This document shows, piece by piece, positions 1 through 47,763 of a stretch of 47,763 nucleotides of DNA. Every line of letters begins with the position of its first letter. Position 1 is the first letter of the stretch. Location of the stretch: contig JALGVA010000020.1 of NCBI GenBank assembly GCA_029820295.1, positions 1 through 47,763 of the forward strand, given 5' to 3'. The translations under genes and the position numbers were made by a program. Below the pieces are notes generated by a model, which was given only the letters and a program-made list of their open reading frames with translations, did not search any database and had not been told where the DNA came from. This stretch comes from Candidatus Zipacnadia bacterium (GTDB taxonomy: Bacteria > Armatimonadota > Zipacnadia > Zipacnadales > UBA5352).

Positions 1-902
1 AGCCGCGAGCTGAGGATAAAGCCGCCGTACTCGTGGACTGCCGTCTCAGCCTGCAGCACCGCCGCGTAGAGGTTATCGACGATCAGCTCGATCGAGGCGG
101 TGTAGGCCAGCTTCAGGCGCTCGGCAATGCCGTAGCTCTGCGTCGGCGGCGCGAAGCCGGTGGCCTGCAGGTCCTCGGGCGCATCGCGCTTGCTGAGCCA
201 CTCAACGTGGCCGTCCACGAAGGCGTAGTTCGCGCCATCGTTGTGTGGGAAGACCGGCTGCCCCGTGGGACCGACCTCGTAGAGCAGCACGGTGCCTTCG
301 GGATCGTCAATATCACTCAGGTCGCGCCCCGCCACCAGCGGGTTGATGGCGTAGTCCGGGCTGTCGTCCGGCATCTGCGCCGGACAGTGGAGGATCTCCT
401 CGTTCTGCACATACGGGAGGATATCGTCGTGCCAGGTCACGGCGCCGGGCAGCCGGCCGTCATGGTCCTGCGCGAACATTTGGATGCCGACCGCGAGCTG
501 CTTCATGTTGCTGCTGCATGAGGAGGTGCGCGCCTTCTCGCGGGATCGGGCGAACACCGGGAACAGGATGGCCGCCAGCACTGCCAGCATCCCGAACGCC
601 ACCATGACCTCGATGAGCCGCTGCCCACCGCTCACCCGCCGCTTTGCGCTGCGCTCCTCGGCCTGCGACTCCCGCGCCACGCGCCTCATCACGGCGTCGG
701 TCAGGTCCTCGGCGTCGTCATCGCCCAGGTAGGCGGCGCGGAAGGCCCGCTCGTCGGCGCGCACCTGCTCCAGCCACTCGCGGCAGCGCGGGCACTGGCC
801 CAGGTGCAGCCGGACCAGCATGCGCTCGAACAGCCCGCACTCGCAATCGGCATGCGCCGACACGCGCTCCATCCACTTCTCGCACGGCTGCGCGGCGGTC
901 AT
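1..902 (-). CDS. Anti-sigma factor (ZAS zinc finger) fused to pilin-like helix and H-X9-DG domain (3' end outside window)
   Basis: The frame is open for 300 codons from ATG 902 to the window edge; I read every codon across the domain junctions and found no stop or frameshift. Residues 1-45 form an anti-sigma zinc finger: Cys7, then H33-x3-C37-x2-C40. Residues 46-91 are a charged linker. Residues 93-118 (GQRLIEVMVAFG then a hydrophobic run and ILFPVFAR) look like a type IV prepilin N-terminus, but the usual Phe-Thr after the glycine is Gln-Arg, so processing is doubtful. A pilin-like periplasmic part follows, with H220-x9-D230-G231 (HNDGANYAFVDG). The ATG overlaps the sigma-factor stop as ATGA, so the two are probably translationally coupled. 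Topology fits a membrane anti-sigma factor: zinc finger in the cytoplasm, sensor outside. Domain calls are by motif; sensing by the pilin part is inferred. Confidence 0.88.
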   Translation of the reverse strand, partial: MTAAQPCEKWMERVSAHADCECGLFERMLVRLHLGQCPRCREWLEQVRADERAFRAAYLGDDDAEDLTDAVMRRVARESQAEERSAKRRVSGGQRLIEVMVAFGMLAVLAAILFPVFARSREKARTSSCSSNMKQLAVGIQMFAQDHDGRLPGAVTWHDDILPYVQNEEILHCPAQMPDDSPDYAINPLVAGRDLSDIDDPEGTVLLYEVGPTGQPVFPHNDGANYAFVDGHVEWLSKRDAPEDLQATGFAPPTQSYGIAERLKLAYTASIELIVDNLYAAVLQAETAVHEYGGFILSSR

Positions 903-1426
903 GAGCGCTCACCTGCCTGTCCGGCCTCGGCCATCAGCTCACGCAGGCGCCGCCGCGCCCGGCAGCAGCGCACGCGCACGTTGTTGACCGTCAGGTGCAT
1001 CTCCCGCGCGATCTCGGCGTAGGACATCTCGCCGATGTAGCGCGCCACCAGCATCTCGCGGTCCTTGAGCGGGAGCATGCGCAGCAGCTCCAGCGTGGGC
1101 CCGTCCTGCGGTTGCGGCGGGTCGATGCTGGGGAGGGGGGCGTCGTCGAGCGGGACGGTGTCGGTGTGCCGCTCGCGCAGGAAGGCGCGGGACTTGTTGC
1201 GCACGATGCCGACCAGCCAGCCGGCGAACTTCGCGGGCTCGCGCAGCGTATCCAGCGCGCGCCAGGCGTCCACCAGCGCATCCTGGGCGATGTCGCGCGC
1301 CGCCTCGCGGTCGCCGGTGAGATGGTGGGCCGCCGCCACCGCGGTGCGCTGGTGTCGCTGCACGAGCAGCGCATAGGCATCCGCGTTACCTGCCAGCACC
1401 TGTCTCACCACCTGGGCGTCAGTCAT
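899..1426 (-). CDS. ECF-type RNA polymerase sigma factor
   Basis: 175 aa, normal length for the extracytoplasmic-function sigma70 group. Region 2 spans about residues 15-85, including RDIAQDALVDAWRALDTL and the promoter-melting segment FAGWLVGIVRNKSRAFLRER. Region 4 is a helix-turn-helix at about 112-165 (PLKDREMLVARYIGEMSYAE, then IAREMHLTVNNVRVRCCRAR). It should direct core polymerase to a small regulon. The start ATG has GAGGG just upstream and lies 11 nt after a perfect 8-bp hairpin. The stop TGA overlaps the start of the anti-sigma gene (ATGA), the standard sigma/anti-sigma arrangement, so its activity is probably held by that partner. The target promoters cannot be read from the window. 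Confidence 0.95.
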   Translation of the reverse strand: MTDAQVVRQVLAGNADAYALLVQRHQRTAVAAAHHLTGDREAARDIAQDALVDAWRALDTLREPAKFAGWLVGIVRNKSRAFLRERHTDTVPLDDAPLPSIDPPQPQDGPTLELLRMLPLKDREMLVARYIGEMSYAEIAREMHLTVNNVRVRCCRARRRLRELMAEAGQAGERS

Positions 1427-1437
1427 CTGCCCTCACT

Positions 1438-1456
1438 GCGACTGCCCTGCAGTCGC
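1438..1456 (-). promoter_or_regulatory. Perfect hairpin just upstream of the sigma-factor start
   Basis: GCGACTGC and GCAGTCGC form an 8-bp perfect stem with a 3-nt loop. It ends 11 nt before the sigma ATG, next to its ribosome-binding site. It could be an operator for autoregulation or a 5' UTR structure controlling initiation; the sequence does not decide which. Confidence 0.45.
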
Positions 1457-1560
1457 CCTGTGACCGAGGGTGTCTGGGGTCATCTTTGAAGTGTGGCGGC
1501 GTGGCGCGATCGTTACGCGATTTCACGCGCGGGCCCGCGGAAACCTGCGCGCCAACGCAA

Positions 1561-1587
1561 CGGGCCCGGCCAGGATGGCCGGGCCCG
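1561..1587 (-). terminator. GC-rich hairpin downstream of the lipoprotein gene
   Basis: CGGGCCCGGCC and GGCCGGGCCCG form an 11-bp perfect stem with loop AGGAT, 26 nt past the stop of the minus-strand lipoprotein gene. No U-run follows on the minus strand, so it may be a weak or factor-assisted terminator separating that gene from the sigma operon. The rest of 1457-1612 shows nothing recognisable. Confidence 0.55.
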
Positions 1588-1612
1588 CATGGTGCGTCGG
1601 TGGGGTTGCGCG

Positions 1613-2803
1613 CTACTTGCCGCTGTCGGCAGCCGCGGCCTGCGCGGGCGTACCGGACGGGTTCTCAGGCAACGTGGCGTTGTCGGGGGTGACCACGCTG
1701 ACGGCGCCGTCGGCGCTGACCACGATGTCGAATGGCCGCCACCAGCTCGGCGGCTGAACGGGGTAGGTCTCGCTGTCATCGGTCGTGAAGGTGTGCGGCC
1801 CGAAGGTGCGCACCAGCGAGTTAGCCGCCAGACCGCCGGTCACCACGCGCACGGTCACATGGTAGACGCTCTCCTCGTCGAGATCATAGCTGTTGATCGC
1901 GACGTGGAAGCGGCCGGGCACGAGTGTGCCATTGGTGAAGTTCTCGGGGCCGAAGCCCTCGGTGTCATCAACATCGAGCTGTCCGGCGTTGATCGCCATG
2001 TTCCAGAACGCGGAGTGTTCGTTGTCCGGCGCGGGCGACCAGACGTGCAGGTCGGGGTCGCTGGTGGACGTGTCCCAGCTCAGGGTCACACGGAAGTAGA
2101 AGTCGGAGCCCTGTGGCGGCGTCCACTCGACGTTGATCGGGTCGCTGATCACCGTGCACGCCGCGTTCGACGCCAGCACGCGGAAGACGTTCGTCCCCGG
2201 GTGCAGGAAGGCGAGGAAGTCGAAGGCGCGCGGCCCGGGGACGACCGCATCGGGCTGCATGTCGGTGAGGCCGGTCAGCGCCGGGTTGCCATCCTGGAAG
2301 ATGACCACGGTGTCGGCGTCGGTGTTGGTCACCGTCCCGGTGATGTGGACCGTGCCGGCGGTGTCATCGACCGTCCCGGCGGCCGCAGTAATGACCGGGC
2401 AGTCCGTGGGGTTGCCCTGAGTCGGCGTGTCCATCACGACGTCCTCCGTCTGGTTCTCGCCGGTCACGCTGATGATGCGGTACTCGGTGGCGTAGCCATC
2501 AGCCGCGACGGTCATGGCGTAGGTGCCCGGCGCCAGATCGGAGATGCAGAAGCGCCCGTTCTCGTCGGTCTCGATGCGCTCGACCGCCTCGCTGCCCTGC
2601 TGCACCCCGATGTAGACATAGGCGTCGGGAATCGGCACCTCATCGCCGGTCATGACGGTGCCGCACAACTGCCCCACGAGCACGTCCCCGTCCGGGGACG
2701 GGAGAGTCGGGCCGAAGCCACCGTCGCAGCCGGCGAGCATGACCAGGCCCGCAAGGACGGTGACTGCCGCGAGCCCGGCCGTGCTTCGTATCATCTGCTT
2801 CAT
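1613..2803 (-). CDS. Secreted lipoprotein with carboxypeptidase-regulatory-like and YfaP-like C-terminal domains
   Basis: 396 aa. A signal peptide ends in a lipobox (VMLAGC, Cys25), so it should be a membrane-anchored lipoprotein. Residues about 43-125 look like a carboxypeptidase regulatory/transthyretin-like sandwich (LCGTVMTGDEVPIPDAYVYI, then DENGRFCISDLAPGTYAMTV). A middle beta domain follows. The C-terminal third contains VTLSWDTSTSDPDLHVWSP and a later PGRFHVAINSY, resembling the YfaP/DUF2135 type of surface domain. The start has a strong AAGGAGGG site. It lies 30 nt after the outer-membrane-like gene on the same strand, so the two are likely co-transcribed. The ligand is unknown; an adhesive or structural envelope role is a guess. 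Confidence 0.85.
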   Translation of the reverse strand: MKQMIRSTAGLAAVTVLAGLVMLAGCDGGFGPTLPSPDGDVLVGQLCGTVMTGDEVPIPDAYVYIGVQQGSEAVERIETDENGRFCISDLAPGTYAMTVAADGYATEYRIISVTGENQTEDVVMDTPTQGNPTDCPVITAAAGTVDDTAGTVHITGTVTNTDADTVVIFQDGNPALTGLTDMQPDAVVPGPRAFDFLAFLHPGTNVFRVLASNAACTVISDPINVEWTPPQGSDFYFRVTLSWDTSTSDPDLHVWSPAPDNEHSAFWNMAINAGQLDVDDTEGFGPENFTNGTLVPGRFHVAINSYDLDEESVYHVTVRVVTGGLAANSLVRTFGPHTFTTDDSETYPVQPPSWWRPFDIVVSADGAVSVVTPDNATLPENPSGTPAQAAAADSGK

Positions 2804-2833
2804 GGTGTTCCCTCCTTGGGTGGGCTTGATCTG

Positions 2834-3676
2834 CTACCAGGTACCACTGACGGACACGCCGCCCCCGACCGACTGGTCGGGCGTGGCGATGGACGAGGTC
2901 GCGGGGGTCGGGCCCGCGGCCGTGGTTGCGAACAGGTCGATCTGCCAGTCGCCAGAGCCGCCGATCATGTGACTGATGCCCGCCGACCAGGCCAACGCCT
3001 CGGTCACCTCGTTGGTGACCTCGTCGATGCTGTTGGTGCCCGACAGCGGATAGGCGGCGTCGGCGACCACGTCGGTGCGCTCACTGATCGGCCAGCGCAC
3101 GCCCGCACCGAGCATGAACACCTCGCCCCAACCCTCGACCGACCCGCCGCCGACCACTGACAGAGGATCATCGAACCAGATGTACTTCGGTTCGACCACG
3201 ACCGTGGCGTCGCCCACGATGCCGAACTCGACGGGCACCGACACAACCGGGATCGGTCCACTGCCCAACGCCGCGGATGTCGTGCTCAGGTTGGTGCCGC
3301 GTGGGTTGCCCAGCGGCAGGTCGGCGCCGCCGCGGACGGCGACCGCCGGGCTGCCCTCGTAGAGCAGCCACTTGAGATCGATCACGACCGCTTCGTAGTC
3401 GGACTGCCGGACGGCGCCGCCGATCGGGTCTTCGCCGGTCGTCTCCCAATCGAAGTAGCCGAACATCCCGTCCGCGCGCTCGCCATTGGCTCCGCGGAAG
3501 AACACGCCCCAGGTCTGATTATCCTCCTGGAAGAACCGCCCCTCCGCCCTGTACGCATCAGCCCCCTGCCATGGTGTGGCCGACGGCAGGTTCGGAGTGC
3601 CCATCTGTGCCCAGCTCGCTCCGGCGCTGAGAGCGAACAGGGCTATCACGACCGTCGCTACCAGGTTACGTTGCAT
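2834..3676 (-). CDS. Predicted outer-membrane beta-barrel protein
   Basis: 280 aa from ATG 3676, which has GAGGGAGG in the right place; the open frame continues far upstream but without coding character. A signal peptide ends near residue 24 (ALSAGASWAQ). The mature part alternates polar and hydrophobic residues in strands separated by short turns, with a repeated feel of channel or porin proteins (VSVPVEFGIVGDATVVVEPK, FMLGAGVRWPISERTDVVAD), and ends in an aromatic residue (VSVSGTW) as barrel proteins do. I cannot assign a named family. It is followed after 30 nt by the lipoprotein gene. If it is a barrel, the organism is diderm, in line with the Mla operon. Confidence 0.75.
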   Translation of the reverse strand: MQRNLVATVVIALFALSAGASWAQMGTPNLPSATPWQGADAYRAEGRFFQEDNQTWGVFFRGANGERADGMFGYFDWETTGEDPIGGAVRQSDYEAVVIDLKWLLYEGSPAVAVRGGADLPLGNPRGTNLSTTSAALGSGPIPVVSVPVEFGIVGDATVVVEPKYIWFDDPLSVVGGGSVEGWGEVFMLGAGVRWPISERTDVVADAAYPLSGTNSIDEVTNEVTEALAWSAGISHMIGGSGDWQIDLFATTAAGPTPATSSIATPDQSVGGGVSVSGTW

Positions 3677-3730
3677 GCTGCCTGCCTCCCTCGGGGCGTC
3701 CGTGTCTGCCCCACCTCCGCTGCATTCGCG

Positions 3731-3772
3731 CGGCACAATGGTGCCGTGGTGTTGTCGCCCCCGCTCACGGGG
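3731..3772 (-). terminator. Two short hairpins downstream of queH
   Basis: CGGCAC-AATG-GTGCCG at 3731-3746 and CCCCG-CTCA-CGGGG at 3759-3772 sit between the end of queH and the start of the beta-barrel gene. They could attenuate transcription between the two units. Neither is followed by a U-run, so this is weak. Confidence 0.3.
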
Positions 3773-3801
3773 CCATCGCGCGCCCCGCAGGCGCGCGTCG
3801 A

Positions 3802-4380
3802 TCATCCCCGGCGGCGGCCGACGCCCTCTCGTGCCGGCGCGCAGCCGCACCAGGTCTGGCGGTATATCCCCCACGCCCGGCTCAGCTCGACGCTCCGCCG
3901 GAAGCCGTCGCGCCGTTTGAAGTTCTCCGCCATGAACGCGATTCGATGGTCGCGGCAGACCTCCTGCCCAATCGCGTTGATTCGTTCGGCCGACTTGTGC
4001 GGGCTTACCGTCAGCGTGGTCGTCAGGACGCCGATGCCGCTCTCCTCCGCCCACCGTGCCACCCGCGCCAGCCGCATGCGGAAACACACGCTGCACCGGG
4101 CCCCACCCTCGGGCTCGTCCATCAGCCCCGCGCAGGCCTGAGCCCACGCCTCCGGGTCATGTTCCAGCTCCACCAGCGGCACGCCCGACAGCCCCGCGAC
4201 GCGTTGCATGCCCGCCAACCGCAGGTCGTGCTCTTCGACCGGGTCAATGTTTGGATTGTACCAGACCGTAATGACCTCGTAGTCCTCCACGAGACGCTCG
4301 ATGACCGCGCTCGCGCACGGCCCGCAGCACACATGCAACGCCAGGCGCGGGCGGTCGGGCCGGTCGCGCGCATCGATCAC
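3802..4380 (-). CDS. queH: Epoxyqueuosine reductase QueH
   Basis: 192 aa. Reduces epoxyqueuosine to queuosine in tRNA, the last step of queuosine synthesis; QueH is the QueG-unrelated (former DUF208) enzyme with an Fe-S cluster and an adjacent metal. The N-terminal LHVCCGPCAS, the pair CSVCFRMRL at about residue 96, and the C-terminal IYRQTWCGCAPAREG give the family's cysteine set, with W in place of the usual Y before CGC. The start is GTG and overlaps the stop of the upstream epimerase-like gene as GTGA, so the two should be translationally coupled. No other queuosine genes are nearby. Confidence 0.95.
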   Translation of the reverse strand: MIDARDRPDRPRLALHVCCGPCASAVIERLVEDYEVITVWYNPNIDPVEEHDLRLAGMQRVAGLSGVPLVELEHDPEAWAQACAGLMDEPEGGARCSVCFRMRLARVARWAEESGIGVLTTTLTVSPHKSAERINAIGQEVCRDHRIAFMAENFKRRDGFRRSVELSRAWGIYRQTWCGCAPAREGVGRRRG

Positions 4381-5462
4381 GCCGGCGTCACCCGGCCGCC
4401 GTCGTCGATCCCGGCCACGCGCTCGATATCGTCGTAGGCCACGGCACGCAGCCAGGCGCTGCGTTGCTCACCCGGCTCCATCACGAGCTGTGTTCCCGCC
4501 TCGATGGCGTTGCTCAGGATCGCCGGGTAGCTGCTGAACGGCTCCAGCGCGATGGTGTAATGCCGCCCGAAGCTGGGGCCGCCCCAGGAGCCGCCCAGCG
4601 GCATCCACAGCCAGATGTGGCGGAAGGTGTCGAGGTCGAAGGAGATGCCGAAGCCGATCCGGCTCTCCTGGCTGGTGACCGCCCACCATCCGGCCTCAAG
4701 GTCGGTCAGATAGAGCATGTCATTGATGCGCGAGTCCGGCCCCTCGATCACGCTGACGTCCACCTGCGAGCCATCGCGGCCGATGCCGACCGGCCACTCG
4801 AAGCGCTGGTTGGCATCGAAGCGGCACTCATCGACCACGTTCGGGTCCACCACCACGGTGCGCGCGGCGCAGTCGATGCGGCAGTCGCGCTCGATGAAGC
4901 GCTGACCCAGCGCCGGATGGTGGCCCCACATCAGGTCCATCGGCTCCTGGCCCTCGTTGGTGAGCGTCTCGTCGATCTCCAGCACGCCTGAGCCGGCGCG
5001 CAGCGTGAAGGTCTTCTCGAGCAGGAAGGGCGTGCGGCTGGTGCGCACCCACGTCTTCGCAGACACGACTTCGGCCTCGTCCTGCACGATCTGGCAGCGC
5101 CAGGGGACGCCCCAGACCTCGCCATGCAGGCCCATCTCGACGCCCTTGTAGGTGCACACGCGCCCGCCGTTGGGGAGACACTCCTGCCAGCCGCCCTCGT
5201 AGAAATCGGTGAACGGCCCGACACCCGACGCGATCATGTCGAGGGCCTTCTCGGGGTTGCGCACGCCGCGGGGGGTGCGCCACATGAAGTCGGTGTCGGA
5301 GGGCTTGTGGAGGAACTCGTAGATGTCGGTGCCCTTGTCGAGGAGGATGGTGATGCGCACCAGCTCGTTCTCCATCACCAGCAGCCTCATGCCGCGGTAG
5401 GTAAACTCGTCGCTGATGCGGCAGCCCCAGTTCCGCTCGTGAGTGTAGTGCGAAAACTCCAT
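4377..5462 (-). CDS. Aldose-1-epimerase-like protein (DUF4432-type)
   Basis: 361 aa from ATG 5462, preceded by GAGGTGAGG. The fold signature is that of galactose-mutarotase-like sugar-binding proteins: strands such as VRITILLDKGTDIYEFLH near the N-terminus, then LHGEVWGVPWRCQIV, LLEKTFTLRAGSGVLEIDET, MWGHHPALGQRF and a C-terminal SFGRHYTIALEPFSSYP. The histidines in LHGEVW and GHHPALG occupy places where mutarotases have catalytic or sugar-binding histidines. It probably equilibrates sugar anomers or binds a sugar derivative; the substrate is unknown. It leads a two-gene unit with queH (4-nt overlap). A plausible sigma70-type promoter lies just upstream. Confidence 0.85.
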   Translation of the reverse strand: MEFSHYTHERNWGCRISDEFTYRGMRLLVMENELVRITILLDKGTDIYEFLHKPSDTDFMWRTPRGVRNPEKALDMIASGVGPFTDFYEGGWQECLPNGGRVCTYKGVEMGLHGEVWGVPWRCQIVQDEAEVVSAKTWVRTSRTPFLLEKTFTLRAGSGVLEIDETLTNEGQEPMDLMWGHHPALGQRFIERDCRIDCAARTVVVDPNVVDECRFDANQRFEWPVGIGRDGSQVDVSVIEGPDSRINDMLYLTDLEAGWWAVTSQESRIGFGISFDLDTFRHIWLWMPLGGSWGGPSFGRHYTIALEPFSSYPAILSNAIEAGTQLVMEPGEQRSAWLRAVAYDDIERVAGIDDGGRVTPA

Positions 5463-5504
5463 CGTTGGCCTCACCTCGCTGCATGTGAAGGGGCGTACGT
5501 GTGG

Positions 5505-5533
5505 ATAATGCGCGAGAACGCGGGCGACGTCAA
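5505..5533 (-). promoter_or_regulatory. Predicted sigma70-type promoter for the epimerase-like/queH unit
   Basis: On the minus strand TTGACG (5533-5528) is followed after 17 nt by CATTAT (5510-5505), placing transcription start about 35-40 nt before ATG 5462. Confidence 0.55.
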
Positions 5534-5559
5534 GTGCACACATGCATTGGCAGGAGAGG

Positions 5560-5575
5560 CCACGACGCGTCGTGG
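5560..5575. promoter_or_regulatory. 16-bp perfect palindrome in divergent intergenic region
   Basis: CCACGACGCGTCGTGG is a perfect palindrome with no spacer between the epimerase-like gene and the divergent secreted protein gene. It lies 27 nt upstream of the predicted minus-strand -35 box and 48 nt before the plus-strand start. Its form suits a dimeric repressor or activator site; the regulator is unknown. Confidence 0.45.
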
Positions 5576-5623
5576 GGCGAAATGCCGTTCGTCTGACATG
5601 CCGGTGTGTGGGAGTGAGCCACA

Positions 5624-8236
5624 GTGCGCCATGCATGTGCCCTGCTGGTGGTGGCCACCATGTCCGCAGCCGCCGAGCCCATCATCATCGAGAGCGACTA
5701 CGTGCGCCTGGAGATCGGCGAGGACGCCCGGCTGATGTCCCTCACCGCCCCCGGCGTTGAGGGCGAGCTGGGGCAGCCGGGTCAGCCTATCGCCTTCGCC
5801 AAGGTCGGCGAGGAGACCGTGACCGCGACCTCGGTGGTTGCGGAAGAGCCCGGAGCTACGCTTGTCTTCGGCGACAGCGGCGTCGGCGCACGCCTGTCCT
5901 GGGCCGAGGCGGACGGGCTGGTGATCCTCGCCCTCGAGAGTGTGACCGGCGACCCCGAGCGCGTGGACTTCCTGTCACTGCCCATCGCGGAAAGGGCAGG
6001 CGTCCTGGCGCAGTACCATGCGATGCAGACGCCCGAGGGCGGAGCCGTGGCGATGATCCCGGAGGAGCAGGAGTGCTGGATCCACGGGGGCTCCGGCCGG
6101 CTGATCGCCAGCGTCGCGCGCGAGGTCTCGCTCGGGCCGGTGCGCATGGCACTGATGGCCGGCTCAGCCGACGACATCGCGGACCGCATGCAGCAGGCCG
6201 AGGAGCTGTTCGGCATCCCGCTGGGCATGCGCGCCAAGCGCTCGGACGCCGCGCGCGGCACCTACCTGATGATCAGCGGCGTCTCGGCCGACAACGCCGA
6301 CCGGGTGATCGAGTGGGCGCAGGCCGGTGGCTTCGGCTCGATCCTGCTGCTGCACGGCACCTGGGGACACTTCGGGCGGCACTACGCGGTTCCCGAGAAC
6401 CTGTGGCCCGGCGGCGCGGCGCAGCTCCACGAGATGGTCGAGCGCGCGCACGACGCCGGGCTGCTGGTGGGCGCGCACATGTTCTCGTCCAAGGTGCCTA
6501 AGTCCAATGCGTGGGTCGACGCGGGCGTCGTGGACCAGTTCTGGGAAGACACCTCGCTGACCCTCGCCGAACCGGTGGACGCCGACGATGATAGCCTGAT
6601 GACCACCGAGCCGCCCACCGACTGGCCGGTGACCACCGGCACGCGCGACATCCGCATCGACGGCGAGCTGATGACCTACACCGAGCTGTCACTGGATGCG
6701 CCCTTCGGCTTCACCGGCCTGACGCGCGGCGCCTACGGGACCACTGCCGCGGCGCACGAGGCCGGCGCCGAGGTCGCGCACGTGCTCACCGACGAGTCGC
6801 GCGGCATCTTCATCATCGACCAGACCACCGACCTGCTCGACCTGCACGCCGCCGACATCGCCCGCACCTACAACGCCGCCGACTTCGACTGGATCTACTT
6901 CGACGGCGCTGAGGACGTGCACAACCCACGCTGGTTCACCACCTCCAACGCTCAGATGGCGGTCATCGAGAAGCTCGACCGCGAGCCGGCGATCGTGCAG
7001 ATGGCGGCGGGCAGCCCGTTCTCGTGGCACCTGACCACCCGCACCGGCCAGCGCGACTACTTCTGGGTGTCGATGAGCTACAAGGACGAGATCGACGACG
7101 CGGTCGCGCGCTCGTGGCCTCGGGCGCAGAACATGCTGGCCGTCGCCGACCTGGGCTGGTTCCCCCTGCGCCCACCTTCAGAGCACGTGCGCGGCACGCA
7201 GATCGACGATGTCGAGTACCTGTGCGCCCGGGCGCTGGCGACCGACTCCGCCTACTCGATCCTCACCAGCGTGGGCCGCATGGCCGACATCCCGACCCTC
7301 GACGCGATGCTCTACGTTATGAGCCGCTACGAGCATCACAAGTTCGCCGGGACGTTCGGCGAGGAGATCAAGGAGCGCCTGCGCGAGCCCCGCCGGGACT
7401 TCATGCTCATCGAGCGGGAGGACGCCGAGCCGCAGATCGTTCCCGCGCGTGAGATGCCCTACGTGGGGGGCACCAGCCACCTGGTCCGCGCAATGATCGC
7501 GCAGGCCATCGACGGCGTGACCACCATCGCTCTCGACCCGGTGGACCTGCCCGCGACGCTGGAGTTCTCGCTGGACCCGCGCAGGCTCGAATTCACCGAC
7601 TACAAGGGCGATCCGCATGAGGTCGAGGTGCTGCCGGGCGCGCGCGTCGTGGTACCGGTCACCACGCGCGTACTTATGCACTGCACCGGCATCCCCACGG
7701 GCGAGATCCGCATGGCGCTGCGCCGCGCCCGCGACGAAGAGATCAAGCCCGACATGGTGTTCATTGATGCCGGGCAGCCCGCCCGCATGGAGGGCAGCTT
7801 CACCACCGCGGCCGAGGCGGGCCTGACCTTCGACGGGGCCATGGGCGGCGCGCTGGTGCCGTCGGGCGGCTTCAACCCGGATACCGGCCTCGACACCTGG
7901 GCCGAGTACGAGTTCGATGTGCCCGAGGCGGGCCGCTGGTACCTGTGGATCCGCGCCCGCTACGTGGACACGAACTCGAACAGCTTCTTCCTGTGGGACC
8001 CGGACCGCCCCGATGAGCCCGTCCGGCTGGGCAACCGCATCGGCACCTACCACGAGTGGCTGTGGGAGGGCCCGATCGCACTGGAGCTGCCCGCCGGGCG
8101 CAAGGTTCTGCGCATCGCCGGACGCGAGAGCCGGCCGCTGGAGAGCCCGGTGCTGGATGTGATCGGGCTGGTGCGCGAGTACGGGCACTACGTCCCGACC
8201 GATGGCGACGCGCGCCGGGCGATGGTCGAGCAATAG
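5624..8236 (+). CDS. Large secreted TIM-barrel glycoside-hydrolase-like protein
   Basis: 870 aa. GTG start with GGGAG upstream; residues 1-17 are a short signal peptide (CALLVVATMSAAA), so it is exported. Residues about 20-200 are a beta-sandwich of the sugar-binding type. The central part looks like a TIM barrel: GGFGSILLLHGTWGHFGRHY, AHDAGLLVGAHMFS and FDWIYFDGAEDVHNPRW, where the aspartate-glycine after the hydrophobic strand resembles the nucleophile strand of GH27/31/36-type enzymes. A C-terminal domain (about 710-850, EYEFDVPEAGRWYLWIRARY) resembles a carbohydrate-binding module. I do not recognise a defined GH family. It is divergent from the mutarotase-like gene, a sensible partner for sugar release. 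Confidence 0.85.
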   Translation: MRHACALLVVATMSAAAEPIIIESDYVRLEIGEDARLMSLTAPGVEGELGQPGQPIAFAKVGEETVTATSVVAEEPGATLVFGDSGVGARLSWAEADGLVILALESVTGDPERVDFLSLPIAERAGVLAQYHAMQTPEGGAVAMIPEEQECWIHGGSGRLIASVAREVSLGPVRMALMAGSADDIADRMQQAEELFGIPLGMRAKRSDAARGTYLMISGVSADNADRVIEWAQAGGFGSILLLHGTWGHFGRHYAVPENLWPGGAAQLHEMVERAHDAGLLVGAHMFSSKVPKSNAWVDAGVVDQFWEDTSLTLAEPVDADDDSLMTTEPPTDWPVTTGTRDIRIDGELMTYTELSLDAPFGFTGLTRGAYGTTAAAHEAGAEVAHVLTDESRGIFIIDQTTDLLDLHAADIARTYNAADFDWIYFDGAEDVHNPRWFTTSNAQMAVIEKLDREPAIVQMAAGSPFSWHLTTRTGQRDYFWVSMSYKDEIDDAVARSWPRAQNMLAVADLGWFPLRPPSEHVRGTQIDDVEYLCARALATDSAYSILTSVGRMADIPTLDAMLYVMSRYEHHKFAGTFGEEIKERLREPRRDFMLIEREDAEPQIVPAREMPYVGGTSHLVRAMIAQAIDGVTTIALDPVDLPATLEFSLDPRRLEFTDYKGDPHEVEVLPGARVVVPVTTRVLMHCTGIPTGEIRMALRRARDEEIKPDMVFIDAGQPARMEGSFTTAAEAGLTFDGAMGGALVPSGGFNPDTGLDTWAEYEFDVPEAGRWYLWIRARYVDTNSNSFFLWDPDRPDEPVRLGNRIGTYHEWLWEGPIALELPAGRKVLRIAGRESRPLESPVLDVIGLVREYGHYVPTDGDARRAMVEQ

Positions 8237-8312
8237 CACGTGCGGGAACATCCGCGTCGCCCGTTCGGTCTAACTGCCAGAGCGCTTCATGCATACCAGC
8301 AACGCAGATGGG

Positions 8313-8978
8313 ATGACGCGAATGCGCAGCAACGCCATTGTCGTGACCATCGCCCTGGGCACCGCCCTGGTGCTCGCCGGCGGCTGCGGCGGAGGGGGCG
8401 GCGGTGATGGTGGCTCCAACAGCTACCTGCCGCTCACGCTGGGCAGCACGTGGAGCTACACACTGACGCTGGGCCCCGGCCTGGTGCCGGCGCAGATCCC
8501 GGGCGGCACCGACTTCCCCTACACCGAGACCGTGGTGGGCGTCGCCGACCTGCAGGGCACGCAGTACGCCTCGGTGCTGTCGGTGCGTGGCGCCGTGGAT
8601 CCCTGGCCCGAGCGCTCCTGGCAACAGTTCAGGCGGGAGACAGGGGCAGCCATCTACGCGCGCGTGGGCGACCCGGGCTACGACCTGCCCATCCTGATGC
8701 TGCCGCCCACCGCCGGCGAGACGTGGAGCGACCCCACCTCCGCTGAGGTGACCTACACGACCGTGGCGACGGCCGAACGCGTCACCGTGCCCGCCGGCAC
8801 CTTCACCTGCGTGCGCGTCGAGCAGGAGTATGACACCGAGGTGGAGCCCGGCCAGGGCACGGTGCACGTCACCGTGCGAAGCTGGTATGCGCGCGGGGTG
8901 GGCCTGGTGCGTGACGAAACACTCGAGGACGAGACGGTGACGTCAACGCTGGTGCTGGAAAGTTACACGGTGGAGTGA
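8313..8978 (+). CDS. Putative lipoprotein of unknown function
   Basis: About 221 aa from ATG 8313. In-frame ATGs also exist at 8289 and 8322, and none has a convincing ribosome-binding site. The N-terminus is a lipoprotein signal (ALVLAGGCGGGG) followed by a glycine-rich tether. The rest is beta-rich: a YLPLTLGSTWSYT opening, a middle strand pair, and VTVPAGTFTCVRVEQEY. The opening and the PAGTF-C-V segment occur in secreted lipoproteins from many soil bacteria; no enzyme function is known to me. It follows the secreted TIM-barrel gene after 76 nt on the same strand. Confidence 0.8.
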   Translation: MTRMRSNAIVVTIALGTALVLAGGCGGGGGGDGGSNSYLPLTLGSTWSYTLTLGPGLVPAQIPGGTDFPYTETVVGVADLQGTQYASVLSVRGAVDPWPERSWQQFRRETGAAIYARVGDPGYDLPILMLPPTAGETWSDPTSAEVTYTTVATAERVTVPAGTFTCVRVEQEYDTEVEPGQGTVHVTVRSWYARGVGLVRDETLEDETVTSTLVLESYTVE

Positions 8979-8992
8979 ATCGCGCCTTAATG

Positions 8993-9001
8993 TGATACAA
9001 T
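8993..9001 (+). promoter_or_regulatory. Extended -10 promoter candidate
   Basis: TGATACAAT is an extended -10 element (TG-N-TACAAT) in the spacer before the small gene at 9144. No good -35 box is visible. It would give a 5' UTR of about 135 nt. Nothing else is recognisable in 8979-9143. Confidence 0.35.
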
Positions 9002-9143
9002 GGCGGCAGGAGCTGCGCTGCTCCACGGCGAAATGTCTTACTGACGATGAACAACTCGTGTCGCATGCAGGTCGCTCGCCTCCTTCCCCCGGCGCTATCA
9101 CAGGTCGGCCCGGTCGGACATCGCCACACCAGGAGGTAGGAGC

Positions 9144-9452
9144 ATGCTGAAGGCGCGTTGGACGCAGTTCGGGCCGCCGACCTCGCCGCGCGTGGTCTTC
9201 GTGCGCGGCATCGGCAACGTCCGGGTCACTCAGGAGGACATCGATACCTACGGCGCGATGTCTGGGGACCCGGAGGTCATCTGCGAGCACTCGACCGACG
9301 ATCCGGAGGCGAACCACCGCATCGCCGGCCTGGCTCCGTCCGCGCCCGCGGTGGCGGACAAGCCCCGGGAGCCCGTGATGGCTCGGCCATCGTCGGTGCC
9401 CAGGAGACCGGCGCGCAAGCGCAGTTGGCTCGACGTGCTGCTGCGCCGCTGA
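9144..9452 (+). CDS. Small basic protein of unknown function
   Basis: 102 aa. The case for a real gene is the near-ideal ribosome-binding site AGGAGGT 7 nt before the ATG and the absence of a better frame. The N-terminal half (VVFVRGIGNVRVTQEDIDTY) could form a small folded domain. The C-terminal half is proline- and arginine-rich and ends in RKRSWLDVLLRR, perhaps a membrane- or nucleic-acid-contacting tail. No family is recognised. The following 203 nt (9453-9655) show no gene or clear signal. Confidence 0.6.
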   Translation: MLKARWTQFGPPTSPRVVFVRGIGNVRVTQEDIDTYGAMSGDPEVICEHSTDDPEANHRIAGLAPSAPAVADKPREPVMARPSSVPRRPARKRSWLDVLLRR

Positions 9453-9655
9453 GCGCCGATCCGCAACCGGCCGCGCCCCACCACCGGCAGCGCCCACTGC
9501 CGGACAAGGGGAGTTATCTCGTACGCCTGCCCCCCTCGCACCCGTGAAGGATTCTCCGCCGTTGCGCCGAAGCTGTCCGCACGCCACAACACACGCCGTC
9601 GGGTCCGGTGCAGGCATGCCGACGTCGGCGCAGGCAATCACGGAGGTGCACGGCG

Positions 9656-10690
9656 ATGGCCCACGAGAAGATCGGTTGCGCGATATTCGGCGCCGGATGG
9701 GTGGCCGACGAGCACATCAACGCCTACCTCGCCGACCCGCGCGCGGAGGTGGTCGCCATCGGCAGCCGGCGTGAGGCGAGCGCCCGCGCCGCCGCCGAGA
9801 AGGCCGGGCTCACCGATGTCGCGATCTACACCGACATCGACGCGTTGCTCGCCGATGAGCGCGTGGACGCGCTGTCCATCACCGGCCCCAATCACGTGCA
9901 CGTCGAGCACGGCCTGAAGGCGTGTGCGGCGGGCAGACACTTCATCATGGAGAAGCCCATCGCCATCGACCTCACGGGCCTGCACCAGCTCCGCGACGCC
10001 GTCGCCGAGTCGGGCGTGCGCACCGTAGTGAGCTTCTGCCTGCGCTGGAACCCATCGCTGATGAACACCGCGCGGCTGGTGCGCGAGGGCGCGATCGGCA
10101 GGATCTTCTACGCCGAGGGGGACTACTGGCACGGGGTCAGCGACTGGTACACCGGCTGGGAGTGGGCGCGCACCAGGGCCTCCGGCGGCTCGAGCTTCCT
10201 CTTCGGCGGCTGCCATGCCGTCGATGCCATTCGCTGGCTGACAGGCTCGGACATCGTGCAGGTGGCGGGCGCCTACGCCGGCGGGTGGGACGAGCGTTAC
10301 GAGTACCCGGCGACCGTCGTCGGCACGGTCAAGTTCGCGTCCGGCGCGATCGGCAAGCTCTCCTCCTCGGTGGACTGCATCCTGCCCTATCAGTTCAATA
10401 TCGACCTGATGGGCGACCAAGGCTCGATCCGCGACAACCGCGTCTACTCGAAGGTGCTCTTCCCCGAGCAGTCCGGCTGGGCGGAGATCCCGGCGGTGCT
10501 GCCTGACTCCGGCGACGTCTCGCACCACCCGTTCCGTGGCGAGATCTCCCACTTCCTTGACTGCATCGAGTCGGGCGAGGATAGCTACGTGGATGTCGCC
10601 GACGCGATCAACACCCACGAGGTGTGCCTGGCGATGGACCGCTCCGCGGCCGAAGGCGGCGCGGTGATTGACCTGCCCCTGGAGGACTGA
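9656..10690 (+). CDS. Gfo/Idh/MocA-family oxidoreductase
   Basis: 344 aa from ATG 9656, with GGAGGTG 8 nt upstream. It opens with a Rossmann dinucleotide fold (IGCAIFGAGWVADEHINAYL), followed by NHVHVEHGLKACAAGRHFIM and the family's EKP signature (MEKPIAID), whose lysine is the usual catalytic or NAD-binding residue. The C-terminal half is the alpha/beta substrate domain with SSFLFGGCHAVDAIRWLTGS, whose GG-H-xx-D is typical. It probably oxidises or reduces a sugar or cyclitol with NAD(P). The substrate cannot be told. The stop TGA shares one base with the next ATG, so it is coupled to a Roadblock gene. Confidence 0.93.
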   Translation: MAHEKIGCAIFGAGWVADEHINAYLADPRAEVVAIGSRREASARAAAEKAGLTDVAIYTDIDALLADERVDALSITGPNHVHVEHGLKACAAGRHFIMEKPIAIDLTGLHQLRDAVAESGVRTVVSFCLRWNPSLMNTARLVREGAIGRIFYAEGDYWHGVSDWYTGWEWARTRASGGSSFLFGGCHAVDAIRWLTGSDIVQVAGAYAGGWDERYEYPATVVGTVKFASGAIGKLSSSVDCILPYQFNIDLMGDQGSIRDNRVYSKVLFPEQSGWAEIPAVLPDSGDVSHHPFRGEISHFLDCIESGEDSYVDVADAINTHEVCLAMDRSAAEGGAVIDLPLED

Positions 10691-11079
10691 TGCCGGTGGC
10701 CGACCCGGCACAGGAGAGCGCGGACCTCGATGCCCGGCTGATGCGGCTGCGGGCCGCGCTGCCGGACCTGAAGGGCGTGACGCTGACCACGCGCAGCGGA
10801 CTGCTGCTGGCGGCGGCCGTCGATGACGGCGGCGACGCGGACGTGCTGGCGGCGCTGGGCGCCGACCTGCTGGCCTCGAGCGAGGCGGTCGCGCGCGGGC
10901 TGGCCGGCGGTGAGCCGCGCGAGGCGACCGTGCGCGGCCCCGGGCGGCACGTGATCGTGCTGGCCGTGGGGGAGGCTGCGGCGCTGGTGGCGCTGACCGA
11001 CGCGCTGACCCCGTCCGCGAGCGTCCTCCCGGATCTGCGCGAGGCAGCGCGTGAGCTGGCCGAGGCGCTGGCGGGGTGA
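10690..11079 (+). CDS. Roadblock/LC7-domain protein
   Basis: 129 aa. The whole protein is one Roadblock/LC7 fold: helix, then LKGVTLTTRSGLLLAAAVDD, a second helix (VLAALGADLLASSEAVARGL), the strand HVIVLAVGEAAALVALTD and a final helix. Bacterial members such as MglB usually regulate small Ras-like GTPases or act as dimeric scaffolds. No GTPase gene is visible next to it; instead it is coupled to the upstream oxidoreductase by a TGATG overlap. Function here is unknown. The following 11080-11254 has no recognisable gene or riboswitch. Confidence 0.82.
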   Translation: MPVADPAQESADLDARLMRLRAALPDLKGVTLTTRSGLLLAAAVDDGGDADVLAALGADLLASSEAVARGLAGGEPREATVRGPGRHVIVLAVGEAAALVALTDALTPSASVLPDLREAARELAEALAG

Positions 11080-11254
11080 GACGCTCTGTACGGCCGCATG
11101 CGTGGGTACGGGGAGACCGGAGCACGGTCAGGCCGCGACCTGGTAGGTGCGTCTGAGCGTCGGCGGGTGATCAGGGACCGACACCAGCGGGGGATGCGGA
11201 AGAACGCACGCAGGGCTGGACGAAGATGCGACGCGCGAGGAGGCGTCTGCCGTG

Positions 11255-12328
11255 ATGCGCACACGCCTCAGACCGACGACGGCGGCCATGGTCGTGGCGG
11301 CGACGGCCCTCTGCTGTATGGTCGGCGCCGACGAGGCCGCGCTCACCGTGCAGGGCGGCGCGGTGGCCCCTGTGTACGAGCACCCCGCCATCAGCATGGA
11401 CCGGTGCATCGTCAACGCCGATATCTACCCCGACGACAGCCTCGTCCGCTGCGAATTCCTGCTGCGCAACCAGGGCGGCGCGACCTCCGTGCTCATGGGC
11501 TTTCCGGCCTCGGGCGCCTACGGCGAGGTCCAGGAGATCGGCTTCTCGCCCCGCGTCGAGGACCTGCGCATGTGGGTTGACGGTCAGGAGGTCAGCACCG
11601 ATCTGCGCCCCGGCTACATGCCTAACACCTACCTGCCGCAGACGAGCTGGTACATCCGGCGCGTGCCCTTCGCCGCCGGGCAGACCCGCGCCGTGCGCGT
11701 GGAGTACACCCAGCCGATCGCCTTCGACCGCCTGGGTGATCGCTACTTCCGGTATGCGGTCACCACCGGCAACTCCTGGCACGGGCCGATCGGAGAGGTG
11801 CAGATCACGCTGCGCTGGACGCCGGAGTGGGAGTGGACCGCCCGGGCCACGCGCACCGGGCCATGGCGCTTCCGGCTCTCCGAGGACGGTCGCCGGGCAA
11901 GCTGCATGGCGACCGACATCCAGCCCGACTACGACATCATCTTCTGGTTCTGGCCGGGCTGGCGCGCGCACTGCGCCGAGCGCGATTGGCTGGTGCGCCC
12001 CTACGGCGTGGGCGACTTCGACATGGCGGTCGCCGACCTCGCCGAGATGCTCGCCGCGGACAAACGCTGGAATGCCGAGCGTCGGGCCGCGGAGCTGGTG
12101 CTCGACGACGGCACGGCGCTGACCTTCACCGAAGGCGTGCAGAGCGTTAAGGTCGCCGAACCGTGGGGCGGCGACACCGTCTCGGTGGTATTCCTCGCAC
12201 TGCCGCGACCGGCCTATCGCGATGGCGGCAGCCTGTGGACGCCCGCGCGCAGCGTGTTGCGCCACCTGGGCTACCGCGCCACCACCGACCTGCAACACCA
12301 TCAGATCGACATCACGCCGCCGCGCTAG
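11255..12328 (+). CDS. Secreted protein with C-terminal copper-amine-oxidase-N-like domain
   Basis: About 357 aa. Starts are GTG 11252 or ATG 11255; GAGGAGG fits the latter. A signal peptide covers roughly residues 1-25. The middle part is beta-rich (VRCEFLLRNQGG, TSWYIRRVPFAAGQTRAVRV, YTQPIAFDRLGDRYFRYAVT), somewhat like DUF4424-type proteins. The last 75 residues end in SLWTPARSVLRHLGYRATTD followed by a short strand, the pattern of the copper amine oxidase N-terminal-like domain, an extracellular module that need not bind copper. It converges on the next gene with only 3 nt between stops. Role unknown; envelope or surface attachment is inferred. Confidence 0.72.
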   Translation: MRTRLRPTTAAMVVAATALCCMVGADEAALTVQGGAVAPVYEHPAISMDRCIVNADIYPDDSLVRCEFLLRNQGGATSVLMGFPASGAYGEVQEIGFSPRVEDLRMWVDGQEVSTDLRPGYMPNTYLPQTSWYIRRVPFAAGQTRAVRVEYTQPIAFDRLGDRYFRYAVTTGNSWHGPIGEVQITLRWTPEWEWTARATRTGPWRFRLSEDGRRASCMATDIQPDYDIIFWFWPGWRAHCAERDWLVRPYGVGDFDMAVADLAEMLAADKRWNAERRAAELVLDDGTALTFTEGVQSVKVAEPWGGDTVSVVFLALPRPAYRDGGSLWTPARSVLRHLGYRATTDLQHHQIDITPPR

Positions 12329-12331
12329 TCG

Positions 12332-14425
12332 CTAGGGCCGGGGCACGCGGTAGCACGCGCTCTGCAGCGGCCCCAGCTCGTCCATGATCAGGCCGTCGCG
12401 CATGTCCACGCGGCGCCCGGAGAGCACGTCCTCGACCGTGCTCACGCCCTCGAAGCCCACGAGTTGGAGCCACGCGTCCTGCACGTCGCGCGTGGGGTTG
12501 ACCGCCAGGACGTAAGCCGCCTCGCCGTCGCTGAGCGGGAAGCGGCTCACCACGATCGCGTCATTGCTGCAAATGGGCGCGGCGATCTGCGCGTAGGGCG
12601 CGGTCCAGATGGCCTCGTGCGCGCGCAGCTCGCCCATCAGGCCTTTCATGCCCGCCCAGAACTCCGGGAACTCGGCGGCCAGGTTGACGCCCCGGATGCC
12701 GCCGCGGTTGTAGTAGGTGTCATCGAAGGCGTAGAAGAGCAGCCCGCGCGCGCCCTCGGCCAGCGCCAGGTAGCCCATGCAACGCAATTCGTCAATGGTG
12801 GGCAGGCGGGGCAGCAGGTCGCGACCGGCGGTGGACTCCTCGGTTGAGCGCGTGGTGTAGCACTGCAGGGCGATCCAGACCGGCTTGCGGTTGGCGACGG
12901 CATCGACCGCCGCCCGCGTCCAGGTCGCGACCGGCATGATGTTGGTGTCGCCCTCGCGGCGCAGCGGGTAGCTGTCGGTGGCGAAGATATCGCAGGCGGG
13001 CGCGTAGCGCTGGAACTCCGGCGGGCGGTTGTGCAGCAGGAAGCTCGGGTGGGTCGGATCGAGGCGCGAGCCCAGCTCATAGCGGGCCAGCATGTCTTCG
13101 GGCTGGCGACCGGGCCCGTGCGGCTCGTCGTCGATGTACCAGAAGGCGACGCCGGGATGGCCGCGGTAGTGCGCGAGCATGCGCTCGCCGAGTTCGGATG
13201 CGTACAGCCCCCCGCCGATACCGCTGGCCAGCATCCCCTGCGCCCAGGCCGCCTCGATGAAGCCGACGCCCTCGCTCGGGCGCTCGTAGCCCGGCCAGAA
13301 GGTGGCGGCAAAGGGGTTGGCGATGGTGAAGCCGGCCGAGGCCACCTCGGCCAGGTCCTCCTGACGCACGTGGTAGGCCATCAGCGGGAACAGGCGCTCG
13401 CCCTGGTGCCAGCAGACGTTGTCGGGATCGATCTCCATGACCGCGGCGTCCGGCGGCGTGAACATGAACTCGCGCCGGACCATGTCCTGTTCCGCGCCGT
13501 CGGCCAGCACCGCGGTCACGGTCGCGCGATACGAGCCGGCCGCCAGGTCGGCCGGGACGATGCCCTGCCCCGCCCCGGCGTTCGCGACGCTCACTTCACC
13601 CGCGACGACGTCGTCGCCGGCGAGGTCGGTCACGCGCACGCGGTAGCTTACCGGTGGGTTGACCATGCCGGGCGGGACGTTCTGCGTCACCAGCAGCTCC
13701 GGGCGGTAGCGCAGCACGTGCAGGAAGGCGTGCGCGCTCCACTCGTGGCCGAACAGCCGCGCGATGTCGCTCACCCGCACCTCGTCGATGGCGCCGATGA
13801 GCTTCTCATCGCCGCCAACGTAGCTGCGCGCGAAGAACGGCCGGCCCTCGACGAAGCTGATCGGCGGCTGGTCGGGCGGCAGGTCGAACTCCCGGTCCAG
13901 CGCGCCGTTGACGAAGGTGGCCACCTTCCCGGCCGGGCCGTCGTAGGCGAGCGCCACGTGCGTCCACTCGCCGACGGGGATGGCCGTGGAGCCGGTCAGG
14001 TGGTTCCCCCCCGCGCCCACATAGAGGACGCCGGGCGGGCGCACGGTGATGACGAAGGAGCCGATGCGACCGGCCACGTCGGCGGCCCACAACGGCGGCG
14101 TGCCGGTGGGCATGGCATCGAGTCTGATCCACGCCTCGAGCGTGAACTGGTCGGTGATGGCCGACATGTCTCCCTGCACGGCCACGTTGCCGTTGCCCTC
14201 GCCCCAGGCCAGCGCGCCACCGAAGCGCCCCTCGACCCAACCCGCCCCGGTGATGGCGCCATCAAGGCCGTGGCCCGACGCGTCGGTCGCCACCTCGCCG
14301 TCGCCCTCGTCGAAGTGCCACAGCAGGACGGTGTGCTCGTCCGCGGTCGGCGGCTCGGCGGGCAGGTCGGCCCACGCGGCCGCTGCCGGCGCAGCGATGA
14401 TCGCCATCAGCGCGATGGCACGCAT
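12332..14425 (-). CDS. Secreted LamG-domain and TIM-barrel glycosidase-like protein
   Basis: 697 aa from ATG 14425 (GGGAGTGAG upstream). A signal peptide (MRAIALMAIIAAPAAAAWA) is followed by a LamG/concanavalin-like domain at about 30-210 (HTVLLWHFDEGDGE, FTLEAWIRLDAMP, WTHVALAYDGPAGKVATFVN). After a linker beta domain comes a TIM-barrel-like part: GVAFWYIDDEPHGPGRQPED, YAPACDIFATDSYPLRREGD, KPVWIALQCY, ARGLLFYAFDDTYYNRGG. The DDE in WYIDDEPHG and the YAFDD strand are candidate catalytic carboxylates. The pattern matches secreted glycoside-hydrolase-like proteins with an attached sugar-binding domain; I cannot name a GH family. It sits 5 nt after the stop of the next gene on the same strand. 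Confidence 0.85.
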   Translation of the reverse strand: MRAIALMAIIAAPAAAAWADLPAEPPTADEHTVLLWHFDEGDGEVATDASGHGLDGAITGAGWVEGRFGGALAWGEGNGNVAVQGDMSAITDQFTLEAWIRLDAMPTGTPPLWAADVAGRIGSFVITVRPPGVLYVGAGGNHLTGSTAIPVGEWTHVALAYDGPAGKVATFVNGALDREFDLPPDQPPISFVEGRPFFARSYVGGDEKLIGAIDEVRVSDIARLFGHEWSAHAFLHVLRYRPELLVTQNVPPGMVNPPVSYRVRVTDLAGDDVVAGEVSVANAGAGQGIVPADLAAGSYRATVTAVLADGAEQDMVRREFMFTPPDAAVMEIDPDNVCWHQGERLFPLMAYHVRQEDLAEVASAGFTIANPFAATFWPGYERPSEGVGFIEAAWAQGMLASGIGGGLYASELGERMLAHYRGHPGVAFWYIDDEPHGPGRQPEDMLARYELGSRLDPTHPSFLLHNRPPEFQRYAPACDIFATDSYPLRREGDTNIMPVATWTRAAVDAVANRKPVWIALQCYTTRSTEESTAGRDLLPRLPTIDELRCMGYLALAEGARGLLFYAFDDTYYNRGGIRGVNLAAEFPEFWAGMKGLMGELRAHEAIWTAPYAQIAAPICSNDAIVVSRFPLSDGEAAYVLAVNPTRDVQDAWLQLVGFEGVSTVEDVLSGRRVDMRDGLIMDELGPLQSACYRVPRP

Positions 14426-14430
14426 GCATC

Positions 14431-16161
14431 TCACTCCCGGGCACAGTCGTGCAGCAGTCGGTAGCGCGTCTCGCCCGACAGGTCGGCGGCGGTCACCTGG
14501 TGCGCCAGGCAGCGGCCCTCCACATCGGCCACGCACGCCGGGCGCGACAGCTCGATCCGGCAGTCCTCGTCCGCCCGGACGGTGTCGCGACCCTCGAAGT
14601 GCAGGGCACAGTCGGGGGGATCGATGGCGGTCACCCAGAGGTCCTCGGTGGCATGGCGCACGATCACGTCGAGCCAGAGGTCGAGATTCTCGGGCGAGTG
14701 ATCGCCGGTCCCGAGGTAGAACGCGCCGGTCGGCCGCCGGATGAAGTGGCGTGCGGTCTGCACCGCGATCGAGCTGAAACCCTTCACGCCGTAGACGAGC
14801 TGCGTGGCTACCAGAGGCGCCTCGCCGGTCTCGAAGGCGGTGTCGTACTGCGCGCTCACGACCGTGCCGCGGCCGGCCAGCTCTCGCCCGAAGGGCTCCC
14901 AGCCGAAATACATCCGCTCCTTGACGATGAAGTCCGCCGCCGCCAGCGCGTCGTAGTAGTCGTTGCCCAGCGTGCCCACGATGGCCTCGGGGTCGGCCGT
15001 GTGAACCGCATCGCGGATCTCGCTCAGCAGCATCCAGTGCGCCCAGGCGAGGGAGTGCTCGGCGCCGGGCACATCGCCGCCGCGCCGGCCGGCGTCATCG
15101 GCGAAGAAGTTGGTGCCGTCGAGGAACAGGCCGTCGAAGCCCGCCTCGATGGCGGCCACCGCGCGACCGACGAACAGCGCGCGCACCTCCGGCCGCCGGA
15201 TGTCGCCCAGCAGCCACGGCCCGTCGGGCGACCTGGGCGCCGTGTATCGGCCGCCGCCGGACCCGACCATGCCGATCTCGGCCTCGCTGTCGTCGGTCAC
15301 CTGCGCGGAGAAGCGGCGCAGGGCGCCGAGGTACTGGTACGCCAGCACCTGCAGGCCGCGCTCGTGAAAGAGGGGCGGGATCCAGTCGTGGGTACCGGCC
15401 TCGCGGACGATCACCTGGTCGTAGTGTCCGGCAAGCGCGTCCGCGATGTTGGTGTACTGCGCCGGCCCGTACTGCACGGCCGTCCAGCCGCGGTAGGCGC
15501 TCTGCGTCATCGTCCCTCGCACCGGATGACGCGGCCCATGGCGCCGAAGGGCCTGCGCGGCGTCCGGGCCGCCGGCGATCCGCACGCGCAGCTCGACGGT
15601 CTCGCCCGCCTTCAGCGCGAGCTCGGAGGTCGCCGCATCCGCGCCGTCGTTCAGGTAGCGGTGCGCCAGAAACAGGGCTTCGACCCGCCCGTCATCGCTC
15701 GCCTGCAGGCGCAGCGACCACAGTTCATGCGTGTCCACGGCGAACCACTCGCCGCCCGCGCGTGCCATGGGCGCCGCAAGGCGCGGCAGGTTCATGACGT
15801 TGCGCTCTCCCGCATAGGTCCACTCATACGGGTAGCGCAGGACCAGCGGCTCCGGCAAATCCCCCGCTGAGTACTCCAGCAGGCCAGGCGCAAAGGGCGT
15901 GATGGTGGAGGCGGCGATCGCGATCCCCACGCGATATGTGCCGTCGGCCGGCGCCTCGAAGCGCGCGACGATGCCGTCGTCGGTGCGCTCGAGCGTGACG
16001 GCGGATGCATCGGCCTCCTCGCCCTCGATCTCGAGCCACGGCCGCACCTGGACGCCGTCCGTAGCCTGACCCCACGTCGCCTGCGCGCACACCGTGGCCA
16101 GCGCGACCGCGATGATGGTCTTCGCCCCTCTCTGCCGACGGCTCGCGCGGATGCGACGCAT
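14431..16161 (-). CDS. Secreted TIM-barrel hydrolase-like protein
   Basis: 576 aa from ATG 16161 (GGAGGG upstream). Signal peptide ends near TWGQA. An N-terminal beta domain (EADASAVTLERTDDGIVARF) precedes a TIM barrel: YDQVIVREAG, LQVLAYQYLGALRRF, AGFDGLFLDGTNFFADDAGR, EAIVGTLGNDYYDALAAADF and VYGVKGFSSIAVQTARHF. The GLFLDG strand is reminiscent of GH27/36-type alpha-glycosidases, but no family is certain. It forms a two-gene unit with the LamG/TIM-barrel gene (5-nt gap). Together with the 5624 gene this makes three large secreted carbohydrate-active-looking proteins within 11 kb. Confidence 0.82.
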   Translation of the reverse strand: MRRIRASRRQRGAKTIIAVALATVCAQATWGQATDGVQVRPWLEIEGEEADASAVTLERTDDGIVARFEAPADGTYRVGIAIAASTITPFAPGLLEYSAGDLPEPLVLRYPYEWTYAGERNVMNLPRLAAPMARAGGEWFAVDTHELWSLRLQASDDGRVEALFLAHRYLNDGADAATSELALKAGETVELRVRIAGGPDAAQALRRHGPRHPVRGTMTQSAYRGWTAVQYGPAQYTNIADALAGHYDQVIVREAGTHDWIPPLFHERGLQVLAYQYLGALRRFSAQVTDDSEAEIGMVGSGGGRYTAPRSPDGPWLLGDIRRPEVRALFVGRAVAAIEAGFDGLFLDGTNFFADDAGRRGGDVPGAEHSLAWAHWMLLSEIRDAVHTADPEAIVGTLGNDYYDALAAADFIVKERMYFGWEPFGRELAGRGTVVSAQYDTAFETGEAPLVATQLVYGVKGFSSIAVQTARHFIRRPTGAFYLGTGDHSPENLDLWLDVIVRHATEDLWVTAIDPPDCALHFEGRDTVRADEDCRIELSRPACVADVEGRCLAHQVTAADLSGETRYRLLHDCARE

Positions 16162-16275
16162 CGATCGATCCCTCCACACGGCGTGCTCGGGCGGCGGCAG
16201 GTTCGCCCTGCCGCCATCGCCGGCCTCCAGCGCGGGGCAGGAGCCCGAGGGTGAGCGACGAAGGCCTGCTCTGAG

Positions 16276-16830
16276 GTGTCCATCACACAGGACACAGAGG
16301 CGGCGCGCGTGCCCCTGCTGTTGCGCGTCCCCTGGCTGGAGCGCGCGAACGGGCGCATCGCGGCGCCGGTGAGCCAGGTGGACCTGGTACCCACGCTGCT
16401 CGACCTGCTGGAGCAGACCATACCCGGCCATGTGCAGGGCCGGAGCTGGCGACCGGAGCTGCACCACGGACGGGCGCCCGAGGCGGGCGATGTGGTCATC
16501 GAGTGGAACGGGCCGGACAACGGGGTGATCCGGGCGGACCAGCACACGCTCCCTCATCACCTCGAACACCTGACGAGCTACGCGGGGGCCTGGGATGCCG
16601 TGACCGCACCGGTGCGCACCATTGTAACCCCGACCGGGTGGACGTTCACCTGTAGCCCGCGCGGCGAGCACGAAATTTACAACCTGAGCGTGGACCCGGG
16701 CGAGACTCGCAACTTGATGGGCGACCCGGCGGTCGAGGAGCTGGTCGCCGACCTCTACGAGCGCCTGTTCGAGTGGCAGGAACGAACGGGCGACGAGGCC
16801 GTCATGTCGTCGGATCCGCGCCTGCCGTGA
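16276..16830 (+). pseudogene. Sulfatase C-terminal relic
   Basis: About 184 codons closely resemble the C-terminal part of an arylsulfatase-type enzyme: ARVPLLLRVPWL, SQVDLVPTLLDLLEQT and the terminal HEIYNLSVDPGETRNLMGDP with the D-P-xE-xxNL pattern. Intact sulfatases are about 450-550 aa. The N-terminal catalytic half, including the C-x-P-S-R formylglycine motif and most metal ligands, is missing. A stop lies in frame at 16252-16254, and the DNA further upstream codes for the divergent secreted protein. The only start is a GTG with a poor ribosome-binding site. I therefore call it a decayed 3' remnant, unable to hydrolyse sulfate esters. Confidence 0.8.
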
Positions 16831-16911
16831 GCGTGCCGCGCGGCCTCGCCCGGCCCCGCCCGGCCTCCACGCGGGGCGCGGCGAGCGCGGAATCGGCCGC
16901 GGAGGGCTTCC

Positions 16912-16941
16912 TTGACTCGGCGCGCGCGGTGTGAGTATAAT
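16912..16941 (+). promoter_or_regulatory. Sigma70-type promoter of the mla operon
   Basis: TTGACT (16912-16917) and TATAAT (16936-16941), spaced 18 nt, match the vegetative consensus closely. Transcription should begin near 16948, just upstream of mlaE. No terminator is evident up to purM, so long read-through is possible. Confidence 0.8.
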
Positions 16942-16943
16942 CG

Positions 16944-16968
16944 GCGCGCGAAGCGATGCTTCGCGCGC
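16944..16968 (+). promoter_or_regulatory. Perfect hairpin at the mla transcription start
   Basis: GCGCGCGAAGC and GCTTCGCGCGC form an 11-bp perfect stem with loop GAT, starting 3 nt after the -10 box. The 5' end of the transcript would fold at once, or the site could be an operator overlapping the initiation region. Confidence 0.5.
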
Positions 16969-17012
16969 ACCGACGCGCTCAGGCGCACCAGCCCGGTCAC
17001 GGAGCCTCCAGC

Positions 17013-17786
17013 GTGCTGTCAGCCATCGCGGCCCTGGGCAGCTATGTCCTCAGGGGCCTCGCTTTCTTCGGCGAAACGTCCGAGCTGCATCTGCGCACCA
17101 TCGTGCACGTGTCACGGGGCAACATCGAGCTGCACCCGACGGTCGTGCAGATGGCCAGCGTCGGGGTCAGCTCGCTGCCGATTGTCGCCGTGACCATGCT
17201 GTTCTCGGGCATGGTGTTCGCCTATCACGTAGCCGATCAGGCCGCGACGCTGGGGGCGTCGCAGTACGTGGGCTGGGCGGTGGCGGAGACCATGGCGCGT
17301 GAGCTGGGGCCGGCTCTTACCGCTATCGTGGTGGCGGCGCGCGCCGGCTCGGCCATGGCGGCCGAGCTGGGCACGATGAAGGTGACCGAGCAGATCGACG
17401 CCCTGCGCACCATGGCAACCGACCCGGTGCAGTACCTGGTAGTGCCGCGCTACCTGGCGGCTCTGATCACCGTCCCGATGCTCGCGCTGATCGCCGACAT
17501 CATCGGCGTTTCCGGCGGCTACATCATGACCAACGCGACCACCGGGATGACCGCCAGCCAGTATTTCGGCAGCATCCCCGGGAACCTGGAGGAGTGGACC
17601 GTCGCCGCCGGCGTCATCAAGGGGGTCTTCTTCGGCATCATCATCGCCATCGTCGGCTGCCACCAGGGCCTGTACACCCGACGTGCATCCGAAGAAGTGG
17701 GGCGCGCGACCACCCGCGCCGTGGTCTACTGCATCATGCTCATCTACGCGGCCAACCTGGTGCTCACCGTCCTGCTCCTGCCATGA
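17013..17786 (+). CDS. mlaE: Phospholipid ABC transporter permease MlaE
   Basis: 257 aa from GTG 17013, with GGAG 8 nt upstream. A longer frame from ATG 16956 would begin inside the hairpin and lacks hydrophobic sequence, so I prefer the GTG. It is the multi-pass inner-membrane permease of the MCE transport system: VTMLFSGMVFAYHV, then the family core LGPALTAIVVAARAGSAMAA and ELGTMKVTEQIDALRTMATD, then RYLAALITVPMLALIADIIG and further membrane segments. It couples MlaF ATP hydrolysis to lipid movement toward the MCE protein. First gene of mlaE-mlaF-mlaD behind a strong promoter. Confidence 0.94.
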   Translation: MLSAIAALGSYVLRGLAFFGETSELHLRTIVHVSRGNIELHPTVVQMASVGVSSLPIVAVTMLFSGMVFAYHVADQAATLGASQYVGWAVAETMARELGPALTAIVVAARAGSAMAAELGTMKVTEQIDALRTMATDPVQYLVVPRYLAALITVPMLALIADIIGVSGGYIMTNATTGMTASQYFGSIPGNLEEWTVAAGVIKGVFFGIIIAIVGCHQGLYTRRASEEVGRATTRAVVYCIMLIYAANLVLTVLLLP

Positions 17787-17810
17787 GCTACGACCGCAGA
17801 GGCTGAGAGA

Positions 17811-18692
17811 ATGCCCGGCACAGACGACAGCGTGGCAGTCGGCGAGCGCTCCGCCCGGGCCGACGCGACTTCCGAGTCGCAGCCTGAGGCGTCCGTCACC
17901 GCGCCCGATCACGACGGCGGCAAGCAGTCCCCGCTGCTCTCCGTGCGTGACGTGTCGCACACGCTTGCGGACACTCAGATACTCGACAGCATCAGCTTCG
18001 ACGTCTTCCCGGGCGAGATCTTCGGCATCATGGGTATGTCGGGATCGGGCAAGACCACCCTGCTGCGCCTGCTCATCGGGCTGGAGCGCCCCACTCGTGG
18101 ACATATCTTCTTCAAGGACCGCGACATCACCGCTCTCGATGAGTTCGAACTCAACGAGGTGCGCAAGTCCATGGGCATGTGCTTCCAGTACTCGGCCCTG
18201 TTCGACTCGATGACCGTGGCCGAGAACGTGGCCTTCGCCATGCGAAATCGCCGCGATGTGCCGCGCGAGGAGATCGACGCGCGCGTCCACGAGCTGCTCG
18301 ATCTGGTCGAGATGGAGGGCCAGGAGGATCGGATGCCCGCGGACCTCAGCGGCGGCATGAAGAAGCGCGTGGGGATCGCCCGCGCGCTCATGGAGCAACC
18401 TGAGCTGGTCCTCTACGACGAGCCCAGCAGCGGCCTCGATCCGGTCATGGCGTGCAACATCACCGGCCTGATCAAGAAGGTGAGCGACGACCTGGGCTCG
18501 ACGGCGGTGATCGTCTCGCATGACGTCGAGCACCTGCTGGCGATCGCCGACCGGGTGCTCATGCTCCACGACCGGCGTGTGCAGGTGATCGGGACGCCTG
18601 AGGACCTGAGGGCCTGCGAGATACCCATCGTGCACCGGTTCGTCCACGGGATCGAGAGCGGGCCGGGCTCGGAATTCTGCCCCGCGAGGTGA
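17811..18692 (+). CDS. mlaF: Phospholipid ABC transporter ATP-binding protein MlaF
   Basis: 293 aa. ABC ATPase powering MlaE. A hydrophilic 40-residue N-terminal extension precedes the core. Walker A is GMSGSGKTTLLRLL; the Q-loop is in FQYSALFDSMTVAENVAFAM; the signature is LSGGMKKRVGIARALMEQ (the LSGGM variant typical of this subfamily); Walker B is LVLYDEPSSGLDP; the switch histidine is in VIVSHDVEH. 24 nt after mlaE and 6 nt before mlaD, so all three are one transcriptional unit. MlaB (the STAS partner) is not seen. Confidence 0.95.
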   Translation: MPGTDDSVAVGERSARADATSESQPEASVTAPDHDGGKQSPLLSVRDVSHTLADTQILDSISFDVFPGEIFGIMGMSGSGKTTLLRLLIGLERPTRGHIFFKDRDITALDEFELNEVRKSMGMCFQYSALFDSMTVAENVAFAMRNRRDVPREEIDARVHELLDLVEMEGQEDRMPADLSGGMKKRVGIARALMEQPELVLYDEPSSGLDPVMACNITGLIKKVSDDLGSTAVIVSHDVEHLLAIADRVLMLHDRRVQVIGTPEDLRACEIPIVHRFVHGIESGPGSEFCPAR

Positions 18693-18698
18693 GCGCTG

Positions 18699-20279
18699 GT
18701 GTCGGCAGAGGCCAAAGTGGGCTTGCTGGTGATTGTCGTGGCTCTGCTGGCGGCGGGCGTGGCGATCTTCCTCAGCGACGCGCTCCGCGCGTGGCGCGCG
18801 TGGGAGATCGTCGTGCAGTTCGCCAATGTGCACGGGCTGCGCAAGGGTGACAGCGTACGGCTGCGCGGCCACCCCATCGGGCGCGTGAAGCAGGTCGAAA
18901 TCAGTCCGCATGCGCGGTTCCCGGGCAAGGACGTGGCGGTGACCTGCACCATCTTTGACCCCAACGCCATCCTCTACAGCACCGACAGCTTCACCATCAC
19001 GCAGGGCGCGCTCGTGGGTGACAAGCATCTGGCCATCACCCAGCCCGAGGGGGCGCGGCCCGAACGCGCGCGCCTTACCGACGGCGACGTCGTCGGGGGC
19101 GCCCCGGGGAGCACGGCAGAGGTCATCATGGACGAGACGCGACTGCTGCTCGAGGCGGCGCGCACCGCGATCGAGTCGGTCAAGGGAGTGCTGGCCGACG
19201 CGCAGATGCAGGAGGACCTGAAGAGCACGGTCGGCAACCTGCGCGCCGCCACGGAGCGGGCCGTGGCCTTGTCCGCCCGGGCGGTCGAAGTGGTGGACAC
19301 CTTCGCGCGCGCGGGGCACGCCAACGAGGCGCGCCTGGCCGCCATCATGGACAACCTGATCGCGGCCTCCGACGACATCGCCACCACCACCCAGCGCGTG
19401 CACGACATGGTGGCGATCACCCCGGTGCCGGCTCAGGTGGCCGCCGCCGGCGAGAACCTGGTGCGGGCCTCCGAGGACCTGGCCGCCATCGCCGAGAACG
19501 CCCGCGCCCGCGTCGAGGAATCGACCATCGATGAGGACGTGGAGCGCGCGGTGGCGAACCTGCAGGAGGCCAGCGAGAACATCCGCGAGATGTCCGCGAG
19601 CGCGGCCGAGCTGGCGGGCGACGAGCAGCTTTCCGCCGATATCCGCGCCACCATGGAGAACGCGCGCGCGGCCTCTGAGAGCCTGCGTGAGGCTGCCGCC
19701 CACGCCGAGTCGCTGCTCGGCGACGAGCAGATCAACGAGGACCTGCGTGCCACGGTGGCCAGCCTGCGCGACACCGCCGAGACCAGCACCGAGACCATGC
19801 AGCGCGCCGATCGCGTCATGACGAACATCGAGAGCACGATGGAGACGGTGCGGCGCACCCAGGAGATCGTGACCGACATCGATACGCGCGCCCGCGTGCA
19901 GTTCCGGCAGGCGATCGATGGCGGCTTCCGCGCCGATGCCGCCTTCGATCTGCGCCCCGAGCCCGAGAGCCGGGCCGCCTGGCGCATCGGCCTGCGCGAC
20001 ATCGGTGATGGCGACACGCTGGACCTGCAGTACTCCGAGCGCAGGGCCGATGACGTCGTCCGCGCCGGGCTGTTCGGGGGCAGCCTGGGCGTGGGCTATG
20101 ACTGGAACGAGTGGAGCAACATGGGGCTGGAGGGCGAACTCTCCAACCCCGACGACCTGCGCCTCGATCTGCGCCTGCGGCTGAGCGTGCAGCGCGAGTA
20201 CGGTCTGCTGCTGGGTCTCGAGGACGCCTTCGACGATGCCGATCCGTTGGTAGGCTTCCGCTACACGTCGCAGTTCTGA
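18699..20279 (+). CDS. mlaD: MCE-family MlaD with long helical bridge and C-terminal beta-barrel-like domain
   Basis: 526 aa, far longer than the roughly 180 aa of E. coli MlaD. One transmembrane helix (residues about 7-26) anchors it in the inner membrane. The MCE domain (about 34-120) contains ANVHGLRKGDSVRLRGHPIG and ITQGALVGDKHLAI. Residues about 140-400 are predicted coiled-coil helices with repeated units (GDEQLSADIRATMENAR, GDEQINEDLRATVASLR). The last 124 residues are strand-rich (WRIGLRDIGDGDTLDLQYSE, LFGGSLGVGYDWNEW, LDLRLRLSVQREYGLLLG) and end in phenylalanine. This matches the trans-envelope MlaD described for Veillonella parvula, where one protein spans the periplasm and enters the outer membrane. 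GTG start, 6 nt after mlaF. Confidence 0.9.
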   Translation: MSAEAKVGLLVIVVALLAAGVAIFLSDALRAWRAWEIVVQFANVHGLRKGDSVRLRGHPIGRVKQVEISPHARFPGKDVAVTCTIFDPNAILYSTDSFTITQGALVGDKHLAITQPEGARPERARLTDGDVVGGAPGSTAEVIMDETRLLLEAARTAIESVKGVLADAQMQEDLKSTVGNLRAATERAVALSARAVEVVDTFARAGHANEARLAAIMDNLIAASDDIATTTQRVHDMVAITPVPAQVAAAGENLVRASEDLAAIAENARARVEESTIDEDVERAVANLQEASENIREMSASAAELAGDEQLSADIRATMENARAASESLREAAAHAESLLGDEQINEDLRATVASLRDTAETSTETMQRADRVMTNIESTMETVRRTQEIVTDIDTRARVQFRQAIDGGFRADAAFDLRPEPESRAAWRIGLRDIGDGDTLDLQYSERRADDVVRAGLFGGSLGVGYDWNEWSNMGLEGELSNPDDLRLDLRLRLSVQREYGLLLGLEDAFDDADPLVGFRYTSQF

Positions 20280-20382
20280 GAAGGGAGCCGGGGGCACCAC
20301 GCCCTCCGGTCAGTCGTGCGGGAACTCAAGCCAGGCCACCGCGGCCCAGCGCGGGCGCGGGCCTGGCATCGGGAGGACATCC

Positions 20383-20988
20383 ATGAAGGTCATACTGCTG
20401 TCGGACGTGCCGCGCGTCGGTCATGAGGGCGACGTCATCGACGTCGCCGACGGCTACCTGCGCAACTACCTCGAGCCCCGCGGCCTGGCGGTCATCGCCA
20501 CCCGCGGCGCGCTGCGTGATCTTGAGAGCCGGCGCGAGGCCATCGAGCGCCGCGACGACCAGAAGCGCGAGCGCGCGCAGCAGCTCGTCAATGAGCTGCG
20601 CGACAAGCGCATCGTCGTCAAGGCGCCTGCGGGCGAGGGCGACCGCCTGCATGGCACGGTCACCACGGGCCAGATCGCCGAGGCCGCCGAGGAGCAGCTC
20701 TCGCTGGTCATCGACCGGCGTGACATCGACATCGCCGAGCCGATCCGCGAGCTGGGCGACTATCTGATCACCGCCAAGGTCTACAAGGACGTCGAGGCGC
20801 AGCTCCCCGTGCGCGTCGTGGGACTTGACGGCGAGGAGCGCTCCGTCGAGGAAATCCTCGAGGAGGCGGCCGAGGAGTACATCGCCGAAGAGGAGGCCGC
20901 CGGGGCCGAGGAGGCACTCGAAGAGGGGCTCGACGAGGAGGCCGCCGAAGAGGAAGCGGCCGAGGAAGACGAGGACACGGAGCAGTAG
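20383..20988 (+). CDS. rplI: 50S ribosomal protein bL9 with acidic tail
   Basis: 201 aa. The N-terminal domain (MKVILLSDVPRVGHEGDVID, then GYLRNYLEPRGLAV) binds 23S rRNA, a long helix follows, and the C-terminal domain (about 75-150) is normal. Beyond it come roughly 50 residues made mostly of Glu and Ala (EEEAAGAEEALEEGLDEEAA and a final EEDEDTEQ), absent from typical bL9 of about 150 aa. A GGGAGGAC site precedes the ATG. It lies 46 nt before dnaB, the common rplI-dnaB order, but mlaD takes the place of the usual upstream rpsF-ssb-rpsR. Confidence 0.96.
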   Translation: MKVILLSDVPRVGHEGDVIDVADGYLRNYLEPRGLAVIATRGALRDLESRREAIERRDDQKRERAQQLVNELRDKRIVVKAPAGEGDRLHGTVTTGQIAEAAEEQLSLVIDRRDIDIAEPIRELGDYLITAKVYKDVEAQLPVRVVGLDGEERSVEEILEEAAEEYIAEEEAAGAEEALEEGLDEEAAEEEAAEEDEDTEQ

Positions 20989-21034
20989 CGCCATGCGTAC
21001 CGGCGGGGCATGACCACCGCGGCTGGAGGCGCTC

Positions 21035-22482
21035 ATGTCGGACGACAACACCACCCGGACGCTTGACCGGCTTGCCGACCGGCTGCCGCCTCAGGACCTG
21101 GAGGCGGAGCAGGCGACGCTCGGGGCTATGCTCATCGATCCCGAGGCGGTCAGCCGTGCCATGGCCATCGTCGCCGAGGACGACTTCTATCGCGAGGCTC
21201 ACCGCGAGATATTCTCGGCGATCCGCGTCGTGGAGGACGGCGGCAACCCGGTGGACCTGGTGACCGTGGGCGCAGAGCTGCGTCGCCGCGGCAGGCTCGC
21301 TGCGGTGGGCGGCGCCGAGTACCTCACCGCGCTCATCGGTGAGCTTCCCACCAGCGCCCACGTCATCCGCTACGCCACCATCGTTCACGAGAAGGCCGTG
21401 CTACGCCGCCTCATCAAGGCCGGCGCCGAGATCCAGGCCTGCGCCTACGACAACCCCGACGACGTCCAGACCGCGCTGTCGGAGTCCGAGCAGCGCATCT
21501 TCCAGATCGCCCAGCAGCGCGCCGTCCGCGACTACGAGCACATCGGCCCGCTGGTCGAGGAGACCTTTCAGCACCTCGACCAGGCCTTCCACAAGCCCGG
21601 ATTCATTACCGGCATCGCCACCGGCCTGCGGGAGTTCGACGAGATGACCTCCGGCCTGCAGAACGGGAGCCTCGTCATCATCGCCGGGCGTCCCTCCACG
21701 GGCAAGACGTCGCTGATGATCAACAACCTGGCCATGCATGCGGCGTTGCGCAACAAGCCCGCCGTGCCGGTCGGCGTGTTCAGCCTCGAGATGTCCAGCA
21801 GCCAGCTCGCCGAGATGCTGCTCTGCGGCCGCGCCCGGGTCAACTCCTGGCGTCTGCGTGTGGGCAAGATGCGCGGCGATGACTGGGACCGCATCGGCCA
21901 TGCGTTGCAGGACCTGGTGACCGCGCCCATATACATCGACGACACCCCGGCCATCTCCATCATGGAGCTGCGCTCCAAGGCGCGGCGGATGAAGTCGCAG
22001 CACGACATCGGCATGATCTGCGTGGACTATCTGCAGCTCGCCACCACCGGGCGCACCAACATCGAGAATCGCCACCAGGAGATCGGCGAGGTCGCGCGCG
22101 CCCTCAAGGCCATGGCGCGCGAGCTGGACGTGCCCGTGGTCATTGGCTCGCAGCTTTCGCGCAATGTCGAGCGGCGCGAGGAGAAGCGCCCGATCCTCTC
22201 CGACCTGGCCGAGTCGGGCTCAATCGAGGCCGAGGCCGACGTGGTCTGCTTCCTCTACCGCGAGAGCTACTACGAGCGCAAGAAGGCCGCCGAGGAGGTC
22301 CAGGCCGAGGCGGAGGCGCAGGTCAAGCGTACCACCGACGGCCGCGGCGACGAGATCGACATCGCCGAGCTGATCATCGCCAAGCATCGCAACGGCCCGG
22401 TGGGCACGGTCAAGCTCGCCTTCAACCAGAACTCGCGCATCTTTGATAACATCGACCCCTTCCGCACCGCAGAGGAGTACTG

Positions 22483-22483
<1 letters not shown>
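21035..22483 (+). CDS. dnaB: Replicative DNA helicase DnaB
   Basis: 482 aa. Hexameric 5'-3' helicase that unwinds the fork and recruits primase. The N-terminal DnaB domain begins PPQDLEAEQATLGAMLIDPE. The RecA-like domain has Walker A IIAGRPSTGKTSLMINN, then VGVFSLEMSSSQLAEMLLCG, Walker B IGMICVDYLQLATTG, and the DLAESGSIEAEADVVCFLYR segment. Full length without an intein. Start has GGAGG upstream. Its TGA shares a base with the purD ATG (TGATG), so replication and purine genes are coupled. Confidence 0.97.
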
Positions 22484-23757
<1,274 letters not shown>

Positions 23758-23761
23758 TGGC

Positions 23762-24265
23762 ATGAACCCACAGGCCCCGCTGGTGGGCGTTGTGATGGGC
23801 AGCGCATCCGACCTCGACGTGATGCGCAAGTGCAGCGACCTGCTCAGCGAGCTGGGTGTCGCGCACGAGGTCCGCGTTATGTCGGCCCACCGCACGCCCG
23901 AGGCCATTGCCACGTGGGCGAGCGGGGCGGCAGGGCGGGGGCTGCGCGTGCTTATCGCCGGCGCGGGCGCGGCCGCGGCGCTGCCCGGCGTGGTGGCCGC
24001 GCACACGCACCTGCCGGTCATCGGCGTGCCCATCGACGCCACCGCCCTGCGCGGCGTGGACGCGCTCTACGCCATCGTGCAGATGCCCTCGGGCGTGCCG
24101 GTGGCGACGGTGGGGATCGACGGCGCGAAGAACGCCGCCGTGCTGGCCGCGCGCATCCTGGCCCTCCAGGACGACGCGCTGGCGCAGCGACTCGAGGCCA
24201 TGAGCAGCGACAGCCGTGCGCAGGTTGAGGCCGCCGACCAGCGTGTGCGCGAGGAGGCACAATGA
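23762..24265 (+). CDS. purE: N5-carboxyaminoimidazole ribonucleotide mutase PurE
   Basis: 167 aa from ATG 23762. Converts N5-CAIR to CAIR. The signature GVVMGSASDLDVMRKCSDLL, VRVMSAHRTPEAI, and the PVIGVPIDATALRGVDALYA/IVQMPSGVPVATVGI stretch are class I-like. The conserved GGAAHLPG motif reads GAAAALPG, so its histidine, important in class I enzymes, is replaced by alanine. PurK, the usual partner, is absent from the window. The stop overlaps the purF start (ATGA). Reaction assignment is from family; the substitution leaves some doubt on mechanism. Confidence 0.92.
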   Translation: MNPQAPLVGVVMGSASDLDVMRKCSDLLSELGVAHEVRVMSAHRTPEAIATWASGAAGRGLRVLIAGAGAAAALPGVVAAHTHLPVIGVPIDATALRGVDALYAIVQMPSGVPVATVGIDGAKNAAVLAARILALQDDALAQRLEAMSSDSRAQVEAADQRVREEAQ

Positions 24266-25734
24266 GCCGGTCGCCGGGCTGCGACGACTGCCATCATTGC
24301 CGCCACGACGCCGAGACCACCTGGCGCGACGCCTGCGGCGTCTTCGGCGTGCAGGCGCCGGGCACCGACGACCTGTCCCGCCTGTGCTACTTCGGGCTCT
24401 TCGCTCTGCAGCACCGCGGGCAGGAGAGCGCCGGAATCGCGGTGGGCGGCGCGGATGGCATCCACGTGCACACCGGCATGGGCCTCGCCACCCAGGTCTT
24501 CGACGATGATGACCTCGCGCGCCTGCAGGGCGACACCGCGCTGGGGCACGTGCGCTATTCCACGATGGGCTCCAACGTCATCGAGAACGCCCAGCCCTTC
24601 GTGGCCGAGCATCGCAGTGGCCCCATCGCGGTCGGCCACAACGGCAACCTCGTCAACGCGCGCGCGCTGCGCGACGAGCTGGAGGCCCAGGGCGTGCAGT
24701 TCGCGGCCACGAGCGACACGGAGGTGCTCACCCACCTGATCGCCCGCTCCACCGAGGCGCGCATCGAGGACGCCGTCGCGGAGGCCATGCACAGGATGCA
24801 GGGCGCCTACTCCCTGGGCATCATCACCCCCGACCGGCTGCTCGCGGTGCGCGACCCCCATGGCGTGCGCCCGCTGTGCGTCGGCCGCCTCAACGGTGGG
24901 CAGTGGGTCATCGCCTCCGAGACCTGCGCACTGGCAGTCATCGGCGCCGACTACGTACGCGAGGTCGAGCCCGGCGAGATCGTCAGCTTCGCCGGCGGCG
25001 AGATGCAGTCGATCCAGGTGATGCAGGCCGAGCGCAAGGCCTGCTGCATCTTCGAGTTCATCTACTTCGCGCGCCCCGACAGCCACATCTACGGCCGCTC
25101 CATCTACCAGTCGCGCGTGCGCATGGGCCACATGCTCGCCCGACAGGCGCCGGTCGAGGCCGACATGGTCATGGGCGTGCCGGAAACCGGCATCCCCCAC
25201 GCCGTCGGCTTCGCCGAGGTCGCCGGCATCCCGTTCGGCGAGGGCTTCATCAAGAACCGCTACATCCACCGCACCTTCATCAAGCCCAGCCAGCGCATGC
25301 GCTCGCTGGGGGTGCGCATGAAGCTCAGCCCCCTGCGCGAGGCCATCGCCGGCAAGCGCGTGGTGGTGGTCGATGATTCCATCGTGCGCGGCACCACGAC
25401 CGGGCCGGAGATCCAACTGCTGCGCGAGGCCGGGGCGCGCGAGATTCACCTGCGCATCTCCTGCCCGCCCATCAAGTACCCCTGCTTCTACGGCATCGAC
25501 ACCTCCGCCGGGCGCTCGGAGCTGATCGCGGCGCGCCTGACCAAGGAGAAGATCCGCGAGCACATCGGCGCGGATTCACTGGAGTTCCTCAGCCTGCCCA
25601 ACCTCGTCAAGGCGGTCGGCCTGCCGCGCGCCAACTTCTGCACCGCCTGCTTCGACAACCGCTACCCGATCATCGTCCCCGAGCACCTGCGCGTAACCAA
25701 GTTCGACCTCGAAGAGGCGCCGGCCGGAAGTTGA
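24262..25734 (+). CDS. purF: Amidophosphoribosyltransferase PurF
   Basis: 490 aa. Transfers glutamine nitrogen to PRPP, the first committed purine step. A 24-residue propeptide precedes the nucleophile Cys25 in ACGVFGV. Class II glutaminase motifs include [24 protein letters not shown] and VGHNGNLVN. The PRTase site is [16 protein letters not shown]. Cysteines in [16 protein letters not shown] and NFCTACFDN fit the 4Fe-4S ligands of the Bacillus-type enzyme. The propeptide contains [10 protein letters not shown], an unusual Cys/His cluster. Overlaps purE by 4 nt; 23 nt before purM. Confidence 0.97.
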
Positions 25735-25757
25735 TCGCTCCGCACGGAGGGATTGCG

Positions 25758-26795
25758 ATGGACCAGGGCCCGACCTACCGGGACGCCGGGGTGGACATCG
25801 ACGCGGGTGAGCGCGCGGTCGAGCTGATGAAGCGCGCAGTCCACTCCACCCACACTCCCGGCGTCATCGGCGGCCTCGCCGACTTCGGCGGCATGGTCCG
25901 CCTCGGCGGCGGCTGGACCGACCCGGTGCTGGTGGGCGGCACGGACTCGGTCGGCACCAAGCTCAAGATCGCCTTCGCGCTCGATCGGCACGACACCATC
26001 GGCCGCGACTGTGTCGCCATGTGCGTCGATGACGTCATCTGCCAGGGCGCGGCGCCGCTCATGTTCCTCGACTACATCGGCATCGGCAGGCTCATCCCCG
26101 AGGTCGTCGCGCAGATCGTCGAGGGCGTCGCGGCGGGCTGCCGCATCGCCGGCTGCGCGCTCCTGGGCGGGGAGACCGCCGAGTTGCCGGGCCTGTACGC
26201 CGAGGGCGAGTACGACCTCGTGGGCTTCGCGGTGGGCGTGGTGGAGCGCAGCCGGGTCATCGACGGCTCTCGCGTCGCGGCCGGCGATGTGCTCATCGGC
26301 CTGCCCTCGTCGGGCCTGCACAGTAACGGCTACTCGCTGGCGCGCTACGTGCTGCTCGACACCGCGGGCCTGGCGCTCGACGCCGAGGTCGAGGAGCTGG
26401 GCCGCACTCTGGGCGAGGAGCTGCTCGAGCCCACGCGCATCTACGCCGGCTCGCTGGTGAAGCTCCTGCGCAGCGGCGTCCTTCCGCACGCGGTCACGCA
26501 CATCACCGGCGGAGGCATCGGTGGCAATGTCGCGCGTGGCATCCCCCACGGTCTGACCGCGCGCGTGGACCTGGGCAGCTTCCCGCGCCCGCCGATCTTC
26601 GACCTGATCCAGCGCATCGGCGACGTGGCCGAGGCCGAAATGCGCCGCACCTTCAACCTGGGGCTGGGCATGGTGCTGGTGGTGGCCGAGGCCGACACGC
26701 ACCGCGCCACGGAAATGCTGCGCACCGCCGGCGAGGAACCGCTGATCGTCGGCGAGGTCATCGAGGGCGGCGAGGGCGGCTGCGTGCTGGAGTAG
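25758..26795 (+). CDS. purM: Phosphoribosylformylglycinamidine cyclo-ligase PurM
   Basis: 345 aa from ATG 25758 (GGAGGG 7 nt upstream). Forms AIR from FGAM with ATP. Family signatures: [91 protein letters not shown] and [12 protein letters not shown]. Last gene of the purD-E-F-M cluster. A hairpin downstream may end the unit. Confidence 0.97.
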
Positions 26796-26822
26796 GGCAA
26801 GGTGGCTACGCACAGACCGTGC

Positions 26823-26844
26823 GGCCCGGGCGACGCCCCGGGCC
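26823..26844. terminator. Bidirectional hairpin between purM and the histidine kinase gene
   Basis: GGCCCGGG, loop CGACGC, CCCGGGCC: an 8-bp stem between two convergent genes. No U-run on either side, so termination is likely only if assisted. Confidence 0.5.
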
Positions 26845-26872
26845 ATTGCCGTGCCATCTTCGGGCAGAGCCG

Positions 26873-28516
26873 TCAGACGGAGGCGGCGGCCTCGGAGGAT
26901 GCCACGGGCAGGCGCACCGTGACCGTGGTGCCCTCCCCCACGCGGCTGTCGATCTCGATGGTGCCGCCGTGCTCGTCCTCGACGATGCGGCGGCATGAGA
27001 ACAGGCCCATCCCGGTGCCCGTCTCCTTCGTGGTGAAGAACGGCTCGAACAGCCGCGCCTGCAGCTCGGGCGGGATGCCCGGCCCGGTGTCGGCGACCGA
27101 GATGGCCACCTCATCACCGTCAAGCTCGGTCTTGATGGTCAGCGTGCGCGGCTCCTCCTCCATCGCCTCGATGGCGTTCAGGCACAGGTTCAGGATCACG
27201 CGGTCGAGCTGCGTGGGGATGGCCTCGACGGTGGGCAGGTCGTCGGCGAGCTGCAGGTCGATGGCCACGCTCTCGTGGTGCAGTTCGGTGCGGATCAGCG
27301 ACAGCGCGCCGGCGACCACATCGTTGAGGTCGGTGGGCTCCATCTCCAGGCGCTCGGGCCGCGAGAACGACTTGAGGCGCTCGACCAGCGCCAGCAGCCG
27401 CTGGAGCTGGCGCTCGAGCGAGGTCTGCGTGAACTCGTCGAGCTTGCCCCGGTCGAGGGCCAGGTCCACCAGCGTGACCATGGGCGACACCGCGTTGGCC
27501 ATGTCGTGGGCGATGGTGGCCGAGAGCGTGCCGATGGTGGACAGCTTCTCGGTGCGCACCATGTGCTCCTGGGCGTTCTTGAGGTCCTCGTACGCGGCCT
27601 TGAGTTCGGTGTACAGGCGCGCGTTCTCGATGGCGACGGCCGCCTGCGAGGCGATCGAGCTGACGATCTCGGCGTCGCCGCGGTCGAAGACGTGCGTGGC
27701 CGCGGTGGTGTCGAGGAAGATCACACCCAGCACCTCGCCCGCGCGCAGCAACGGCGCGCAGATGGCCGAACGGATCTGCAGATCGCGCACCGACTCCATA
27801 TCGCCGAAGCGCTCGTCGGCCATGGCGTCCGACAGCAGCAGCGTCGCATGCTCGTCCATGGCGCGGTCGATGATCGAGCGGCTGATCGCCAGCTCCTCGC
27901 GCCCGTCCCCCACCGGCCACACCGCGCGCGGCTCCAGCTCGCCGCTCTCCTCGTCGCACAGCAGCAGGAAGGCGCGCTCGGCCGGCACCACGCGCATGAT
28001 CGAGCGCAGCAGCTCCCCCAGCAGCTCGTCGCGATCGAGCGTGCTGCCCAGCACCGCGCCCACGTCGCGCAGCACCTCCAGGCGCCGCGCCAGCTCCTCC
28101 GCGTCGAGTTCGCGCCCGGTGTGCACGCCCGGCTGCACCGACAGCACGATGCTGTCGGCCGCGCGCACGCCGGCGTCCTCGTCGTAGAGGACGACCGCCT
28201 CGGCGGCCGCGGCCTCCGGGGGCGGCGGCGCCTCCAGTCGCAGCCAGGTACGTCCGGTGCGGAAGGTGTCGCCGGGGCTCAGCGGCGTGGGGGCGTGGAT
28301 GCGTCGGCGGCCGACGAAGGTGCCGTTGGTGCTGTCCAGGTCCTCCAGCAGCCAGGTGCCCTCGGGGCCCTCGCTGAGCTGGGCGTGGAAGCGCGAGATG
28401 CGCGGGTCCAGCGGCAGGACCACGTCGTTCTCGGCCTTGCGGCCCACGGTGATCACGCCGCCGTCGAGGTCGAACTCATAGCCGGCCATGTCCCCGTTCA
28501 TCACGCGCAGCTTCAC
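26873..28516 (-). CDS. FHA-GAF hybrid sensor histidine kinase
   Basis: 547 aa, GTG start. Cytosolic by appearance: no signal or membrane segment. Domain order: FHA at about 1-95 (GVITVGRKAENDVVLPL, RISRFHAQLSEGPEG, STNGTFVGRRRI), which reads phosphothreonine; GAF at about 145-310; HisKA with STIGTLSATIAHDMANAVSP, whose histidine is the likely phosphorylation site; HATPase with NLCLNAIEAME, VADTGPGIPPELQARLFEPF and GTGMGLFSCRRIVEDE. An FHA front end suggests input from a Ser/Thr kinase. No response regulator is adjacent, so the partner is unknown. Convergent with purM. Confidence 0.93.
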   Translation of the reverse strand: MKLRVMNGDMAGYEFDLDGGVITVGRKAENDVVLPLDPRISRFHAQLSEGPEGTWLLEDLDSTNGTFVGRRRIHAPTPLSPGDTFRTGRTWLRLEAPPPPEAAAAEAVVLYDEDAGVRAADSIVLSVQPGVHTGRELDAEELARRLEVLRDVGAVLGSTLDRDELLGELLRSIMRVVPAERAFLLLCDEESGELEPRAVWPVGDGREELAISRSIIDRAMDEHATLLLSDAMADERFGDMESVRDLQIRSAICAPLLRAGEVLGVIFLDTTAATHVFDRGDAEIVSSIASQAAVAIENARLYTELKAAYEDLKNAQEHMVRTEKLSTIGTLSATIAHDMANAVSPMVTLVDLALDRGKLDEFTQTSLERQLQRLLALVERLKSFSRPERLEMEPTDLNDVVAGALSLIRTELHHESVAIDLQLADDLPTVEAIPTQLDRVILNLCLNAIEAMEEEPRTLTIKTELDGDEVAISVADTGPGIPPELQARLFEPFFTTKETGTGMGLFSCRRIVEDEHGGTIEIDSRVGEGTTVTVRLPVASSEAAASV

Positions 28517-28725
28517 GGCAGGTCACCCCATGAGACGATCATCGCGCAACAGCTTCAGTGTACACGAGCCCACCCCCCCGCGCAAGACGGCCGAAGGCTG
28601 CGGGGGACACGATTCACAGGGAAGCCGAAGGTGCCGAGGGCGCCCAACGACCTCCTCCCCCCTGCAGCCGCTACGCCGGGCGACTCAACCGCACACTCAC
28701 CCAGAACGCTACGCACGCGCCGGCC
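28517..28725. other. Intergenic region with a repeated 17-nt motif
   Basis: 209 nt without a gene. CAACGACCTCCTCCCCC (28645-28661) is identical to 32546-32562, inside the repeat-like element between the oxidoreductase and GNAT genes. A GC-rich stem (CCCCCG near 28575, CGGGGG near 28601) lies upstream of it. Probably an eroded copy of the same interspersed repeat. Confidence 0.45.
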
Positions 28726-29919
28726 TCAGTATGCCGCGGCGCGCCGGAAGAACTCCTCGAGTCCCTCGGCGAGCGCCACCGCCGCGTCGGTCACGAAGGC
28801 GTCGCTGCGCAGGCGCTGCTCCTCGGTCGGGTTGCTCACGTAGGCGCACTCGACCAGCACGCGCGGCACATCGCCCCAGCGCAGCACGTAGAACGGGCGC
28901 CAGGAGATGAAGCGGTTGCGCGTGTTCAGGCGCGCGCACAGAGCGTTCTGCAGCAGCCGCGCGGGCAGCGCGCTCATCGGCGTCCAGTAGTACGTCTCGG
29001 TCCCGTAGGCGCTGCTCGCGTTGCCTGAGCCGACCGCGTTGTTGTGTATCGACAGGAAGAAGTCCGCGTCGGGCTGCTCGCTCGCCGACAGCCGCGCCTC
29101 CAGCTCAGCGCGCGTGCCCACGCCGCTCGGCCCGACCGACCGGTCACTCTCGCGGAGCACGCGCACGGTCGCGCCGCGCTCGCGCAGGTTGGCGGCAAGC
29201 TGCATGGCGATGCGCAGGTTCACGTCCTTCTCGCGCAGCCCCGACGGCCCCACCGCGCCGCTGTCGCCGCCGCCATGGCCGGGGTCGAGCACGATCACCT
29301 TGTTCGCCAGCGACGCTCCCTCGTAGGGCCGCCGCACCAGGAGCTGGAACTGCCCGTCGCGCTGGCTGACGCTCCAGCCGCGCTGCTGGGCGAAGGTGAG
29401 GTCGAAGCTCAGTTGCGCCCAGCCGTCGGTCACCTGATCGGCGGTGATCGACCAGACGCAGCGATCGGAGGGGAGCTGGCGCACACCGTAGCGCGCCAGC
29501 GCGACGCCGAAGAGGTCGAGGATCAGGCGCGGCGGTGACACCTGCTGGCGCACGCGAAAGGCCACGGGGCGGGACATGCGGATCGTCGCCACACTGCCCG
29601 GAGCGATGCCCTGCACGGAGATGTCGCGCACGGTCACGATCGGTGGCCGGGGCGTCGAGCGGTCGAGCGGGCGCACGTGATCGTCGGCCACCCATGCGGT
29701 CAGCGTCGGCGCCAGCGGCACGCGGTAGAAGCCATCGACGAGGTCATCGGCCCAGAGCTGGATTCCGGGCGGCAGCACGGTGATGCGGTTGTGCTGGGCG
29801 CTGGGGCCGGTGCGCAGGTCGGTGCGCGGCTCGGTGGTGAGCACCGTGCGCGCCGCCTGCACGGGCGCTGCGGCGCCGATCAGCGCCAGGAGCGCAATCG
29901 TGAGCGCGGCGCCGCGCAT
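28726..29919 (-). CDS. N-acetylmuramoyl-L-alanine amidase with SH3-like and AMIN domains
   Basis: 397 aa from ATG 29919, which gives a normal signal peptide (MRGAALTIALLALIGAAAPV); ATG 29967 is an alternative. Order: bacterial SH3-like domain at about 25-85 (RTDLRTGPSAQHNRITVLPP, AWVADDHVRPL); AMIN-type domain at about 95-205 (RLILDLFGVAL), which targets amidases to the wall or septum; Amidase_3 catalytic domain with VIVLDPGHGGGDSGAVGPSG, the glutamate of REKDVNLRIAMQLA, FFLSIHNNAVGSG and VLVECAYVSNPTEEQRL. It hydrolyses the bond between MurNAc and the stem peptide in the periplasm. Divergent from a pilin-like gene with an 80-nt gap. Confidence 0.94.
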   Translation of the reverse strand: MRGAALTIALLALIGAAAPVQAARTVLTTEPRTDLRTGPSAQHNRITVLPPGIQLWADDLVDGFYRVPLAPTLTAWVADDHVRPLDRSTPRPPIVTVRDISVQGIAPGSVATIRMSRPVAFRVRQQVSPPRLILDLFGVALARYGVRQLPSDRCVWSITADQVTDGWAQLSFDLTFAQQRGWSVSQRDGQFQLLVRRPYEGASLANKVIVLDPGHGGGDSGAVGPSGLREKDVNLRIAMQLAANLRERGATVRVLRESDRSVGPSGVGTRAELEARLSASEQPDADFFLSIHNNAVGSGNASSAYGTETYYWTPMSALPARLLQNALCARLNTRNRFISWRPFYVLRWGDVPRVLVECAYVSNPTEEQRLRSDAFVTDAAVALAEGLEEFFRRAAAY

Positions 29920-29999
29920 CGCGATTGACAGGGCACTGAGCGGGGCGTATGCTGGTGCTGGTCTCATCGTGTGCTATCCGACGCAGCGAGGTGGTCGCG

Positions 30000-30542
30000 A
30001 TGTTCAGATCACGCGGACGGCGCAGGGGCTTCACGGCGGCCGAGGTGCTGGCCGTCACCGGCATCCTCACCAGCCTGGGCGGCGGCTCCTTCGTCAACGT
30101 GACCGAACAGGCGCACCGCACCACCTGCCAGCAGCACCTGCACCAGATCGGGCTCGCCATCCAGATGCGCACCATGATGGACGAGCCGCTGCCGCGCGCG
30201 TGGTTCTACCCGCCCGATCCGCCCCACCCCAACCGCATGACCTACCATCTCGCGCGCGTGATGGCCAGCGAGGTGCCCGCGTCGATGTTCATCTGCCCCT
30301 CCGCGCCCTCGGCCATCCAGCAGCGCGGCATCTGCTACGTCTACAACAGCACCCTCGGCGGGAGAACCGTGGACCAGGTGCCCAACCCTTCGCAGACGTG
30401 GCTGATGATGGACATCAACGTGGTCAGCGACCAGGTGCCTCCGGCCCACAACGGCGGATGCAATGTACTGTTCGTGGACGGGCACGTCAAGTGGTACCCG
30501 GCCAGCCAGCTCCCGAAGTTCAACGTGGCGACGGACGGGTAG
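30000..30542 (+). CDS. Prepilin-like protein with H-X9-DG domain
   Basis: 180 aa from ATG 30000 (AGGTGG upstream). The basic leader (FRSRGRRRG) is followed by FTAAEVLAVTGILTSLGGGS: the Gly-Phe cleavage site and Glu5 of type IV pilins are kept, but the helix is shorter and more polar than usual. A pilin-type head follows, ending in HNGGCNVLFVDGHVKW with H-x9-D-G, the processing-associated motif seen in Armatimonadota and Planctomycetes. It should be inserted in the inner membrane with the head outside. Assembly into a pilus is not implied. Divergent from the amidase gene; no other pilus gene nearby. Confidence 0.85.
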   Translation: MFRSRGRRRGFTAAEVLAVTGILTSLGGGSFVNVTEQAHRTTCQQHLHQIGLAIQMRTMMDEPLPRAWFYPPDPPHPNRMTYHLARVMASEVPASMFICPSAPSAIQQRGICYVYNSTLGGRTVDQVPNPSQTWLMMDINVVSDQVPPAHNGGCNVLFVDGHVKWYPASQLPKFNVATDG

Positions 30543-30553
30543 GCGCGGGCCTC

Positions 30554-31363
30554 TCAGGTGCGCGTCTCGTCCATGCTCCCTGACCGCAGGCCCGCCAGGT
30601 CGAGCGTGACGTAGGCATAGCCCGCGTCGCGCAGGCCGTCGAGCACACGCGCGCGCAGGGGTTCATCGACGAGGCGCGCGATGTCCTCGGCCGGCACCTC
30701 GATGCGCGCGATCTCCCCGTGGTCGCGTACGCGCAGCGCCGGGAAGCCCAGGTCGCGCAGCAGCTCCTCGGCTCGCTCGATGCGCCCCAGTCGCTCCTCG
30801 GTCAGCTCCTCGCCGTAGGGCACGCGCGTCGCCAGGCACGCCATAGACGGATCGTCCCAGGTCGGCAGGCCGCGGCGCCGGGACAGCTCGCGCACCTCGG
30901 CCTTAGTCAGGCCGGCCTCTGCCAGCGGCGCGCGGGCGCCCGCCTCGTCGGCGGCGCGCGAGCCCGGCCGGTGCAGGGCAGCGTCATCCACCTGCTCACC
31001 GTGCGCGATCCACGGCAGGCCCTCGAGATGGGCGATGTCCGCCAGCGTCGCCATCAGCCGGCGCTTGCAGTGATAGCAGCGGTCCGGCTGGTTGGTGCGC
31101 ACGGCCGGCTCATCGAGCTGGCAGGCGCCGATCACCAGGTGTCTGATGCCCGCGCGCTCGGCGATCTCCCGCGCGCGCCGCCCCTCGACCTGCGGGAACA
31201 GCGGCCCGCGTGCGGTCACCGCCACCGCCCGCCCGCCCAGCACCTCCGCCGCCACGTCCACGAGCAGCGAGCTGTCCACGCCCCCGGACAGCGCCACCAG
31301 GACCCCGTCCATCTCGCGCAGGATCTCGCGCAGCCGCTCAAGCTTGGCATCGATCTCAGCCAT
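30554..31363 (-). CDS. larE: ATP-dependent sacrificial sulfur transferase LarE
   Basis: 269 aa. Donates sulfur to the pyridinium thiocarboxylate of the nickel-pincer nucleotide. PP-loop ATPase motif LVALSGGVDSSLLVDVAAEV near the N-terminus; DRCYHCKRRLM; PSMACLATRVPYGEELTEER, whose cysteine corresponds to the sacrificial cysteine of Lactiplantibacillus LarE (single-cysteine type). ATG 31363 has GGAGGTG upstream. LarC is 9 kb away; LarA and LarB are not in the window, and the enzyme that uses the cofactor is unknown here. Confidence 0.93.
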   Translation of the reverse strand: MAEIDAKLERLREILREMDGVLVALSGGVDSSLLVDVAAEVLGGRAVAVTARGPLFPQVEGRRAREIAERAGIRHLVIGACQLDEPAVRTNQPDRCYHCKRRLMATLADIAHLEGLPWIAHGEQVDDAALHRPGSRAADEAGARAPLAEAGLTKAEVRELSRRRGLPTWDDPSMACLATRVPYGEELTEERLGRIERAEELLRDLGFPALRVRDHGEIARIEVPAEDIARLVDEPLRARVLDGLRDAGYAYVTLDLAGLRSGSMDETRT

Positions 31364-31494
31364 CGCGCACCTCCAGAGTGAACTTCGGCGCGGCGCGGTC
31401 CCGCTCCTGCGCCGCGGGAGGGTTGGCCGGGCGCGCGGCGAATACCGGCCCGGCAGCGTGGCTTCGCGAGACGAGGATCGAGGGAGAATCCGAC

Positions 31495-32514
31495 ATGGAC
31501 AAGCTGAAGGTTGCGATGATCGGTGCCGGCGGCCGCGGGCAGAGTCACATCAAGAGCATCGCGGGCGCGCCGAATATCGAGTTCGTCGCCATCTGCGACC
31601 TGATCGAGGAGGCCGGGATGAAGGTCTCCGAGGAGTTCGGCGTGCCCTGGGTACCGACCATCGACCAGCTTCTGGCCGACTACGAGGTGGATGGCTGCGG
31701 CATCTGTGTGCCCACGGCCTACCACTACGACGCGGCCATGCCGGTCATCGAGGCCGGCAAGCACCTGGTGACCGAGAAGCCGATGGCGGGCTCGATCGCC
31801 CAGGCGCGCGAGATGATGGAGAAGGCCGAGGCGCAGAACCTGCGCGCGGTCATCTCGTACCAGCTCCGCTTCGGCCCGGTCTTCCGTAAGATGAAGGAGA
31901 TCTGCGATCAAATCGAGCCGCTGCAGGTGCTCTTCGCCCGCCAGCGCGCGATGATGAACGAGAAGTACCTCAGCCCCGAGCCCTTCGACGGCATCATGGA
32001 CTTCATCAGCCACGACATCGACATGGTGCCCTTCCTGGCCGGGCGCGAGCCGAAGGCGGTCTTCGCCACCATGGGGCGCGAGGTCTGGGACAACCTCGGC
32101 TCGATCAGCTACATCGGCGCTCAGATCGAGATCGGCGAGGGCCCGCACAAGACCGTGGGCGTGATCTCGTCCTCGATGGGCGGGGCGGAGGTGCCGCAGC
32201 GCCTCGACGTGGTTGGGCGCAACGGCGTGGCGGTGGCGACCGGCAGTGACATCAAGTTCGCGATCGGCCCCAACCCGCCCATGGGCGCCACGCGCGACGT
32301 GTGGACTGCCACCTACGCCGGAGCGGCGCGCGACTTCACCGCCGACCTCTACCAGCACTGGGCCGCCTGCTGCCTCGACCCGGCCCTCGACCTGGCACCC
32401 GCGGCCAGCTACCGCGACGGCTACAACGCGCTGCTGGTCTCGCTGGCGATGGTGCAGTCGGGTGAGAGCGGCGAGGTCATCGACCTGGCGGAGTTCGCGG
32501 CGGCGGCGGGGTAG
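31495..32514 (+). CDS. Gfo/Idh/MocA-family oxidoreductase
   Basis: 339 aa from ATG 31495 (GAGGGAG upstream). Rossmann domain KVAMIGAGGRGQSHIKSI and IEFVAICDLIEEAGMKVSEE; family signature with the lysine in HLVTEKPMAGSIAQAREMME. The substrate domain includes GIMDFISHDIDMVPFLAGRE, with a histidine-aspartate pair at the usual catalytic position. NAD(P)-dependent; the substrate is probably a sugar or cyclitol but not determinable. It differs clearly from the copy at 9656, so the two are not recent duplicates. Its upstream region has no clear promoter. Confidence 0.93.
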   Translation: MDKLKVAMIGAGGRGQSHIKSIAGAPNIEFVAICDLIEEAGMKVSEEFGVPWVPTIDQLLADYEVDGCGICVPTAYHYDAAMPVIEAGKHLVTEKPMAGSIAQAREMMEKAEAQNLRAVISYQLRFGPVFRKMKEICDQIEPLQVLFARQRAMMNEKYLSPEPFDGIMDFISHDIDMVPFLAGREPKAVFATMGREVWDNLGSISYIGAQIEIGEGPHKTVGVISSSMGGAEVPQRLDVVGRNGVAVATGSDIKFAIGPNPPMGATRDVWTATYAGAARDFTADLYQHWAACCLDPALDLAPAASYRDGYNALLVSLAMVQSGESGEVIDLAEFAAAAG

Positions 32515-32542
32515 CCACCGCGCGGGCCTGGCTCGGGCCGGC

Positions 32543-32860
32543 CGGCAACGACCTCCTCCCCCGTCCCGAGCTGCGCTCGGTCCCCCCCTCCCTGGCGCAG
32601 CCTTCGCCTGCGAGAGCGGGAGGGGGCTTGCGCGCCATAGCGGTGGGCGTTACGGGAGTGGCCGGTACCACGTCTCCAAGCCGGGCTGCCGGGCGGACCG
32701 TCTGCGCGGGCACCGGACATCTGCATCTCCGCTGGCGCGGGCGTTGCCCGCCTCTTCCGCTTGACCCGGCGCAGCCGGGGCCACGAGATCGCTCGCGACC
32801 TCCGAGAGGGGAAGAGAGACCGCGGAACGCGGTCGCAGGGGTGTGAGGAGGCCGTTGCCG
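32543..32860. repeat. Repeat-like element with 16-bp imperfect terminal inverted repeats (MITE/REP-like)
   Basis: This non-coding spacer (32515-32881) is bounded by CGGCAACGACCTCCTC (32543-32558) and GAGGAGGCCGTTGCCG (32845-32860), inverted repeats matching at 15 of 16 positions. Inside are CCCCCTCCC/GGGAGGGGG flanking CGCAG/CTGCG, CGAGAGGGG (32803-32811) pairing with CCCCTCTCG just outside at 32866-32874, and the small hairpin ACCGCG-GAA-CGCGGT (32819-32833). No open frame of substance is present. Part of the left end recurs at 28645-28661. This looks like a non-autonomous interspersed repeat. Confidence 0.55.
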
Positions 32861-32881
32861 TTGTGCCCCTCTCGCGTCGCG

Positions 32882-33409
32882 CTACAACTCCAGGAAGTAC
32901 TCCACATAGGGGATGCCGCGCGTGAAGCCGGCGTTGCGGTACATGGCGCGCGCCGGGGCATGGCCGGTATCGCCGCCGGTCAGCACGCGCGCCGAGGTCA
33001 TCCCTGCCTCGCGGAAGACCTCGAGCACATGCCTGATCTGCGCGGTGCCGATGCCGCGCCCCTGGTGTGCGGGGTGCACCGCGTTGTTGCTGATCTCCCC
33101 AACGCCGCGCTCGCCGTGCAGCCGCCACGTGACGAAGCCTACGACTTCGCCATCGATCTCGGTGACCGCGGCGGCGGCGTAGTGATCGCGGATCTGCGCC
33201 TCGACGCTCGCCCGCTTGCGCTCCCGCCAGTCGCGGAAGCTGTCCTGCCACGGCCGCTCAGCGATCAGCTCCCGCCAGGCGTCGAACACGCGCTCCCAGG
33301 CGGCGACGGCGATGTCGCCGCAGCGCTGAGCATCCTCGCGGCGCGCGGGGCGGATCACCGGCTCGGGGCCGCCGGCGTCATCACTCGACGGGCACGACGG
33401 ACAGGTCAT
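32882..33409 (-). CDS. GNAT-family N-acetyltransferase
   Basis: About 175 aa. Starts possible at ATG 33409 (overlapping the upstream gene by 29 nt), TTG 33412 or GTG 33358; the domain itself starts around VIRPARREDAQRCGDIAVAA. Acetyl-CoA binding motif A is AVHPAHQGRGIGTAQIRHVL and motif B is ARAMYRNAGFTRGI. It transfers acetyl from acetyl-CoA to an unknown amine. The overlap with the upstream secreted protein gene suggests coupling, though the functional link is not obvious. Confidence 0.88.
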   Translation of the reverse strand: MTCPSCPSSDDAGGPEPVIRPARREDAQRCGDIAVAAWERVFDAWRELIAERPWQDSFRDWRERKRASVEAQIRDHYAAAAVTEIDGEVVGFVTWRLHGERGVGEISNNAVHPAHQGRGIGTAQIRHVLEVFREAGMTSARVLTGGDTGHAPARAMYRNAGFTRGIPYVEYFLEL

Positions 33410-33938
33410 CAAAGCGCACCCAGAACGGGCCCTCGGTTTCGGTGTTGAGCACGCCGGTGTCGCCGCCGGTCTCCAGCCGGATGGTGGCCATTTGCGCGTC
33501 GGCCGGCGCCGTCACCGTAGCGGCCAGCTCCGTCCAGTCGAAGGTCCCGCCCGCGTGCCGCGTGTCATCCTTGATCTTCTCGCTGCTCGCCACGCCCGGC
33601 TCGCCGGCCCACCAGTGCACGCGCGCATAGACCATCTCCGCCGGCGCCCCCTCGGCGGTGGCCCAGACAGTCACCCGATACTGCTTGCCGGGCTCCACCG
33701 CGAATGCCGGGCTGCGCACGATCCCGCGGCCGTTCTGGCCCATCTGCAGCAGCAGCGCCTTCGTCCCACCGTGCACGTTCTCCCCGTCGATGCTGAACTC
33801 CACCGGCCCCACGATGACATCGGTCAGCCAGCCCTCGGTCAGGCCCTGCTCCAAGTCGCCGCTGGGCACGAGGTTCCCCTGTGCCACGCACAGCCCCGCT
33901 GCCAGCAGCAGCAGACTCACGATCACGATGGTTCGCAT
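33381..33938 (-). CDS. Secreted carbohydrate-binding-module-like protein
   Basis: 185 aa from ATG 33938 (GGAGGTGG upstream). Signal peptide MRTIVIVSLLLLAAGLCVAQ. The mature part is one jelly-roll sandwich: NLVPSGDLEQGLTEGW, GGTKALLLQMGQNGRGIVRS, PGKQYRVTVWATAEG, FDWTELAATVTAPADAQMAT, PFWVRFDDLSVVPVE. This matches the CBM4/9/22-like pattern of secreted polysaccharide-binding domains, here free-standing without a catalytic domain. A ligand is not identifiable. Confidence 0.8.
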   Translation of the reverse strand: MRTIVIVSLLLLAAGLCVAQGNLVPSGDLEQGLTEGWLTDVIVGPVEFSIDGENVHGGTKALLLQMGQNGRGIVRSPAFAVEPGKQYRVTVWATAEGAPAEMVYARVHWWAGEPGVASSEKIKDDTRHAGGTFDWTELAATVTAPADAQMATIRLETGGDTGVLNTETEGPFWVRFDDLSVVPVE

Positions 33939-33967
33939 CCCATCCACCTCCACCTGTGACGCGGCGT

Positions 33968-34024
33968 TCAGGCGCCGAACGCGGCCCCCGCCTTCCTGAT
34001 CGCCGCCAGCGTGTCATCATGATG
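33968..34024 (-). pseudogene. C-terminal relic of a second DegT-type aminotransferase
   Basis: The codons before the stop at 33968 read HHDDTLAAIRKAGAAFGA, which aligns with the C-terminus of the adjacent intact DegT protein, DCDDMLAAIGKVEAAYRA, at 10 of 18 residues including DD, LAAI, K and the final A. It is located just beyond that gene's 3' end in the same orientation. Best read as the last fragment of a tandem paralogue that was mostly deleted. Confidence 0.6.
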
Positions 34025-34068
34025 CTTCGATGGCGCCGGTGCGTATTCCTCTATCGCACCGGTCCGGG

Positions 34069-35310
34069 TCAGGCGCGGTAGGCCGCCTCGACTTTGCCGA
34101 TCGCGGCCAGCATGTCGTCGCAGTCGCGCTCGGTGATGGTCGGGTAGACCTCCAGGCACACCACGCGCTCGGCCATGGCTTCACTGACCGGGCACGAGCC
34201 CGGCTCGTAGCGCGTGCGCGCCACCTCGACCGGCAACCCCCAGGGCGCCTGCTCGCCCGACCAGCGCGTGTCGAGGTGGGTGATGAACGAGCTGCCCCGG
34301 CCGATGGGGACGCCCTCGGCCCCGACCGCGCGGATGAACTCGTCGCGCGTGCAGGTGACCGCGTCCTCGTTGAAGAGGCAGTCGTAGCGGAAGAAGCTGT
34401 GCGTGCGCTCGGGCCCGTCGGGGATCGGCTCGATCGCGGCGCTCTCCGCCAGCCCAGCGGTGAGGTAGGCCGCCAGCTCGCGCCGCCGCGCCACGCTCTC
34501 GTCGAGCCGGCCGAGCACGGTCAGGCCGATGGCGGACTGCATCTCGGTCATGCGCAGGTTCCAGCCGAGGACCGATGGTCCCGTAACGCCCTTCCAGCGC
34601 CCGGCCTCGTCGGGGCCCTCGTAGAGGGCGCCGTAGTGCGCCGCCGCGCGCGCCAGTCGCGCCAGCTCCAGGTCGTCGGTGACGACCATGCCGCCCTCGC
34701 CGCCGGTGGTCATATGCTTGGTCTGACAGAAGCTGAAGGCTGCGATGTGCCCCAGCGAGCCCGTGCGCTTTCCCTTGTAGGTAGCGCCGTGCGCCTGGGC
34801 CACGTCCTCGACCACCAGCAGGTCGTGCTCGGCCGCCAGCGCCATGATCTCATCCATGTCGCACGGCCGGCCGTACATGTGCACCGCGACGATCGCCCTC
34901 GTGCGCTCGGTGATGACCGGGCGGATGGTGTCCGCGCAGATGTTCAGCGTCGCCGCGTCGATGTCGGCGAACACCGGCCGGGCGTTGAGCCACACCGGCG
35001 CGAGATCGCTGGCGATGTAGGTATGCGGGGGCACGATTACCTCGTCTCCGGGCCCCACGCCGCAGGCGGCCACCGCGGCCTGCAGCGCCGCGCCGCCGTT
35101 GGTGACCGCGAGGCCGTAGCGCACGCCGCACCACTGCGCGAAGGCGGTCTCGAAGCGGATGCCCCAGTCGCCGCGATGGTAGTTGACGTCATCGGAGTCG
35201 AGCACCGCCCGCACCGCCTGCTTCTCGTCCTCCTCGAAGTGCGGCCAGGGCGGGAAGGGCTCGGTGCGGACGGGCGCGCCGCCGTTGATGGCCAGATCGT
35301 CGATGCTCAC
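34069..35310 (-). CDS. DegT/DnrJ/EryC1/StrS-family aminotransferase
   Basis: 413 aa, GTG start with GGGAGG upstream. PLP enzyme of fold type I acting on keto sugars. Evidence: NYHRGDWGIRFETAFAQWCG, LAVTNGGAALQAAVAACGVG, DEVIVPPHTYIASDLAPVWL, LVVEDVAQAHGATYKGKRTG, and the PLP lysine in AFSFCQTKHMTTGGEGGMVV. It probably aminates a nucleotide sugar or a sugar-derived ketone. The two Gfo/Idh/MocA proteins could provide keto substrates, but linkage is only inferred. A relic of a paralogue follows it. Confidence 0.93.
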   Translation of the reverse strand: MSIDDLAINGGAPVRTEPFPPWPHFEEDEKQAVRAVLDSDDVNYHRGDWGIRFETAFAQWCGVRYGLAVTNGGAALQAAVAACGVGPGDEVIVPPHTYIASDLAPVWLNARPVFADIDAATLNICADTIRPVITERTRAIVAVHMYGRPCDMDEIMALAAEHDLLVVEDVAQAHGATYKGKRTGSLGHIAAFSFCQTKHMTTGGEGGMVVTDDLELARLARAAAHYGALYEGPDEAGRWKGVTGPSVLGWNLRMTEMQSAIGLTVLGRLDESVARRRELAAYLTAGLAESAAIEPIPDGPERTHSFFRYDCLFNEDAVTCTRDEFIRAVGAEGVPIGRGSSFITHLDTRWSGEQAPWGLPVEVARTRYEPGSCPVSEAMAERVVCLEVYPTITERDCDDMLAAIGKVEAAYRA

Positions 35311-35334
35311 CTGTATGCCTCCCTCGTGCTGTCG

Positions 35335-36777
35335 CTACGAGCCGATGACATGCAGCTTCATGGTGTTGGTGGTGCCACGCCGTCCGATGGGCGTACCCGC
35401 GGTCACGACGATCACGTCCCCCTCGTGGCACAGCCCCAGGTCCTGGAGCTGCCGGTCCACGCGGTGAATCATCTCGTCGGTGTCGTTGACCGGGTCGATC
35501 AGCAGCGGCTGCACGCCCCAGTAGAGGCTGCAGCGGCGTGCGGTGTCCGGTAGCGGTGTCGCGGCCACGATGGGCATGCGTGGCCGGCACTTCGAGGCCA
35601 GGCGCGCGGTGCTGCCCGACTGCGTGAAGGCCACGACGACCTTCGCACCCACGCTCTCGGCGGTCTCGGCCGCCGCGCGACTGACCGCGTCGGCGAAGTC
35701 CAGGAAGTCCATGCCCACCAGCGGCGCGGTCTGCGCCTCCGCGCGCAGCTCCCTCTCCGCGATGCGCGCGATGGTGCACATCATCCGCACGGTCTCCGCG
35801 GGGTACTCGCCGATGGCCGTCTCGCCCGAGAGCATCAGCGCGTCGGTGCCGTCGAACACCGCGTTGGCCACATCCGAAGCCTCCGCGCGCGTCGGCCGCG
35901 AGTTGTGCGTCATGCTTTCCAGCATCTGCGTCGCGGTGATCACCGGCACGCGCTGGCGCCGGCACTCGGCGATGATGCGCTTCTGCAGCACCGGCACCGC
36001 GCCCGGCGAGGTCTCCACCGCCAGGTCGCCGCGCGCCACCATCACCACGTCCGAAGCGGCCACCACACCCTCCAGCTCGTCCAGCGCCTCGGGCTTCTCG
36101 AGCTTCGCGACCACCGGCGTGTCATCGCCCAGGTCGGCGATCGCCTGCCGGATGCTGCGCATGTCGTCGGCCGAGCGCACGAAGCTCAACGCCACGTAGT
36201 CGGCGTCGAGCCCGACGGCGAACTCCAGGTCCGCACGGTCCTTCTCGGTCAGCGACGGCGCGCTGATCCTCGCGCCCGGCAGGTTGATGCCCGCATGCTC
36301 CTGCACCGGCCCGCCGAAGATCACCTCACACTCGACCTCGGTGTCATCGGTGCTCAGCACGCGCAGCTCCACCAGCCCGTCGTTGATGAGCACGCGATCC
36401 TCGGCGCCGACGTCGCGCGGCAGTTCGGGGTAGGTCGTGGACAGCCGCTCCGCGGTGCCGTGCGCGGCCGCGACATCGATGGTCACGCGATCGCCTTCGC
36501 GCAGGATCACAGGACCGCCTCCGGTCAGCTCCCCCACGCGTATCTTGGGCCCCTGCAGATCGGCGAGGATGGCGACGTGGCAGCCACGTGCGGCGGCCAC
36601 CGAACGCACGTGGTTGAAGGTCCGCTCGTGCGTCTCGTGGTCGCCGTGCGAGAAGTTCAGCCGCGCCACGTCCATGCCGCTGTCGATGAGCCGGCCGATC
36701 ATCTCCTCGCTCTGCGTCGCCGGGCCGAGGGTGCAGATGATCTTTGTCGGGTTGGGGTTGCCCACCAGCCTGGCCAC
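35335..36777 (-). CDS. pyk: Pyruvate kinase
   Basis: 480 aa from GTG 36777; AGGGAGG lies upstream. Converts phosphoenolpyruvate and ADP to pyruvate and ATP. Motifs: TKIICTLGPATQSEEMIGRL, DVARLNFSHGDHETHERTFN, ILADLQGPKIRVGEL, the catalytic MVARGDLAVETSPGAVPVLQ, and ITATQMLESMTHNSRPTRAE with EASDVANAVFDGTDALMLSG. The C-terminal domain is complete (VVVAFTQSGSTARLASKCRP; EGDVIVVTAGTPIGRRGTTN). No extra PEP-utilising domain. Situated 24 nt from the DegT start in the same direction. Confidence 0.96.
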   Translation of the reverse strand: MARLVGNPNPTKIICTLGPATQSEEMIGRLIDSGMDVARLNFSHGDHETHERTFNHVRSVAAARGCHVAILADLQGPKIRVGELTGGGPVILREGDRVTIDVAAAHGTAERLSTTYPELPRDVGAEDRVLINDGLVELRVLSTDDTEVECEVIFGGPVQEHAGINLPGARISAPSLTEKDRADLEFAVGLDADYVALSFVRSADDMRSIRQAIADLGDDTPVVAKLEKPEALDELEGVVAASDVVMVARGDLAVETSPGAVPVLQKRIIAECRRQRVPVITATQMLESMTHNSRPTRAEASDVANAVFDGTDALMLSGETAIGEYPAETVRMMCTIARIAERELRAEAQTAPLVGMDFLDFADAVSRAAAETAESVGAKVVVAFTQSGSTARLASKCRPRMPIVAATPLPDTARRCSLYWGVQPLLIDPVNDTDEMIHRVDRQLQDLGLCHEGDVIVVTAGTPIGRRGTTNTMKLHVIGS

Positions 36778-37050
36778 CGTGCATCGTCCTCCCTGAGTCT
36801 GCCCGAAGCGGCGAAGGCTTCGCTCCGCGCGGCACATGCGTGGGGCGTTTCACCGCCCCGCCCTCATCCTCCTGCGCGAACGGGACGTGGCGTATCCCCC
36901 ACGGCGGTGTGCGCAAATCGTGGGACGGGTCATGCAGGTGAAGTCGGGGGAGGCGCAGAAGGTGATAGTACCCGACGCCGATGCCGCCCGGTGTCGGCGC
37001 GACGGGCGTAGCGTCGTTTCATCGCAGCCTGGGGGAAGGTGGTAAGGGAT
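36778..37050. other. Intergenic region upstream of hpf and pyk
   Basis: 273 nt between divergent pyk and hpf. It contains a small inverted repeat (CGCCGA ... TCGGCG around 36975-37000) and ends in the AAGGGAT ribosome-binding region of hpf. No consensus promoter stands out. No gene supported. Confidence 0.4.
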
Positions 37051-37623
37051 ATGAGAATTGACGTACGCGGCAAGAACGGAAACGTTCCCCAGTACCTCCT
37101 CGACCACGCCGAACCTCGCCTCGAAAGCCTCGCCCAGTACCTCGACAGACTGCAGGCCGTGCGCGTGGTCCTCGATGAGAAGCGCGGCATGCACACGGTC
37201 GAGATCACAGTGGAGGAGCCGCGCCACGTGTTCCGCAGTGAGAAGGCGTCCAGCGACGTGCTGGAGGCCTTCGACGATGCGTACAGGGCCGTGGAGAAGC
37301 AGGCGCGTCGGCACAAGCGGCGCAGGCGCGATCACACCAAGCAGAGCGTCCGCGAACTCGAGCCGGTCCTGCCGGATGAACTTGCGGACGAGCCGACTCC
37401 CGAGCCGGCGGACGATGAGGAAGCGGAGGAGGGCGACGGCCCGGGCATCATCCGGGTGAAGAGCCACGCACTCAAGCCCATGGCCCCTGAAGAGGCGGCC
37501 ATGCAGATGGAGATGGTCGGACACGACTTCTACGTGTTCACCGATGCGCGCACCGAGAACGTCGCGGTGGTCTACCGCCGCAAGTCGGGAGGTTACGGCC
37601 TGATCGAGCCGAACGTTGAGTAG
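37051..37623 (+). CDS. hpf: Ribosome hibernation promoting factor, long form
   Basis: 190 aa from ATG 37051. The N-terminal S30AE/HPF domain (about 1-100; MRIDVRGKNGNVPQYLLDHA, EITVEEPRHVFRSEKASSDV, AVEKQARRHKRRRRDHTKQS) binds the 30S decoding region. An acidic linker is followed by the C-terminal dimerisation domain (about 130-188): IIRVKSHALKPMAPEEAAMQ, MVGHDFYVFTDARTENVAVV, YRRKSGGYGLIEP. The long form pairs 70S ribosomes into inactive 100S dimers in slow growth. It stands alone on the plus strand, upstream of clc. Confidence 0.95.
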   Translation: MRIDVRGKNGNVPQYLLDHAEPRLESLAQYLDRLQAVRVVLDEKRGMHTVEITVEEPRHVFRSEKASSDVLEAFDDAYRAVEKQARRHKRRRRDHTKQSVRELEPVLPDELADEPTPEPADDEEAEEGDGPGIIRVKSHALKPMAPEEAAMQMEMVGHDFYVFTDARTENVAVVYRRKSGGYGLIEPNVE

Positions 37624-37640
37624 CCCTCGCAGCGACAACC

Positions 37641-37649
37641 TGCTATACT
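37641..37649 (+). promoter_or_regulatory. Extended -10 promoter candidate upstream of clc
   Basis: TGCTATACT is an extended -10 (TG-N-TATACT). The only TTGAGT nearby (37616-37621) is 22 nt away, too far for a normal -35. The rest of 37624-37825 is GC-rich with no gene. Confidence 0.4.
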
Positions 37650-37825
37650 CACGTACCGCGGCGCCCGGCGCGAGACCTGCGCGCCGGCGCTGCGGTGCGT
37701 TCTCGCGCCCGCCGGCCCGGCGCCTCGTCGCCGACGTTCGCGCGGCGCGGCGTAAGCACGCATCAAGCACTCACACACCGTGCCGGCAGCCGGCGCGGCC
37801 ATGACCCGAAAGCGCGTGTTCCACC

Positions 37826-39634
37826 ATGCCCGGCCGCATCCCATCGCGAATATTGAGACGCCTCAGCGCCGAGCGCCTGCAGCGTCTCATCGTGGCGCGT
37901 CTGCCGCTCATCTGGAGCGACCACTCGTCGCTGATCGTGCTGGGCATCATCATCGGCATCGGCGGCGGCCTCGGCGCCGTCGCCTTCCGCTGGCTGATCG
38001 GTGCCTTCCACACCGTCTTCTTCGGCTGGGGCGCCGTCGTCTTCGCCTTCATGGGCGCCTACTACACCATCATCCTCCCCGCGATCGGCGGCGCCGTCGT
38101 CGGTCCGCTCACCGTGTTCCTGGCCCCCGAAGCGCGCGGCCACGGCGTCCCAGAGATCATGCAGGCGGTCGCCGTCCGCGGCGGCCGCATTCGCCCGCGC
38201 GTGGCGGTCATCAAGGCCATTGCGTCATCGGTGTGCATTGGCTCAGGGGGCTCAGTGGGCCGCGAAGGACCCATCGCGCAGATAGGGGCGGCCCTGGGCT
38301 CCGTGGTCGGAGGCCTGCTCAGCCTGCCGGAGAAGCGCGTCAAGACACTCGTGGCCTGCGGCGCGGCCGGCGGCATTGCCGCCACCTTCAACGCCCCCAT
38401 CGGCGGCGCCTTCTTCGCGCTCGAACTCATCCTCGGCGAGTGGAGCGCCGAGGCCTTCGCGCCTGTGGTCATCGCCGCCGTGGTGGCCGCCAGCATCGGC
38501 CGCGTGGTGTTCGGCGACGTGCCCGCCTTCTCCATGCCCCAGCACCACATCCAGGGCTTCGCCGAACTCCCCCACTTCATCCTGCTCGGCCTGCTCAGCG
38601 GGCCTGTCGCCGTGCTGTTCATCCGCTCGGTCACCGTCGCGGAGAACATCGGCGATCGCGTCCCCATCCCGCGCTGGACGCTGCCCATCGCGGGTGGAGT
38701 GCTCATGGGGCTCGTCGGCCTGTGGGACCCGAGCCTCTACGGCGTCGGTTACGACAAGATCCAGTCGCTGCTCACAGAGCCCCAGTTGTTGCTCTGGCCG
38801 CTGGTGGCTCTGATCCCGATCAAACTGCTCGCGACGTCGCTCACCCTCGGCTTCGGAGGGTCAGGCGGCGTGTTCTCACCATCGCTCTATGTCGGCGCAC
38901 TCGTGGGCTTCGTCTTCGGCGCCTTCGCCAACGCGCATCTGCCGGGCGCACACACCGAGGCATCGGTCTACGCACTGCTGGGCATGGCCGCGGTCTTCTC
39001 CGGCACCAGTCACGCCCCAATCACCGCGGTGCTGATCGTCTTCGAGCTGATCGCCGACTACCACATGATCCTCCCGCTGATGGTCACGGTGGGCACCTCG
39101 GTGATCACCGCGCGCTTCATCCACCGTTTCTCGATCTACAACGCGAAGTTGGTCCGCCACGGTGTGCACGTCCAGCTCGGCCACGACATCCAGGTCCTGT
39201 CCGAGATCTCGGTCAACGACACCATGACGCGCCGGGTTGAGACCCTCCCACTCGATGCTCCCCTGAGCGAGATCATGGAGACCTTCGAGCGCAGCCGCCA
39301 TCACGGCATTCCCGTCGTTGACGAAGAGGGGCGGCTGCACGGCCTGGTGACGCCGACCGACGTTCGACGCGCGGGGCCCGACGCGCACAACCGCACCGCG
39401 TCTGAGATCGCGACCCACAAGCTGGTGATCGCCTTCCCATCCGACAGCCTCAACGACGCCCTGCGCAAGATGGGCATCGCGGGAGTCGGACGGCTGCCGG
39501 TGGTCGAGCCCGAAGACCACTCGCACCTGCTGGGCATCATCACGCGCCAGGACATCGTGTCGGCCTACAACCGTGCGCTCATGCGCCTGCACACCGGGCT
39601 CGAGGAGACGCAGGACGAGGATTACTTCGACTGA
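37826..39634 (+). CDS. ClC-family chloride channel or antiporter with two CBS domains
   Basis: 602 aa. Multi-pass membrane protein. Selectivity-filter motifs: GSGGSVGREGPIAQIGAALG, with the gating glutamate of GREGP; GFGGSGGVFSPSLYVGALVG; AAVFSGTSHAPITAVLIVFE. About ten or more hydrophobic segments span residues 35-435. The C-terminal 150 residues hold two CBS units (SEIMETFERSRHHGIPVVDE with GRLHGLVTPTDVRRAG; DALRKMGIAGVGRLPVVEPE with LLGIITRQDIVSAYNRAL), which may bind adenine nucleotides. Moves chloride, possibly against protons; which cannot be told. 14 nt before the GT2 gene. Confidence 0.95.
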   Translation: MPGRIPSRILRRLSAERLQRLIVARLPLIWSDHSSLIVLGIIIGIGGGLGAVAFRWLIGAFHTVFFGWGAVVFAFMGAYYTIILPAIGGAVVGPLTVFLAPEARGHGVPEIMQAVAVRGGRIRPRVAVIKAIASSVCIGSGGSVGREGPIAQIGAALGSVVGGLLSLPEKRVKTLVACGAAGGIAATFNAPIGGAFFALELILGEWSAEAFAPVVIAAVVAASIGRVVFGDVPAFSMPQHHIQGFAELPHFILLGLLSGPVAVLFIRSVTVAENIGDRVPIPRWTLPIAGGVLMGLVGLWDPSLYGVGYDKIQSLLTEPQLLLWPLVALIPIKLLATSLTLGFGGSGGVFSPSLYVGALVGFVFGAFANAHLPGAHTEASVYALLGMAAVFSGTSHAPITAVLIVFELIADYHMILPLMVTVGTSVITARFIHRFSIYNAKLVRHGVHVQLGHDIQVLSEISVNDTMTRRVETLPLDAPLSEIMETFERSRHHGIPVVDEEGRLHGLVTPTDVRRAGPDAHNRTASEIATHKLVIAFPSDSLNDALRKMGIAGVGRLPVVEPEDHSHLLGIITRQDIVSAYNRALMRLHTGLEETQDEDYFD

Positions 39635-39648
39635 CCGGGAGCGCAGGG

Positions 39649-40380
39649 ATGAGCCAGGCCCAGGCCGTCTGGGCGGTCACCGCCACCTACAACGAGGCCG
39701 AGAATCTGCCCGAGCTGGCCGCCGGGCTGCTGGCGCTGCCCATCCCCGTCAGCCTGGTGATCGTCGATGACAACTCGCCCGACGGCACCGGCGACCTCGC
39801 CGACCGCCTCGTCGCCGAGCACCCGGGACGCTTCCACGCCCTGCATCGCCCGGGGAAGCTGGGCTACGCCTCCGCCCACCTGCTGGGCATCCGCTACGCG
39901 CTCGACCACGGCGCGCAGGTGGTGGTCACCATGGATGCCGACCTCTCCCACGACCCCGTGCGGATCCCACAGATGCTGGCCGCGCTCGCGGACGCCGACG
40001 TGGTGGTGGGCTCGCGCTACGTGCCCGGGGGCGGCACGCGCAACTGGGGGGGGGACCGCAGGCTGCTCAGCCGGACCGCGGGGATGCTGGTGCGCCTGGC
40101 ATCAGGGCTGCGCGTGGCCGATCCCACCGGCGGCTTCCGCGCCTATCGAGCGCCCATCCTCACCGCCGCCAGATTCGACGAGGTGCGCCAGGAGGGCTAC
40201 GCCTTTCTCTCCGAGATGCTCTTCCGCTGCATGAGGTCCGGCGCACGCATCGTCGAGGTGCCCATCATCTTCGCGGACCGACGCTACGGGCGCTCCAAGC
40301 TCTCGAAGCGCATCATTCTCGAGGCCGCGCTCAATCTCTTCTCGCTCGCCTGGCGGCGGCTCACCGGCTGGCGTCCATGA
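39649..40380 (+). CDS. Polyprenol-phosphate mannose/glucose synthase (GT2, DPM1-like)
   Basis: 243 aa. GT-A fold: WAVTATYNEAENLPELAAGL, LVIVDDNSPDGTGDLADRL, GKLGYASAHLLGIRYALDHG, and the DxD metal site in VTMDADLSHDPVRIPQML, then DVVVGSRYVPGGGTRNWGGD and VPIIFADRRYGRSKLSKRII. It transfers a hexose from a nucleotide sugar to a polyprenyl phosphate; the membrane tail found in some relatives is lacking. It overlaps the convergent larC by 20 nt at the 3' ends. Confidence 0.93.
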   Translation: MSQAQAVWAVTATYNEAENLPELAAGLLALPIPVSLVIVDDNSPDGTGDLADRLVAEHPGRFHALHRPGKLGYASAHLLGIRYALDHGAQVVVTMDADLSHDPVRIPQMLAALADADVVVGSRYVPGGGTRNWGGDRRLLSRTAGMLVRLASGLRVADPTGGFRAYRAPILTAARFDEVRQEGYAFLSEMLFRCMRSGARIVEVPIIFADRRYGRSKLSKRIILEAALNLFSLAWRRLTGWRP

Positions 40381-41584
40381 GCGCCTGGGCGGCCGCCACC
40401 GCCGCGGTGTAAACCGCCTTGAGCGGGGCCGCGTGCTCCGTGGCGGCGCGGCGACAGTGCTCGTACTCCGGCGCCATCGTGACCGCCCTCCCGCGCAGAT
40501 AGCCGAGCTTAACGCCCACCGTGCCGAAGGGCGTCTCCACCTCGATGCGCTCGCGACGCAGGCATCGGCGATCCATCGGCGCCATGCGCACGCCCAGGCT
40601 GGTGGTCTCACGCAGCAGCGCTTCCGCGACCGCATCGGCGCACTCGGGGACGCACAGCGCGCGCAGCAGCAGCGCCGGCCGGCCCTTCTTCATCACGATC
40701 GGCGCCGCCCAGGCATCCAGCGCGCCCGCCGCGAGGGCGGCATCGATGGCGTTAGGCACCAGCTCCCCGCTCATGTCATCGACGTTGGTCTCGATGGCGA
40801 CGACCTGCCCGGCCTCCTGCACGTCAGGCGTCCCGTCGGGGATATCGGCGCTCAGCCACAGCCGCGCGACGTTGGGGACCGGGTCGAAGTCCGCATTGCC
40901 CGCCCCGTAGCCGATGCGCTCGGCGATAAGGTCCGCCGGGCGCCCGAAGCCGTCGGCCAGCACCGCCGCCAGCGCCGCGCCGGTCGGCGTAACCGTCTCG
41001 CCGCGCACGTCCACGGGCTGCGTGGGGGTGCCCGCGAGCAGCTCCGCCGTCGCAGGCGCGGGCACCGGCAGGCGCCCATGCGCGCACTCGATCCAGCCGT
41101 GGCCGATGGGCAGCGACGAGCAGTGCAGCCGCCGCACATCCAGCCGCCGCAGGCCCTCAACGGCGCCCACCACGTCCACCAGCGTGTCCAGCCCGCCCAG
41201 CTCGTGGAAATGCACCTGCTCGGGCGTGCTGTCGTGGACCTTCGCCTCCGCCTGGGCGAGGCGTCGGATGATCGCCACTGAGCGCTCGATGACCGCCGCC
41301 TCGAGCTCGGCCGCCTCCACGACCGCGATCAGCTCCGCCGCGCTGCGCCCGTGATCGTGCTCATCAGCACCGTGGTGATGGTGCCCATGCGCGTGCACGT
41401 CCACCTTGGTGGCCGCAATGCCCGTCTTCATGACCTGCCGGGCGGTCACCTCGACCTCGTCGGCGATGCCCAGCGCGGCGGTTGTCTCCGCCAGCGCCTC
41501 GACCGGCAGACCGCAGGCCACGAGCGCCCCCAGCATCATATCGCCGCTCAGCCCGCCGACTGCCTCCAGATATCCGACCTTCAT
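40361..41584 (-). CDS. larC: Nickel-pincer cofactor cyclometallase LarC
   Basis: 407 aa from ATG 41584, where the family begins (MKVGYLEAVGGLSGDMMLGA); the ribosome-binding site is poor. Inserts nickel into the pincer nucleotide using CTP. Motifs: GLSGDMMLGALVACGLPVEA, VHFHELGGLDTLVDVVGAVE, VDVRGETVTPTGAALAAVLA, ERIGYGAGNADFDPVPN, VAIETNVDDMSGELVPNAID, PIVMKKGRPALLLRALC. A histidine-rich segment (HAHGHHHHGADEHDHG) probably binds nickel. It is one continuous frame, unlike the frameshifted larC1/larC2 of Lactiplantibacillus. It follows the kelch gene after 49 nt. Confidence 0.94.
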   Translation of the reverse strand: MKVGYLEAVGGLSGDMMLGALVACGLPVEALAETTAALGIADEVEVTARQVMKTGIAATKVDVHAHGHHHHGADEHDHGRSAAELIAVVEAAELEAAVIERSVAIIRRLAQAEAKVHDSTPEQVHFHELGGLDTLVDVVGAVEGLRRLDVRRLHCSSLPIGHGWIECAHGRLPVPAPATAELLAGTPTQPVDVRGETVTPTGAALAAVLADGFGRPADLIAERIGYGAGNADFDPVPNVARLWLSADIPDGTPDVQEAGQVVAIETNVDDMSGELVPNAIDAALAAGALDAWAAPIVMKKGRPALLLRALCVPECADAVAEALLRETTSLGVRMAPMDRRCLRRERIEVETPFGTVGVKLGYLRGRAVTMAPEYEHCRRAATEHAAPLKAVYTAAVAAAQALMDASR

Positions 41585-41633
41585 CAGCGTCGGGATCGCG
41601 CGACTCCCTGTGCTCCTTCGGGTTAGTGTGATG

Positions 41634-42713
41634 CTACGGCCTGATGACCGCCGTCTCGGTGACGACCGTCCGGCGCTGCCCCTCGACAATCATGCCCCCG
41701 GTGATCAGCACCTCGCCCGAGGGCAGCAGCGTGGCGCGGTGCTCGTGCACCGGGCGCGGCAGCCGCCCGGCGGGCGCGAACTGGCCGCTGGCCGGGTCGA
41801 AGACCTCACACGAGTCGAGCGTGTGCGGGCCGCCCTCGGCGTTGAAGCCGCCGGTGATGAGCACCCGCCCGTCCGGCAGCGCCGTCGCGGTATGGTCCAT
41901 GCGCGGCTCGGCCATCTCCGGTCCCGTCGTGAAGCTCCCGGTCGCCGGGTCGAAGATCTCGCTGCCCGCAAGTTGGCGTCCGGCGGCGATGCAGTTGCCC
42001 CCGGCGATCAACACCCGCCCGTCCGGCAGCAGCGTCGCGGTGTGCCGCGAGCGATCGACCAGCATATCCGTGACGGACGCGAAGCTTCCGCTGACGGGGT
42101 CGAAGACCTCCGCTGCGCTGATGGTGCGTTCGTCCGGGAACTGCGTCCCGCCGGTGATCAGCACCCGCCCGTCCGCCAGCCGGCAGGCCGCGTGCCCGTA
42201 GCGGCTCTGCGCCATCTCCTCCGTCGGCACGAAACTGCGCGTCGCCGGGTCGTAGAGGTCGCAGCTCGCCACCGAGGTCACGCCGCCCACGAAGCCGCCG
42301 GCGATGAGCACGCGCCCATCCTCCAGCAGCGTCGCCGAGTGCAGCTCGCGTGGCACCGACATGCGGCTCTCGAGGAAGACGAAGCGCCCGTCGTCGAGCA
42401 ACTCGGCCGTGCGCGATGTCGAGTACGGCAGGATGAAGCCGCCCGCGATCAGCACCGTGCCGTCGGGCAGCGCCGTCGCCGTGTGAAACGCCCGCGCGCG
42501 ATGGTTGCGCGGCCCCGACGCGAGCGCGCCGGGCGGCCCCAGCTCCGTGCCCGGCATGAACGCGTCGCCCGGCCCCAGCCCGCCGTGGATCAACACCCGC
42601 CCATCGGCCAGCAGCGTTGCGCTGTGCGCGTAGCGCGGCACGAGCAGTTGCGCCTGCGCCGCAAGCGGCAGGCACAGCGCGAACACGATGGTCGGCCACG
42701 TCGTCGGGCGCAT
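41634..42713 (-). CDS. Secreted seven-repeat kelch-like beta-propeller
   Basis: 359 aa from ATG 42713 (GGAGGAG upstream). Signal peptide MRPTTWPTIVFALCLPLAAQ. The rest is seven repeats of about 50 residues, each with an LPDGRVLI-GG core: LLADGRVLIHGGL, ALPDGTVLIAGGF, LLEDGRVLIAGGF, RLADGRVLITGG, LLPDGRVLIAGGN, ALPDGRVLITGGF, LLPSGEVLITGG. Seven blades make a closed propeller. Kelch/galactose-oxidase-central-domain proteins bind sugars or proteins; no catalytic residues are seen. Intact frame. Confidence 0.88.
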   Translation of the reverse strand: MRPTTWPTIVFALCLPLAAQAQLLVPRYAHSATLLADGRVLIHGGLGPGDAFMPGTELGPPGALASGPRNHRARAFHTATALPDGTVLIAGGFILPYSTSRTAELLDDGRFVFLESRMSVPRELHSATLLEDGRVLIAGGFVGGVTSVASCDLYDPATRSFVPTEEMAQSRYGHAACRLADGRVLITGGTQFPDERTISAAEVFDPVSGSFASVTDMLVDRSRHTATLLPDGRVLIAGGNCIAAGRQLAGSEIFDPATGSFTTGPEMAEPRMDHTATALPDGRVLITGGFNAEGGPHTLDSCEVFDPASGQFAPAGRLPRPVHEHRATLLPSGEVLITGGMIVEGQRRTVVTETAVIRP

Positions 42714-42830
42714 GCGCTCCTCCACGGGCTCGTCATCCGAAGATGGCTTCTTGACCGCACACGGTCCGGATTCCTGCCCGACCACGGGCCGCCAAGGAAT
42801 CGCCGCCGCGCACGCCGAACTCACGGTCCC

Positions 42831-43070
42831 ATGATTCGTCACTGGCGCGCGCGCATCCGGCTGCTCCTCAGCCTCGTCGCCGCAGTCGCGGTCGGCTGGC
42901 GCCTTGACCTCGCCGGCTGGCCGTGGTGGGCGTGGCTGCCCGCCGCGATCCTCGCGGGCATGGCCGCCTTCATGGTCCTGATCCTGTCGTGGTTCCTCTA
43001 CCGCAAGTTCACGTACGAGCGCTTCGCCGAGGCGGCCAGGCGCCGCCACCGCGCCGAGGCGGAGGGCTGA
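42831..43070 (+). CDS. Small membrane protein
   Basis: 79 aa. Two predicted transmembrane segments at about 9-25 and 35-57 (WAWLPAAILAGMAAFMVLIL), with a basic N-terminus and a cytoplasmic arginine-rich tail (KFTYERFAEAARRRHRAEAE). No recognised family. The longer open frame upstream in the same phase is antisense to the kelch gene and not coding. The stop lies 2 nt before the endonuclease IV GTG, so it is in an operon with it. Confidence 0.72.
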   Translation: MIRHWRARIRLLLSLVAAVAVGWRLDLAGWPWWAWLPAAILAGMAAFMVLILSWFLYRKFTYERFAEAARRRHRAEAEG

Positions 43071-43072
43071 CG

Positions 43073-43957
43073 GTGCGCCTGGGCTTTCACATCTCCATCG
43101 CCGGTGGGCTCGACCGGTGCATCGAGCGCGCCATCGTGCGCCGCTGCACCACCCTCCAGATGTTCACCGCCGCGCCCGTACAGTGGGCGCGCAACGACGT
43201 CAGCGCCGAGGAGGGCGCGCGCTTCGCCGACGAGCTGGCCCGCCTCGACATCCACCCGCACTTCGTTCATGCGAAGTACCTGCTCAATGTCGCCTCGCCC
43301 GACCCGGAGCTGCGGGCGATCAGCGTCGCCGATCTGTGCGCCGAGCTACAGGCCGCGCAGGTGTTACGCGCCGCCGGGGTGATCCTGCACCTGGGCAGCG
43401 TCGGCGCGAAGGGCACGATCGCCGAGGGCATCGATCGCGTGGCGCGCGCCGTCGATGAGGCCTGCGAGTGCTCACCCGAGGGCCCGCTGGTGATCCTGGA
43501 GAACGCCGCCGGGCAGGGCAACATGGTCGGCGCGCGTTTCGAGGAGATCGCGCGCATCATCGCCGCGACCGACTGCCCGGAGCGCGCCCGGGTGTGCATC
43601 GACACCGCACACGCCTTCGGCGCGGGCTACGCGATCCACGAGGAGGAGGGGCTGGAGCGCGCGCTGGCGGAGATGGACGCGACCTTCGGCCTCGACCGTC
43701 TGGCGCTGCTGCACGTCAACGACTCGCTGGCGCCCTTGGCGTCGGGCCGCGACCGCCACTGGCACATCGGCCGCGGGGAGATCGGCCGCGAGGGCATGGC
43801 GCGCATCGTGAGCCATCCCGCGCTGCTGCACCTGCCGTTCATCATGGAGACCCCCGGCACCGAGGCCGACGACGTGAGTAACATGCGCCGCATCCGCCGC
43901 CTGATCCGCCCCGAACACCGCCCGCCCCTGCCGCCCCTGCCGAAGGGGCTGTGTTAG
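43073..43957 (+). CDS. nfo: Deoxyribonuclease IV (AP endonuclease Nfo)
   Basis: 294 aa from GTG 43073 (GGAGGG upstream). Cuts DNA at abasic sites in base-excision repair with a tri-zinc centre. Family motifs: LGFHISIAGGLDRCIERAIV, TTLQMFTAAPVQWARNDVSA, FVHAKYLLNVASPDPELRAI, VILHLGSVGAKGTIAEGI, LVILENAAGQGNMVGARFEE, RVCIDTAHAFGAGYAI, LLHVNDSLAPLASGRDRHWH, IGRGEIGREG and FIMETPGTEADD, giving the usual His, Glu and Asp ligands. Ends with a proline-rich tail. Confidence 0.96.
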   Translation: MRLGFHISIAGGLDRCIERAIVRRCTTLQMFTAAPVQWARNDVSAEEGARFADELARLDIHPHFVHAKYLLNVASPDPELRAISVADLCAELQAAQVLRAAGVILHLGSVGAKGTIAEGIDRVARAVDEACECSPEGPLVILENAAGQGNMVGARFEEIARIIAATDCPERARVCIDTAHAFGAGYAIHEEEGLERALAEMDATFGLDRLALLHVNDSLAPLASGRDRHWHIGRGEIGREGMARIVSHPALLHLPFIMETPGTEADDVSNMRRIRRLIRPEHRPPLPPLPKGLC

Positions 43958-43973
43958 CTGCCTCAAGGACGGG

Positions 43974-44057
43974 ACAGGCGAGGGCGCCTGTTCTACTGAG
44001 TGTGCTCACGGTAACGTATCGACGGTGGATGCGTAGTGCAGGCGCCCGCGCCTGCAC
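43974..44057. repeat. Twin palindromes between convergent genes
   Basis: ACAGGCG-AGGG-CGCCTGT (43974-43991) and GTGCAGGCG-CCCG-CGCCTGCAC (44036-44057) share the core CAGGCG-N4-CGCCTG. They lie between the 3' ends of nfo and the M20 peptidase gene. They may terminate transcription in both directions or be a REP-like pair. Confidence 0.55.
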
Positions 44058-44091
44058 ATGCCGTTGCCGGACGCAACCACATTCCTGCTCA

Positions 44092-45219
44092 CTACCCCCG
44101 CATGATCCGCTCGTAGATGTCCGTCGCCAGCTCGACCTGGCGCAGCTCGATCCACTCGTCGGCGGTGTGCGCCTGCGCAATGTCGCCCGGGCCGAGCACG
44201 ACGAGCGGCACGCCCCTCTCGGCGAAGTCGCAGCCGTCGGTGCAGTAGGCGACGCCCTCGACTACGTCCTCGCCCGTCACCTCCCGCACCGCCCGTCGCG
44301 CCAGCGCCACGATGTCGGCGGCCGCCTCGGTCGCCACTGCCCGGTCCTCCAGCGTCGGCATGACCTCGTCGCCGTCCGCCAGGATGCCGCCGATCGCCTC
44401 GGCGATGTCATCGAGGGCCTGCGCCGGTGTCTCGCCCGGGATGAGCCGGCGATCGACCATGATCTCGCACTGCTCCGGCACCACGTTCACCGCCGCGCCA
44501 CCGTGGATGGTCCCGACCGACAGCGTCGGCCCGCCCACCAGCGGGTGCGGCTCACGCTCCGTCAGGCTCTGCGCGAAGTCCTCCAGCGCCGTGACCACGC
44601 GCGCCATGCGGTAGATCGCGTTCACGCCCTGCTCGGGGGCCGAGCTGTGCGCGCTCACCCCGCGCGTGATGACCCTGACGCGCAGCGCGCCCTTGTGCGC
44701 GATGACCACGCGCAGGCGCGTGGGTTCGCCGATGATTGCTGCTTCCACCGGACCGCTGTCCTCAAGGAAGCGGCGCGCACCGCCGTGCAGGTACTCCTCG
44801 TCGGCCGCCGCCACCAGCACCACCGTGCGCGGGGGCGGCTCGCCCTGCGCCACTCGCGCCAGCGCCATCATCATCGCCGCCAGCGAGCCCTTCACGTCGC
44901 ACGCGCCCCGGCCGTAGAGCCGCCCGTCCTCGATCAGTCCGTCGAAGGGCGGCACGGTCATGCCGTCCGCGGCCACGGTGTCGAGATGCGCCTCGAAGAC
45001 GATCGGCGGCTCCTTGCACCCCTCGAGGCGCGCGATGACGTTGTCGCGCTCGGGCAGCACCTCCTGCCGGTAGCAGTCGATGCCGCGCTCAGCGAGCCAG
45101 TCGTGGACGAAGCGCGACATGCGGATCTCGCCCTCGTACGGGCCGGCGGGCTCGCGGCCGCAGGGGTTGACGCTGGGCAGTTGCACCATGGCGGCGTGCA
45201 GCTCGACGAGTTCGCTCAT
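44092..45219 (-). CDS. M20-family metallopeptidase (ArgE/DapE/ACY1-type)
   Basis: 375 aa, with AGGAGG upstream of ATG 45219. Two-zinc amidohydrolase. Metal and catalytic sites: VFEAHLDTVAADGMTVPPFD, LYGRGACDVKGSLAAMMMAL, LVAAADEEYLHGGARRFLED, AAIIGEPTRLRVVIAHKGAL, and C-terminal DIAQAHTADEWIEL, which holds the last zinc histidine. A dimerisation domain lies at about 175-290 (HSSAPEQGVNAIYRMARVVT). Could be acetylornithine deacetylase, succinyl-diaminopimelate desuccinylase or a dipeptidase; the sequence alone does not decide. Confidence 0.92.
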   Translation of the reverse strand: MSELVELHAAMVQLPSVNPCGREPAGPYEGEIRMSRFVHDWLAERGIDCYRQEVLPERDNVIARLEGCKEPPIVFEAHLDTVAADGMTVPPFDGLIEDGRLYGRGACDVKGSLAAMMMALARVAQGEPPPRTVVLVAAADEEYLHGGARRFLEDSGPVEAAIIGEPTRLRVVIAHKGALRVRVITRGVSAHSSAPEQGVNAIYRMARVVTALEDFAQSLTEREPHPLVGGPTLSVGTIHGGAAVNVVPEQCEIMVDRRLIPGETPAQALDDIAEAIGGILADGDEVMPTLEDRAVATEAAADIVALARRAVREVTGEDVVEGVAYCTDGCDFAERGVPLVVLGPGDIAQAHTADEWIELRQVELATDIYERIMRG

Positions 45220-45289
45220 TGCTTCCTCCTGGGCGCGATGATGCTGCCCGGTTCGCCGCCCGCCGCCGCGCTCCTGCCGGTACGAAGCG

Positions 45290-45317
45290 AAACCCCAGCC
45301 TCGGGTGGCTGGGGTTT
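45290..45317 (-). terminator. Terminator downstream of tRNA-Pro
   Basis: AAACCCCAGCC, loop TCGGGT, GGCTGGGGTTT: an 11-bp perfect stem 11 nt past the tRNA 3' end, ending in TTT on the minus strand. Confidence 0.75.
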
Positions 45318-45328
45318 GAGGTCAATCG

Positions 45329-45405
45329 TGGTCGGGGCGGCCGGATTCGAACCGGCGACCTTACGGACCCGAACCGTACGCGCTACCAAGCTGCGCCACG
45401 CCCCG
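45329..45405 (-). tRNA. tRNA-Pro (CGG)
   Basis: 77 nt including an encoded 3' CCA. Acceptor stem CGGGGCG/CGCCCCG, D-arm with GGTAGCGC, anticodon stem TACGG/CCGTA with loop TTCGGGT (anticodon CGG), and T-arm CCGG-TTCGAAT-CCGG. All four stems pair. Proline acceptor with the usual C1-G72 pair and A73. It has its own promoter and terminator. Confidence 0.97.
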
Positions 45406-45414
45406 ACATGCTCC

Positions 45415-45443
45415 ATCATAGCACTCGCGCATGGCTTCGTCAA
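45415..45443 (-). promoter_or_regulatory. Sigma70-type promoter of the tRNA gene
   Basis: Minus-strand TTGACG (45443-45438), 17-nt spacer, TATGAT (45420-45415). Predicted start about 3 nt before the mature tRNA 5' end. Confidence 0.78.
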
Positions 45444-45482
45444 CCGGCAGTCTGACACGACTCAGGAGCGCTGGCCCCTGCC

Positions 45483-46038
45483 TCAGCTCATGTACTCGCG
45501 CGTGAGGTCCAGGTAGTACTGGTAGTTCTCCAGCGGCACGTCGTGAGGCACCGAGTGGTCCACCGACGGGATCCAGCCGCCGTGGTCGAACAAGAAGGGC
45601 ACGATGCGGTCCACTTCGGCTTTGATCGCCGCGCGATCCTTCGCCAGCACACGCTTGTCGATGCCGCCCACCAGCAGCAGCTCCGGGTACTGGCGGCGCA
45701 GCGCCACCGGGTCCTCGCCCGCCGCCACCTCCAACGGGTAAACGCCGGTCACGCCGCCCTCGATCCACAGCGGCAGGATCTCGTCGTGGTAGCCGTCGCA
45801 GTCGAGCAGGATGATGTCCACCCCATGCGCGTGCAGCACCTCAGTGATGCGCCGGTACTGCGGCACCAGGATGCGCTTGAAGTGCTCCGGGCTGATGAGG
45901 CAGCCGTGGTTGTAGCACATGTCCTCCCACATGATCGCGTAGTCGATCTGGTCGATGGCCGCGAAGACCTTGTTGAGCAGCGCGATCGACAGATCGGCCT
46001 GGGTACGCGCCATGTCCTCGACGAGCCCCGGGTCGCCC
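45483..46038 (-). pseudogene. UroD-family protein, 3' part cut by IS630
   Basis: About 185 codons survive, from GDPGLVEDMARTQADLSIAL at the IS edge to the stop. They match the C-terminal half of the uroporphyrinogen-decarboxylase-like superfamily: DQIDYAIMWEDMCYNHGCLI, HGVDIILLDCDGYHDEILPL, ELLLVGGIDKRVLAKDRAAI, GWIPSVDHSVPHDVPLENYQ. Many such relatives outside heme synthesis are corrinoid-dependent methyltransferases. The N-terminal half is missing beyond the insertion point. An ATG at 46013 could start a truncated product, which would lack half the barrel and is likely inactive. Confidence 0.85.
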
Positions 46039-46040
46039 TA

Positions 46041-47164
46041 GTGCTTACTTGCATAAGTCAGCGTGTGTTGGCTTGAGCGTTCCTGGCGTGACCGTTTGCT
46101 TCTTCCACTCAAACGGTGCGGCGGTGTGGTTGTAGGCCTTGATGAAGCGATCGATGGCCTGACGCACCTGTCGCGGCGACTCGAAGCTGGCACCCGTGAG
46201 CGCCGCCCGCGACAGGATTGAGAACCAGATCTCGATCTGATTGAGCCACGACGCGTGCGTGGGCGTGAAATGCAGGTGCACGTTGTGATGTCGGCGCAGC
46301 CACCGGTCGTCCTTGGGTTTGTGCGTGCTGAGATTGTCCAGCACCACGTGGATCTCGGTGTCATCGTTGTGGTCAGCGATAAGCTCGTTCATGAAGTCCA
46401 GGAACTCGCGCCGCCTGCGACGGTTGTAGTGGCCGTCTTTGACCAGGCCCGTGGCCGTGTCCAGCGCCGCGAACAGGGTCGTGGTGCCATGTCGCTTGTA
46501 CTCGTGTGAGAAGCCGGTGAGCGCCCGTCCATCGGGCAGGCGCAACCACCCCTGGGCGCGCTCCAGAGCTTGAAGGGAGGGCTTCCCATCCACGCACAGC
46601 ACCACCGCGTTCTCGGGCGGCGCCAGATACAGGCCGACGATGTCGGCGGCCTTGGGCACGAACTCAGGGTCGGTGCTGATACAGAAGCCCCTGCGGCGCT
46701 GCAGGCTGATGCCACGGCGGCGCAGCACCCGCCAGACGTGATCGGCGCTCACGTCACCGAGGGCCGCGGCCACCAGCCGCCCGTTCCAGCTCGCATGGCC
46801 CTCGGGCGGTGGCTCATCGAGCATGGTCAGGATGCGGCGCTCGGTCTGGTCGTCGTAGTCCGTCGGACGCCCCGACCGCGGCGCGTCCAACAGGCCCTCC
46901 AGGCCCTGCTGGGCGAAGCGATTGCGCCACTTGCCGACGGTGGTCGGGCGCGTATCCAGCTGGGCGGCGATGGCGACGTTGGTGTGGCCCTCGTGCGCCA
47001 TCAGGATGATCTGTGCGCGAAAGGCGTAACGCTGCTGGGTCGTGCCGGAGTGCACCCAGCTCTCCAGGGCGGCGCGTTCATGCTCGGACAGGCGCACCGA
47101 CGTTGCCTCTTGTCCCATAGTGAGGAGACCATAGCATATCACGGCCTGTTTTGCAAGTAAGCAC
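46041..47164 (-). mobile_element. IS630-family insertion sequence
   Basis: 1124 bp. Perfect 13-bp inverted repeats GTGCTTACTTGCA (46041-46053) and TGCAAGTAAGCAC (47152-47164), bounded on each side by TA (46039-46040 and 47165-47166), the dinucleotide that IS630/Tc1-type elements duplicate. One transposase gene fills the element, and its stop codon lies in the inverted repeat. The element looks recent: repeats are perfect and the gene is intact. The flanks do not join into one gene. Confidence 0.93.
46045..47118 (-). CDS. IS630-family DDE transposase
   Basis: 357 aa from ATG 47118 (a GTG at 47142 adds 8 residues). N-terminal helix-turn-helix region (about 15-100): RLSEHERAALESWVHSGTTQ, HTNVAIAAQLDTRPTTVGKW. 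The DDE domain has the first aspartate in VVLCVDGKPSLQ, the second in IHVVLDNLSTHK and the glutamate in HASWLNQIEIWFSILSRAAL, so the catalytic triad is intact. C-terminal RFIKAYNHTAAPFEWKK is typical of the family. It cuts and pastes the element at TA sites. Confidence 0.95.
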   Translation of the reverse strand: MGQEATSVRLSEHERAALESWVHSGTTQQRYAFRAQIILMAHEGHTNVAIAAQLDTRPTTVGKWRNRFAQQGLEGLLDAPRSGRPTDYDDQTERRILTMLDEPPPEGHASWNGRLVAAALGDVSADHVWRVLRRRGISLQRRRGFCISTDPEFVPKAADIVGLYLAPPENAVVLCVDGKPSLQALERAQGWLRLPDGRALTGFSHEYKRHGTTTLFAALDTATGLVKDGHYNRRRRREFLDFMNELIADHNDDTEIHVVLDNLSTHKPKDDRWLRRHHNVHLHFTPTHASWLNQIEIWFSILSRAALTGASFESPRQVRQAIDRFIKAYNHTAAPFEWKKQTVTPGTLKPTHADLCK

Positions 47165-47453
47165 TAGTGTGCGCGAACTTGTTGCGCGCGACAGAGAAGA
47201 GATATGCACGCACATCCGCGATCTGTGCCGCGAGCTCCCCCCGATCCGCCAGCGCCAGGAAGCACTCGCTGAGCAGGTCCTCGGCCTCGTCGCGGGGCAG
47301 GCCTTTCGCCAGCAGCCAGCGGAAGAGCCCGGTGGCGTGGCGGTCATACAGCGCCCCCAGCGCGGAGGAGTCCCCTGCGGCAAGCCTCCCGAGCAGCGTG
47401 CTGTCCTCGGCTCCGGTCGGGCTCACCGCGTCCCCTCTCCGGGTCATGGCCAT
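47165..47453 (-). pseudogene. ECF sigma factor, 5' part cut by IS630
   Basis: About 96 codons from ATG 47453 (or ATG 47447) to the IS edge, where the frame runs on into the element and stops at 47139. Conserved region 2 is present: LYDRHATGLFRWLLAKGLPR, DEAEDLLSECFLALADRGEL, VRAYLFSVARNKFAHT. Region 4 is gone, so promoter recognition at -35 and normal function are lost. The DNA on the other side of the IS encodes a UroD-like protein, not the missing sigma half. Confidence 0.85.
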
Positions 47454-47545
47454 GCGTGGGTTAAGGGTCCTGCGAGGGGGAGTTTCGTCTATCGCAGAGC
47501 AGATTCTTTCGTGGGCAAACGAAACGACACGGCCTGCGCCGGCGC

Positions 47546-47763
47546 TCAGCGCACGCGGCCGAAGATCAGCTCGATCTCGCCGACCTCGTCACCTGCGATC
47601 ACCGTGGGCTCGGGGTGGCAGGTGTGGCCGGTAACCGGGTCCATCGCGTTGACACCGTACTGCAGCCCGGGGATCAGGCCCTCGATGCGCCGGCGCCCGG
47701 CCTGGTCGCTGAGGACGGTGGCGGCAATGCGCAGGGCCGGGTGCAGGGCGACGGTCGGCATGA
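47546..47763 (-). CDS. Carboxypeptidase-regulatory-like domain protein, C-terminal part (runs off window)
   Basis: At least 71 codons to the stop at 47546; an ATG at 47761 is present but the protein probably begins beyond the window. VLSDQAGRRRIEGLIPGLQY fits the T-D-x-x-G-x-F-x-I-x-x-L-x-P-G strand pattern of transthyretin-like carboxypeptidase regulatory domains; the terminal strand EVGEIELIFGRV matches the usual last strand. It precedes the truncated sigma gene in the same direction, so both may once have been an operon. Confidence 0.6.
   Translation of the reverse strand, partial: MPTVALHPALRIAATVLSDQAGRRRIEGLIPGLQYGVNAMDPVTGHTCHPEPTVIAGDEVGEIELIFGRVR

Follow-up and report, generated by a model that had tools for sequence, protein, structure and literature searches.

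The window analysed here, a stretch of 47,763 nucleotides from Candidatus Zipacnadia bacterium, encodes an ECF sigma factor directly followed by a chimeric protein. Judging from its sequence, this protein would be a class I membrane-anchored anti-sigma factor, of which the anchor and part of the sensor derive from a pilin that has ceased to be processed. We assign this reading a probability of about 0.8.

The chimeric gene and its full-length product

The open reading frame at positions 3–902 (reverse strand) encodes 300 amino acid residues without interruption and runs off the start of the contig. As the window is the entire contig C248 of a 5.63-Mb genome in 331 contigs, the frame is truncated. 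Bases 1–114 of the window were identical to the last 114 bases of contig C320 (72679–72792) in the orientation expected for neighbours. This end overlap, which we regarded as the assembly joint, occurred only twice in the genome, at the start of the window and at the end of C320. When C248 and C320 were joined, a protein of 477 residues was obtained, a length that rests on the join inferred from the 114-base overlap; in other genomes, orthologues have the complete set of parts on one contig and in this order. The gene covers 1–902 of the window (reverse strand, N-terminal 300 residues) and continues on C320 down to position 72147. The part gained from C320 comprised DUF4349 (PF14257, 106.4 bits; cut-off, 27.7) and a C-terminal hydrophobic helix.

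The order in the joined protein was a zinc anti-sigma domain, a pilin-type helix, an H-X9-DG head, DUF4349, and the C-terminal membrane helix. The zinc domain (ZAS/zf-HC2; PF13490, 26.9 bits; cut-off, 22.2) occupies residues 7–41 (780–884, reverse strand) and contains Cys7 and His33-x3-Cys37-x2-Cys40. The helix, recognised by a profile match and hydropathy, was located at residues 93–118 (549–626, reverse strand), with the degenerate site SGG^QRLIE and with Glu5 at residue 98. The head covers residues 121–237 (192–542, reverse strand), from the start of DUF1559 (PF07596, residues 121–152, 33.9 bits; cut-off, 23.3) to the end of H-X9-DG (TIGR04294, residues 219–237, 27.2 bits; cut-off, 19). His220, Asp230, Gly231, and His232 of the head were invariant in the family alignment. 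The first 37 residues of DUF4349 (264–300) are encoded at 3–113 (reverse strand, 19.6 bits), and the remainder from 72681 down to 72147 of C320 (reverse strand). Of the hydrophobic segments, the chimera has two, and on the side of each that is predicted to be cytoplasmic there are positive charges. The three elements that the sequence-only reading had placed in one frame, namely the zinc finger, the pilin helix, and the H-X9-DG head, were all recovered there by profile matches. The possibility that the protein is an ordinary pilin in which a zinc motif occurs by chance was considered and rejected.

Two origins in one chain and coupling to the sigma gene

A family profile of the first 238 alignment positions was searched against the PDB sequences. 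Positions 8–81 matched RsiW (5wuq) with an E value of 8.5e-8, and positions 79–154 matched a Geobacter pilin (7tgg) with an E value of 4.8e-10. Together with the DUF1559 and H-X9-DG matches, the latter supports the pilin origin proposed earlier for the helix and the outer head. H33, C37, and C40 were invariant in the 11 aligned members; the G290 protein had lost both the zinc ligands and Glu5. Only one of the nine zf-HC2 proteins in the genome bears a pilin part, and the chimera scored below the cut-offs of the NCBIfam anti-sigma models. No credible match was obtained when PDB was searched with the DUF4349 profile, and a plasmid search gave no match. The structure of an orthologue (L115), predicted from a two-sequence alignment, had a mean pLDDT of 42.8, too low for the model to be of use.

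The ECF sigma factor (899–1426, reverse strand; 175 residues) showed sigma70 region 2 (PF04542, 54.7 bits) and region 4 (PF08281, 57.1 bits). Its gene ends in ATGA, overlapping the ATG of the anti-sigma gene, so the coupling noticed in the sequence-only reading was confirmed. That reading had also asked whether every such pilin-headed protein follows an ECF gene. All 17 of the pilin-headed genes did, with a gap of −23 to +4 between the ECF stop and the anti-sigma start. The ECF factors beside them were 42–85% identical to that of the window in the aligned part. In the ECF tree, which was built without G229 and G046 (short sigma matches), they formed one clade including the ECF factors of two genomes with headless proteins (G029 and G038). 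This clade was separated by a 100/100 split from the ECF factors beside headless ZAS-DUF4349 proteins.

Cleavage site and membrane anchor

All 27 distinct pilin starts of the same genome read G^FTL[IV]E. Among the 15 family members, Gly-1 was found in three (G000, G006, and G229) and was absent from 12, several of which have Arg or Thr; Phe+1 was found in one (G022). Glu5 was retained in 14 of the 15. Hence, of the features by which pilins are recognised, the N-terminal helix with Glu5 (E98) is present in the chimera, and the short leader with G^F[T]xxE is replaced by a leader region of about 90 residues. TIGR02532 gave 37–40 bits on the pilins of the genome, no match on the chimera, and 14.5 bits on the G022 protein (cut-off, 16.3). 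PF07963 gave 11.5 bits on the chimera, below its cut-off of 21.2. Since the site is degenerate in the family and the cleavage-domain profile did not match, the pilin helix is best read as a permanent, unprocessed anchor. The earlier proposal that the altered site keeps the anchor in place is therefore upheld as to the degenerate motif and the loss of Gly-1 in most members, but needs qualification for this species, in which the site is G^QRLIE with Gly-1 present. Because Gly-1 is retained, slow cleavage may take place in this species, cutting off the zinc domain and freeing it with the sigma factor.

It is also conceivable that the degenerate site still works as a switch, regulated cleavage by the prepilin peptidase freeing the zinc domain and bound sigma factor into the cytoplasm. 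The zinc domain takes the exact position of a prepilin leader and faces the cytoplasmic peptidase, of which the genome encodes one, at C53:23222-23617, and G006 and G229 keep Gly-1 as this species does. A conserved switch, however, ought to retain its site, and the loss of Gly-1 in 12 of the 15 members, the single Phe+1, and the missing profile match make this explanation improbable.

Distribution of the architecture and loss of its parts

Homologues were searched with the full protein, the DUF4349 part, and the N-terminal part in 41 genomes of the order and 291 genomes of the phylum. The full architecture (zinc domain, pilin helix, H-X9-DG head, DUF4349, and tail helix) was found in 15 proteins from at least 15 species (G000, G001, G006, G009, G012, G013, G022, G024, G028, G046, G229, G230, G231, G287, and G290). 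The G001 copy ends at a contig end inside the tail helix, the G009 copy is frameshifted in DUF4349, and the G028 copy has an N-run in the assembly. A contig scan with a single protein gave one orthologue (G012, GenBank JAUVVY010000018.1) and two distant Armatimonadota pilins.

Some members have fewer parts. The G289 gene and the second G290 gene encode the zinc domain, helix, and head without DUF4349. The G029 and G038 proteins have the zinc domain, helix, and DUF4349, with a Pro/Ala-rich stretch replacing the head; both species belong to the same order, and both proteins retain the pilin relic LFPVF. Of the 19 proteins in this ECF group, 17 have DUF4349, and the head is not universal either, so the pilin head is probably one sensor module and not the entire sensor. 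Accordingly, the earlier idea of a pseudopilin co-opted as an envelope sensor is supported as to the recruitment of an envelope-facing part, but is incomplete, as the protein also has DUF4349 and a C-terminal tail anchor. In the ECF tree, headless G029 was the sister of headed G024 of the same genus (100/99), and loss of the head in place is the best reading of this pair. As to the direction of the first fusion, parsimony on the ECF tree is insufficient by itself. In G058, a ZAS-DUF4349 protein (L110) beside a distant ECF factor had the degraded remnant of a pilin, AREKARQVVASADHRQIGLAQSSYTQDYD, and lacked H-X9-DG; it possibly represents an older or independent head loss.

Companion heads and other fusions

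Free-standing companion heads were found beside the sigma/anti-sigma pair at five loci. In G009 (L055), the anti-sigma gene is followed by three tandem heads, which have ordinary membrane helices; one head follows this gene in each of G046 and G287, and one precedes the sigma gene in each of G012 and G028. The companions lacked the cleavage motif, except that of G287. We constructed a tree of 75 heads including 42 ordinary pilins. Thirteen of the 15 anti-sigma heads, four of the seven companions, and the two heads of a G020 fusion gene were placed together (SH-aLRT 93), apart from the ordinary pilins, and the anti-sigma heads of G046 and G287 paired with their own companions elsewhere, in an open region of the tree. 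That anti-sigma and companion heads form a single clade was not rejected (p-AU 0.507), a value that is no proof of the clade. Most companions grouped with heads from the same locus or from a sister locus, as though they were copies of these.

H-X9-DG heads were also found fused to a zinc ribbon (L151) and, as two heads, in a multi-helix membrane protein (L152); in L156, we read the head as fused to a UBA-like N-terminus. Since heads occur both free-standing and in other membrane proteins, the H-X9-DG head is a mobile module, and its anti-sigma use is one conserved case. Separately, the window encodes a second atypical H-X9-DG protein (29949–30542, forward strand; 197 residues), which has GFTAAEVLAV against GFTLIELLVV and matched the chimera head weakly.

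The chimera might instead be a structural pilus subunit or an assembly factor, the cytoplasmic zinc domain of which ties pilin assembly to transcription only indirectly. In favour of this are the retained Glu5, pilin helix, and head, and the separate head genes beside the pair in G009, G012, G028, G046, and G287. DUF4349 and the second membrane helix after the head would, on the other hand, block packing into a pilus; furthermore, the cleavage site is lost, the gene always lies in an ECF operon, and the head is dispensable in G029 and G038. We judge a pilus subunit very unlikely, slightly more so than the cleavage switch. An assembly artefact or sequencing error fusing anti-sigma, pilin, and DUF4349 genes might be suspected because the window ends within the gene and the full protein depends on a contig-end overlap, but it has practically no chance, given that independent genomes (e.g. 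G006, G012, G013, G022, G024, and G287) have uninterrupted orthologues in which the order of all parts is the same. The same single-gene fusion in 14 other genomes excludes both sequencing error and chance fusion. The sequence-only reading had itself named a frameshift joining two genes, or homologues with the domains always in separate genes, as what would speak against it; both were tested in the other genomes, and neither held, the orthologues being uninterrupted and combining the domains in a single gene.

Candidate promoter motif and upstream genes

A candidate autoregulatory promoter motif, TCGYGTAAY-N18-CACTYYA, was located at 1487–1520 (reverse strand), about 60 bases before the ECF start. 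Each of the four genomes examined contained a single exact copy, in every case ahead of the orthologous ECF gene. Because the motif had been derived from those very upstream regions, only its absence elsewhere is informative. The expectation for the window was 0.05 at up to two mismatches. A control pattern, the motif read backwards, gave more two-mismatch matches than the motif itself; hence, only exact copies carry weight. Their single occurrence in each of the four genomes suggests that the sigma operon is autoregulated. A one-mismatch copy (L192, G000:C44:3883-3916), which we treat as a lead only, was found 60 bases before a 480-residue frame, the start of which resembles a signal peptide.

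Upstream of the sigma gene, 1613–2803 (reverse strand) encodes a lipoprotein that contains a carboxypeptidase-regulatory-like domain (48 bits), and a frame starting MQRNLVATV within 2834–4147 (reverse strand) encodes a secreted protein with GT(P/A)NLPSATPWQ. Similar-looking lipoprotein and secreted-protein genes were observed at the same place in G001, and the secreted-protein gene also in G006. The two proteins are possible envelope partners or targets.

Relation to known proteins

Like the class I zinc anti-sigma factors (ASDI/ZAS; RsiW, RsrA, and ChrR), the chimera has Hx3Cx2C, matches RsiW, and lies directly after an ECF gene. A membrane anchor is present in about 65% of class I zinc anti-sigma factors (PMC7406223), and the chimera is likewise predicted to be anchored. 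It differs from them in that the anchor helix and the first outer domain are pilin-derived and are followed by DUF4349 and a second helix. With type IV pilins and pseudopilins carrying DUF1559 and H-X9-DG, it shares the helix LFPVFAR.REKAR, Glu5, the head, and H-X9-DG; unlike these, it has a cytoplasmic domain of about 90 residues for the short leader, a degenerate site, and no free C-terminus of the head. As in DUF4349 proteins (PF14257), the domain scored above the cut-off and a C-terminal membrane tail is present. One DUF4349 protein in the literature (PMC10924467), which is exported and a candidate for tail anchoring, uses a lipobox-containing signal peptide to enter the membrane, whereas the chimera would enter it through the ZAS domain and the pilin helix and head. 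In other families of the phylum, there are ZAS-TM-DUF4349 proteins (L106, L108, L109, and L113) that share the zinc domain, helix, DUF4349, and tail helix with the chimera, and an ECF gene directly upstream was confirmed for L106, L109, and L113. They differ in lacking the head and in their distant ECF factors (24–26% identity).

Searches of the literature on DUF4349 or pilins with anti-sigma factors, H-X9-DG, and DUF1559, in which subscription journals were scarcely covered, found no description of this architecture. Among papers on H-X9-DG pilins, we found none giving a function.

Proposed mechanism and implications

In the mechanism we propose, the class I zinc (ASDI-type) protein would hold the ECF sigma factor at the inner membrane, with the pilin helix, no longer processed by the prepilin peptidase, as the inner anchor. 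The pilin head (H-X9-DG) and then DUF4349 would lie outside the membrane, and the second helix would return the C-terminus to the cytoplasm. A change outside would be the signal: the head or DUF4349 may be bound, or Glu5, which is kept, may bring the protein into contact with pilin subunits. In RsiW, the sigma factor is released through regulated proteolysis. Release would probably occur in the same manner here, or by a shift of the helix; the genome has site-2 protease homologues. The freed sigma factor might then act at the conserved upstream motif to activate the operon that encodes it. Binding of ECF sigma factors by ASDI domains is known, and perception of the stimulus is attributed to the outer domains (PMC7406223). 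As the head can be lost, as in G029 and G038, it is inessential to this scheme.

A further, rather doubtful extension is that the pair reads the pilin pool: the unprocessed helix with Glu5 would contact mature pilins or the local free heads, and a change in this contact would free the sigma factor. If this were true, a pilus subunit would have become a transcriptional receptor, and heads would have been shed from the receptor gene as partner proteins. Genomes of this kind have dozens of H-X9-DG pilin copies (DUF1559 gave 61 matches in this one), and a conserved anti-sigma chimera offers a genetic handle on them through a testable sigma regulon and signal. The pilin head would serve here as an exchangeable module of the sensor, which a single operon lineage has lost and apparently also shed.
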